From contig NW_003125395.1 in the NCBI RefSeq assembly GCF_000003605.2, forward strand, positions 201,715 to 265,714: DNA of 64,000 nucleotides. Reading direction: 5' to 3'. The notes under the pieces were generated by a model, which was not told the origin of the DNA, searched no databases, and saw only the letters and a program-made list of their open reading frames with translations. This DNA is from Saccoglossus kowalevskii (taxonomy: Eukaryota > Hemichordata > Enteropneusta > Harrimaniidae). Below, one piece after another: positions 1 to 64,000 of this stretch. Both the position numbers and the translations under genes were made by a program. The number at the start of each line of letters is the position of its first letter. Positions within the stretch are counted from its first letter, which is position 1.

Positions 1-1229
1 TGGTCGTTTTCTCAATAAATGTCTACAGTCGCTCAAATAGATTAATGTCAATCAACACATTGTTGAATCGTGGTTGTATAATAAGTGACATGAAGTGGAT
101 ACAACGATTTCTATTTGCATTTAATTACTTTGCGGTTTATTGTCCGATCAGATGCTAGGTATATTTTGTATTACTTTGATTTAGTGTATTTCTGGGAGAT
201 ACTATTTTAATGTACTACTTGATTTTCAGAAACGTTGGTATTTTCAGTGCTTAAAAGGAAGCGTTAATGGATATTTATAAAGGGCAAGAAAGTCAATTTT
301 GTATGAGTGACAATTTCTATGGGATTCAACATTTTAACACGTTAAGATGTGTTCCTAATCAATCACAGATTGTAGCAAAGGTTAAAGTGAGGAAATGTCG
401 TGCTATGTAATGACATGAGAACAAGGGCAAGATTTACGTAATGCACAGACCAGAGTGTGACAACAAAATTGTGAATGTGATGCATTGAAATACCTTGAAG
501 TAGAAGTAACAACTGACACATTGTGTGTCAATCTATTGTTTATTCGTAAACGGAATTGACATAGACGCATAAAGGTGCGAACAAACCAAGGACAAACGAA
601 AGGTGTACTACATAAACCAAAATGTGAGATACATAAAAAGCATGTTCACGCCGATCTGACAGATGTCAAGTACCCATTACGCTCAGTGCATAATGTTCAA
701 ATGTTGAGTTGAAAATAAGATATAATTTGTAACAGGTGACGTCAATTAAATAATGTATTGTATGTTTGCAGTAAACGCTCATCAAAGGGGGGCAAGGGTT
801 ATTTTCGTTCAACGTGATTGCAATATTTTTGTTGTTCGTACAACGTGAATAGAAAAAATAAATTCCGTAATTCTTTAATCACAAGCTAGACGTACAACGT
901 AATCAATCAAATATTGTTTTCGTACACTGTAAAAATGTGTCATTTTTCTCGTACGTACAAAAATTCACATCCAAATAAAAAAATCGTAAAGAATAATCCA
1001 GGGAAATTACATTTTAGAAACTGTAAAACGACTAGATTACAAAATTCACTACAAAATTGAATGTCAAGACGTAAAAGGCCCTCTAGCCGAATGAAGAGCA
1101 TTACGAGGGTAATATGCGCATGCGTCTCTTCACACGGCGCAGCAATGGCGGAGAATTTGAGTCGGAGAGCTCTTCGGACCATTCAATGTTCCATTTGTTA
1201 ACACTGTAAACTGTAAAAACGTCTTTTTT
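1..1229. other. AT-rich non-coding DNA left of the first gap
   Basis: I see no exon or element here that I can name. Between about 815 and 960 a short motif close to CGTACAACGT recurs in imperfect form (near 837, 890, 922 and 951), which may be the remains of a short tandem repeat. The last 130 bases become GC-richer and carry the promoter-like patch described separately. Everything up to about 1090 is otherwise featureless AT-rich sequence. Confidence 0.5.
1095..1201 (+). promoter_or_regulatory. Possible core promoter with a short ATG reading frame
   Basis: A short GC-rich island stands out from AT-rich surroundings. It contains TGCGCATGCG at 1115-1124, which matches the palindromic NRF1-type motif common in animal housekeeping promoters. 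Then comes an ATG at 1145 inside CAATGGCGG, which resembles a YY1-type ATGGCGG start context. The frame from 1145 codes for 18 residues (MAENLSRRALRTIQCSIC) and stops at 1199-1201. The assembly gap begins at 1230, so any following exon would be hidden. The motifs are seen directly; that this is a transcription start or a first exon is inference. It could also be a fragment of a mobile element, since CATGCGC-type motifs recur elsewhere in the window. Confidence 0.22.
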
Positions 1230-1423
1230 NNNNNNNNNNNNNNNNNNNNNNNNNNNNNNNNNNNNNNNNNNNNNNNNNNNNNNNNNNNNNNNNNNNNNNN
1301 NNNNNNNNNNNNNNNNNNNNNNNNNNNNNNNNNNNNNNNNNNNNNNNNNNNNNNNNNNNNNNNNNNNNNNNNNNNNNNNNNNNNNNNNNNNNNNNNNNNN
1401 NNNNNNNNNNNNNNNNNNNNNNN
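1230..1423. other. Assembly gap (run of N)
   Basis: There are 194 unknown bases. The left edge is a short T-run, and the right edge enters the degenerate minisatellite, so the gap probably hides repeat sequence. Any reading frame spanning it is an artefact. Confidence 0.99.
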
Positions 1424-1439
1424 CAAGCCAAACTGAGCC

Positions 1440-1735
1440 AGAGCTAAATGATATTGGGAGAGATAAACCCTACTGTAATCTACTGAGTGGAGTCCTATTT
1501 GGCAAAAGAGGTAAACCTTACTGGAAGAAGGTTAAATCCTACTGGGTGGAGAGAGGTAATCCCTCCCTGACACTTGAAGGGTAAGACATCCTAGTCTATA
1601 GAGGTTAACCATAGTGAATGACAGAGATAATTCCACTGAGCAATATAATCCTACTATATGGGAGAAATAGAATATAATGTATAAGAAACAAAGCGCTTAG
1701 CAGACAAAAGAGGTAATCCATCGCGAATAGAGACA
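1440..1735. repeat. Degenerate minisatellite at the left edge of the transposon
   Basis: A loose unit of roughly 25-35 bases is repeated about eight to ten times. Each unit has a form near AGAGGTAAACCCTACTGGG, for example around 1459, 1508, 1530, 1550, 1595, 1620, 1645 and 1705. Spacing and sequence vary, so the array is old or was never regular. It probably extends into the gap at 1230-1423. It runs directly into the left terminal repeat of the Academ-like element. The sequence right of that element (from 7391) does not resemble it, so the insertion lies at the edge of the array or the array has since eroded. Confidence 0.55.
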
Positions 1736-1737
1736 AT

Positions 1738-1976
1738 ATGCAAATTAAGGTGGCCATTACAAAAAATGTTGTATTCGTCAATATCTCATTAACTACACAT
1801 GGTATCAACATGATGTCGGTGTCTATCTCCGTGTTTTGAGGGGTAAAGAATCAGATTAAGACATTTCAGTAAAGTTTACACAAATATTTTGTGCTGAATA
1901 GGTATTCAATATGCAAATTAGGGCGGTCATTATGGAAAATCTTGTTTGTGTCAAAATCCAATTAACTACACATAGA
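1738..1976 (+). repeat. Left terminal inverted repeat of the Academ-like element
   Basis: This region matches the minus strand of about 7150-7387. Well-conserved blocks include CTCATTAACTACACATGGTA (from 1786), TTTTGAGGGGTAAAGAATCA (from about 1834) and TTTACACAAATATTTTGTG (from about 1875). The outer 20 bases are identical to the right end. The repeat includes one inner iteration of the terminal motif, ATGCAAATTAGGGCGGTCAT, at 1911. Confidence 0.85.
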
Positions 1977-2102
1977 ATTAAGCCATTTCAGTAAAGTTTA
2001 CACAAATATTTTGTGATGAATAGGTATTCAATATGCAAATTAGGGCCGTCATTATGGAAAATCTTGTTTGTGTCAAAATCCAATTAACTACACATAGAAT
2101 CA
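1859..2102 (+). repeat. Two tandem 122-bp subterminal units inside the left end
   Basis: Units 1859-1980 and 1981-2102 are nearly identical. Each runs from CATTTCAGTAAAGTTTACAC through a copy of the terminal motif (ATGCAAATTAGGGC, at 1911 and 2033) to AACTACACATAGAAT. With the outermost terminus at 1738, the left end carries the ATGCAAATTA motif three times. The right end has the outer copy and one diverged inner copy (about 7187-7219, minus strand). Such iterations are typical of transposase-binding arrays, but binding is inferred. Confidence 0.8.
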
Positions 2103-2245
2103 AAACAATTTTGGTCTTTATCCTAGCGGTAAAGAATTAGAATAAGCCATTTCTGAAAGATCACAACAATGTTTTATTGAAAATATGAAACAAATATTCT
2201 ATGTACATCAGATTCATAACATAACATCATCTTTGATTATGATTA

Positions 2246-2251
2246 TTTATT
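2246..2251 (-). promoter_or_regulatory. AATAAA polyadenylation signal of the transposase gene
   Basis: On the minus strand the hexamer AATAAA begins three bases past the stop codon that ends the CXC segment (stop at 2252-2257 region). It is in the right orientation and place to end the transposon mRNA. A signal overlapping the end of a coding region so closely suits a compact mobile element. Confidence 0.5.
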
Positions 2252-2254
2252 GAC

Positions 2255-2665
2255 TCAGTCCTCTAACAAGTCGCTTTCACTTGTCACCCATTGGGTGTGC
2301 TCATTCTGGCAGTGTGTTTCCCCGTGACATCCACAAAACATTGTACATGGTAAGTGAGCTACATAGCATCCACACATTGCTGTCGAACAGGGTGTATCCA
2401 TTGCACAACCACACCTTATCATTTCCAGTACCTTCGGTGGAGCAACACTAACATTTGGTTGCAATGTTACTGGGATCAAGCATTTAGTGCGTTCGTCATG
2501 TTCCCATCTAAACTCGACAGGATCTAATGCAGGAGGTTCTGCATTGAGAGCTGATTTCCAAATGGCGGTTTGAATGTGTGCCCACTTTACTTTCTCTTTG
2601 AATGCCTCTTTAGAAGGTGGGAGTGACTTAAGCTCTGGAGCCTTTGTCACATTTTTTCTACCCAT
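2255..2665 (-). pseudogene. Academ-like protein, C-terminal CXC cysteine cluster
   Basis: The C-terminal 136 residues of the transposon protein, in frame with the preceding segment but after an in-frame TGA. It contains LNAEPPALDPVEFRWE and KCLIPVTLQPNV, then a dense cysteine cluster with C85, C87, C93, C98, C100, C107, C111, C113 and C119 (RCGCAMD, CGC, CTMFCGCHGETHC). The spacing resembles a tesmin/TSO1-type CXC motif, which binds zinc and DNA. The protein ends LLED and stops right before an AATAAA signal, so this is the true C terminus. I do not know the role of the CXC in transposition; end recognition is possible. Confidence 0.65.
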
Positions 2666-2668
2666 CCT

Positions 2669-3166
2669 TCACATCCATACTTCTCCACGGACTTCAGACA
2701 TGTTCGATATCACCACGCTTTTGACTCCGTAGCAGGCAACCATGAATACTATGGCTTCATCAATGATGTCACCTATGTTCTCAGATAACACTCCCAATTT
2801 GTGCAGTTTTACACCACTCTTAAAGACTTTGATGATGGTGCTTTTTTCTACTCCAAAACACTGAGCCACAGTGCCACAGCCTGAGAGGGCATGAGCAGCT
2901 GGTAGCTATGAAAGCAAGTGTCCATGCTCACTTGCAGTTGCCCCAATGTCTATAGAGGCTCGTTCATAACTTGGTCCTTCCATAGTGAGACGGCAAGTCA
3001 GCTGCAACTCCCTGTAGTAGTGCAGCATAAGAACAAAAACATCTGTGTCCTCACATACAAAATTTATTCTTTGCACTCCACTTTCAGCAGCATTAATCAT
3101 TTGATGTATGATTATCTGCTTCTTCGTGGCAAGTCCAGAGAGGTTCTTTGTGGGAGACAATGCCAT
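2669..3166 (-). pseudogene. Academ-like protein, XPG/FEN1-like nuclease region
   Basis: Read in one frame with one internal TAG at 2903-2905. Key motifs are EDTDVFVLMLHYY (acidic EDxD, as in the XPG/FEN1 and PIN-like fold), DIGATA, and HALSGCGTVAQCFG followed by KSTIIKVF. In FEN1-type nucleases a similar region places metal-binding aspartates and then a helix-hairpin-helix that binds DNA; here the usual GCD appears as GCG, so a metal ligand may be lost. The frame change just upstream (about 3115) separates it from HEEAD. It is followed without a frame change, but across a TGA, by the CXC segment. An XPG domain is the main reason I call the element AcademX type. Confidence 0.6.
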
Positions 3167-3227
3167 TCTGAATTACAACTGGTATAGGGTCAGTAGAGGT
3201 AATGACCAGACTGTGATTATTCGGCTC

Positions 3228-3491
3228 TTATTGTGCTTTCTGGATCAAGTCCTGACATATCAGATCTATGACCTGTATCTTATTCGAGGTTACTGTAAGA
3301 ACAACCTTCTGAGGTGGCAACGGAGTATGTAACTGCAGTTTGTGTCGTCGACTCGCTTCATTACCAGCTCGAGCTGCGCATGTTCCACTTTTAATGCTGA
3401 AGTCGAAGTAGCAATCAAAGATAAAGTATGTGTCCTGGTTGGTCACCCTTTTCATTACATTCCTTGTGAAGCCGCTGACAAAATATGCCAC
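3228..3491 (-). pseudogene. Academ-like protein, pre-XPG segment
   Basis: An 87-residue segment, including VAYFVSGFTRNVMKRV and FIFDCYFDFSIKSGT, leading toward the nuclease-like region. It runs out of frame near 3300. From about 3220 to 3115 a different frame carries VVIQNGIVSH and TCHEEAD, where HEEAD is a familiar block before the EDTD motif of the nuclease. The FDCYFDFS stretch resembles the beginning of a strand with acidic residues. The piece is recognised mainly by its position between two family-typical segments. Confidence 0.5.
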
Positions 3492-3707
3492 AGTTCTTTG
3501 ATTAGGCCAGTTTATAACCCAAAGAAGAGCACATCCATCCAGTATTTATACCTCTGATTTCTCAATCAAGCGATGTGACACAGTCACCTGCAGCTTCTTC
3601 TTCAGTGTTGATTTCGTAGTTGCGATTCTCAAGTTGCCCTCATCGTCAAACGTGGAGGTAGGAACGGGTGACAGTTCATGTGCAAGGACAGTTTTGATAT
3701 TAATGTC

Positions 3708-4070
3708 TCAAGACAGTTGCAGCCTTAGTACCCGGGATAAGATTAGATTTGTGTCATACACTTTACTGTTCCCAACCTTTACTGCCTTCCTCTTCACTGC
3801 CATGGCCACAACCAACTTGGACAATGACTCATTAAATCCACCAGGCCAGATCTTTTCAAATGACACAAGTTGACCACTCCCAATATCCACTGCGTCATGT
3901 GCATTCACCGTTTCAGGTGCAATCTGTCCAGTAACAACATTGATTAAACCAGCAGGGTGAGCAGTTGGATCCGGGGGATCGATGCATATCAGAAGTTTGT
4001 CTCGTAGCTTGTCTCTGTCCTTGGCATCCAAAGTGATGCGTGATGACTTCTCTTCTTTATGACTTGTCAC
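3708..4070 (-). pseudogene. Academ-like protein, HKEE/IDPPDP segment
   Basis: A 120-residue segment beginning TSHKEEKSSRITLDAKDR, followed by CIDPPDPTAHPAGLINVVTG and then a VAMAVKRKAVKVG stretch ending in YDTNLILSRVL. In the multicopy family this region links the transposase-like core to the C-terminal nuclease-like half. Between about 3500 and 3700 the minus strand remains family-like, but only across more than one frame. The segment overlaps its upstream neighbour by a few bases, so the break is a small frameshift and not a large deletion. Confidence 0.55.
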
Positions 4071-4540
4071 CTCTTCTCTCCACTCTCATCCGACATGTCT
4101 GCATTATCCTGAACGATCATGCTGCATGTGTGCATACTGTATGCCATCGTTTCAGGCTTAAGTGTTATGCCTATGATTCCATTTGGAACATGCCCGTAAC
4201 GCATAAAGGTTGTCTCTATCCACATGTCAGACCAGATCCCGTTTCGGAGTCCTGGCTTGGGACGCATGGTGTGTTCACCTCTCATGAAACACTGAAGTAC
4301 TTCAGGTTGTAGGCGCTGCATTGTCCTCGGGTAGTACAACCCATATCTCATGTAGTTGAAGTGAGCAGAGACAAAACAATATGGCATCATTTGCTCTACT
4401 CCCCAGAGGTGGAGTGGACAGTCTGCCTCTCGTTCTGCCCGCACGAAGACTATCATGATGAAGACAGGCTTTATCAAGTTCTGAACCCAGAGGCGAGTTG
4501 TGATGCTTCTTGAGGAGAGAATTGTAAGTGCTTCAAACAT
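4067..4540 (-). pseudogene. Academ-like protein, core segment with IWSDMWIE block
   Basis: A 157-residue segment with the most distinctive core motifs: FVRAEREADCPLHLW, MMPYCFVSAHFNYMRYGLYY, FMRGEHTMR and GIWSDMWIETTFMR. The Asp/Glu residues in WSDMWIE are strong candidates for later catalytic acidic positions of a DDE/D-type core. The surrounding order (acidic block, then H-NY-RYG-YY, then IWSD--IE) is what I associate with this invertebrate transposon family. It ends in a frame change near 4070. Assignment as catalytic core is inference from motif order; no residue can be proven catalytic here. Confidence 0.6.
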
Positions 4541-4544
4541 CTCC

Positions 4545-4778
4545 TCATGAGCTTTTACATCCTTCCAGATGTGGACGCAACAGTTCTTCTGTCACTAACC
4601 GAAGGGCTCTAAAGTTCTTCCCCGACAGCATGTGTGCCACACCTCCAAAACATGATTTCATGATATCCTCAAGTCCACTGTCTGCCATCAATACCCCAAC
4701 ACAGCCAATAAAACTGATGAGCATGTGCATGCCCCGAGCCTTAGTATGAAATCCGAGCATCTCTCTTGGTAAACCCAT
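4545..4778 (-). pseudogene. Academ-like protein, GMHMLISF segment
   Basis: A 77-residue segment in a different frame from both neighbours. It contains RGMHMLISFIGCVGVLMADS, which continues the core of the previous segment, followed by GLEDIMKSCFGGVAHMLSGK and an EELLRPHL helix. These are family-typical blocks of the transposase-like core. Frame changes on both sides (near 4770 and 4545) show that the gene is broken. The small internal Met opening it is not a real start. Confidence 0.55.
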
Positions 4779-5272
4779 TTTACATTGACTGCAACTCTGT
4801 AGAGCTGCTGATCATTTGTCATAATAGTAATATCCTGGTCACATTCTTTTGTAAGATGCTGAGCCTCAGGCATGACTGTGATCATGGAGTCCGGATTGGT
4901 TGAATTCATATCAATAAATGGCAGATACATGGCCTTTGTCGCTGGTTTCACACTCTGTCCTTGCTCTCTACACATTTTGGTGTTGAAGCCACCAAACTCG
5001 ATTGGATTTGTGCTTGTAGCAACACACTTAAAGAACTCAAAGTCTAAATGGTGGGCCCTTTTTAAATCAACGACTTGGTGCGCCATTACTTTAAGTGGTA
5101 AGACTGAACGATTTACTTCACTGGAAGGCATGTTTGGCTTCTTAGGACCATAGTATCTCAGGATAGGAATATCTTCGATAATCTGTTTTTTCATCTCATC
5201 TTTTCCTATGCGACGGAAGGTCTGCTTATTGGCATCAGCTCTACCATGCTTATCCACAAATGTTAGTAGCAT
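4688..5272 (-). pseudogene. Academ-like protein, core segment with DQQLYRV block
   Basis: A 194-residue segment continuing the core. Conserved-looking blocks are YYGPKKPNMP, PFIDMNSTNPDSM, VMPEAQHLTKE and IMTNDQQLYRVAVNVKWV. The aspartate in TNDQQLYR is a candidate first catalytic acidic residue of an RNase H-like transposase core, because it ends a beta-strand-like stretch; this is inference. The last 30 or so residues are out of frame: the true continuation (PREMLGFHTKARGMHMLISF) lies in the next frame, so a frameshift sits near 4770. In family members this block leads directly into a GGMHMLM-type helix. Confidence 0.6.
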
Positions 5273-5589
5273 TGCGAGAGAGTGTGTGGATAGGAGCCCA
5301 TTCTGTGATGAAATCTGAGCATCGAAATTGTCAGAGACAAGTTGAACAATACTGTCTTCAGCATGGACATATCTCTTAACGATGCATTGCTTACAGCTGT
5401 TGCTGCTGCCGGTGCTTTGAACCTAAGAAATTCATCATAGCTGCAAGATACAGGGATTTCATGAAATTGCTCTATCAACCACTTCCTTTTGAAGACAACA
5501 CCTAGTGCAATCTGGAGGGTTTTGAATCTACCACTTACGGCATTAGTAACAATGTTCCCGATGAGAGCCCCTGGTAATGTGCGAACCAA
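5263..5589 (-). pseudogene. Academ-like protein, second segment (frameshifted)
   Basis: A 108-residue segment downstream of the zinc cluster, in the same frame as the first segment but separated from it by about 90 bases that read through in another frame. Recognisable blocks are GALIGNIVTNAVSG and SCSYDEFLRFKA, both typical of this invertebrate multicopy family, where YDE-LRFK is a conserved block. The frame is lost again near 5345: an adjacent frame continues sensibly with VQLVSDNFDAQISSQNG and then joins the next segment. I read this as the linker or first part of the transposase core. There is no independent start codon function here, because the ATG or GTG that opens it lies inside the original protein. 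Confidence 0.55.
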
Positions 5590-5682
5590 CTTTGAAGAAG
5601 CTTAGATAGCAAGGATAACAAAGTTCAACTGATACATTCAATGGCAATGTCCATATCAACTCTTGCATGATAGTTCTTGTCA

Positions 5683-6585
5683 TCAACTGATGACCTTCAC
5701 CAGCCCAATCTCAACATCATCTTCATCACAACTTGGCACTAGTTTCAACAAACTTGATGCCTTACTTCGAAAGACAAGAAGACTATCAACACCTGTGCCA
5801 CTCAGCATGAGAAGATCAGAACCAAAGTGTGCCAACAACTTGGAGAATGGAGTTCGGCGACTAATCTCTTTTCCACTTATATAGATCGTATAATTCGATG
5901 GATTCCATACTCGTGATGAATCTGCTCTAACTTCACTGACTGTCGCTTCAAATGCTACATCCATCTCCTTCTGGCTACTACTACATACTGCCGAAACTGA
6001 CTTCACTGGCCGAGGTGGACAAAACTTCTCGTTACAGTCTTTATGGTATCTACCATCTGCTGCATGAAGATCACTCACTGCCCCAGCTAAACGTGTCTCT
6101 ACCTCACGTCCCCAGTTGTCGTGACAAGATCTACAGATATATAGAAGGGTTTCCTTAAAATTCTTTCTGCCCTCACCATGGTCCGCTGTTCTACAAAGAA
6201 CAACCCTGCACCAACGGTTCGGATGCTTGTTATCAATGTCAAGGCATTCCTCACCGCAGAAAAGACAATGTTGCATGAAGTTGAAGGTTGTCGATCCGGA
6301 CCGACGCAGACGTTTTACTGCAGATCTATCTTCAGAAACTTTTGATGCGCTCAGTTTATTCAAGTGTCTCTTGATGTGAGATTTGGTTGTATATGTGGAT
6401 ACACAATCTCTATGACAAAGCACCTGTAAATTTGTGTCTGCCAGCAGTCTAGTTTCAAGACTTTCATGGAGATCATCAAATAACCGTTTACTTGATTCAA
6501 TGATAGTCTGTATCCTGCCAGTCCCTGTGACACTAAGTTCTTTCTTGCTTCCATTTACTTTGTAAAAGATGCAGCACCCATCCAT
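5683..6585 (-). pseudogene. Academ-like protein, N-terminal zinc-cluster segment
   Basis: A 300-residue open segment starting MDGCCIFYKVNG, the natural N terminus of the transposon protein. It carries a Cys/His array: C57 and C61, then C107, C110 and C114 (CLFCGEEC), C126 and C131, C151 and C154 (CRSC), and H174, H181 and C184 in HAADGRYHKDC. This pattern is typical of a large multicopy invertebrate protein family and fits a zinc-binding DNA-recognition module, as in the cysteine-rich finger reported for Academ. The segment continues to a predicted charged region (DEDDVE) and then meets a frame change near 5683. No intron is needed to read it. Function is inferred from the family and from its place inside the inverted repeats. 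Confidence 0.65.
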
Positions 6586-7149
6586 AGTTCAGCTCTGAAT
6601 GATACAACAAATATATGTGTGTCACTTTTACAGAACCAGGCACTTGAATAACAAATAGAGCAGTGGCTGCTTTAACCATGTGTAGCTACTAACATTGCAA
6701 GATTTTCAGGAATGGCAAATTGTCAGTAATGGTGGCCTTGATATGCATAATACATTTTTCCATTTTCTCAAAATTGATAATACAGGTTTTTCCATCAATC
6801 TAAACAATTCCCCCACACACATGCGTGTTCTGTAGTCAGATAGAGCAAATATTGCTGGATAAGTAAGCAGACACAAAAACAAACAGATGGCTGAAACATT
6901 ATTCACCTATCGCTAGCTATCACAAGTTCTGTTTCTTTTGACAACAAAACACAGCATTTTTGCACGTGGAGAAAAGACCCAGGGGTAATAAACACACACA
7001 GTGGAGAGTAACCCTAAACACTTGATGATACACAGCTCCTGATTGGTGGACTGATTTTTCCTTACGACCTTACTGATTGGTATATGTTTTTGAATGTTTT
7101 TTGGGCGGGAAATTCAAATGTATTAATCTGATCTGAAACCAAAATTATT
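6586..7149. other. 5' untranslated and subterminal part of the Academ-like element
   Basis: This lies between the transposase start codon and the right inverted repeat. No coding segment is seen. It should hold the element's own promoter on the minus strand, but I see no clear TATA box or initiator. Confidence 0.45.
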
Positions 7150-7387
7150 TTCATACCATGTGTTATACCATTGACACAAGCAAGATTTTTCATAATGACC
7201 GCCATAATTAGAATATTAAATATATATTCCGCACAAAATATTTGTGTAAACCTCACTTAAATGGCATAATCTGATTCTTTACCCCTCAAAACATGGGGAT
7301 AGACACCGAAATCGTGTTGATACCATGTGTAGTTAATGAGATAATAACGAAACCAAGATTTTCCTTTATGGCCACCTTAATTTGCAT
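7150..7387 (-). repeat. Right terminal inverted repeat of the Academ-like element
   Basis: Read on the minus strand from 7387, this begins with the same 20 bases as the left end and stays alignable with the left repeat to about 7150. It has one diverged subterminal iteration (about 7187-7219) and lacks the tandem duplication seen on the left. Beyond 7387 the similarity stops sharply, which fixes the element boundary. Confidence 0.85.
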
Positions 7388-7390
7388 AAT

Positions 7391-10300
7391 GTGCGGATTG
7401 CCCAAGGGTGACAGAGTTGCATCATCCATATTTTTAAAGAGCATACCTCAGAGGTATAGAAACAGCAAAAAAACTTTGTATGGACCGCATTGCAAGGCTA
7501 TCCAAAAAAACTGGAGTTTGGCAACCAGACTAAGAAGCACAAAAGGTGTATTAATTTCAGTGGATAAAAAATAACTATTACAGTATTAAAATAAAATTAT
7601 GCGATACAAACCATTCACTATAAAACTATTGAGTGTATAATATCATTATAACGAATCCAGCAATTCGAAAATAACTCACCCCAGACTGGTAGCATTGCAA
7701 CGAGGAGAGGAAAACGATTACGACGATGATGATGTACAATCACCAAACAGAATCCCATCAATAATAGTTCCAACATGTTGTCGAAAATCTCTCACTGTTT
7801 GTATCAAACCGATTGTTCTCGTACGTATTGATGACAGATGTTTAATTATATACTGCCGAATGCACTGTATATATGCATAGTGGAAATATTGCATAGTAGC
7901 AGCTCATGTCTAAAATTATCACATTTATTAAATCCCTATACAGAGACTGTGTGTGCTATTTTGGAAGGGTTGTTTATATGATAACATGCATTCTAGTCGA
8001 TGCGAAATAGTGTTAAGTAAGGGCTATTCCAAAATCCCCCTTCCGGTCAACACACATTGTAGAATGATAGTATTATTTCCAGAGGTGTAAATAATATAAC
8101 AACGTATAAAGCCGGATAGATCAATGACCCTATAATATTGTTTCAAAATATGCAATCGATTAATGCATATAATGAAATAATAACGTCTCCCACTTTTATT
8201 TTCAGTTGAACCGTCAAATATTTAAATCTCACAAATAAAAATAAATCAATCATCTCTTGTACATGAATGATGTAAGGAAAGATAACGAATTTAATATTTT
8301 GTGTTTGTCACCGGGAAATAGTTCATTTGATTTGTGTCCGGTCATGCACAGAAGTGAATGCCTGACACTGTTGTGTTATCACATACACAAAGTGAGGGTA
8401 TTATTCGTACATGTATTAACACAAATATTCGCTTTCGCCGTTCACATACAGTGCGCTTGTCGATTATAATGATAATGTGCGAGTTATTATGTTTTGATCA
8501 ATTTTTGTTCTTATCATTTAAATTGTTACATACGTGTAAATTGATTTAGTAATGTTAGGCATTGCAAGTTGTTGAATTACTGCATATAAACGTAAACTAA
8601 CATGTTATATTCAATTGAATAATTATTTATAGTATTTTTTGTATTTTTGTTTTCATTTCGGAAAGAGAAGAATACAGTTTAGATTTCGTAACTTAAAACA
8701 AATATACGCATAAGGTAGTCCGAGTATTTTAATATATTTCAAGAGCAGTAATAAAGGCGTTTTTGGCGTTTTGAACTCGTTGAAACTAGAAACAGTAAAT
8801 AACTGTTGACATCGACATTCAAACTATGTCAATTCGTTCATCGACCGTACAAAGTAATTCTTTGATTAATGATCTACAAATACTGAATCACCAGTATTAT
8901 ACATTTAAACTAGTCATATTTCTTCTCGGACATATATTTTTGATAGATAATACTAATATTCATGCACGAACGAGTCTTAAAATCCAAGAAATAGAGCTAT
9001 CGAGTCTTGTGTCTGAATCTCATGATGGGGGTGTTGAAACAACGCGTGTGATTTAATCGTTGAGGCCCTAAAATGCACAAATCGATATATTGTATATATG
9101 ACAGAAGAGTCTTTCAATGCATGAATAACATAGTTGAAATTCATAGAATAAAATTACCACTACCTATTAGGTGACTTTAAACTTTAAACTTTTTCTTAAA
9201 ATTGGAGGTACTCAACTCTTTGTCTATGTGTAAAAAGAACCCTCTCCTTTCAAGTAAGTGTTGATACTTTGTCGTATATATGGTGTTTAAATGTATGTAT
9301 GTACTGACATGCACTGTAATGGCGCCATAGTGTATATAACACCCGTTTTCACTAAATTCCTACGTTAGCAATTGATAATGATGGACAATTTGTATTTATA
9401 ATGTTATAAAACCTCAAACCACAGGTGGAAAATAATATTCATGATTGTCGTTAATACGATAATCCCATGGGAAGCTATACATGTTTTATAAAATGTGATC
9501 AAATTTCAATTTAATAAATAATCTGTTATGTCAGTTGCACGTGTTCATGTTACACAAAATACTCCGGGTTATTCGGTGATTTAATGAAACGTGTATCATC
9601 CGCTACTACTTGTACGAACCGTTGCTAAGAAGCAAGCAGTTATTCATGATGGTGCTCATCCTCAAATTGTAGCTGGATTGAGTAACCAGGCGACAACGGT
9701 GTACTGTTTAAGAGAATAAACGGTACGTAGATCAAGTTTACAATCATTTAAATTTTAATAATAGGAATGTTACAGTTTATTCCCAAATGCATTGAGAAGA
9801 TCTCATATTGAGACGCCACGAAACTAATATTCTATGCTCAGGAACTTGCGTCCATGCTCGGTCATTAATATGTAATTTATATGTAATTTTATGTTCTGTC
9901 TGTGCGTGTTACTAACAAGCTCGAACATTGTTTCATTTGTTAGTGAGCTCAAGTACAACATAAATAACATACATTATTATATGCAAATATCACCGATAAA
10001 TTTACAGATGACCATAAATTTACAGATGACCCTTTCAAAGAAACTTGAATATAGTTTGACAGTTTGACAGTTTACAATTCTGTTCTTTGATGATTCTACG
10101 TTGTGGCACAGTGAACACTATATTGAAACTGTTATACCCCACAATACATATACTTATTCAATATTATTCAATAAACTAAATGTACATATGTCAATTGGAA
10201 TCAAGACAGTCGAATTGCGTTGAATGAGTTAGTATACCATGCATTGCACATTAGTTTCTGTATCAGAACTGATTTCTAATTTATAACGAAACTATAAATA

Positions 10301-13300
10301 GTTCTGTTTCAAAGAGTTGTAAACGGACATTTGGCAGTATTTAGAACAGCCGTATGATATGCGGCAGTTATGGATGTCATTTTTTGCTCTATATCATAGA
10401 TTCAACATGTTTTGTTCTCCAATGACACGATTTGACATGTTTGTTTTACTTTCAGATATTTGGTGATAATATTCTGGAATTTACAGAGATGTTCTTTTGA
10501 TGGGATCATTACTGATATAAGAAAACAAACCTAATAAAGCTAGAGATACATCTACAGATACACTACAGATGAGGTTGTCTCTGAGAATTTAACGTATTTT
10601 CCATTAACTTTCAGCATTTTTGTCCAATTGTTTCATTATTTCACTTCGTATTCAAAATAGTCACCAATAGATTTAATATTCTCGACTGTGTGTTCAATGT
10701 TCAACGTTTTGAATTAATCATAATCCCTTTTATATTATTTTTTTCTTATTTTTAAATGACTACACTCATAAACAATAACGAAAAGAACATGTTTAAAAGA
10801 CGTTCCACCAACTAATAGTGGGTTTAGCGTAATGGATATTATTATTCTCTCTGATTGTATTGATTGACATTTCGAGCATAAAAAAAAATAATGTACTGTT
10901 TGTAAATTCGATGAATGTTTATATATTTCTATAACCGTCAATGATAATACAAGACTGGAGTAACTGAAATGGTAGCAATACATAATGGTGGCAATGTATA
11001 GATTTACATTACATATTCAATAGTTATTCAAAAGACATGTTCCATAGGCCTCGCATAAACACATTTTTGTTAATGTCATTAAAGACAAGTCATCAATCAT
11101 CTCAACAAATAACACGGTATGTTGGAAGTATATGACTCAATGTGTTGTAAATATAAATTTCAAATATTTAATTAACTTCGCTACTCTGCGTATTTGTATA
11201 AATGTTATATACTTGATGGAAACACTGTTGCGTTGAATTAGTCAATTCAATTCAAAATTGTAATTGTTGTGTATCCTTGGATTTCCTTGCATTTGCATTA
11301 TAAATTCAACAGTTGACACACATATGGAAAGATCATCGTAGCACCATGAGGCCACTGCGATCAATTACGTCGTCGGATTGATATTTATTAATGCAATCTA
11401 ATTTCATTCGTCACTTTGTAATATAATTGAATCACCCACATATGTTTTGTATTGAATCATTAATCATCAATTTCAACTTTCCTTGAGATTTAACATTCGG
11501 TCGGTCCATTTGAAGTTTCTTCTTAATATTCATTGCATATTAGGAGAGACACTGCATTATTTAACTGGATAAGCTTTTCAAACTCGTATCAAACATTGAT
11601 TTGACTTAACTATTGACCTCACCAGCGTTTCTACATATTAGCCAATATTAAAAGAAACACATTAAAGTACACAGAGTCGAATTTTTTTTACAATGACCTA
11701 TATATTCTGGTTCATACTTAGTTATGTGCTTTGAAGTAGGACAAATATATATAACAAATATATTACTTTTAATACCATCAGTATCTGTAGCAAAAATCCA
11801 CTATCTCTTAACTATGGGGTATTCATTTCGCAGATTATTCGCTGCCATGTTCTGCAATAAATATGCATCTTTGTCATTCGCAATTATTAGACCAAGGGTT
11901 TTGCAATCGAGATTTTGTGAGTTTGTAGTTAAATATAATAACACTTTCGAAACGAGGGTGTCAGATGACATCAATGTCACTCATCCAATGTAGCCTTCAG
12001 GTTTCACATAGAACAATTTGATTACGACTCATAAATGATGTAAGACGGGTGTCACGTCACATGTGGCGCCGGATTGTGCTTACTCTGTTCGATTACTCCT
12101 AAAATCACTTCACGCATAAATACTAGCAATAATAATATAAGGTTATTACGAGTATACCTCAAAGTATGCACGAATACATTACAGGTGGAGTATCGACCTT
12201 ATTATTTTACATCTTTTCTTACAAGGATACACCATGGAAATGCCGAAATCCAAAATATTTCGAACAGAATCGCCGTCCGGTCAAACTCTGGTGGCAGCCA
12301 TGTTTGTTTTATTATTAGAGGACGCTTCTCCGCGTAATCATTCTCATATTTGGAATTTGCAATTCCTGATATGGTAGGTGAAATTAAATTACCCCGTAAA
12401 ATACCGCAAAATTACTGCACGCTGTAACTTATGGCGTTACGGTGACAGCTGTATAATTTTTAACAATAATCTTTAATCCATTTTTTTAAAATACAAAATG
12501 ATCAAAAATTCAAGACAATGTTCGATGGAAAAAAAATTACATAACAATAATTAGTAAATGTAATACATAATCGCCGATGAAAAATATAATATTCATAGTT
12601 TGAATGGTTTCTATAAAAAGGATGTTTTTATACACGTTTCAAATTCATTAGCATCAGTACACTGTTTCGTTTCTAATAACAGAGCATTGAGTATACCATG
12701 TAGTCTATATCAATTCCTCTAATTAATTTGACTATATAGGTGTTTGTGAACTGTTTTGCTAATAGTTGTCTATAGCCTGTTTCGTCTTCTGGGGGTTTAT
12801 GTTCTTTTGTATACAATTTAAAGTTCAACATGTTGATTATAATGAATCGTGACATAAACGGCTGTATTCCACCACCTGTTTACGTAATTTAAGAATAACG
12901 TATATATGATCTAGACACAATTACATCAGAAATGTGTCATTGCGTAGAACATAATTTGTTTGTTATTTTTATATGGATGTAGATCAGATGGAAATAAATA
13001 TTATTCTATGGATACGTTAGTGATACAAAAACACAATTCGCCAATGTAATAAAACTCTACCTTACAACATTCTGTATCATTATGATTCTATGATGACCAC
13101 ACCTGGATCACTTACGTACTGTCAATCTTTCTCAATGAATATTGAGAAGGTATGCACCAAAGCACAAATGAAAATCTTTGGGAAGAAGTTATAATGGATT
13201 ATGGAGTTTAATTACCTCAAGTCAAGTGAGCAAAGTGAGCCAATTCCACTGTATATGAGTTAGACCTAAAATCAAGTAAGAACAATCTATATAACTGCAT

Positions 13301-15359
13301 CTATATAACTGAACATGAGTTATGAACATGATCGTTTCATACATTCTGGTCTAATTTACATGGTCGGATATACATGTTGTAATCACATATTCCTCTTATT
13401 TTATTAATCTACGATTTGCAATCCTGCCTGTGTTTCTCGTTACATGTTATGCATTGCTTACAATTCCTGGAATTTATATTATAAAAAAAATACTCACACA
13501 GTGTCTAGTGAAACATTCGTAAAAGACATGTCATTAGCATATGAAGGAATGCATTATTTGTGTTTGTAATTTAATTTTCAGATGAATATATATCATCAGT
13601 TATTCTAAATAGAAAAAAAAGCTTGATTATGCATTCTTTGAGAGAGTTTAATCAGTATCAATAGGCAATTACCTCGACAGACTAGATACATTTTATTGAT
13701 ACATTCGTGACAAGCAAAAAAAGAAAAAAATGCCCAAATTAGTATTAAATGTATACATAATAGCGCTGTGAATAAGATGATTGAAAGATGGATATATGCT
13801 TTATGTATATCACAGTGTGGGGGCATTTCAAACTGTGACGATTATGTATTGACCACTTAGTGACTAGTGACAATATATTCTACAAACCTAACACGGTATG
13901 TTACACTGCATTAAAATGAGAGCGAGGGTTTAATTAGTGCAGGATGGCTTTAAAATAAGTATACTAATCTCACCCAACTCCGTTGCATCAGAGTGCAATT
14001 ATGTGCGCCAACGATTATATAGTGTAATACAAGCGCTGACATAGTCTCCTTGTGATTTACTGTAAATACGATTTAACAAAATTGTAATTAGCTTGTTTAT
14101 GTGAGAAATGTTTAAACATGCTCTTCGTGAACAATAAATTAAATTCTTCCAATTTGTGTGTTATAGAAATGCAGGAAAGGTCAGTGTCAACTTGTACCCA
14201 GGATGTGTTTTTGTTCCTTGTAATACTTCCACGACGTTAGAAATGTCTATAATTGTTGATAATATATCTTCCTCTAGCAATTTGTCAGGCAGGATGTTAG
14301 CAACATAATAAGGCAGTTCACGTATCTTTATTTAAGAAAAACATTGTATAAAAACACATAGTCCCATGTTCTACGTGAATACACTACCTACATAATGAGG
14401 ACGACAATTCACAGAGCTACCTGGGCATATTCATAGACATGATATGCATATTTCAAAGCCTAATAAATTAGTGTTTGTTGTGCTTCTTTTAAATATTCTC
14501 CACTTGTTGTAGAGATCCGACATGTCAACATTATATAGCCAAGACTGTAACACGTCCAACTGTTCCTGACTTAATGCTTCGAAATAATTATATACAACTT
14601 GTGACTATGTCACTCATAGATTGCAGATATAGAATTTAAAATTTCAAGAATGTTTTTGGTTAAGCGTTCAATATAACCAGCTAGGTGTTAGTACAGATGT
14701 CATTGAATTTCTCCCTTTGTTGTTTCTGTACAGACAATATGGCAACGCATGTCCAAAGCCGTCTCAATTTTTCTTTTCGCGCCAGAAATATGATGCCTGT
14801 CCAGTGAGAATTGATGGTTGGTTATACATTAATTAATATTACCAAGTTTTATCTAAATAAATGAGATGCAGAAACAATGACTTCAGGTAATTATTTTCAA
14901 GTCAGTACAACCTGGTTAACAAGAAATTTGTTTTGAACATAACTAGAACACATACGTTTCCATAGTTTATGACAATTCTGCCTGCTTATATCACTGACTG
15001 ACAATACATAATTGACACTGAAATATCACCATACATCTCAAGTCGCTTAAAACATAAGCGAAGTTCATATCTTTATTCCTAAATTTGATTGGTCAATCTC
15101 AAACAAACAACAATCAAATATTTGTCCTTGGCATGTGCATACAGGCGGGCGTATCATTGCAATAACCAACCAACAATTTAATGATTTTTTAGATGGGTGA
15201 AGCCACTTTAGATTAGATCTAAAATTACATTTGCTTGGTTAACCCAATTTTGCACAGACAGTCATTTAATATACTATCAACAAAACACTTTTTCTCATAT
15301 CAGTGGAAAAATTTTCAGATTCCTTTGAATTAGGTACACGTTGACTGACTTAACTGGGC
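7391..15359. other. AT-rich non-coding DNA, no gene recognised
   Basis: I read through this 8-kb stretch without finding an exon, RNA gene or transposon that I can name. Small items: an 18-base tandem duplication (unit ATAAATTTACAGATGACC at 9996-10013 and 10014-10031), and scattered poly-A and poly-T runs. Short open frames (such as 8257-8469, 8826-9056 and 11724-11993) have chance-like composition and no recognisable motif. Confidence 0.5.
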
Positions 15360-15990
15360 ATTACAGTTTAGAGTCGTCAGCAAACAACTTACAAACAGAC
15401 GAAATACCATCAGGCACGTTATTGTTTAGAAAACCAATGAATACGATTAGCCAAAGACCACTACACTGCAGTTTGATCACAACTCCTGTCTCATATTAAA
15501 CAGAAAAAGGTTCAATCCAGCGCAGCACAATACCCATGGAATTTAATCATCAGACCTTTGTGTGGAACACTGTCAAGGACTTGGAAAAATCTAAGTAGAC
15601 CTCACTAGTAGGTTTACCTTCATCAAAATCTGAGACTCTTCAAGAAACCATGCTGACATCCAACAAAATGATTGCTTCTGTCGAATTTTCTTGATGCCAC
15701 ACTTGTAACACATCATACACACGACACTGGTATGACTGATAGGGCGTTGCTTCATGGGATCCTTCTTCTTATTGATATTTCTATAATTTTGCATAACCTG
15801 ACTTTAAGACCACGGCTTTCTACGATTTTGCGAAAGAATAGTAAAAAGAATTTAGGAAATTCGTTTAGAAGCTTCAATTAGTACTCCGAGGGTGTAGATC
15901 TTCAGGTCCAACAGACTTGATTAGATTTAGTTTACTAAGGGCTTCAGAGATAATACACAATCAAAATTGCTGAGATTAGATTCATCTTTT
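15360..15990 (-). pseudogene. CR1-like LINE reverse transcriptase, decayed fragment
   Basis: Three patches in the correct order on the minus strand mark a non-LTR retrotransposon reverse transcriptase. First is KSVGPEDLHPR (about 15890-15920), the KS-GPD-lHPR block at the RT N terminus. Then comes RPISHTSVVC (about 15720-15750), the nYRPISLTSV block. Last is GISSVCKLFADDSKL (about 15365-15410), which contains the catalytic FADD. The three are in two different frames with stops between, and the spacing is shorter than in an intact RT, so internal sequence has been lost or scrambled. The combination is typical of CR1-group LINEs. Sequence upstream to about 16150 may be the linker before the RT, but I cannot prove it. 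The copy is dead and truncated at both ends. Confidence 0.6.
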
Positions 15991-18900
15991 CTTGGAAAGT
16001 TAGAATACTATTTGAGGAAACAAACCATTCCATGAAGCTGTTTAAGATCAGTGTTATTTTCATTGATGTTCATTTTTCTTTGGGCAGGAGCGCAACACCA
16101 TTTCAAATTTTGATTTTGCCTCCTTTGCAGTATTTTTTGCTCGAAATTCCCATTTTCATTTCGACAAACCATTTTTTTAATAATTTTTTGCCCGAACGTA
16201 AATTGAAATTCCCTGTCCATTCTTGATTAAATGTAACTATTACGGACGTTGCGCTTCTCCTTAGCTGCGCCGTGTTTCCCCTTATTAAACCACACGTTCC
16301 ATCGGCTATTCTCACCGTATATCCTTACTAAAAGAGAACTGCAAGCATATTATGCTGATTTCTCAGTAATAACATTATAAATGATATTACCAAGCTTACG
16401 CCTTATTGTATTGTAATGGTTGAACACGTGCAATTGTCTCAGAAGTAGCCCCCAGTCAATATAATAAAGAAAATTGAAAGACATTAAAATATGATGGCTG
16501 TTACCCGGTGCTGCCAAGTAGCCAATCCCAGAAATCATCCCTTTTTATTATTTGTTTCATGTGTAGCTCAATATTTTTAAATTGCTTAGTTCAATGCATC
16601 GCTCATATCATCAGACGGGGACACATCTTAAAAACAAACGTCCAGCAAGAACCAATTGAGAAACCACGTGACTTGTTTTTACCTTTTTAAATTATAATGA
16701 TCATTTATTCTCTTTCATTACATTTATAGTTCAAAATACCATGTCTGCCTAGAGTAATGCTAGACGTGATCAACGAGCAGAATGGGACTCAATTTAAAGG
16801 GGTAATTTGATATGTAGCTTTCACGTTCACACCTAAAAGAGCGTGGCTCGCATTATACAAATAAATATACAATGAGTCCGAGTTTTATAACCACCGAAAT
16901 AACACTGTATACCCATTCTTAACAACGATGTGTAACACTACTACAGTTACTACAGACAATATATTGTGTATATAGTCAAATAGTAACCTCATAACAAATT
17001 AATTTCCATATACACTTCTATGAACTATAGTTTACCAACCCTTTACTTCAATATAGAACGATTAATTGAATAATATATAGGATTGATAGGATTAGTGCAC
17101 GCCGTATATTTACAAACAAATCGAGCGTGACAGCACTTGATACCGAATGTACCACTGTACCACATGATGTAGAACATACTTGAACGTTAATGTTCATTCC
17201 GTGTAAATAGCCAAATCAATCATTTACAATAGCCAAATCAATCATCTTGTGTTGATTGACTTTTATTTCTCACATATACCGGATATCAATTTCATACATG
17301 GATTAATAATCAGGTCCAGTGTCAGTTTAGAAAGCCGGAAATGACATTGACGTTAGCAGTCCAACGTATAATAACGTGACAGAACAGGAAATAAAGTAAA
17401 GGTCGTGACAATGTCAGTAATATAATATCATCTGACATTTGACTAGGAAATGTATATTGAATACATTGTTATAATATATATACACAAATAAGCGATTTTA
17501 AATAATGTTGAGTTGTTTATTTTTATAGTAAATTTACAATTAAAAAAATGTATACTATATACAACAATCAAGATGTAATTGAACAAAAATGTTATGAAGA
17601 ATCTGCATTATATACGTTGTTATAGTATTATTAAGCATACATTTAATGAGTTACATATAGATCTATATAAGTTAATGTCATCAGTAATTTTTCAAGAATT
17701 AGTTCAGGATGGGAGTGTTTTTTTTTTCTGTTTCTTCAATTTATCATGGTATATGATATTTTATATTGGGATTATAAGAATGACGTCACGTACAATTTTA
17801 TACACAAAAACTGCCGGTTGACACATTGTGCGCGCTCTTCTCAACTGCTATCCCGTCATCCCATTCTGCTATACATTTAAATGTGACGTTCTTCAGGAAA
17901 GGCCTAGCAATGCGCAATCTGAACGTCTGACGTCACGAACAACACGCAGAACACTTATCATGATCAAATCGGCAAGCCAATGCCCTCTGCAACAGCACCA
18001 GCAACGTACTCCTGAGGAAAAGTAAATACAATAATAATTACATGCAAATTACAAACAAATAAACACGCATTAAACGAGAGTCGACGTCACGACTACAGCC
18101 ACTCACGCCTCGTCGCGATAAGCAGACGTATTCCTCGTCACAATATTACGCTTTGCTCAGAAGAAGACGAAACAATCAAATAAATCATTAATATATATTA
18201 TAAAGATACTCGGTAAAATAAAATGAAGCAATATTTATAAGTAACTCATGACCGGTCTTCCAAATATATTTAGAACCTAACAGACAAAGAAAGAGAAAAG
18301 GCAACAACATGTTTAATACAGTGTAGTGTAATCTATCCGATTGGATTCGGATATAAATAAGATATAGGAGACTATGGGAATATTTAGCTTGTGAATGAGA
18401 ACATTGATCGTCACCGAGTATTATTACTGGAATGCATCTTGTTCAGCATCAAGTTGTCATGAAAATCATGCTCTATTGGTGGTCACGTTTTCATTTCAAT
18501 TCCATTGAATTCGATGACCTATATTTTTAATACACATTTGTGAGACGTACAGATTTACAAATTTATTATTCATTCAACCGAGCGCGGATCTTTATAGTAG
18601 GCACACGTCGATATTGTTATTGGGTTGATACACACTTATTGAATATAGTGTACAGAACAAGTTATTTAAAATTGCAATATATAAATATAATTCGTTTTCA
18701 TATGTTTTTATATAGTGTAAAAATGTGTTTTCGAAGTTCTCTTCTATAATGCATTGCACATATATCCAGTAATATTTCACATATTTCAATTTGGCTCTTA
18801 CAAATTGATCAAAAAGAAGAAAAATAATATCAACAGCGTTTTTATTGATGTTACTAGATATTGGAAGCGCGAAACCTAATTTAAAATATAAAAAAAATAG

Positions 18901-21900
18901 ACTCCACGACGTAACTCATCAATGCGAACAAAAACTAACGCGATTTCAATTTATTTCATGCTATTGTGTCTTTAGTGGCATTCGGCTCTTAATCATTTCT
19001 AAAACTAACTGTACGTATGGAAGATTATTTTAATATCAATCCTAAAACCCAATTAACATATGTTTTCTCGGTATCGTACCCGCGCCTTGGACTGTATATA
19101 TATTATTCCTCCAGGTGATTGATTTCAACTAAAAAAATGTAACGATTTATTTGTAAAACGTATTCCGATTTAATTCAAATTCTCTTCTTCTATGATTACA
19201 TTTTGTGTCTGTTTACTAAAACTATCCGAGTTTCAGTGACGTTCTTTTTATGATCGTTCCAGAATACCAGGATTTGAAATACACAAGATATCTTCATACT
19301 GAAGCAGCGTAAAATACGTGAGATTGGCGATTGTGCATTTTCCCACGACTGAACACTATATCATAGGTGTAGGAATATAAAATATCGCAAGTACACAATG
19401 AAAAATAATCAGACACGTTTCGAACATATAGAAGCGAATCAAAAGATTCAATCACAGCAAATGCGACTTTAGACTAAAAGGGACGTGCATCCCATTCCGC
19501 TAAACCTACTGATTTGCTGTATTGTGCAAATCTCAGGGACTCTACGTCGAGGGGCGTGTATAAGTGACTGACCTATAATTGATTCTAAAACTATGAACAG
19601 ACCCGAGTGGTAATACATGCATAACATATATCACTATTTATGCGTGAGTGAATCCCCAACAGCGACATATTTATTATAAATTAGGACCGTCAGAATTAAA
19701 ATGAGTTGAAAAGTATTTACTTACAAATATGGATTTGCATTTTTGTGTGATAATGTACAGCTATAACGTCTTAAAGCCTTTAATTCTGACATCTGACATA
19801 TTTTATTCGGTACGGATGGCAACAATGTGCTAATTTCAAAGAAGGGCGCATTGCTATATAAAAGGTTTTCCACTTCCCCATGAACGAAGCACACAACAAT
19901 TCCGTTCAAGGAGAATTAGAACGGTACGGAAACCGTACAAGCCTGGCATTTTCATGTTCTCTTAATCGACTAATTATTGTGCGTTCCGATTTTCAATTAA
20001 CCATTTAATCAATCATTCGAATTGTCAACTCTAGACATTCGCTTTGCCACTGGACCGTGTACGCACATCTTGCCTGAGTGAGAAGACCCACGTGCACTGT
20101 GTAGTCGTTTTAGATAAATCCTTAATCCTTAGTACGTAAATACACACTGGTATTGCCAGGAAAACTATTTCCAAATGTGTTGTTACATGTTATTTATATT
20201 AGAATGAGCTCCAATGATATACTTGTTTGATAGGGGATGATATCAGATGGGAGGGTGTCAGTTTATAAATGTGTTATATTATTGATGTAAACAGGTTTAA
20301 CACAAACGAAATTGCAAAAAAAAAATCGTAACATTGTTACAAGTGAATAGTTTATCTAAACGACGTATCATGTACTATTTAATTGCCTTCTGGAAATTAT
20401 ATAGATATTTTTATTCAGAAAAATTATTTCAACATGTTACCCTAGGTTAGCTACAGCAGATGTTCATTACAGATAATCATGTAATACATATGCAATTGGC
20501 GGTTATCCTGGTTACCATGACAGTCTCTAGTGTTCATTTAATGATCATACATCATCCATGATTCAGGTAATTGTTTCATTCTTAAACAAAGATAATAAGT
20601 GTAGAACTGTATCAGTGTTGAGTAATGTGTAACAATTCTTGTTTGGTTAAAATGTTAGTATGTGTTTAAATTGAAGCCGAACCTGCAAGTTTACAAACTA
20701 TAATAAGCATCCCGTGTTTTATTAAGAATACAGATTATGATTTGACATGATTAGGAGCGTTTTGAAATCTGAATGTAGGATTTGACTAGCAAAACGTATG
20801 TATACACCTTAAAATACATTATTTTCTGTCTACAAATGTAAATCCAAACAATTTCTTTACTAAAGGGCTATATATTTAAAAAATATACAACAAGATTTAA
20901 AATAATTTGTTTTACTTCATTTCGTTTTGAGTGTATGTAAATCGAAAAATACCTTAGTTTCTTTCATATAAATATTTAAACCACTGTTTTAAACTTCACA
21001 ATACATGAAAAACTGCATTTTGTTGATTTGGAATGGACTTATTCATGAGCTCGTTCGCCTTCTCAGTTCGCCGAGGATTGAGAATGGGCTCACAATTTCA
21101 TTCACGGACGGAGCTAATCATTTTTCGGTCTGCTTTTGATACAAATATCAGATGTTTGCAGGATTTTAGATATCTATTAGTTACATAAACCATAGTGTTT
21201 CATTTTGTCTCGACTCCGAGACTCTCAACCTTGTTGCAGTTGTCATAGAAAATCTGTTTTAAAATCCAGTAATCAATTATACGGAAGTTAAATATGCCAT
21301 CGCCTATTTGACTAGCATTTCCATAGAATTACATAGATGTTAATGATGCGTGACCATTCAATAAGTAAGTGTCTGATTCGATGTTATCGTCTTTTGAAGT
21401 AACAAACATTCACGAAATATATGTCAATCAGAATTTAAAAAGAAACTCAGTAAGAATTGTATTTCAGAAAAAAAGGAGTATTCATAAAAAACATCCATTA
21501 AACCAAGATTATTGAGTTAATATAATCCTTTACGATGAATAGAGTGAATATAACTCTTAGGATTCACTTGATATCAGTTTATTGAACCAGATTATTAATA
21601 ATGGTTTACGTGCCTTGTATTGTATCTGTATGTGTCTTAAGGTTTAATCATCTAGGATCATCATCGTCCAATATTAAATTATTGCAATCACCCACTGTTT
21701 AATTTAGCTAGTTTAACTTGTCACTGTTAAGATGGCACGGTAAAGTTGTTTCTTGGAAAATAGAGAAAGAATGTCCGATGGCTGATACACAAATGTGCAC
21801 ATAAGTTCACATCGTCATCCTCATTGCACAGTACCAATATGGTGACGTTGATTCTTCAATTCTAGATGTACTACTTAATATTTAAAATTTTGATGGTAAT

Positions 21901-23935
21901 AAACGATTATGTGCACTATATTTTAAAGACAAGGACACTTGGGAATATAAATTGTTATACATGATGTAATATTTATACATATTTAATCAACAGCACACAA
22001 CTTCAACTTTTGAGTTACCATCATTTATTTCGAACCAAGCCAGTGCTGCTAATTTTGTAGTGACGTGCGTGATTATTATCGATATTCTCAACGAAAATAA
22101 TATGTTTTCGTCACAATTACAACGATATAAGTGTAAATGACGGAATGCCACATTATTTAATTTATTTACAATGCAGAGTGGCGACATTATCAGACGTTTG
22201 TGCAGAAATGAGTATATTCGCAAACTGTTTAACAGAAATACAGAACACCGAACAAATTAATTTCATTATGTTTCACTTTCTATCATTAAAACGCCAAATT
22301 AACTCGTATTTTCGGCGATAATTCCCACAACAAATACTAGCGTATTCAAACAACTGACATATTGCCATATAAACTAATTTTTTGTACTATTGCATATAAC
22401 CACAAAGTATGCACAATCGAAAATCGTGGTGAGTTTTATGTTAATTTAATCCCATGTCTATTGCTGATGCATTTGCACAGGCTGTAAAGAGGTCATTCGC
22501 GGCTAATATGATGTTTGTCACGAACAGCCTCTAATTACTCCACTGCTATAATGAATATTTTGAGTAGTGTACACACCAGGAGCATAACGCAATAGGACTA
22601 TATGTATCTAGGTCTTTCGATTGCGCGAAAACAGTACTTCTATAAACCTATATAAATGTAACCGGGAAGAGCTATGTTTTAGAGAGGGAAACAGATTCCA
22701 GAATACAATTAAATGACGTCACAGACATCTCTCACTGCATTGTGGGCATATGAACAGTTCACAGGCACTGATATCAGATATGTGTTCTCTACCGATTGAT
22801 CTTATAAAATGTATGGTAAGAAATGCACTATCAAATATTACATATTAGATTATCACTATGGTAACCTGTTAAATAACCGCTTGCTGTGCCGATTGAAACA
22901 TTGAGTGTACAAATATTAGACGACAGGTGAAGTGGTGCCAACAATCTGTGTGTAAAATGAAAACAATAAAAAACAATGAAAAGAGATAGGTTTTACGACG
23001 CCTCTATAAGGACACCGCTATCTCGTTCGACGAAACGTGTTACATCCTGTCATGATACGGATCGTCACGTGAGCAAGTTGTCTATTAGCCTACTTCAAAC
23101 GATGATGCGTCTGTCTGTGTAGGTTTAGTAATTGAGGTTGCCAAAACTGATTAATGGACAATATCAGCACGATCATATCATTAAAATGAAATCGAACTCG
23201 AAATACAACTCGTACAATTGTGATAATCGGCCCAATTGTTCGTTATTAAATGAAGTGGTTCAAATGGGGTACATTACAATTTTGACATAAAAAAGGTTCA
23301 AGAGCATAAAAACAATGTAGAACAATCGGTGTTGCGTATAACAGTACATGTAACATTTCAGGCAATGTAGGAGACGAAGTATGTATTGATGGACTGGAAG
23401 GATAGATGGTCTAGAAATGCCTTGTTTGAATGGCTAATCAAATTAACGTTTTCTTTTACCTTTTCAAACCACAATGCCAATATGAAAGATGGTTTTGTGA
23501 ATGATTGAATGTATTAAATTATTTTACATCTTCTATTTGTTCTGACGCTCATGTAAGTTCTATATATTAAAAAGACACAATAATATTAATATGTTACAAA
23601 AGGATTAAAAGATATTTTAAGACTATTTTCATCGTTATGAAAAAGTCTTTTAATACGTCCATTGATTGCGTGGCACAAAACGTAACAGAGAATCGCGTGC
23701 ACGTTCGATAACATTGTAATACATTTATGTTAAGTCTATTTAGTATACGTTCGATGTGTCCCATGTTATCGTGGCACGTAGACAACAATGACACACGGTA
23801 AAAGGCTACAAACTATAACAAAGATACTGCCGATAATTGGACTAGGTCTCTTTCTTCTGAACGTTTTTAATGTATCCTGGGATAAGTGGAATCCGGGATA
23901 GAATACATTATTTCTCTTCTAGGAAATGTATTATT
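15991..23935. other. AT-rich non-coding DNA, no gene recognised
   Basis: I see no host exon. The first 150 bases may be the degraded 5' part of the LINE relic. At about 17207-17247 a 23-base unit (TAGCCAAATCAATCATTTACAA) is duplicated in tandem. Between about 17780 and 18130 the sequence is somewhat GC-richer with repeated GACGTCAC (CRE-like) motifs near 17783, 17929 and 18084; this may be chance or a regulatory cluster. The rest is featureless. Confidence 0.45.
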
Positions 23936-24067
23936 TTAAAGGGCGGCAGCCATCGCGCCGCGTCCTGTTCGATATGGACTCATAGCGACGTATACAACGC
24001 GTGTAAAATACATTGTTTATTTGCATGACATTCGAACACGCGCTCCGCGACGAACACCGCGCTTTAA
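23936..24067 (+). mobile_element. 124-bp TTAA-flanked MITE, copy 1
   Basis: The body (23940-24063) lies between TTAA at 23936-23939 and TTAA at 24064-24067. It starts AGGGCGGCAGCC and ends CACCGCGCT, so the ends form a short imperfect inverted repeat (AG-N-GCGG). It is strikingly GC-rich against its AT-rich surroundings. An inverted copy of exactly the same length lies at 32768-32891. Duplicated TTAA sites are used by piggyBac and Kolobok transposases; the AG...CT termini fit Kolobok better. It has no coding capacity. Confidence 0.72.
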
Positions 24068-27000
24068 TGTATAACTCTAGAACGTCATTGATGTGTGGTA
24101 CGACACGCCTGTAATCAATCTGGCATGATAAATCGGCGGCGGCTATCTTTGATTTTACCTAGAATACTACCATGGTTCATTATGTGCGTCGGCGTAAAAG
24201 ATCACTAATAAATAATTGTATAGATTGTTGCTATATAACTGGGCTATTGGTATCTGATAACAGATTGAAACAAATGTTATTTGTGAACGATACTCAACCA
24301 ATACTAAGCACTATCGCATACATGAAACAAGTTAATAGTCACGTGACATAAAATATAAACTGTTATTTTCTCAATACAAGTGATTCTTGCAGATGAGACG
24401 TACTTATCGATGTGCAAGCTGTTAAATAGCGAGTTTTTCTGAGTGAAACAAAATGATGACAGTAGTTATAATAAACTAACAATGTCTAACACGATGTTGA
24501 TGAGTTTTGCGTGAGTGTTGTATATGTCACCTTGGTGGATATAGCAAGAGACTTTTTAACAAATATATACGGCATAATTGTATCTCATTTCTCGTGATTT
24601 ACATAAATGACAAGTTCGAGGGATAAAAGATATTTTGTGAGACAAAAACGATAAGAATGCACAGTGCTTGCAAGATATGAATGTTATTCCAATGTATCAC
24701 AGTAGCTCTTGTGATAAAGCAGTGAAATAATTGTCGTTATCTCTGTACTTATGTGAAAATATTTTCTATAGAACGATTGGACCTTCTTGCAAGCCAGTCG
24801 AATGTTTGGCGATATCACCCTCCATAACCGCCAAAACATCTAGATCCTTCGATAGTTTGACAATATATTTCTTGAATAGTGGTTTGAAATTGCTTGAAAC
24901 GTAGTATTGGGAAACCATTTCTAATTATCTCGAACATATCAACGAACGTACGTTCCATTCGCTTGATGAATTCTCATAGTTGTGGCACTCAAAAGGATTA
25001 TGTGTAACAGATAAAAGATTAAACGGAATATAATATATGATATTAATTAATTAGTTAATTAATAGTAATTTGTATTTCTCTAAATAAACTATACTCGATT
25101 AATTAATTTGATGTTATAAATATAGGTAAATCATAATATATCTTCTATATTTTTAAGAAAATAAACGATAATGAAATGACCTAAAACGCGTTCGCAATCA
25201 GAGTAGTAAAACATTGACAAATAATAACCAAGTGTTAAGTAATAATTGTGATAGACGTGTATAAAACAACATTTTTCCGTTGAACGTATAATCATATACA
25301 CAAACCTTTCTCCTTAAAAATGATTATTTCATAATTCTCAACGAATTATGTTAAAATAAAAAAATCATTATTATTTCTCATCCCTGTTTTACTACCGCAC
25401 TGATGTTTACAGACAAGGGCTGGCGCACTTTGCATTATTGAACAATACCAGGGTGAAGACGTGGCTATGCGGAAAAAAATAGTGAGAAACGAAGTCGGCG
25501 GTGGTTCATCTCCTCCAGTAACCTTGATCGTAAGAAAATTTGACAAATGCCATTCGGAAAGACTAACACGTTTTCGCGTTAGTAATTAGTTGAATGTGTT
25601 AGTAGTACCTAACTTGTTAATATGATGTTACATCAATAATTGTGTTACTTGCAGATTCCCTAGTACTCAATTGCATTATCCTGGCTAGCCGATGCGGGAA
25701 AATAGTCACACATCATTATATTGTAATGTGCTATTAGAATTCAAAGAATATCGTCAGGATTCACCGGGTCCAGTGTAATTATAGAGACAACAATCGCAAT
25801 TTATATTGAGTTGTAACATATTGAATTGGTCTTGAATGACGATTACATCATTACTTTAGTCGCATCGATTCGCCTGCCCGCGTCACGTGGCATCGGTAAA
25901 TAATATCTGATATTGTATAAAGCTGTTTTTTTCTAAGGAGAGTTATTTTTGCTTTTTTCGTGTGTCAGTGTATTGGCTGCTGTGTCAGCTTGGTATCAAG
26001 ATGTAACTCAGTAATCTTAATTCTAAAATCTGTCCCCTGATAGCTTTCAGAAGCGCATTTGGTTTCCAGTTACATATCTTTCACGGACTAACATTTTGTT
26101 TTCAATTGACGTACAATTTCCGCTGTAGTACAATACCTTATATAATGCCATTACTACTAGTTGGGATGTTGTAGAACGTTCACATTGCATATGCTGGAAG
26201 CTACGCGTGTCTGTTCAAAATTAATTTGTGTCATGTGCTTACACTTCAACAAGATCCTTAACGAGCGTCTTCAAGAATCGATGTTATATATATCTATATA
26301 CAGACTAAAGCGCCATAGTTGTCGCGATGCCTCATGTTCGATAAAGGTGTATTCAAAACTTCTGTAATACATTGTTTGCTAATGCGAAATTCGAATTCGG
26401 TTTTACCGTGTTACTAAATGTAACACGTGCAGTTGAATGGGACTTTCACCTGTCGGATCCGTTAACTGTTCCTGTCCCCAAGTCACGTAAACACTAATAG
26501 TAACCTTCTAGACTAATATATTACTGGGGAATAACTCTTTCTCTCAAGGGGATCATGCAGACGATTAGCCATATTGGCTGACAGGATACCTTAACAAATG
26601 AACTTTTAGCTTTGAGAATAACGTTAATGCCATTTGATTCTATTTTCTCATCTAACGCTAAAGGGGGTTGGGTATTTTCTTCGCATACCAAGTAGGGTTT
26701 AAACAAAATACTGACAGTCATCCTTTCGTGTTAAAAGTCAAAGTTACATCAACAGACAAAACGGGTATGTGTATGTTATTCATCAATTTTATCAGTGTAC
26801 ACAATGTGTTACGAATTTACGATTAAAAAGCAAGTTGAGGATTGAAAATAGCACGAATATACAAACTCTATGCTTGTCAGTGAATGATATTGGTGGATAA
26901 TACATACAATCCGGAGTGGCAAGTTAAAAGACGTTTATTTGTAACTATAGTTTCTTTACAGTGTATATTTCTGTTCACATCCAAAAAATCTCTACAAAGC

Positions 27001-28213
27001 TGTATGTTGTATGCATGAATATATAATCGATGAGTTTGCTTTAATAACTGTATGGGATACGAGAATTTCATTTGGAGACGTGATTCAAGAATAAAAACCG
27101 AGAGCGGAATCTTTGGTAGAATATATTCAAATTAAAATGCATGCGATTGTGCTCTACGTGACAATGTGCACAACATTGAAACACAAAATTTCACATCCTA
27201 AAAATTAAGGTTCAATATAATGATTACTGATGTGTGCGAGAAACGTTGGCTGGGATTTGTGTTTAATTACATTTCACTCAGTCTGTTGACCATATAACAT
27301 AGTTAGAGCCCTTGTTGTAACTATATGTGCGTTGTTCGCTGAATTTCAATGATGTTGAATTTGGAGAGGGAGAGTTGGTGAAATAATATGTTAATTCATT
27401 TTCAACCACAGGCAACATTATTAAATTATTGATTTTCTCATCACTTGTCAGATTGTTTTCCTTCGCACGTAGAGATTGATGAACATATTTTCCTGGAGCG
27501 ACGATATTACCAAATCAATGAATAACAGGGAGGAAATGGAAACAGGTGATGAATCAATTGCTTATTTCATTAAATGGTTTTATAACCCTAGGCAGACAGC
27601 AGTATGCATTTCGTCGATGCATAAATTAACTTTAATTACAAAGGTGACATAGCGGGCATCATCACTATATATATATATCAATATATGCTTAATATCGATG
27701 CGTGAAACTTCTTGCAGACATGACTATTGATCAAAGTGACACAATATTGATATGTGAAAGTGTTTTTTATTTTAGACCAGATGTTGTATGTACTCGATTT
27801 GTCTTTTCAGTTCCGTGTTGCCGAAACATATCAGTTCTCTGTTTTTAAAATATACAGCGTACTTCTTACGGGGCTTATTAATCAATTTCGAAAGCGAAAC
27901 AAGAAACAACAGTTTAAATATATAGTACTATATATTGAAGCATCTTGAAAGCGCAGTAGTGTGTTTTACGAGCGAACTGGTTATTTACTATAATAGAAAA
28001 GAGTAATACCACCATTACATGCATTTTTATGTATATGATTGTTTATATAGTTCAGTCGTATATAGTACCTCAAAACTATGTTGCTTAATGTTTTTGAGGT
28101 CAAAAACGAAAAATGTAATTAACTTTCAATGCCATATAGGTAGTTTTCACTCCTATATTATAAAACAATGAGAAGGTGTAATGTGACATTAATATTAAGC
28201 TAGGATTTTAATT
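24068..28213. other. AT-rich non-coding DNA, no gene recognised
   Basis: I found no exon or element in this stretch. There is a small palindrome-rich AT tract at about 25043-25065 (TTAATTAATTAGTTAATTAA) and a short TA run near 27667-27679. Open frames here are short and chance-like. Confidence 0.5.
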
Positions 28214-28600
28214 GTGAAAAGAAACACAGAAGGTTCTTTACGTCACATTAGGTCGGTGGAAAATTCCTGTGTTGACATATTACCGACACCAACTAATCGA
28301 GTAAGATCGCTACATGATGCAAAGGTGGGGGCAATATATATGGATATGAGCGATAATGATGAGCCCCATGACGTAACAAATCTGCAAAAATTATAAATGA
28401 TCATATTATAAATAATAACCAAGCCGTTGTAATCGTGAATAATCAGGGCGATAATTCTTATATGGGCGAATTAGTAAAGAGTTAAAATAACGAGACAGAA
28501 GCATTTCTTGGTATTTTAATTTTAATTGGCGCTGGTACAAAGACAGAAGTCGGCGACTGTGCTAAAATATACTACTTTTATGCGTCTAACTAATTTCAAA
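28214..28600 (+). pseudogene. piggyBac-like transposase, N-terminal relic
   Basis: Two frames together read like the beginning of a piggyBac-type (DDE_Tnp_1_7) transposase. A 60-codon segment at 28214-28396 contains VRSLHDAKVG and ends DVTNLQKL. The next frame continues IINDHIINNN and then, after an in-frame TAA, NNETEAFLGILILIGAGTK (about 28492-28548). The last motif matches the family block in which an (I/T)E-(K/R)AFLG-L-L-G helix precedes the first catalytic aspartate. No catalytic residues remain, because the match fades after 28600. The piece is short and its match is from memory of the family, so another transposase class is possible. It is certainly non-functional. Confidence 0.42.
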
Positions 28601-31600
28601 GCATAGTGCAATTATGATTCTATATCAATAGTGCGAAAAAGAAAAAAGATCCAGGTAACATAACAATTCCATGGAGAGACCCAAACAGAAAAGGTGTTAG
28701 TCAAATAAATCTATTAAGTAACCGTTATTTTTGAAACTGCAATGCGTCACTGTGACTGCACCGACACTATCTCTTATAAGTTGAAACCCATATATTGTTT
28801 GTCGACCAATCATAATGAGCAATTGCAAATGCAAACCGTAGCTTTCCGCTAAAATAGTTAAAATAGTCGAAGCCACGGGCTTTATTTGGCTTTAAATGAT
28901 GTGGATCATGAGCGTGAGCAATTTGCACACTGAAAAGGCAGGTTCAACATCAACGCAACATCAGCATAATGATAAACTTCGTGATCTTACGCGAAATATC
29001 ATAGAATGAAGGCAGGTTACAAATAACTGTAAAATCCATCTGTGATCGCCGAGTTCGAACCCAAACTTTGTGATTGTTTCTACGTAGTGAATCTTGATTA
29101 GTGTTACATTTGTGATATGACCATATCAGTAATAACAAATCCTAGAACAATTTACGAAAACAAAGGCGCATACAATAAATAAAACAATTTAACAACACTC
29201 TGACTAGAAACAGATCTGACTAGAAAAAGAGAATCATACTCGAAAACAGTACATTTAGTGTATATAAAGTTCCGCAATGGGACACTCGAAAAGCAATAGC
29301 TGTCTTCTCATAACTTTTATGCGCCTCGTAAATTGTTTTAGAATGTTTTAAAGATCAAGGGACATCAAAAGCGTTTTACGACGATGACTGTACATGACGA
29401 GAGGTCAATGATCACACACACGTGTACTGCATTCAAGCATAGTGTAAAAAAAAAACGTTCTCAGATTTGTATAGCATATTTCATTTTGGAAATAGTGTAT
29501 GGTGTACATTTCTCATTACGAATTTTGAGCAGAATAGATTTTGAGTCACCCAGAAGAGACCTCGTACTCCAAGATTATTCTATACAAAACGCAACCCTAA
29601 CGCTTGCAGTGTGTACATTATTGCATATCGTAAAACTAATTGTGTAGATATTATTGAATTTATGACTACATGGGTACCGTTTCTAAAAGCACTGTCGTCA
29701 GAACGGTTTTGGTACAGCCAGCCTGTGTAGTCGCCGTATACACACTACTTGACTTTTATCATATTTATGTAGTTGATAATTTACGACAAGACAAGAAAGG
29801 TTTTTCGAATGCATTTCTCATAAAGGCACTCAGAACTTTGTGAGCATGAAAACATATGCCTAAGGCAGTTTGTTTCACAACAAAAAAGACATCTACTTGG
29901 GGTATTTACAAATACACTGAATCACATGTTATACTGCACTATTGCAATAATAACATGTGCGGCGTTAATCGCGCAAAATAGAGTACATTCGTACTTCACA
30001 TCGCAACGCCAGGAACATACATCGTGAAAATGCGTCTTCTATCTATTAGATACTGCTATATTTTGGCAGCTGAACTATATACAAATCATTGGTGCAAAGG
30101 ACAATGACATATACAAGCCGAAACTGAATATACGCTGATAGACTGAGTCAATCATCAATACATCATTTAATAAAACAGGTAGGGCAGAAGAGCAATTTGC
30201 ATGTGTATCAAAGTAACAAAGGAAATTATAAATCTACTTTGCAAATGCCACGAATGCCACATTCATTTGTGCATTTTAACCGTATTACAATGGAGCTACT
30301 TGACATGTTTGTAAACTAGGAAAAATACCTATACAGAAGCGGCCGACCAATGGCAAGTAGATCTGGAATAGTTCAGCAAGAGGCGTGGGACATCCAAGCA
30401 GATGGAGCACGTTTGTTAGAGCTGCAACATCAGCAGGGTGTGGACAAAAAGGTGGAAATTACGACAAAAAATTACACTGTTTAGAAATTGGGGTTATTAA
30501 TACGCACATGTAGAATAACACGACATGGTAAAACATAATTGGAGTACAGTAAAACAACGTACAAACCTTCATATCAAATTCATTTCATTGTGTAACCTTC
30601 AACTACAAATTCGGAGAAATGACACCACGATTTTATTTATCATTACGTGTGACAATTTGAAATTCATAACGTAACTTCAGAGGGTGTTTTTTTTATCAGT
30701 GTCAGTTATAATCACCTGGCTTGGGTTGGAATAAACAGTTGTGGTCGGGGAGTTTTAAGCGTATGGATATAACTCGTAGATCGTAGATGTTCATGAATTT
30801 ATTCATAGTCACAGCCACCACAAGTGTGGTTTACTGTATGACACGGTCAGTCAAATTGAGTTCATCATGCTACAATGGACGTAAACAATGCTGTACGATA
30901 GTAACTTCAATTTGGAAGAATAATGTGTATAGACTTGAAGACGAATAAAGTGCATTTGTCACGTAGACTCTTAAATCCACCCCTGTGTTGTTCTGCGGTT
31001 GCTTAACTACAATGTACAATATTCTTTAACGCTATTATAAGAAGCTCGGTGAACACCCATTTGCCTGCAATATCACGGTGACAATCATAACAACAAATAT
31101 AACACTAGCCGCGCCGACATTTAACCTCGAATCACTTACACACACGAGCAATTTTGTTTTGTAAAATGTAATTTACGAGGGTCACTTTAAAGAACCGTGA
31201 AACCAACCAACATTTTTTGTTCATAGATCGGTGTACGGACACATTAATTTGCAATTGATTGCGCTCTTTCAGATGCATCTGGCAAGTAATGCAACGAGTT
31301 GAAGGCATAGAGAACATGTCAGCTTTTAATATAACCTCGATTTAATATATAAATAAATATAGACATGTATATGTATGTATATATCACTTCAAGAATAACA
31401 GTTAATGCCATATATGTAACTATCCAACTTGATTACTGTTCATTCACATAACGATACATATACTACGATGTAAAATGATACGCCCACGTTTAAATTGAAA
31501 TGAAAATGAAAGTTGATTTCTCGTTACGAAACTAATACTTCCAGTCGTTAATATGGCAACGCGCTCACTTTTATTTGATCCCTACGATTTGAATGCATCA

Positions 31601-32763
31601 GTTCGCCAATACCTTTCTAGTAGATAAATAAGGGATGCACAGTGATATAATTGGTTTCATTGCGTTCTGTTATTTCTGAGATGCTTATCTTCTACGTGTT
31701 GCTAGGCTATACATTAAAAACGGGTACTGCGCCAATCTGATTTTGCGCTGCAATGGCAAAACACAGCATGTCAGCTAGCTACTCCGTTTTCCAGGTCAAG
31801 TGACAAACATGATCTTTAAGTCGCTTTCGTGAAAATATTACGTCAAAAAATGGGGCGCCGTAACTATTCAGCGCTAAGCTATGACAAATAGTTTATTCGC
31901 GTGGCCTTGGAGTCACCATTTCGCCATCTGGAGAAATTTCTGTAGCATTGAAATCTACATTGAGCGATATGGATCATTGGCTTGCAAAGTGCATAGTCCG
32001 TAGGCGTAATTTGACATGACAATATAAACCAGTCACAAATCAGAGTTGAACGTCACGTCGGAGAATAGACTAATTTGTAGTCAACAAGTGTCTACAGCCC
32101 ATTAGACTGGTTTCATCACAATGTCACATTGTCTAATATACTGTCAAAATATAAAGTCTGAACTCGGATTTGATTGGTGGTTGGATGCCGTAATGGCGCC
32201 AGGTAATTCAGTGCAGACATCCTGTACGTAGTGTACTCTGTGTATTTATGCATCAATTGACACAGATATATAGAAATTATTTCCGCCATTGAACATGTAG
32301 TACGTGCTTATAAATTAATTAAGGGATGAGTGTTACTTGTTGGCGCCGTCATGTATAGAGCTGCTCGTAGCACGGTGAACTCGTACGCAGTAACAAATAT
32401 GACATTTTAAACTTGTCATTTTCAGTTCAAGCTTCTGGTCACGGTCTCCAAATCTCCATTTGGAGATCCGTTATCTTAGCAGCTGGAGTAAAAACAGTTG
32501 GGCGATGAAATCGTTTTGGAAATATGTCTAGATGTTTTGCAGTGCGCCTTTGGGTGATGTGGTCGATGGAAATACTGTCACCGACAACTAGGCAACTAGC
32601 GGATGACTATGTTAGCGCATTGTCGGGCATTTACATCTTTGTATTTTCTAGGTAAAATTGTTTAATTCTGGAAGGCGTGTAGCACGATACTGTGCTTCCC
32701 TTTGTGATTTTAATGTTATTTTCTTTCTACGCACTGCCATGTGTGCTCGTTGTCTAGCATTTT
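28601..32763. other. Non-coding DNA with weak coding-like patches
   Basis: No gene is recognised. A minus-strand frame at 28950-29138 contains HKVWVRTRRSQMDF, which resembles the (R)-VWVR block before PIF/Harbinger transposases, but nothing else supports it. At about 30331-30482 a GC-richer plus-strand stretch reads about 49 codons (from YRSGRPMASRSG to TTKNYTV) without a stop and with protein-like composition, yet I cannot name it. At 32446-32465 there is a perfect 8-bp stem hairpin (CTCCAAAT, 4-base loop, ATTTGGAG). The remainder is featureless. Confidence 0.4.
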
Positions 32764-32895
32764 TAAAGTGCGGTGGTCGTCGCGCAGCGTGTGTTCGAAT
32801 TTCATGTAAATAAACAATGTATTTTACACGCGTTGTATACGTCGCTATGAATCCCATATCGAACAGGACGCGGCACGACGGCTGCCGCCCTTTAA
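32764..32895 (-). mobile_element. 124-bp TTAA-flanked MITE, copy 2 (inverted)
   Basis: The body (32768-32891) sits between TTAA at 32764-32767 and TTAA at 32892-32895. Read on the minus strand it starts AGGGCGGCAGCCGTC and ends CCACCGCACT, and it aligns end to end with copy 1 at 23940-24063 with about a dozen or so substitutions and little or no net length change. Same length, same flanking TTAA and opposite orientation show two independent insertions of one family. Confidence 0.75.
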
Positions 32896-34329
32896 TTTTT
32901 GGTAGTGTACGCTCGTGGTCAATAAAACCTTGAAACTGTGAACATAAAAATAAAAGCACATGCTCACAATCAAAACATGTGTTTTCATACATAATGTGTT
33001 GGTTTAGGTTGCCTTAACAAGTATACATCGACCCATATATGACAGGATTATGTGTCAAAAAGGGCGAGTAAACGCTACAACAAACGAACAAGTGGTTACC
33101 AATTTAATAGCTAGCTGCTGAATGTTTTTTGAGAAAAAATATACCACAGTGAGTGTATATTGTAAACCGAGATGATAAATATCGCATTTTGTGCGCTAAA
33201 TTTATCTTGGGCGCACGCCATTTAGCATTTTGGTATGTAGATATGTGTTTGTTTTTCACTCTACGCTCATTTGTTGTTCTACCAAAAAAATAAATTACCA
33301 TTACGCAAATGCACGTTTTTTTTCAGTGCACGGCGGACATAATGTGGTAAAAGGTTATATTGGAACGGTCTTGCGGATGTTCACGGGTAATAAAACATTT
33401 CTTTTGCACATGCGCTTTTGTATTAACAATAATTAAATAACTGCTTATCGACCATCCGAGTCGGACGAAGCCTGTCACTCGACGGGACAGTTCAATCAAT
33501 CTCAAACTTCGGGAATACTGAAGAATTAATTATATATAATCCATGATAACAAATATAAATATTTTAAATACAAAACAAGTCACTGAAGGATAACATTCAT
33601 ACTGAGTGGAAGCTAGGTCTGGCATGAACGTTGAGGGCGTCGTTATTATTATCTTGCTTTGTATTGTCGTTTTCACATTCTTGAAAATCTAGGGGATGCA
33701 ATAAAACATACCGATGACCTACATGGTGTTTTATCCTAAAATACAAATTCAAATTCAAGATTAGTGTATTCGCTAGAACAGTTAAAAGTGAGAAAATGAA
33801 TGTAATAAGAATGTGCTTATAATTATTGACCCGCATCGTGTACAATTGTTATTAATAAGTAATCCCCCATTTTAACCCCTGGGCACAGTTATAATCGCTG
33901 AGCCCTGCTCTTTATCCGCAATTGAAATGTCTACTGCCGCAGTATTTCTTAATTGGTGGACAATTAGTTGCGCGCGATTCGTGCTAGGAACGTGCGTTTG
34001 TTTTGTACGAGAGTTTATATAAGATCATATAATGTCATTTATTGCACGTTGTTTACCCCTTCGATTCGGTCAGCTCCAAACATAAAACATAAATAACAGC
34101 AAACTACAACGACTACTTTAGAACCATTGTAGACTCTTCCAGCATTCACTTCCATTGTTACGACGTCAATAGTTAAATGATAAAATTGCAATTTCGGGTC
34201 ATTAAACCTCTATGTTTTGTATAGCTATTAGAAGATTAATTTTCGAGGGGGCGGAATATTTTTAAAATAAGTTCTCTACCGGCATCTGCGCCATTAAGTT
34301 ATAATCCGCTAAAATGTACTGGATTTTGC
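32896..34329. other. AT-rich non-coding DNA
   Basis: I see nothing here that I can support as a gene or element. Small open frames at 33104-33505 and 33597-33845 on both strands overlap each other and lack motifs. Confidence 0.5.
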
Positions 34330-34673
34330 TTAAGCTTCTTCTTCAATGAATACAGCAATGGGTGCGATAATATATTGAGCCTTTGGGGCTTTTATATCTT
34401 GAGTAGTTGATATTTTATATATATTTTTGTCACACATAAGTTTTACGTGTCTATGTCTTGCAGGCGTATTTTTCATGTACTTAAGAATAGCACCCATCAT
34501 ATTCATCAGGTCACTTAATATATCAAGTTGCCCCTGTTGGCACATAGCACGCGAATAGCGGCACAGATGGCCACATGAAATATGCTATAACCACTTGGCA
34601 TATGAACGGAAACCCCGAGAGTATCTAAAGCACATTCATCTGAAATACAGTTGTTGAATTGGTATGCAAATTG
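34330..34673 (-). pseudogene. Unidentified coding-like stretch, frameshifted
   Basis: On the minus strand, a frame open from about 34673 reads FAYQFNNCISDECALDTLG and later GYSIFHVAICAAIRVLCANR, then stops at 34515-34517. A second frame, open from 34545, takes over with LSDLMNMMGAILKYMKNT and ends YIIAPIAVFIEEEA at a stop at 34330. Residue composition and the relay between frames look like a real protein with one frameshift, unlike the surrounding AT-rich sequence. A splice-acceptor-like TGTATTTCAG ends near 34640, so a terminal exon is possible too. I do not recognise the protein. It may be a decayed mobile-element gene or a host pseudogene. Confidence 0.25.
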
Positions 34674-35317
34674 TTAGATTTAATCACATTTATTTCCAAT
34701 CTATGCATGTTTTTTTGAAATTCGATTCGTAAGATAGATTTTCTAAAAAAAACAAAAAAAACAGGGAATTGTAATTATATGATCTGTATTTGAATCTATG
34801 TGGTATTATGATTATTCATTAGTAATATATGCTAAACAAGGAATGTGAAATATTAAATTATGATTACAACCAAACGTTTGCAATGTTTAAATACAATCAA
34901 AAGTCAAGTTTAAAATTAATAATATTGCCAAATCGATTCATTACATTGTCAGGATATTTCACCTCAGAACAAAGCTGGGAAAGCGGTGCACATGCGCATT
35001 TACGACGGGGTGTCAGATCAGTAATGCGCACAAAAATGACTGTTCTCGATATGGATATATGAAATGCTATAAATGACATGAAGAGTGGAGGGGTCACATA
35101 ACTTCATCCACATTCTAAGCAAAGTATGGCAGTTATAGGAATGGGACAAAATTGACGTGGTCCATATTCAGCTGGGATTACACCTAATTAATTGTATTCA
35201 ATATATTTTATTAGTCAATTTATTTATTATGGTGATTTTAATTCAAGATAAAATGTATACGAAAACATATAATATTATGTGATTATAATTATGTGCGTGA
35301 GTTTCGCATCATCTTCA
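34674..35317. other. AT-rich non-coding DNA
   Basis: I found no gene. A slightly GC-richer patch at about 34975-35095 carries CATGCGC-type sequence (near 34990) but has no clear element ends. Confidence 0.45.
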
Positions 35318-35395
35318 GCTCGCTAGGTGGCGCTCTTCCTATAGAACATTTGATCGTCGTCATCTAGTAGGTTATTTTAACATCGTGCGAAATAA
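35318..35395 (+). repeat. Dispersed repeat around GCTCGCTAGGTGGCGC, copy 1
   Basis: About 75 bases resemble 35986-36060. The shared core is GCTCGCT-GGTGGCGC followed by C-TT, then an AACAT block and CATCT-GT. GC-rich cores with GGTGGCGC stand out in this AT-rich DNA and are common in short non-autonomous elements. No terminal repeats were found. Confidence 0.45.
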
Positions 35396-35985
35396 AAACA
35401 ATCACATTCTACAAATATGCATAGACCCAATCTATTATGAATGGCGTATGGTCTTTTTATTATTTTTAAAGAAATAACAAGTGCAGATACAACAGAAGAA
35501 ATGAATGATACACTATTAACGGAAGCGTTATTAGTGTAATGTTGTCTTTTTTTTTTCTGGGGGGTGTGGTACCACATGTTGATAACCAAATCGGATTATG
35601 ATTTATTTTAGTATTACTTTTGTAGTGCATACACGAGTATTCGTTTAGTGAGAATGTAACACAAGTACACCAATACACATGTGTATTGAGCGTCAGTGTA
35701 TATACCAAAGCAGACAGCACGCATGCTCTATCTAGAATATCGTTCATCGGAGGTAAACTTAATAATGAGCTACAGTGCACAATAAATAAACCACGTATTC
35801 GTAAACATAAAACAACAATGTCAACACTCATGTTCTCATATAATCTTCTATTTAAATTAAACAAATATAATTGTATACATTTTTAGTATCAATGATAGGC
35901 CTTCAGTGTTTGCTTTATATCACATGGGAGCATTTTCTTATCTTATATCTTATAGACATCAATAACGTCTTTATGTTCAAGAGTT
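35396..35985. other. Non-coding DNA between two dispersed repeat copies
   Basis: Open frames on the minus strand at 35377-35864 overlap one another in different frames and are rich in Leu, Ile and Tyr, as expected by chance in AT-rich DNA. No motif is seen. Confidence 0.45.
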
Positions 35986-36060
35986 GCTCGCTTGGTGGCG
36001 CCCTTGTAATTTAACATGTTATTTGAGTTTTGCCATCTGGTTGATTATATTCGACATAAT
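35986..36060 (+). repeat. Dispersed repeat around GCTCGCTTGGTGGCGC, copy 2
   Basis: Same orientation as the copy at 35318. The core GCTCGCTTGGTGGCGC is followed by CCTTGTAATTTAACATG and CATCTGGTTG, which align with the first copy with several substitutions and gaps. Confidence 0.45.
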
Positions 36061-36243
36061 TTCAAAAAAGGGTTGATTAGTCTGGCAACAGATAATAAAT
36101 TTTCTTTTATTCATTCATATAGCATCTTCGCAATTGTATTTTTTACGAAATCACGCATGCGCGAGAAACGGTCGATGAACTGTTTTATGTGAAAAACATG
36201 ACAGGTATCCAATCACATTTCATCTTCTTACGTTTGTACAGTA

Positions 36244-36651
<408 letters not shown>

Positions 36652-36893
36652 CAAAGTGTGTTACGGAATTTGAAAATTAGAACAGAATGATCTTTAGTCG
36701 GCAAACGAGATGTGGTCAATGACTCTCTAATATTGGAAACAAAATGGCCGCATGTCAGGCACGGCACCATTCCAAATCAATATGTAGTGGCATTGTACAA
36801 CAAGTGGGCAACATCTGTCAGACATGTCGTGAAATCATGCACAGTCAGACCGGCAGACAATTAGCCATGGTTTATGGCACAGCTCTCCATAAC

Positions 36894-37055
36894 TTAAAGC
36901 GGGAAGTCGTCACCTGCGCATGCGCCAGACGACCATAGCGTGTCATTGTTTACTAACAAGCGTCTACCCATGAGCCTTTGCGTTTTTAGCGTGTGTTGTT
37001 ATCGTCGCTTGACTCAATTCCCGTGCGTGCGCAGGTGACGACCCTCTCGCTTTAA
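36894..37055. mobile_element. 154-bp TTAA-flanked MITE with ~30-bp inverted repeats
   Basis: The body (36898-37051) is flanked by TTAA at 36894-36897 and 37052-37055. The left end begins AGCGGGAAGTCGTCACCTGC. Read on the minus strand, the right end begins AGCGAGAGGGTCGTCACCTG. They match for about 30 bases with one small gap, giving an imperfect inverted repeat containing GTCGTCACCTGCGCA. It is GC-rich and non-coding. The TTAA duplication and AG...CT termini are shared with the 124-bp family at 23.94 and 32.77 kb, though the interiors differ. Confidence 0.75.
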
Positions 37056-39364
37056 ACAAATGAAAGTAGGGACAACAGAAAACGAAATGAGCATGTAGAT
37101 TGGCTATAAGAAACATCACATGATGCTAGTAACGCATGGACTTGATCGAATAACATACATTGAGTATGGGCTATTACATTGCATGTTGCTGGGAATCCGA
37201 AAACAAGATGTTTTATATTCAACTCATAAACACGTCCTAGTCAGTTTAGCGACATTAATGTAACCCCATTTGGTCTCCATTTAACTAGCAAACAATATAC
37301 AATGAAGTTACTCTACCTTATACAAATATTTAATCTTAAACTTGTATGCGTTAATATTTTATGAATTCGTCAAGAGGTAGCCTTGCTCCAAATAAAACAC
37401 TGCATCGAACGCAGACAGACATAATTACTGACCCACGTCGTTGATTACAAATTGGCGCTCATAATACCTGAAGCGTATTCGTGTTCAGGGTAGTTTTCTA
37501 TTTTGCTTACGTCATTCCCACGCGTGATGTATTACGTGTTTAGTATTTCAACCGTTTGAGTCGTATCCAAAAAAGGTAATATCTGTGAGCTATTGAGGTA
37601 CACAGCGTAAAATGAAAAAAAAAATAATAAAAATCCTGCCCCAAAGCCAACTTTCTGTCGCGCTACGCGTTGATATGCCGTATACTAGTATACTGATTGA
37701 GGGCGTATTTTTACGTTGACGCAGCCTGGGTATGCGTTCATCATGGAACGTGCTTTTTGTCATTTTCACGAAATCTGGGAGCAAGAAAGACGATTTTGGT
37801 CGCGAGTACAAGCTCACTTAATTGGATAGCATTTCAAGAAAGTTTTTTTTATTACGAATTCTGTTTGTGAAAAAACCTCACATAAATGCTACGAAAAACG
37901 GCCCGTGTTTTGTTAACATTTTAATTTAATCACATCTTAATAAAAAAAAACGTGTTTTTTGTTTCGAAATTTAGTACTGTAAATGTTTCTGTAACTAAAT
38001 TTCTTGATTGGAAATAAACGTATATAATATGTATGCTAAAAATCATAAAAATATTTCTATAATTTATTTTCAGGGCTGTATGTATCTTATTTACTTTACG
38101 CTCAATGAACTGTTCGTGACAGTTTATATTAGTTTTGAAATGAACAATAATACTTAGGGCAATGCCTTACTCTGAGTTTTTTTTTTTTTTTTGTTGCGGT
38201 TTTCAAAGTGATCGCTGTTCGGCGCATGCGTATCATAGAAGAAATAGATCGCGCGAGATCTAGTGACGATTGCGTTGCAGTTTCCCGGCTTAATAAACAG
38301 TTATTATTTATGTCTTATTTACTCTTTCAGCGATTTAATACGTTCCATAAGATGCTTACCCTAACTGAATCCAAAATCACGGCACAATCCAAAGTTGAGG
38401 GCGCGACTCGTATCTTCGTCACAGTATTAGTAATATTAGTTATCGCGTAGGGCGCACTTCGTTTTAGCGTGGAAATGTCGTTCTAATTTCCAAGTACTTT
38501 ACCACACATGGACATGACGAGCCGGGTATTTATTTCCTCATGTTTGCCAACTTGTCTTTGTTCGGATTGTATACTGCTGGGATTGTATTCACATGACGTG
38601 TTTAAGTAACTCTTTTAAATATTTTTTAAATCTGTACTTTAGGTCTATATCAATAATATTAAGACAAAGGTAAGGGATAATTTTGACATTACATAATGCA
38701 TTTCTCATACAGAAAAGCTTACTTGTTCAAGATGTATGAGGGGGAATATAGTTAGGTATTGGACGTCGCCCTAATCTGCTTGATGCTTAATCTGCTTGCC
38801 TTACGCACATTTTCCTCACTGTTACAATGTGACAAATACACAATGTTACAACTAAGGTGAGTGTGTCACATCGCAAAGCATCATGGGAACAAAACGAGTG
38901 ATCGGGTCGCAAGGAACTGGAAGAAAGCAAAATAATATGGATTTTCCATTTTGCTGTACTTACGTAAAAACGAAAGTGCTTAAAATACTACACTCTTTGA
39001 GCTCGAGGGCACTCTTTATATATCCTCTGGTATGAATTCAGCCAATTACATATAGCGCCTATACGCACTCGCCACCACAGTCGAGAATATTATACGTCTC
39101 ATGATATGATGGTTTATTACCCATATTATTCGTGAAAAATACAATTCTGAAATAGGAACAAAATAAATATATTTACAGGTAAAAGGAATTTAAAAATAGC
39201 TTTAGGAAGCTAATCTTGTCAAATTCCTTTAAACATAAATGAATAAATATACATTAATTTAAATATTTGGCGCTAAACTGATTAAGTAAATAGAAAAAAA
39301 ATGCAGCCATATAATACTTCATGACAATACTGTTTCTACAAAAGCGAAAAATATATTAAAGAAT
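37056..39364. other. Non-coding DNA with a 16-T run
   Basis: No gene is recognised. A run of 16 T at 38177-38192 could be the poly-A tail of a minus-strand retroposed copy, but no body was identified next to it. Open frames at 37590-37817 (minus) and 38208-38450 (plus) are GC-richer than average and free of stops for 75-80 codons, without any motif I know. GGCGCATGCG occurs at about 38221. Confidence 0.4.
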
Positions 39365-40400
39365 CAAAATAAAGTTATGTGGTGTATCTCGTCAATAGTA
39401 AATCTTCCAGTTTTTGTTTGAATATAAGATTTGGTTGTGATGTGACAGGCAGACTGTTCCATAATTTAGTTCCTAAATACGAGATTGAACATTGGCCTAT
39501 AGTTGTATTCATTTTTTAAACAAGTAATTCACATAGGTGCCTTTGTCTGGTATTGTGACAATGCTGAATGTACTTAAAGTTGTGTTTGCATAGAGTGTGG
39601 AAGATTACCATGGATAATATCATATACAAAGCCACAAATTGAATATGTACACAATTTAGCGACATCAAGAATTATAAGTTTTTTGAAAATAGGTGCAGAA
39701 TGGGCAGTAAAATCAAAGAAAGATATCAATCTTGCAATTTTTGTCTGTGCTGTTATAATGCTTTTCAAATTTGTAGGATATGTGTTCCCTCAGACTTCTA
39801 ATCCATAAGTAATACGGGGTTCAATTAGTGTTTGGTATAACAAGAAAGAAAAAAATTGGGAAACATAATGTCGTAACTTCAGTAGGACGCATATCTTTTT
39901 CCGGATAAGATTAGTAATTTTTGTTATATGTTTTTCCCATGTCAAATGTCTGTCAATTTCAATTCCCACGAAAGTCGCCATTTCATCATCGTTCGATGGG
40001 GAAGTTTTTACAGACAATGATCCTACTACTCTAAATGATGTACGTTGGCCCCTAATAATCATGTAATTTGTTTTTGAGCAATTTATTGTCAACTTATTTG
40101 TATCACACCAATCAACTACATTATTGATTATTCATTAACAGTAGATAAATCTATGTCAGAACCTGATGGCAATGTGTGAAATGCATTTGAGTCATCTGCA
40201 AATAACCTAAAGCTGAAATAGTCTGAAGAATTTGGAAAGTTATTAATATAAATCAAAAATAATGTTGGGCCAAGAATTGACCCTTGAGGGACATCACGTG
40301 ATATATGACACACGCATCATACACAACCTTTTATTTTGCAACAGTGATAATGGCATTAAAAAAAAAATACAAACTGATATCACAATAGAAACACTCGGTG
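39365..40400 (-). pseudogene. LINE ORF2 3' fragment (CR1/Jockey group), 5'-truncated
   Basis: The C-terminal half of a non-LTR retrotransposon reverse transcriptase. In order on the minus strand are DVPQGSILGPTLFLIYINN (about 40240-40300), FRLFADDSNAFHT with the catalytic FADD (about 40180-40210), DWCDTNKLTINCSKTNYMI and GIEIDRHLTWEKHI (thumb region), RITYGLEV (about 39790-39810), and a C-terminal SISYLGTKLWNSLPVTSQP block ending in LLLTRYTT and a stop near 39385. Frameshifts near 40130 and 39580, and a TGA after YGLEV where the family has Trp, make it dead. Upstream of 40313 RT-like sequence (YQFVFF) continues in broken frames to about 40400, perhaps further. The -SIS--G--LWNSLP- tail is shared by CR1, Rex and Jockey-type elements, so I do not name a clade. 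Confidence 0.75.
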
Positions 40401-41265
40401 GGAGTTTATTTCACTCAGTTAACAGAACAGACATTGACACATATCATCAGGGACCGCATGCCATAAACTAAAATTACATTACTCGGTATCGCAATAGCCA
40501 CTCTAATGACAATGTCGTTGCAGCCATATAATCGAGTGTTTACTGTTCTATTTATATTATGTAAATTTCATTGATTATGTCCTCCATTCATATTTATTCA
40601 TACAAATCGCCAACGTCTCAAGAACAGGTGGTGCTGTGTTGTTATTATCCATGATATACAATACTACTGAGGGACTCCTTTATAAATGACACTTGAGGCT
40701 ACACTCACTCCTTTTTGTTTCCTTTATTTTTTCGCATCTCCCACAAAGACTATTAATACACTCACTCCTGGGATGCGTCTAATCAAGGTCATTTTTTCAT
40801 GTAAAAAGATTTATGCAACATAATAAAAACAAACAAAACAAATTGACCAGGAACATTTTGCGAGGCCAGTGGCAAGGATTCGCCACGATGCGCGACCCTA
40901 TTTATAAATACGGCTATAGTTATTGTTATATTTACATATTGATAGTGTTTGCACACTGTCGTTCGATTTCATTCGACTCGCAAGATAAGCTGCACAAATT
41001 ATTTGTTTCATGAAAAACGTACTGTAGAACAAACGTCGTCGACACCGGCAGTGAACATGGTTCACCACGCTAATAACGTCAGTATACTTAGCCCCTCCCC
41101 AAAGAGTATGTTGCATACTAATCCCCGAATCCATGAGAAAATGTGACACAGTGGCGACAACAGCAACTATGCAAATAGTGCCATCGGTGCCAATCCAATA
41201 ATCGTGGTTACTTAATGATAACTATACCACACATAGAGGTTGCGCAGTAATACATTTTAGTTACC

Positions 41266-41296
<31 letters not shown>

Positions 41297-41342
41297 CACT
41301 AATGATTGTATATTAAAACCTTACACTTATGTGCATTCTTTC
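40401..41342. other. Non-coding DNA ending in a 27-base A run
   Basis: No gene is recognised. The first 100 bases may be more of the decayed LINE. A run of 27 A at 41270-41296 could be the tail of a plus-strand retroposed element, perhaps a SINE, whose body would lie in the 100-300 bases to its left. That body has no A or B box that I can identify. Confidence 0.4.
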
Positions 41343-41770
41343 TAAAAAATAATAGGCCCCCTAGGGTTGGCAGCATATTGGCAAACCATACACCCTATTG
41401 CGGACGCAATGTACATTTAGTACCCCCTAGAGCAGACATATTGAAGAAAAACACCCCCTATTGCAGACATATTTTGAGAACACCTCACCCCATATTGTGA
41501 GCATTCTCTGCCGTTGTTTGCACTCAAGTGGAGTGTGATCAACTCAAGCAAGCTAATTATGGTTGCTCTGTATGCACACTCCTGTTGGTATCATTCGTTT
41601 TTTTATGGGGCCGCCAATTCGGGGCCTAGGGCGGTGTATGGGATTGGTTGTTGCAAGAGAGGGCCTACAGCGGGCGCAGCAACCCTGTGAGTTTATTCAT
41701 GGGGGCCTAGCGCAGACATTAGCATTTTTAAGGGGGCCTATTTACCTTCACGCGGACCCGCTTTAGAAGG
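41343..41770. repeat. Degenerate C/G-rich minisatellite with both orientations
   Basis: Strand-skewed blocks containing CCCCCTA-nnGCAGACATATT recur near 41350, 41390, 41430 and 41457. From about 41605 to 41750 comes a G-rich series (GGGGCCTAG-GC, GGGGGCCTAGCGCAGACATT). Units are roughly 25-45 bases apart and imperfect. The shared GCAGACAT core links the C-rich and G-rich halves. The composition differs sharply from the AT-rich surroundings. Apparent open frames across it (41306-41500, 41563-41766) are products of the repeat. Confidence 0.55.
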
Positions 41771-44700
41771 TAAAACACCGCCCTTCCCCGCTAAATTTGG
41801 AACGCACATGGGGTAGTAACGGCATATAGAGTGACCCCCCGGGATGGGTTGTACACTTTTAAGTATTCAGAACCGGTTTAGCTCGACTACAGAATCACAC
41901 CCCAAATATAAATAAATTAGGTGGCCACAGTAGCGTGATCCAGGCTGCTGCATAATTCTATTGTCGACAGGTAGGTAGCCAAAACACGAAACAATGAGAC
42001 AATGCCACCACATGGTATAGCAATATTGTAAACGATCCCAGACGTCACGTGTTCTTGTAAAGTACGAGTAAGCGTAATAAAAGCATTCCGTGGCAGACAC
42101 AGGCGGCGCCCATGTTGCTTTCACGTCTGGAGTCGAAATAATGAGCCCACTCAGAGAATCGCTGTCTTGACATTCTGTGCCATACAGAGTTAGAAAAACT
42201 GACATGAATTCAAATTAAGACGAACCTAGTACAATTTACTTTGCAGATTTGTTAATGCTTCTAAGCTTGAAATCGACAGTAGAACTTTCAGCCCTAAGAC
42301 TTATAACACTGACGCTAGAGAAGGGGGGGGGGCTTTAAAAACAGCAGTATTGACACTATGACACTGATTATCTCAGCGAAATAAATTTAGACACGTAAAA
42401 AACACGCGATGAAACTACATGTTAAATTGTTACAGTAGTAATCATCATTTCCTCCAATCGACTGTTTTAATGAATCGGAACTCAGACGCGCCGCGGCATA
42501 AGTGTAGCGATTGATCACCATTGTCGTTACGTACGTAGATGTCTTCGAGCGATATACTGCGTATTACACAAGATTTATTTCAGTCTGTACTGTAATGTCT
42601 GTTTGTTCGTAATTGGACCTACGGAGTAGACATATTTATTGACCAAGTTAAAACATGTCCTTGAACGACTTCTCTTGGATAGCTTATTAGAATGTACCTA
42701 CTAAACATCCCGAATAACACTTTTTGGGGATGCATTAGCATTGCAATAAAACAGTGACTCCGGTTAAACTGGTACATGGAAGATCTAAATCGATTAACGG
42801 TATTCGCTTTTATGGCAGGCACCCGTCTAATTAGAATAGGACTAACGTAAACTAACACTTACATAACAGCGTGTCGTCTATCCTGTAGATAACTCGTTAT
42901 AAAAACGTACTAATTCGGAAGACAACTTAACTCAAAAAGCTTTTGATGGACAATACGTATGAACACTGATATAGAGGCGCCTTCTTGACTGGTGTAATGA
43001 TGACCTTCTGCATGATGTCGATTTCGCTCACTATAATGATCCCTGTGTTATGTGTTTCAATCCCTACTCTCAGCTCAGCAGCGCGTGATATAAAAAAGAA
43101 AACACTCTTATTCATTTCCGGATTTTATAATACGTAATGTCGGGAGTTGATGTGAACAATAAAGCTAGTAGGATGTTTTTAATTTCCCTTTCAAATGTTT
43201 CGTAATCATATTTCACCAGCTGTTTCGTGAAATACTGATCTTCCAAATCCAGAAACAAAAAATAGATTCCGGATATATCAAAAACACCGACGTCAATCAG
43301 ACAAGCCGTATGTTACTTATACTAACATCTATGCAACATAACCAAAACCCATATTGAATCCTTCCTTAGCAATTACGTTGTTAAAGTCACAAGCAATCAG
43401 GTGATGGATATGCGCAGGTATTATTGGTATTTGCGACCATGCTCACGTGTTTAAATTCCATCTATACGTCCATTAGTATTTGTTTTTATCTCTTATGATA
43501 TATCCGCATAGTGCCTGCTGGGTTTTTGATATTCAATTCTTTATTTTCACAAATTGAGTTCCTTTATCAATATCGACGATTTCGGCTCCCCAAATTCACT
43601 GCAACTAACTGTCTCACTAATTTGCGCACTTATTTCGACCACAATTGATCATTAGGTATTATTGCTGAACGAAATAAGGTCAATCTTCTCAAGATCTGTG
43701 TCTTCTGTGTAATGTAATACCAACTAGTGATACCGTGGGCGTAAGTATATTGAAGACAATCAATATTGTTGGGTGCATCGGCCATCGCAAACTATGTGTT
43801 AGTGAAAATCCGCGAAAGATAAGATTTTTTTCCAAATATTTCAGCACCGGAACAACACAATTATTTTGAACAATGCTTGCCGAGGCACAGTGCGCAAACA
43901 CTATGTGATACATCTATTCATTTTCTATAAACAAACAATTTAACACTGGAAATATTAAAGACAAGGTTAGAACACATATAAGTATAACAACATGAATAAA
44001 TATAATATCTATAATACCATGACCGCACTCAACAAGAAATTATCCCATTATTTGTAACTTAGTTTTTGGATCTAAACTAGATTCACGTATAATGAACTGA
44101 GATAAAATATAGGTATAACTAGATATTCTACAACACAATCCCATATCAAAGGAATGCTGCTGAGGCTTCATCGGGGGCCAACATTCAAACAATGTACCTA
44201 GTTTCAATTTCTTCCCAAACTGATATAAGCAATATAAACGTAATTAGTATGTAAATTAGCTAATTACAATGGTTATGCTTATTCAATCAGTAATACAGCT
44301 ACATCAATTTCTATGTTAGGACATTGTAATATTATACTAACAGAACACCCGAATGGGAGTTAATTAGTAATGTAAATTATCTAATTAATATTGACAAAAT
44401 ACATGTGAATAAACTATTGCTGTAAATAACAAACATGCTGCAAAACGTGTATTATTATGCAAACTGACAGAATAATTAAACACTTATTTGATGATGACGT
44501 TTATAATGCATATCGCTACGTTTAGCGTGAAATATCAGTTAGTGCACCACGGTCATGTGACAAAATACAATACGCTTCATAAATCACTAATTCACACCGA
44601 TTTATATACAAATTATACTCTCATTTATTAAACAGGCCATCAATTCAATAATTTCATTTCCAAGTGTATATATACAAAGGCGCATATATCAGTCACACGC

Positions 44701-45257
44701 GGACATTTCCCACAAGAAATACTAGTAGATATAAACACATATAAGTTTGGGTGATGCCAGTAAATAAAGCGGTTTGATTGTGCTAAATGTTGAACACAAC
44801 ACTTAATGTGGCAAAATGAGAGAAAGTAGAAGAACTGATGCAGTTCTTACACGCACCAGTGGAGCAAATAATTACTCAAGTGGAACACCCACGGCGCTAT
44901 GCACTCTGTAGTGCAATCGACGTTTCCAAATGAGTTGATTTGTTCATCAAGAAGTGATAAAACGAAAATTGCAGAACAAATTCTAGAAGAGCAAAGGTTA
45001 GTATAAACAACACAAACCATCAGATAAGAACATTATATATATATATATATAATTGCCAGTAAAATTGATCTCGAAAGGGCAAATGAGGTATTTTCATATT
45101 TAGAATTAACGCTAGCGGATAACTATTAAATTCGATCTAGCAATATTGCACTAGCCAACATGCACTTTCTTTAGATATTCAATATATAGATCATCCCAGA
45201 GACCAATGTTACTGAGAAGTCTACCTACCCATCATGCATAGTGTTGCATTTGCTTTC

Positions 45258-45297
<40 letters not shown>

Positions 45298-47050
45298 AGA
45301 ACGTATTATTAATTGAAGTGTTTTACATGACCCGTAAATGTTCAAGCACGTACCAGAATTACAATCATAATCAATCAGCTAATCAATCAATATATCACGA
45401 AATTTATCAATAAAATAATGCCCGAGGAACTTTATATAATTTTATATAAAATTCTCATTCTCCGATTATCATTACTTGTGCAATAAATTAAGATGACGGC
45501 GAATCATTATAACCATTCAATCACATTGCATAACACACTGCCATATCTCCATGTGTGGCATTCTTTCTCACGGTTAATGCCCAATCAATGCTTGTGATCA
45601 CTGTTCAGTCGAATTACTCATTACACGTGCGCTAGACGTAAAATCTGTGCCCTGATCATAATGATAGTTTGAGGAGGAACGATATATCACATGATATAGC
45701 CAGGTATGAACACATTCATTTATATTATATCATGGACGTCCCAGGATATTTATACAGAACACGAGGACTCGATATGCAAATTACAACAGCTGCCACTCTT
45801 GTACACGTGTACTGCATAATGTAATACCTGTTGAAGGACCTTTATATAATATTCTGTTTGACAATAGGGTCATGGACCGCTTTCTCTGGTACGAAATTGG
45901 TACTGGATCGTTGACGGAGCGCACTGAATGTATTCAGATAAGTGAACTTCCCCCCCCAAATATATGTATATTGTTTTGGGTGTCAAAATCACATAAAAGA
46001 TTGGTACTCTTATTCAAGAAATATAAACGAACTTCTCATGAATTATTAAAATGGAATTACAGTACCTTCAATTTTGTCACATATACAGTCACATTTATAC
46101 ACGCAATGATTTCATACCATAAATATAGAGGGAAATTAATACCCTGCCACAACAGACGCCTCGTGAATTCCCCTGTGTGTTTATAGCAATATGTTAGAAC
46201 ACATATGTATTCGCACATCTGCTTTTCGAAGGCAACGTAGTATAGGTCACAAAATGATATTCATTGTAATTCATTTGATGTCGATGTTCAGCTCATCTCG
46301 TCAGTTCGGTGAGATTGGCATAAGAGTGTATACCTTGTTACTTGGTTACAACTGAATGATAACAAACGTTCAAATATCAATGCCCAGACTAATCATACAT
46401 GCTTGACAAAGTTTCAACTAAAAGAATAGTACCATTCTACTACTGATGAGATTGCAAACCCATTACAATATAGCTTTAATGGAAAGGGGGTCAGGTATAT
46501 AATTACACGGGGGAAAAAGTCACGCGTATATAAGATCATGCTGGAGGAGCAATGTTGCCTAATATACTGTGTCGTAATTACACTAAGTATCGAATATGCC
46601 ACTAAAAATACACACAAAAGGTGATGATGTTACTACACGCTACACTTCAAAACCACACTAATGGATATTAATGCAGCATTTCAGTCGTTGGAACAATCTG
46701 CGTCATCAAAACAAGACTTAATCTGTTCATCAATAAGTGATAAATACGCTCCGATAAGAAGCAAGATAGATATCGTTTAAATTCCTTCCCTCGGGGAATA
46801 ACTGAAAACGCCGAGCTTCTAAACATTCTAAAGGAGGTATGTAATTACGAACAATTGAGTTGAGAACATTTGGCAAATAGTCAACATGTTTAGTTTCACG
46901 TTACATGATGTCAACATTTACCTAAATGAGCGTTCAACACAACATCATGTGATTTTGAGATTTTTTGATTAGAAAATGTAAATAAATTGAATATACTAAT
47001 ACACCTTATAATTAATGTAAAACAATTTAATAAGGAAATCAAAATTTTAA
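41771..47050. other. Non-coding DNA with microsatellites
   Basis: No host gene is recognised. A 112-codon minus-strand frame at 41867-42205 has balanced composition (TPDVKATWAPPVSATECFYY) but no known motif. There are ten G in a row at 42323-42332. TAATTAGTATGTAAATTAGC at 44241 is echoed by a near-identical TAATTA-rich block at 44361-44387. TA microsatellites lie at 45034-45052 and 45261-45294. An open frame at 45872-46186 (104 codons) looks like chance. Confidence 0.4.
45261..45294. repeat. TA microsatellite
   Basis: Seventeen uninterrupted TA units, ending in TAGTAAG. Confidence 0.95.
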
Positions 47051-47190
47051 GAAATCATAATGTGTTCTGAGAATCACAATACGTTGACAAAATACATTCA
47101 GGTGATCACAATGCATTCTGAGAATCACAACTCATTCTAAAATTACAAAACATTCAAAGAATCACAAAGCATCCTACGAATCATACTACA
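47051..47190. repeat. Short degenerate tandem repeat (GAATCACAA unit)
   Basis: About six imperfect copies of a unit of roughly 20-25 bases near GAATCACAATGCATTCTGA, at about 47053, 47080, 47112, 47125, 47158 and 47177. No gene overlaps it. Confidence 0.6.
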
Positions 47191-49374
47191 TTGTAGTATA
47201 ATCTGAGCAAAGATTAGGGATAATTGGAATATGGATGTGATTGTCTATTGTGCCATCTTTGATCCGTTTGCGTGAACACATTTGTCTGAAATCTGAATCG
47301 ACAAGCTTTTGCAACAGAACCGTGCATTGTAATTTTAAAGATTGTCATATGAGTAAACATATTTGTGCAAAGAGAAGTTTTTTCTTGCTTTGCTTATTGT
47401 TCAAAATGATATCGTTTACACTATTAAATGTCATTGATAGCTTCACTTACATGGCAGAAGACGCGAACTGTATATATCTTGTTAAGATCGCACCTAAAAT
47501 CACACAAAAAATGTCATAATCCGCGTTTTAAGGTACATCGTGTTATTCTGTCTTGCATTTTAATATCAACAAAATATTCATTCTGCCTCAACGTTTATGT
47601 TTTCTACACTAAGTTGAATGCTACAATATTTTCTGATGTAAACATGCTGCCGGCACTGCTAAATACAGTATTCAAAAATAAGAAGACATAGAGCTACATT
47701 GCACTTGATACCTACTTTGTATTGTGGATACTCGTCCATTATCGATTACATTCAAAGTCTATTTATAGATTATGGTATCTTAATTTATTTATACCAATCC
47801 TGTATTTCAATTGATAATAACTAAATGAGGCTGAACTTCGAAACCATTGTGTATGTGCATATGTGTGTAGGATGGTAATGTCGATTTCCATGAACTTTTC
47901 AATGTTTAATTTCAATGTGTCGTTTTACATGCGAACACCATTACGACTGCCATAAACATATGACGCACTTAGAAAAGGACAATGCCATTACCATAGAAGT
48001 ATCGATCAATTGACCGTATAGTTATACAATTTAATACCAACGCGTTACGATAATTGCTGTCAATTCCAATTTGTTGTAATTGCAAAATAACCTACCCGAG
48101 GTCAAAAACCACACTGCATATTCACAGAGTGTCACATAAGAACATGACTTCCCACGTACGATGCGATGAATTGTATCTTAACGTTGCCCTGGCAAAACAA
48201 TTCGTTGGTGCAATTATCCGACATCAATTGACGCCAATTATTCAGGAATGCACTCAATGACTAATACTCCTACTTATAAAAAATCCCTGACGGATGCTTT
48301 TTGTAGCATAAGTAGAGGGAATGAATGTCCTGATAGCTTTTTCCTTTACTGCTGAAAATCCTGATGATATTCGTATCGCGTGAGGCTTGATTATATCATG
48401 TGATCCACACATCAATTACATTTCCTTTCACAAGTCAAGTACACGTCAAGTACAGGTAAACTTATACAAAAACGTTTCAACCGACTGATTGAAAAAAATA
48501 TCGATTTTTATCGTTCTACTGTCATGCATGTTTGCGTTTCTCTGTATTTCCAACATTTATGCCTGTATTTTGTCTGTTTCATAATATAACATTGATATCA
48601 AACACATAAGCATAAGTGAAAATGAAAATTACAAATCGAAATTTATACATTTGTAATTTCAATTCACTTCGAATATTTGAAAACTTTCTTTTACTTTTGA
48701 AAATGAATTTACATTTGAAAATGTACTTTACTCTTGTATTCACAATTCCATTTTTATTTTTTCATTTTGATTTTAAAAATTGTTTTAATTGTTTTGGTCT
48801 TATTCTCCTTGATCTTTTACCTTAACTGCCTGGCCAATCAATTACAAATTGTCATTTCAGCGAGGTTGTAAAGTGTAAGGCATATTTTGAAATGATGTAC
48901 CGAGACTTTACACGAGTAAGAATGATAAATGTCAGAACTTTTTCCCAGGATGTCTGTATATTGTTTTCAAGGTATTCCAAAGTTTATCATCTATGTAGTA
49001 ATATAAATATAAACAAAGTTCACATTGTATTTATTAAATATATGTCCTTTAACTTTAACCCGCCACATAGATTATTATTTATATAATAAATGTACATTCA
49101 TATGGTACTGAATGTTTATGCAGTAAATGAATTCCACCATATGGTGCAAGAATGATTACTTTTGTAAAATAATATCGAAGCAATAGTCTAATCATATATA
49201 GGACATTTATCCATAAACACGTGAGACAGAGACAGTGGCATGGTCAAGGTGCATGTTATTTAGATTAAAAAAGCATTAACAATTCATGGTGTTTCAAAAT
49301 ATTTTATATTTATTTTCCAATTTTCTTAAAAAAAATGCATTTATTGTATTAAATATTTAATATCACATCCTTTA
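47191..49374. other. AT-rich non-coding DNA
   Basis: No gene or element is recognised. Overlapping frames at 47241-47519 and 47428-47691 are chance-like. Between about 48610 and 48760 the sequence is a run of AAATG/CATTT-type words that could fold back on itself, without a clear repeat unit. Confidence 0.45.
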
Positions 49375-49600
49375 TACAAATGTTGATATTCGTGGAGGAT
49401 TTGTCCATAATTGTTTAACGCTATGCCAGAAGTTCTGGCTGACCCCCACATTCCCACAACATGTGTCATAAAACTCCTTTTTTTGGTCACAGTTATTACA
49501 TTTGTCATGATCAATTATCTTGTTTCATTTGGCATTTGTGGAAAGAATGTAATGTATTTTATACCGAAAACCCTGCATTTTTTCTTGGAATGGTATCTGC
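49375..49600 (-). pseudogene. L1-like LINE ORF2, C-terminal zinc-knuckle relic
   Basis: One minus-strand frame with a single TGA reads IPFQEKMQGFRYKIHYIL followed by STN, then DKCNNCDQKKE, then CC, then VSQNFWHSVKQLW. This is the C-terminal region of L1/Tx1-type ORF2 proteins: a (I)-PF---K-Q-F-yk--H-IL-TN block, then a C-x2-C...KE-----C cluster followed by FW. The first Cys pair is at about 49490-49505 and the FW at about 49432-49437; the usual His before the last Cys is missing. No RT catalytic motif is present, so only the tail of the element survives. Plus-strand frames overlapping it (49411-49757) are shadows. Confidence 0.55.
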
Positions 49601-52600
49601 TTATTTTTTTGCCCTGCTTCCTTCTACTGAACAATATATGCAAATCTTGTCTCACTTGCCAAATGTTCTCAGAGAAGTGGCTCTCTCGAATTTGCCAGTA
49701 AAACAGTATTGTGGTCGCGATTTCAATTTGCATATCGTTTGTAAGTGTGACAACTAGGTCTTGTCCGCATGTAGAAAATACTTCGGTTTAGCGCAAATTC
49801 CTATTCTCTGATAAAGGCGTTTGTTAAACCATAATATGCAATAAAATCAACATTAATATTAATTTTTTTTTTCGAACTGAATATGTGAAAAAATCATTGA
49901 TTTGATCACATATACTTCACCACGTAGTTTAATCAGCTGCGATAAAAAACGGATTTTTTGCCATAAAATGTGCGTGTCTGAATTAGGTCCTGTACGCATT
50001 TGAGATTTTCGGAAATCAATCCAGAAACTGAGATCTCTATAAATAGTAGAATTATTGACTGGCGGCGAGGCAATCGATTACAGGTCCAGTCCTCCTAATT
50101 TAATGAAATAGTAGTTTTGAAAATGAGACTGTGGTGCTTGTGATTCTAATATTATGTCTATTCATAATAATGTTAAAAAGTTATTCATCAGTATAAGATT
50201 TTCGAACATTATTATTCGCTTGGTACTGCGAACACGTTTGTTCGACCGTGTACATACTACGTTATTTGGTTGCAAATTAGGTAACTTGGCGGCAACACTT
50301 TTTCATGTTCTGTTCCAGTGAACAAAATCAGATATTACGTCAAGAAAATCAATACCTTCTAGGCAGCAAGTGTTCAAGAGTATATAATAAGGTTATGACG
50401 AGTATGCCGCTAGATATGCACGAATGGAATAACCTGATTGCATTGGGTGACGTATAACTGACTTCGCTACGCTATCTCATAATCCCTGAAATGTTAGTAT
50501 ATACATGTTATATAAAAAAGGAACTCTTGCATGCGGTTTTCATCAAGAATGCATGAGCAACGACAAACCCATTATCGTACTCGTCACATATCACTTACAG
50601 TTCGTTGGCTGAACACGAAAATCGTTCGTTCAGCACTCAATGAAAAACTAATTGAGGCATCGAACAGTTATCTTGCGTATATTTTGTTCTAACAACATGG
50701 TGTAGCTCACACGAGTTCAAGTGATTATGCAATGTCAATTGTATAATATGGTTTAACACTACGTGTCTATTATTCATACCGAATGAAATATTCCGACTAC
50801 AGTAAATTTTATAATATAATATAATATAATATTATAATAACGTGATTGGGGTTATTTTTATTAAGCATATGTGGACTTCGTTTTACTATTGTCGTGGAAA
50901 AAGAACTGATGGGCAGCGTAAAGAAAAATGTTTACATTTTAGTTTCAACGAATTTTAGTACGAAATATTTTCCCCAATTATGTGCAATTCTATTTAATTT
51001 AATACGCGAGTGTGTCAACGGCGTTTGAAGATATCCTTTAGCACCAACATCTGCCAGAAACCTTGATCGATTGTGTTTGAAATAAAACACCTTATTAATC
51101 GATTGTTTGTATTCATAGAATATTATATTAATGCACAGTTATTCGAGTTCATACATACAATGTTAACACACATTTGGTTTTGTTTGAATAAATTCAATTC
51201 CCGCAGTACAGCGACAACGCCATGTTACTTAAGAACCTGACTAAAGGTCATTTATCTTGTGACACTAATTGAAACAAAAGTGCCACAATAATGAATATTT
51301 TGAATATTTAGCTACTCATTTAAATATGAATATGAGCAATATTTATTACCTTCAATGCGGCCGTCTCGAAAATACCGGATTGCCGTATATAAATTCGAAA
51401 GGTTGTTTAATTCCTAGCCGTTTTTATAATGTCGACAGCGGCCATGTTACGATTGCGTTAGAGAACAAGCAAAGCGTCACATTTTTCATGCCGGCAGTCA
51501 TCTAACATTGGCTCTTCAATTCGCAGCCTTCTTTTAGTTTTAACGCTTTTTACGTGCTGTTATGTGTATGACAAAGATGTTATTTGCCGTCAAAAAGAAA
51601 ATACCGCGTTACATCACGATCGCGAGTCTATATGTTCGATATTGTCACGAGTCACAGAAATATGTACATATTTTATTCATTTGACATTGCATCACATGTG
51701 TGAAGAAGTAAAATGAAAAGCGAATTCGAATTCAAAAGAAATGGCATGTACGAGTTATAGTGAGGTTTAGGTCATCAAAGCATAAATATATCATGATGAG
51801 AGTTTTTTTATCGTCTCACTGCAATAATGATATTTTGAGTGTTTTTTTTTATAAAGGTATTGTTACTGGCAACAAAAAATACACAAGGTAGCGTGTACGT
51901 ATGGTTCGAAACCAATTGTCAATGACTAATTATACCCCATTGTGAATTATGTTTATTTGAAAACCATCCTGACGTCAACTTCGTAGCTATGTGTAATTTT
52001 TGTTGTCGCTGCAGGGAACAAAATAACTCGTACCAGTAGAAGCTATTCACTCATGCCACCCAGCGTGTCATGAAGTGTCGGAAATGCAATCATAAGTAGG
52101 GAATTGTGTATTGCACACGAGAGATTTATTTATGTGTTTATTTACCATCACAATATAAACTGATAACAAAGGTAGGATTTATAGCCCAGAGTTGGCACAT
52201 TTAACAATTCAGTTCACCTACAAATGTCTGAAATTAAGTCTTGCAATGTGCCCGGTCACTTGATGAGAATTTGGATGATGAATGTACAAGTGTCAACCAA
52301 TTAATGATTAAGACAATATATTGTGTTTCTATTTTGACTGATAAGGAGATTCTAAACTAAACGATCCTAAAACACGGTCAGCGAAACCACTTATTACTAC
52401 TTATGAACTCGACGTTCAAAATTTGAACTGATAATCCGCTGGTTGTTGTATTGGTCTAATACGCACCACGACTCAACACCTGTGGGAAATTCAGGTACCA
52501 GATATTCGTACACTCACACTAGTTAATCCTGGGCTTCCAGTTATTATACACAATTCTTTCTATTAATTTATAGAATTTATTATGTTCCGGCCAGTTTATT

Positions 52601-53320
52601 TATGCGATATTTTACAAATGTATTTGTGAAGAGTATTGAATATTCAATGTCCCTCTAGCCGCATATAGTTGCCAACTTTGCTGAGTTGTACGTAGTGCAT
52701 GGCCTCATCGCCTCCGCTCCTATTATTAAACGTGTTGGTTCCTGGTGTGGCGTTGTATGTGTAATATTGTCTGCTTTGCATTCTTGCCTTTTTTCAGATA
52801 TGCATATAATTGTGTTGAACTTTTTTGTTGTCCGTCAGTCTAAATCCCTGTATCGAATAAATTGTGTATTTTAAACGATGTGGTAACAATATTAAATATT
52901 ATTAGGTGATTTGGGTTAACATTAGGCCTGACTGCGTGACCTTGTGTTACACTTCCGTGATATTAAAACACCTTCCTGTTGAGCGGCTCAAACTACCCTG
53001 GATTTTGCGTCACCATACGGTACATTGATTCTTATTGGGGCCACTTGATTGTATATTTGAATTGTATATTTGTATAATTTAGAGTAATGGCAATAAAGTA
53101 TAGAATTGACACGTGGTTTGCAACAACTGATTTTTTACCATAACCTCGCTGCTAAATTAGTGATATCCTGTCAGTAATTGTGCGTCATCATCCGTAAAAC
53201 CAGGACAACAAGTAGTAACCGTCAAAAACAGAAGAACAAAAAAGCAGATGGTGTCCAGTCGAACATAATACAGATAGTATGGTATATAAACTGCCTTGAT
53301 TTGCAGGCTCTTTGTAATAG

Positions 53321-53321
<1 letters not shown>
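49601..53321. other. Non-coding DNA
   Basis: No gene is recognised. An (ATAAT)-type tract lies at about 50809-50838. A 78-codon plus-strand frame at 51269-51505, ending SVTFFMPAVI, is GC-richer in its second half and protein-like in composition but unidentified. Near 50385-50430 a 40-base stretch resembles 12140-12180 (ATAATAAGGTTAT...CGAGTAT...TGCACGAAT), perhaps a dispersed repeat. Confidence 0.4.

Positions 53322-53369
<48 letters not shown>
53322..53369. repeat. TA microsatellite
   Basis: About 24 uninterrupted TA units. The Tyr-Ile tail of a reading frame crossing it is an artefact. Confidence 0.95.
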
Positions 53370-53371
<2 letters not shown>

Positions 53372-56300
53372 GGAAGCAGATGCATTAAAATAAAAAAAAA
53401 TAAAAACTTTCCACGCATTGGCTCACATTACCATGACATTAATAATTGCTTTAAGAATGAGGTGTGAATTTATTCGCCTTTGGTCACCTTATTATGTTTG
53501 TTGGTTAAAGTTTTATTGATTTGTTTTGCTGTTTATGTACTAGTGTCTTAGGTACGTTTTTATCAACATTGAATGGCTCGACCGACAATTGTTTTCAGGC
53601 ATGCGTTTCTACACGGATATGATTTTTTTGTAAAAAATACCCATAACAGTGTACGAGATTTGACCACAATAGAACATCTTTTACTAATGGGGCGTGTAGT
53701 TTAATTTTACTGTATTATATTTAGAGAAAAAACACTTCATTGTAACAAGTCAGTCATTGCTCATGCACTATTTCAACATATAAAAAATAAAGTTTGAGTG
53801 GCCCGTTTTCGGTTTCTAATATTATTCGGTACAATATTCCCCCAGAAAATGCTTGACATAAGGTTCTAGCTACCATCAGATCCCATTATCAACTTTGGTT
53901 AAGACTGTATGTCCCCTTATATCGGAAATGAGTATTTGTATTAATTCGCATTTGTACTACGTTGATATGACAACAATATTAACTGGAAGTTGCATTTACT
54001 ACATAAAGAGAACACGCTTTATTTGACTATAATGCGTTATTACTATTTTTGTAGAGTATTACAAAAATACTCTCATTTGATAGATCACATGGATTTTCTA
54101 CTACGTTGACATGGCAACAGGCTTGTATGGCTTCACCATAGCTGCCACACTTCTCAGTGTCATTAATATAATTATATTGCCTATGTCGTATGGATGAAAT
54201 ATGACGCTAACAATGTCATATATAACTGAATGTTGAGCTCACGATTAGAAGCGGCAACGCGGGCGTTTAAATCTATGTAAGCCTGTTTCTATCGGTGGAT
54301 ATGAACATGTTGAAAACAATATATAGTTATGCCTCATATTGCCATGACATCAATCTTCTCTATTCGTGCTCGAAAAAAAACAACCAAGTTTTAAATATTT
54401 GATGTATTCACTATAGTGTAGCTAATGGCGAAATAGCAGTGCATGCAACAGATTTATTATGGGTCTTGTAAAAATCATGCATCGTAATTCAAATTTACTT
54501 TACATTATATCATCCATTGTGCATTTCATTTCAATGCGTGGTATGTATTCATCAAACATTCAACCTTCTAAACGCAGAAATATTACTGTAGAATGTAATG
54601 TTCTGATCTAAAAAAAGTCAGCAGTTCGAAGAATACAACATTGAAACTTGCTTATGGGAAGTACGATGGTAAACATTTAGATTCTGCACACGTGATGCCT
54701 TTGACGGCAGTTTCCATGGAAACCCAAAAATGAACAGTCAGTTGATAACAACATAGGTGCGTATTCAATAAATTTTCACATCTCGGGTCAACTTACTTCT
54801 GTGATATTTGTTTAATGGGGATATTAGACATGATTAGCATCATTTGTACTACAAAGTGCCATTCCACGTATTTTGCAAACAAACAGTTCGAATGAATTGA
54901 ATGAATAAATGAATGGAATGTGCATACGCCGACAAAACCAAACATTCCATTACGCAACGTTATGAAGATAATGGGTTATACACATTTCTCTTATTGAAGA
55001 ATATCAGCGCATTTTGCTAATACTATTTTTTAGCTATATCTGAATCTGTACTATAAATTTACAATAAACTAGTATGCTTCCTGTCGAGCAGTTGTTTCAT
55101 TCACTGAGAACTTTTTTAAAAAAAACTTGTAAAATCAATATGTCTGTACTAATGACAACCGTAACAACCTATATTATGTCTGTTGTTTATTTATGATTTG
55201 AATGGTTAGTTAGTAAATGACAACACTAGTGTGACAGTAGTTTTAATAACTAGTAAAAATCATAATTATTACCATTAAAATGTTAAAAAAATGCTATGCT
55301 GGTATTTCAATAAAACGTAATTTGTGAATACATATAAGGATATGTTTATTTGGGTGATGCATGACTTCTGACTGTATTCAGTCCACGAAGATTACTACCA
55401 GCCCCAATTTATCAAGTTTGTCAAATATTCATAATGACTTTCCAAACAGAAACATCGGATGTTCTTGTTGATCCAGCTTCTAGAGATTGAACATAAATAT
55501 CCATTACAACACCATAGACGAAGTGGATCATGGAACTATGCGCTAATGACTACTATCTACCACTGTAGAGTATTGGGGAATCGTGGCCCACCACTTTATC
55601 AATGCAGTTTAGGTATAGTGTAACACAAGACTCAGCTGTACTCATCTCTGTCATGCTTGCATATATACAATGATACACATTCCACTATCAATGTGTCATT
55701 ATTTGCAAATAACACTCGAGTTTTATATCGTATCCTAGTAACATTGTTTCATGAGAAATCATTTGTTCTAGAAAATGTACATTACATCATAAAACAAAGG
55801 ATACCACAATAACTATGAATAATCGCCACTGTACCCATGCGAGCTACCAATCTCGCCACACTCACTACGCCAAAATACACACATATTTTGATATTCGCCT
55901 AAAAACTCAGTTTGAAATGATGTGTAGTGAGCATCACCCCACAGCGACTAGATGGTAATGCGCTAGTTGAATCATAGATACCACAAACAACGTAGCCAGG
56001 ATTCAAATGAACTTAAATCTTATCCACCAACCACAGGTCAAATTAATAAATTGCAAATGAAAACATATATTTCAATATGAAACATACACTGTAAATATAG
56101 GTGTTTTAAAATCACTTTAAGTGTTTTATATTTAAACATATTATGTATTTTTCTTAAAATCAAATGAGTTAATTTACAACACTACTGTTTTAAAATATTT
56201 TTTTTACTGTTTTGTGATAAAATATTTAAACCGCGGGTCCGGATATATAAAAGGAAAGATGGCCGCCAGTTTTCAGTATGCAAATGACAATCACGAATGA

Positions 56301-59300
56301 AACATCGCTTTGGGGCGCTCTGCAAAATCACTCTTTTCGGCAATCCTAACGCCTTTGGTGCGTTATTTTCATGTCGTTCAGAAACAGGAATATATCCGCG
56401 ATACAATTTAGATGTTAATTTACACGTGAAATAAGTCAGTTACGAGAAGGGAAAATGGATGGTTTTCATCCCATTGTCGATGGCTGTGGGCACTAGATTA
56501 GTTTATTGGGGATGCGACGGGCCTGGGTGGTCATGATAATAGCGGGGTTCGTTGTTCGAGGGGCTCATCAACAAATAATTCCCCGACAATATGCTTCGAA
56601 TATGCGAATGCTTCTCGAATTTAATATATAAATGATGTTCTTGGCAATTTAAAAGTACAAATGTGTCTCAAAATAAATAAATTAAAATGAAAGATCTCGC
56701 ATAAAATGTTATGTTCCCTGAAGTATATCCCCGCAATAAAATGATTGTTAACCGACAACGCAGCCGTATCTCGATTTGTTTTAATTGTTGGAGCCTTTTT
56801 TTACGGTGCATAACGTCATTATTGCCTAGCCGACAAGACACGTCATTGCAAACGTTGTACTGTGCGATACTATACATTGTGTATGTCATTCAAATAAACC
56901 ATAGTTTTGGTTGCAAGCACGGAACTAAATAAGAAGCTCTATGATGCAAGTAAGATTGTGAGGACCCCGTGAGCGTTGAACGCGATTCAGTAAGTGCTTT
57001 CAAATCAGGTAATAGCGTAATGCATGATGTTAGGTTACGGAATTATCACCTTCAGTTGAAATGTGTACCAAGTTAACAACGGGGCGGTCCATGCAAATTA
57101 CATTTCCCATGACGCACTGGTGCAATCCCTGGGGTTGCGAAGCCGCGCTTTAAAGTGTTGATAGGCTTGTCCCACATATGAAAACACGTAAATTGTATAT
57201 AATATGCATAATTGCGAGAAGTGTATATTATGAAAACAATTGCAATTATGGTTTTTATAGCAACATTTCAGTGAGGTTTTTGCAAATAACACATTATGTA
57301 AAATGTTTCCATTAGAAACACGTATTGAAAAGTATTTCCAAAAAATAATAAAGATAATTTACCAACCGAACCACTTGTGCGACATATAGAAAGAAGGAAA
57401 GTATGAAAATAGCATGAAATAAGAATGAATGTGTCTTTCGCATCATCTCTTGAGGGCATGGCACTGATTCCCATCATTTTAACTTGTTCAATTTTATTTT
57501 GTAAAATGGTTGTTGGGTATGTGATGAATCCAATGTATGCCTTTGGGCAGGTTTTAAATGATATCGGTAACCATGACCCAGTAAAGTAAATTCAATGCAA
57601 TAATTAATATGATGATACAATGTTTTCGGAACAGATTTCGATATAGATTAACACATCAACACAACTAACTAACCAGAAGGCGGAACAAATATTGAACATG
57701 ATGTTGAACATGACTTGAAATATGTCTAATAGCACCACAGGCGACTTCTTTGTAATTTAAACTATGATCAGCCACGTGATTCGTGAACTGCTGCCCGATG
57801 ACAAAATTACGCAGTCATGTACAGGTGCCCATTGACCTAACGATATATTAAATTCATGTAATTGTTCCCATGGCGATAAGGTATAGATGTATGTGGGCAT
57901 ATACTGTTACACTTTCGGAGCTCGAACACAAGTTAAACAAATTGAAAAAAAAGCTCAAATTTCAATGGAACGTGCAACATTGCGTGTTTTGAACACTCTG
58001 CATGATACGCATGTCTCTACACAATTGAATAATATTACACATTGTCTGTTAAATGAGATTACAGAATTCCTATATGATTTACTATAAGGAACACTAAATA
58101 GTAATCAGTATGTTTACGCGGGAGTTATAACCACTTTTGTCATGCGTGTTAAATTCGTGCTGGGTGAAATTAGCCATTCGTCCAACGCGAGTTTCAGTAT
58201 CTCATAGAAAGTGAAACTTTCACAGAATGTGGATGTTTTCCTGATCTACAGAGTGTTGATAATACATAGCGTGGTGAACAGGGTGTCACGTCATTAAACC
58301 TAACCAATTATTACCCTACACATATATCAAGACCTGGATGCTCTTTTCTTGAGAAAAATACTTCTTGCATTATATAAAAATCTCAAAACAAACACAAATT
58401 TCTAAACTCCCAAACCAACTGAAGACCCAAAACAAATATATACCTTTTATAATGATATTTTTTAAATCGTCTTTTCCTGTAGTCTACTTGTAGTAGGGCA
58501 CTGTCTATATATTTGATTGTATTACTCAGAGCACCCACAAACCCGCATCTATACTTTAACGAGTGATGAAATATTATGTCTAGCTATCCACCACTCAACG
58601 CTTAATGTTGTATTCCATAACTCTGAATTTATTGCTGCTCAAAATCTCTTTTATTATAGTATTAGAATACGTCATATTTTATGTCGTGCTAATAACGTGT
58701 CAGAAATTTAAACAAAGCTATTATTATTTCTATTGCTGATAGTTTTGCGTGTAGTAATTAGTTAGTGGTTTGTAGTTCATTCATGACAAATTGAGAGTAT
58801 TGATTAGCTCAGCATAAAGTAAAAATATGACGTAACTTGTCGATTTAGTGTTTATTTATTTATTTTTTTATAAAATAATGATATTTAAGATGTAATTTAT
58901 TTATATTCATCAGGACTAGAATGTCCTACGATATCTGATTTATTAAGCTTTCAATTATTACTTTCATATCCTTTAATCCCACATATCTATTTCATAGCTT
59001 TTAAAATGAACACATTATTGCAACAAACGTAGTTTGTGTGCTAGATCTTATATGACTTCTACCTCATCTGCATAAACGGTTATCGATACGAGAACAGTAT
59101 CAATTCACACGGTTGAAAGCTATCTTTACGCAAAAGAAATTCCTACTGAATTTGAATGACATATGTTTTATGTAGTTTTATAATAAAAACGTGGTTCATC
59201 TGTTATCTGTTACGAGAAACATTTTATATCCTTTGTATATGTTTTGCAGTCATTATCATTGCACAAGGTTATAACTGTGAATATCGCAGTACATATGTAA

Positions 59301-62300
59301 CAATGTGCTGTAATTTTTACGACATGCAAAACTATAATGAGCAGGACAGACGTTTCGAAGTATACATCCTGCAGAGTTGACACGATTCATATAGGGCTAA
59401 CGCAATGATACACTGCGCATGAGCAATGAAAGAGATGTATGTCATACCACATAACACAGCGTATATATACACGTTCATACTTCGTGTGACGAAAGAAATA
59501 AAAGTTCTTGGCCATATATTTAAACAAATTATTTGTTTCAACCCAAAACTTTTATTATTACGAAAGGTACCACCATCGCCACTTATTGTTATACGATGAA
59601 CTCTGCCAAACATTCTTCAGTTTGTTTTTATTCAGTAATAGTTTCCATATCGCTGACTCACTGATCCTCGTCACACAATTGTACTTAATTGTTGAAGGTT
59701 TAACTTCCTGAATAAATACTATTTTTTACAATAAAATATAATATCATCAACGGTTAAACTATTAATCACAAAAAGAAAAAAAAATCAGCTGAAAAGTGTC
59801 GGGACACATTTCCGTATAATATAATATTGGCGTCATTAGTCAGAGCCACATTAATTAATATTAATCTACTTTGATATATTACTGTAACATTCTGCCTGGA
59901 TATCATGTAATTTCATAAGAACAAATAACACTCGCTTGGAAAATAATTAAATATTCGATATTTAATATAACACTAATATATTGTAGGCTGTTACTTTGAA
60001 AGTGTAGAGCGCCGTGCTATCTTTAGGATGTAGTAGATTTGTTGGTGAAAATGCAAAAATATAAATTTACAAGAAAAACGTATTTCCAAAATCGCTGTGA
60101 CTTTTATTTAAGGTTGTATCTAACGTTACATCGATTTTTAATTAATGTGAGTTATGAGCTTTCCTGAAATTTACAGATAGCTTGGAGTAATTGTAGGATT
60201 CAGGATGCCTTGCTCTCAACCAATTACAGCCTGATTATTTCCACCAATTAATTGCATCATTTCTTCATTCAATCATATCACCTTCTGCACACGAACTGGG
60301 CGTTACCAATTGCTTTTGTTTCATCAAATGTTTTTGCTACCATCAAATTCCGTTCACACGGGAGCATGGTGTAGAATCTCTAATTTGCTGTTCCATCCGT
60401 TTGGTAATCGTTTCGTTTGTTACATTGGTAATCATTTTATTAATTATACGTAAAGACAGTCAACATTTTAAACACTCATATGCAGTATTTCCTAATCAAA
60501 TAACAGCCTATATAGCACTACAAATAGCTTCAAGTTCCAAGATATCCCCAGATAGCATGGTAATACTAATAGAAATAATTTGATATTATACGTCCGCATG
60601 GCATCCTGTTTACATTGACACTGAAATAACACATTTTACACGAGTCAGTGTCACCGGCTTGAAAATAAATTCAACATTTGATTCGCGTAGCTATACTCGG
60701 CCAGGCTCGTATTACGATTATATATTTGTGTCGCTCTCGACTACACGTAGAACTGGGTACACTGACTCACTTACCGTCGGCATAGCGAATAATAATTCCC
60801 GTACTTCAAATATTAGAGCAGACATTTTTTAGGTTAAGCTGAACGAAAAAAATAATTGTTTGAATATATTCCAGATATCAACTGGTGACAGCCTGTGTAA
60901 AATTTGCTTTCAATAGTGTCCTCAGGGTAACATATAATCCTATTATTTTCAATGCTTACCAACATTTATAACCGCGCTAACCACTAAACAGAACATGAAA
61001 GAAATATCACCGCGCACACACAGTTGCAAAAATTTAATTCGAGTAGGTGGACAATTATACCTTGAAGTAATCCACCGAGAGCTGAACCAATCGTTGTGGA
61101 AACAATAATTAATAATTTAAGCAAATTAGCATATTTTTTCTGAACATAAGCGATATATACATATACAAATTAATTTATTTGATTTAATCGATTTAGTATA
61201 ATGTTGTAATGGCTTTATTTCGCTGCATGCCTCGCATATGGCTGATTATACTTCCTTCACAGTATATACGTAGAGCCAGTTTTCGTAACGCCATATCAGA
61301 AACATACATCTGCTTCAATGCAGAGCGTAAGTAATTGACATCGACACATTACTCATATTATTAATGCATTGGTCGTGCTGTCGTGTATGATTTCCCGAAA
61401 AGCATATTTGGCTTTTTATCACAGCACTCACGAAACATTCCAACCGTAAAAAATCTTAGTAAACAATTTCTACGTAAGTGTACCTTTGCTGCTAAGCTGT
61501 TTTTGTTCATTTCCGCCTTTCTATCATTTCTCCCAAGTGTAGTAGGATTTTCTGTTCTTGATAGGCGATCGGTGGCATAACAATTAAGTGTTGTGGGATT
61601 TCCGTATGCTCAATGTTTTACTTCAAATGGACCGGCTCGACCTGAATGTGCGTTGCAAATATGCATTCTAATCCTCACACGAAGTAACGTGTACTCACTA
61701 CAGTGAGTGCATCCTTTTCAAATGCGTATATACCAGTTCACAACTCGTTTACCGAATTATCGCGTGACACATTTGAATCATTACAAATCAATAAAACAAC
61801 AATATATTATAATTATAACATTCATTTTAAAAAATATTTTAATATTTCATGACAACCGTAAATTTGACCTATGTCTATAACTATGTAATGATATTATAAT
61901 GCTGCTTGTCACGTTTCACGTTTCGTCTGTATTCATTGTTTAACGATTTGTTTTAACTTTCCATTTTAAGCAACACGTAATTATATCACATGCATTCGAG
62001 CGTTATATTTGTTGTAAGCAAGATTCAGGAACTAGCATGGTTCTGTGCTGGGTGTCCTTGCTATGCCTGTTCAACTTAGATGAATGTCAATGATAAGCTC
62101 ATCGATATCTACGATCGATAGATTGCACTGTATTGATGTGAAAAAGTAAACTTTATATACTTAGCTAAATATCAATATCATCACTTTTACTTGTGTTACA
62201 TTGTGTCATAAGAATTGCTCGAGACAAATGTGGTATGATGACTAGTGTCATCCGAAAATCCTTATTCACACTTTAAATATTGTCTGCAACTAGACGATGT

Positions 62301-64000
62301 TTCAACCCGGTTTGCTTTCCATGCCTAGAAAGTGAACGCGAAAGACACAGACACATTTCAGAAAACGAGCGAAAATGTTAATATTGTATTGAGAACAATA
62401 TTTTATGAGTCAAAGATGGTTATCAATTTATGCGTATCCAATCGGAAAAAAAACTGTTACACAGTGTATATAATGAAAATAAACATAGACGCAAATAACC
62501 GCTGACATCTCGTTGAGTCCGAGAGAATCACGAGACTTGTTTCAGACTGATTATAATGTTTCCATTTCTTACTATTTTCCCGTTATCAAATTGCTGGTAT
62601 ATTTAACTACGGTATTTGAATCTGTGGACGCAACAATGTCGGGGGGGGGGGGTTGAAACAGCATATTAGGCAAAAATCCTGGCAAAAAACAACAATCAAA
62701 AGCCATTTGCATCTACGGTATATTTCCAATTCGGGGTAAATGCATATCACTTATACAATCTAGACTAAATAAACTATCCACATACATTTACCATTCCATT
62801 AAACTGTATGTAAATAAATTAAGTATATTCTTCGGGCCCGGGGACTTTTGTGTAACTACACGTCTGTTGTATAACAGCACGAGACGTGCTAGTGTTTTGT
62901 CTGTTGCTAGGGTGGATTTTACGACGAAAACAAGTGAAGATTTATTGGTATCGTGGAAAATGCTCTGATAATCATTCACGTTACCTGCATGATTGGAGCC
63001 CGATATTCATAAAATTCAATGTTGAAGTTCAATTCACATAAGTAGAGTATTTCTCGTGAGAATATTGCTTGAAAAACAACATACACGATAATTCTAGGCC
63101 TTCCGCGCGAGTTAATATCAATGGGTGAAACTGAATTCAGTGACCGTAATTACGAACTGAAGAGAACGATGCTCTTACTACTAATTAGCAGACCAACTAT
63201 ACGGTACATTCAATGGAGGCTCAATTTCTATTGATGTTGGCGTTGACATCCATAATCTGTTTTCAGCAATTTCCAGTCGCAGCGGAATACGTCAATGAAT
63301 GAGTGGGGTTATTTGTTTAATAAGCGCATATTTGCGGCGCGTACCACTCGTTGGGAATAAATTGGCTTTAATTGATCAACGTCCGGAAAATGTATAAGTC
63401 ATGTCCCCAGTGACATTAATGTATTGGGAATGTAACGATATATTGGTCAAATTTTGAAGGGACTAATAAACTCGAGAGTTTCATGGTGAACGGTAAAATT
63501 GAAACATTTCGCGACTAAACGACTGATTTGATGCTTTCATCGAGGTGAGAGTCAGACCTATCGCCTTGACTGTTTTGATATCACTGACGTACACTTCATT
63601 TTGTGTAGTTTATATCTACGCAATTAGCAACACACCGCTATCAAAATCACTGATACTGATAAATAAAAACACCCTCAGGTCGGGAAAAGAGGCAAAATAA
63701 TCTGCAACTGATTGTTTTTTGGCGAATTAGATTGTCCTCACGGACACATATATAATTCATATTCTATTTAGGACACCTAATCGATCAATCAAGTTGACGT
63801 TCCACCGTTATTTCGAGTACAAGGGGGCGCATCACTGATTGCTGTTCAGGGATGGGTTGATTGGATGACTAGATAAGTAATTGGCTCATTTGGCGACTGA
63901 ATAGTTGCAATTGATATTCCATTTATTAGAGTAAAATGTGTGCTGTTACCATAACTAATGATCTGGCATTTATTTGTAACTACTCCCAGTGGACCGAAAC
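53370..64000. other. Non-coding DNA to the window end, one promoter-like patch
   Basis: No gene is recognised in these 10.6 kb. At about 56241-56275 TATATAAAAGG is followed by AAAGATGGCCGCC, a TATA-like box before a YY1-type ATG context, but the frame from that ATG closes after a dozen codons. A minus-strand frame over the same GC-richer patch (56182-56406) has fairly balanced composition. A frame at 57887-58087 is also protein-like but unknown. Twelve G lie at 62641-62652. The remainder is AT-rich and featureless. Confidence 0.4.

Follow-up and report, generated by a model that had tools for sequence, protein, structure and literature searches.

A decayed, probably Academ-type DNA transposon with an XPG-like nuclease region and a CXC-type cysteine-rich tail in Saccoglossus kowalevskii

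The 64,000-nucleotide stretch of Saccoglossus kowalevskii DNA that was analysed as a whole (the window) raises the question of what kind of mobile element it holds, where this element ends, and whether it is complete. A first-pass annotation had described a complete but dead Academ-like transposon at 1738-7387, flanked by a possible 3-bp AAT duplication. In our analysis, the element is probably a cut-and-paste DNA transposon, autonomous in the past and since decayed, that is best filed with the AcademX-type Academ elements and of which one end is missing its outer part. Two long inverted repeats (1733-1954 pairing with 7171-7392; 222 nt, 87% complementary) surround a single decayed protein gene on the minus strand, which runs from about 6585 to 2255 and is readable only in fragments, and to this extent the description of a dead transposon with long inverted repeats was confirmed. 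The gene is broken into nine open pieces of at least 80 amino acids and some shorter ones, with the reading frame changing between pieces; the window copy is therefore dead. The TNDQQLYR, IWSDMWIE and EDTD motifs and the Cys-rich tail on which the annotation relied were all located in minus-strand translations, and the order of the regions was supported, with a Cys/His-rich piece at the N-terminus followed by the transposase-like core, the XPG-like region and, last, the CXC-type tail. The features of the window copy are as follows:

1733-1954, no strand: left terminal-repeat arm, pairing with 7171-7392 (87%); the outer part present in sister copies is missing
1855-2107, no strand: subterminal tandem repeat, period 122, 2.1 copies, 95% matches, with further ATGCAAATTAGGG blocks at about 1911 and 2033
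2255-2668, minus strand: C-terminal piece of 137 aa with the nine-cysteine CXC-type tail
2672-2905, minus strand: last part of the XPG-like region (HALSGCGT...); the Asp of GCD is lost, the sister copy on contig C4078 reading GCDT
2906-3172, minus strand: XPG-like region, CEDTDVFVL piece
3228-3545, minus strand: first part of the XPG-like region (ILDGCALL, IFDCYFDFSIK); the relatives' motif aligns from exonuclease 1 residue 74 onward
3708-4085, minus strand: linker piece from core to nuclease, without a named domain
4067-4591, minus strand: transposase-like core, IWSDMWIE piece with the candidate Glu, kept in 6/6 aligning places
4545-4811, minus strand: core piece in another frame (LGFHTKARGMHMLISFIGCVG...)
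4688-5422, minus strand: transposase-like core, DNFD and TNDQQLYR piece with the candidate Asp residues, kept in relatives
5263-5601, minus strand: further core piece, located upstream of the one with DNFD and read in a different frame
5683-6588, minus strand: N-terminal piece with the Cys/His-rich cluster, first Met codon at 6585
7171-7532, no strand: right terminal-repeat arm including the true terminus CCAGACTA at 7525-7532

Scans of the element pieces against Pfam and NCBIfam at the curated cut-offs named no transposase, XPG or CXC domain, and the N-terminal Cys/His-rich piece matched neither collection. The sequences of seven relatives gave only chance-level names against Pfam, and no relative of the element was found in the viral contigs scanned. 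The dN/dS values, which are rough because part of the aligned stretches is frame-shifted, were 0.59 against the copy on C4078 (575 codons), 0.61 and 0.43 against the two copies on contig C3087 (at 145 kb, 785 codons, and at 92 kb, 159 codons, respectively), and 0.92 against the copy on C4320 (121 codons). These values are consistent with constraint in the past and decay thereafter.

A nucleotide-level search of this genome (572 Mb, 4,830 contigs) located the element at eight places at least, the window included, and nine ends were read from six places: both ends of the window copy, of the C4078 copy and of the C3087 copy at 145 kb, and one end each of the copies on C3087 (92 kb), C4320 and C1914. 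The ends of the element were different from the boundaries first drawn as follows: First, in eight of the nine ends (two of which contain an internal deletion), shared sequence continues for 96-145 bp outside 1738 or 7387, and both boundaries were thus misplaced. Since the repeats of the sister copies extend farther outward, the right terminus of the window copy is 7532 and not 7387. The outer terminus reads TAGTYYGG in seven of eight ends and CAGTCTGG in the other. Second, the left end of the window copy, as the sole exception among the nine, has no shared sequence past about 1733. Because this arm is without the outer part found in the sister copies, the window copy is incomplete. The missing outer repeat was sought elsewhere on the window's contig and not found; an assembly gap of 194 N lies at 1230-1423, and it is possible that the left outer repeat was lost in the assembly next to this gap. 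Third, AAT constitutes the three letters directly outside ATG(C/A)AAATTA (read inwards) in eight of the nine ends, while the right end of the window copy has ATT, which differs by one base and on the plus strand resembles a second AAT. The AAT pair therefore lies within the repeat, and we rejected it as a target-site duplication, since it consists of internal repeat sequence plus one changed base. A complete element from 1738 to 7387 would agree with AAT adjoining both boundaries on the plus strand, but the sequence outside these boundaries is common to other copies in 8/9 ends, the window's right side included, and this reading is almost certainly wrong.

Both outer ends are kept in two of the eight places, on C4078 (3,988 bp) and on C3087 (5,334 bp), which are flanked on both sides by TCT and by TGG, respectively. 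When lengths of 2-10 and symmetric shifts from -12 to +12 were scanned in both copies, the two agreed only at length 3 and shift 0, apart from a single match of 2 bp lying 12 bp inwards. Farther out in the flanks, 3-bp matches arose by chance in 2/76 cases. The comparison of flanks thus supports a 3-bp target-site duplication on two copies, both of those with both outer ends (2/2), so that of the duplication proposed by the first-pass annotation the length was retained and the AAT itself was not. For a relative on C2226, the inverted repeat around it was examined and no clear duplication was seen; the ends of a relative on C1340 yielded no readable duplication. The ends and the duplication of the element are corrected in this way, and the locus illustrates how boundaries of this kind can be settled with sister copies.

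Two further observations concern the sister copies. Two types, GGTTGCCAAAC and GGTGGCAGAG, can be distinguished in the outermost 45 bp of the repeats (locus L009, 1284-5271; locus L010, 1265-6598; window, 7532). The GGTTGCCAAAC type lies 5' of the gene in the window and C4078 copies but 3' of it in C3087, as if ends had been exchanged. In addition, the element copies at about 145 kb and about 92 kb of C3087 (loci L018 and L020) have a common left flank of about 1.3 kb with 83% identity, which suggests the duplication of a segment and not two separate insertions.

The core piece had 13 matches in the genome, its own copies counted, and no match in Pfam or NCBIfam. It contains a candidate triad made up of DNFD, DQQLYR and (W/S)SDxxIE, in which the first Asp was kept in 2/2, the second Asp in 2/2 and the Glu in 6/6 of the relative places that align. 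Because the predicted structure of the core piece was uninformative (mean pLDDT 29.4), it is by this conservation that we assign the D, D, E series as the candidate catalytic triad.

For the region downstream of the core, the nuclease-plus-tail piece of a sister copy was used as the query for genome relatives (E <= 0.001), and gave 75 matches with identities down to 24%, a count that includes its own copies and separate pieces of a single copy. A profile of seven relatives returned eight PDB hits with E values up to 10; the best four were exonuclease 1 (E 0.012-0.068), aligned over residues 74-253, and the remaining four were unrelated. A second profile, with 6/7 rows in common with the first, returned exonuclease 1 in all five of its PDB hits (E 0.017-1.1), the best stretch being mainly the GCD/GxG part. 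Single-sequence searches of the nuclease region against PDB and Pfam found nothing. The window copy itself exhibits the motif series ILDGCALL, IFDCYFDFSIK, EEAD (in another frame), CEDTDVFV and GCGT, the last of which is GCDT in the sister copy. Taken with this series, the exonuclease 1 profile hits, weak but specific, support the presence of an XPG-like nuclease region in the transposon protein. The XPG/FEN1-like assignment of the first-pass annotation therefore stands on its motifs and on the profile hits, without a single-sequence Pfam hit. The region is like XPG, FEN1 and exonuclease 1 in the alignment of the relatives' profile and in the series of acidic motifs, and unlike them in that the similarity is weak even at the best E value, that it occurs here within a transposon protein, and that the window copy reads GCG instead of GCD.

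In the tail of the window copy, nine Cys fall in a stretch of about 50 residues, with an Asn two places past the ninth. This strict pattern was present in 4 of the 19 sequences scanned, three sister copies being among the 15 that fail. None of 30 base-shuffled versions of the window showed it; the control is mild, given that such shuffles contain no Cys-rich protein. Across the six tails that were aligned, seven Cys never vary, and five of the six have the Asn. The Pfam TCR model gave 13.1 bits (E 0.12), which is below the curated cut-off of 23.5; therefore, we name the tail CXC-type and not a member of the Pfam family. With this change of wording the earlier CXC assignment holds, as far as the nine Cys and the signature Asn are concerned. 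The tail resembles the CXC domain of MSL2, tesmin/TSO1 and LIN54 in these two features, and differs from it in having one cluster, a spacing of its own and a score under the TCR cut-off.

To which superfamily does the element belong? The nuclease of AcademX elements is of the XPG type. In PMC10045372, AcademX is tied to a nuclease and to duplications of 3 or 4 bp, and AcademH to a helicase and to duplications of 9 or 10 bp; because the 3-bp duplication together with the nuclease fits this description, we filed the element under AcademX, which it also resembles in having a transposase-like core and a nuclease in one element. Furthermore, bivalve Academ elements have a mean length of 5,565 bp in the curated library of PMC10294476, close to the 5,334 bp of the sister copy. 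The CXC-type tail, in contrast, is unlike Academ as described in open papers: a search of open-access full text found no paper linking Academ with a CXC or tesmin-type domain, from which it does not follow that the tail is unreported. Judged by such descriptions, the superfamily is likely to be Academ, and the name given by the first-pass annotation, with which the duplication length and the nuclease agree, is retained as probable. The outcome of this open-access search, together with a core that neither Pfam nor NCBIfam matches and an Academ likeness judged by description, would also suit a separate, perhaps unnamed superfamily that combines an XPG-like nuclease and a CXC-type tail with a core that is not Academ. 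The AcademX-like pairing of duplication and nuclease and the near-typical length of the sister copy both argue against this reading, which we regard as unlikely.

A better-known superfamily with short duplications, namely Harbinger, EnSpm/CACTA or Kolobok, is very improbable. Harbinger and EnSpm are both able to make 3-bp duplications, and would agree with the element in this respect; the Harbinger duplication is TWA, and the ends of EnSpm/CACTA are CACT. The duplications of the two copies are TCT and TGG, not TWA, which rejects Harbinger, and the ends are TAGTYYGG or the single variant given above, not CACT, which rejects EnSpm/CACTA. The presence of a nuclease would be compatible with Kolobok, whose KolobokD lineage carries one, but in PMC9587614 this nuclease is of the DnaQ type and the Kolobok duplication is TTAA, not TCT or TGG. 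With Academ preferred, we most likely deal with an ordinary representative of a known type of transposon.

The left arm contains three copies of the ATGCAAATTARGG block (near 1738, 1911 and 2033); in the right arm there is one clear copy ending at 7387 and a further degraded copy near 7190-7213. We guess that these blocks are putative binding sites. In the working that we propose, of which every binding and catalytic step, as well as the Academ name, is inferred, a single protein of about 1,400 residues (as judged from the distance between 6585 and 2255) would act as the transposase. Its zinc-binding parts, the Cys/His-rich cluster at the N-terminus and the CXC-type cluster at the C-terminus, would find the long terminal repeats and the blocks; the D, D, E core would cut and join DNA, the cuts at the target being staggered by 3 bp; and the XPG-like nuclease may remove flaps or process ends during excision or gap filling. 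The sequence evidence places an XPG-like nuclease and a CXC-type cluster in one protein across related transposons of one genome, and what the cysteine tail does in transposition can thereby be posed as a concrete, testable question. The fuller proposal, that core, XPG-like nuclease and CXC-type tail form a stable architecture of many families in this genome and that the tail reads the subterminal blocks, is doubtful, and we would give it little weight; if true, such reading would be a way of end recognition not described for Academ.

The ends of the relative on C1340 were also compared. This relative is about 36% identical to the element in part of the core, and its ends scored 39 (left) and 36 (right) against the window's outer repeat, where the maximum in 200 shuffles, made for the left end only, was 36. 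TTGGGCAA is present in both. The comparison is no more than suggestive of a relationship between these ends and the window's terminus. Beside the C1340 relative lies an open piece on the minus strand (locus L060, 6042-6500) that seems to resemble a LINE reverse transcriptase, and beside a partial copy of the element lie minus-strand open pieces (locus L011, about 3700-5000) which we take to resemble the integrase of a Pao/BEL-type retrotransposon. Elsewhere in the window, a long TA run at 36248-36647 encloses an assembly gap at 36289-36548.
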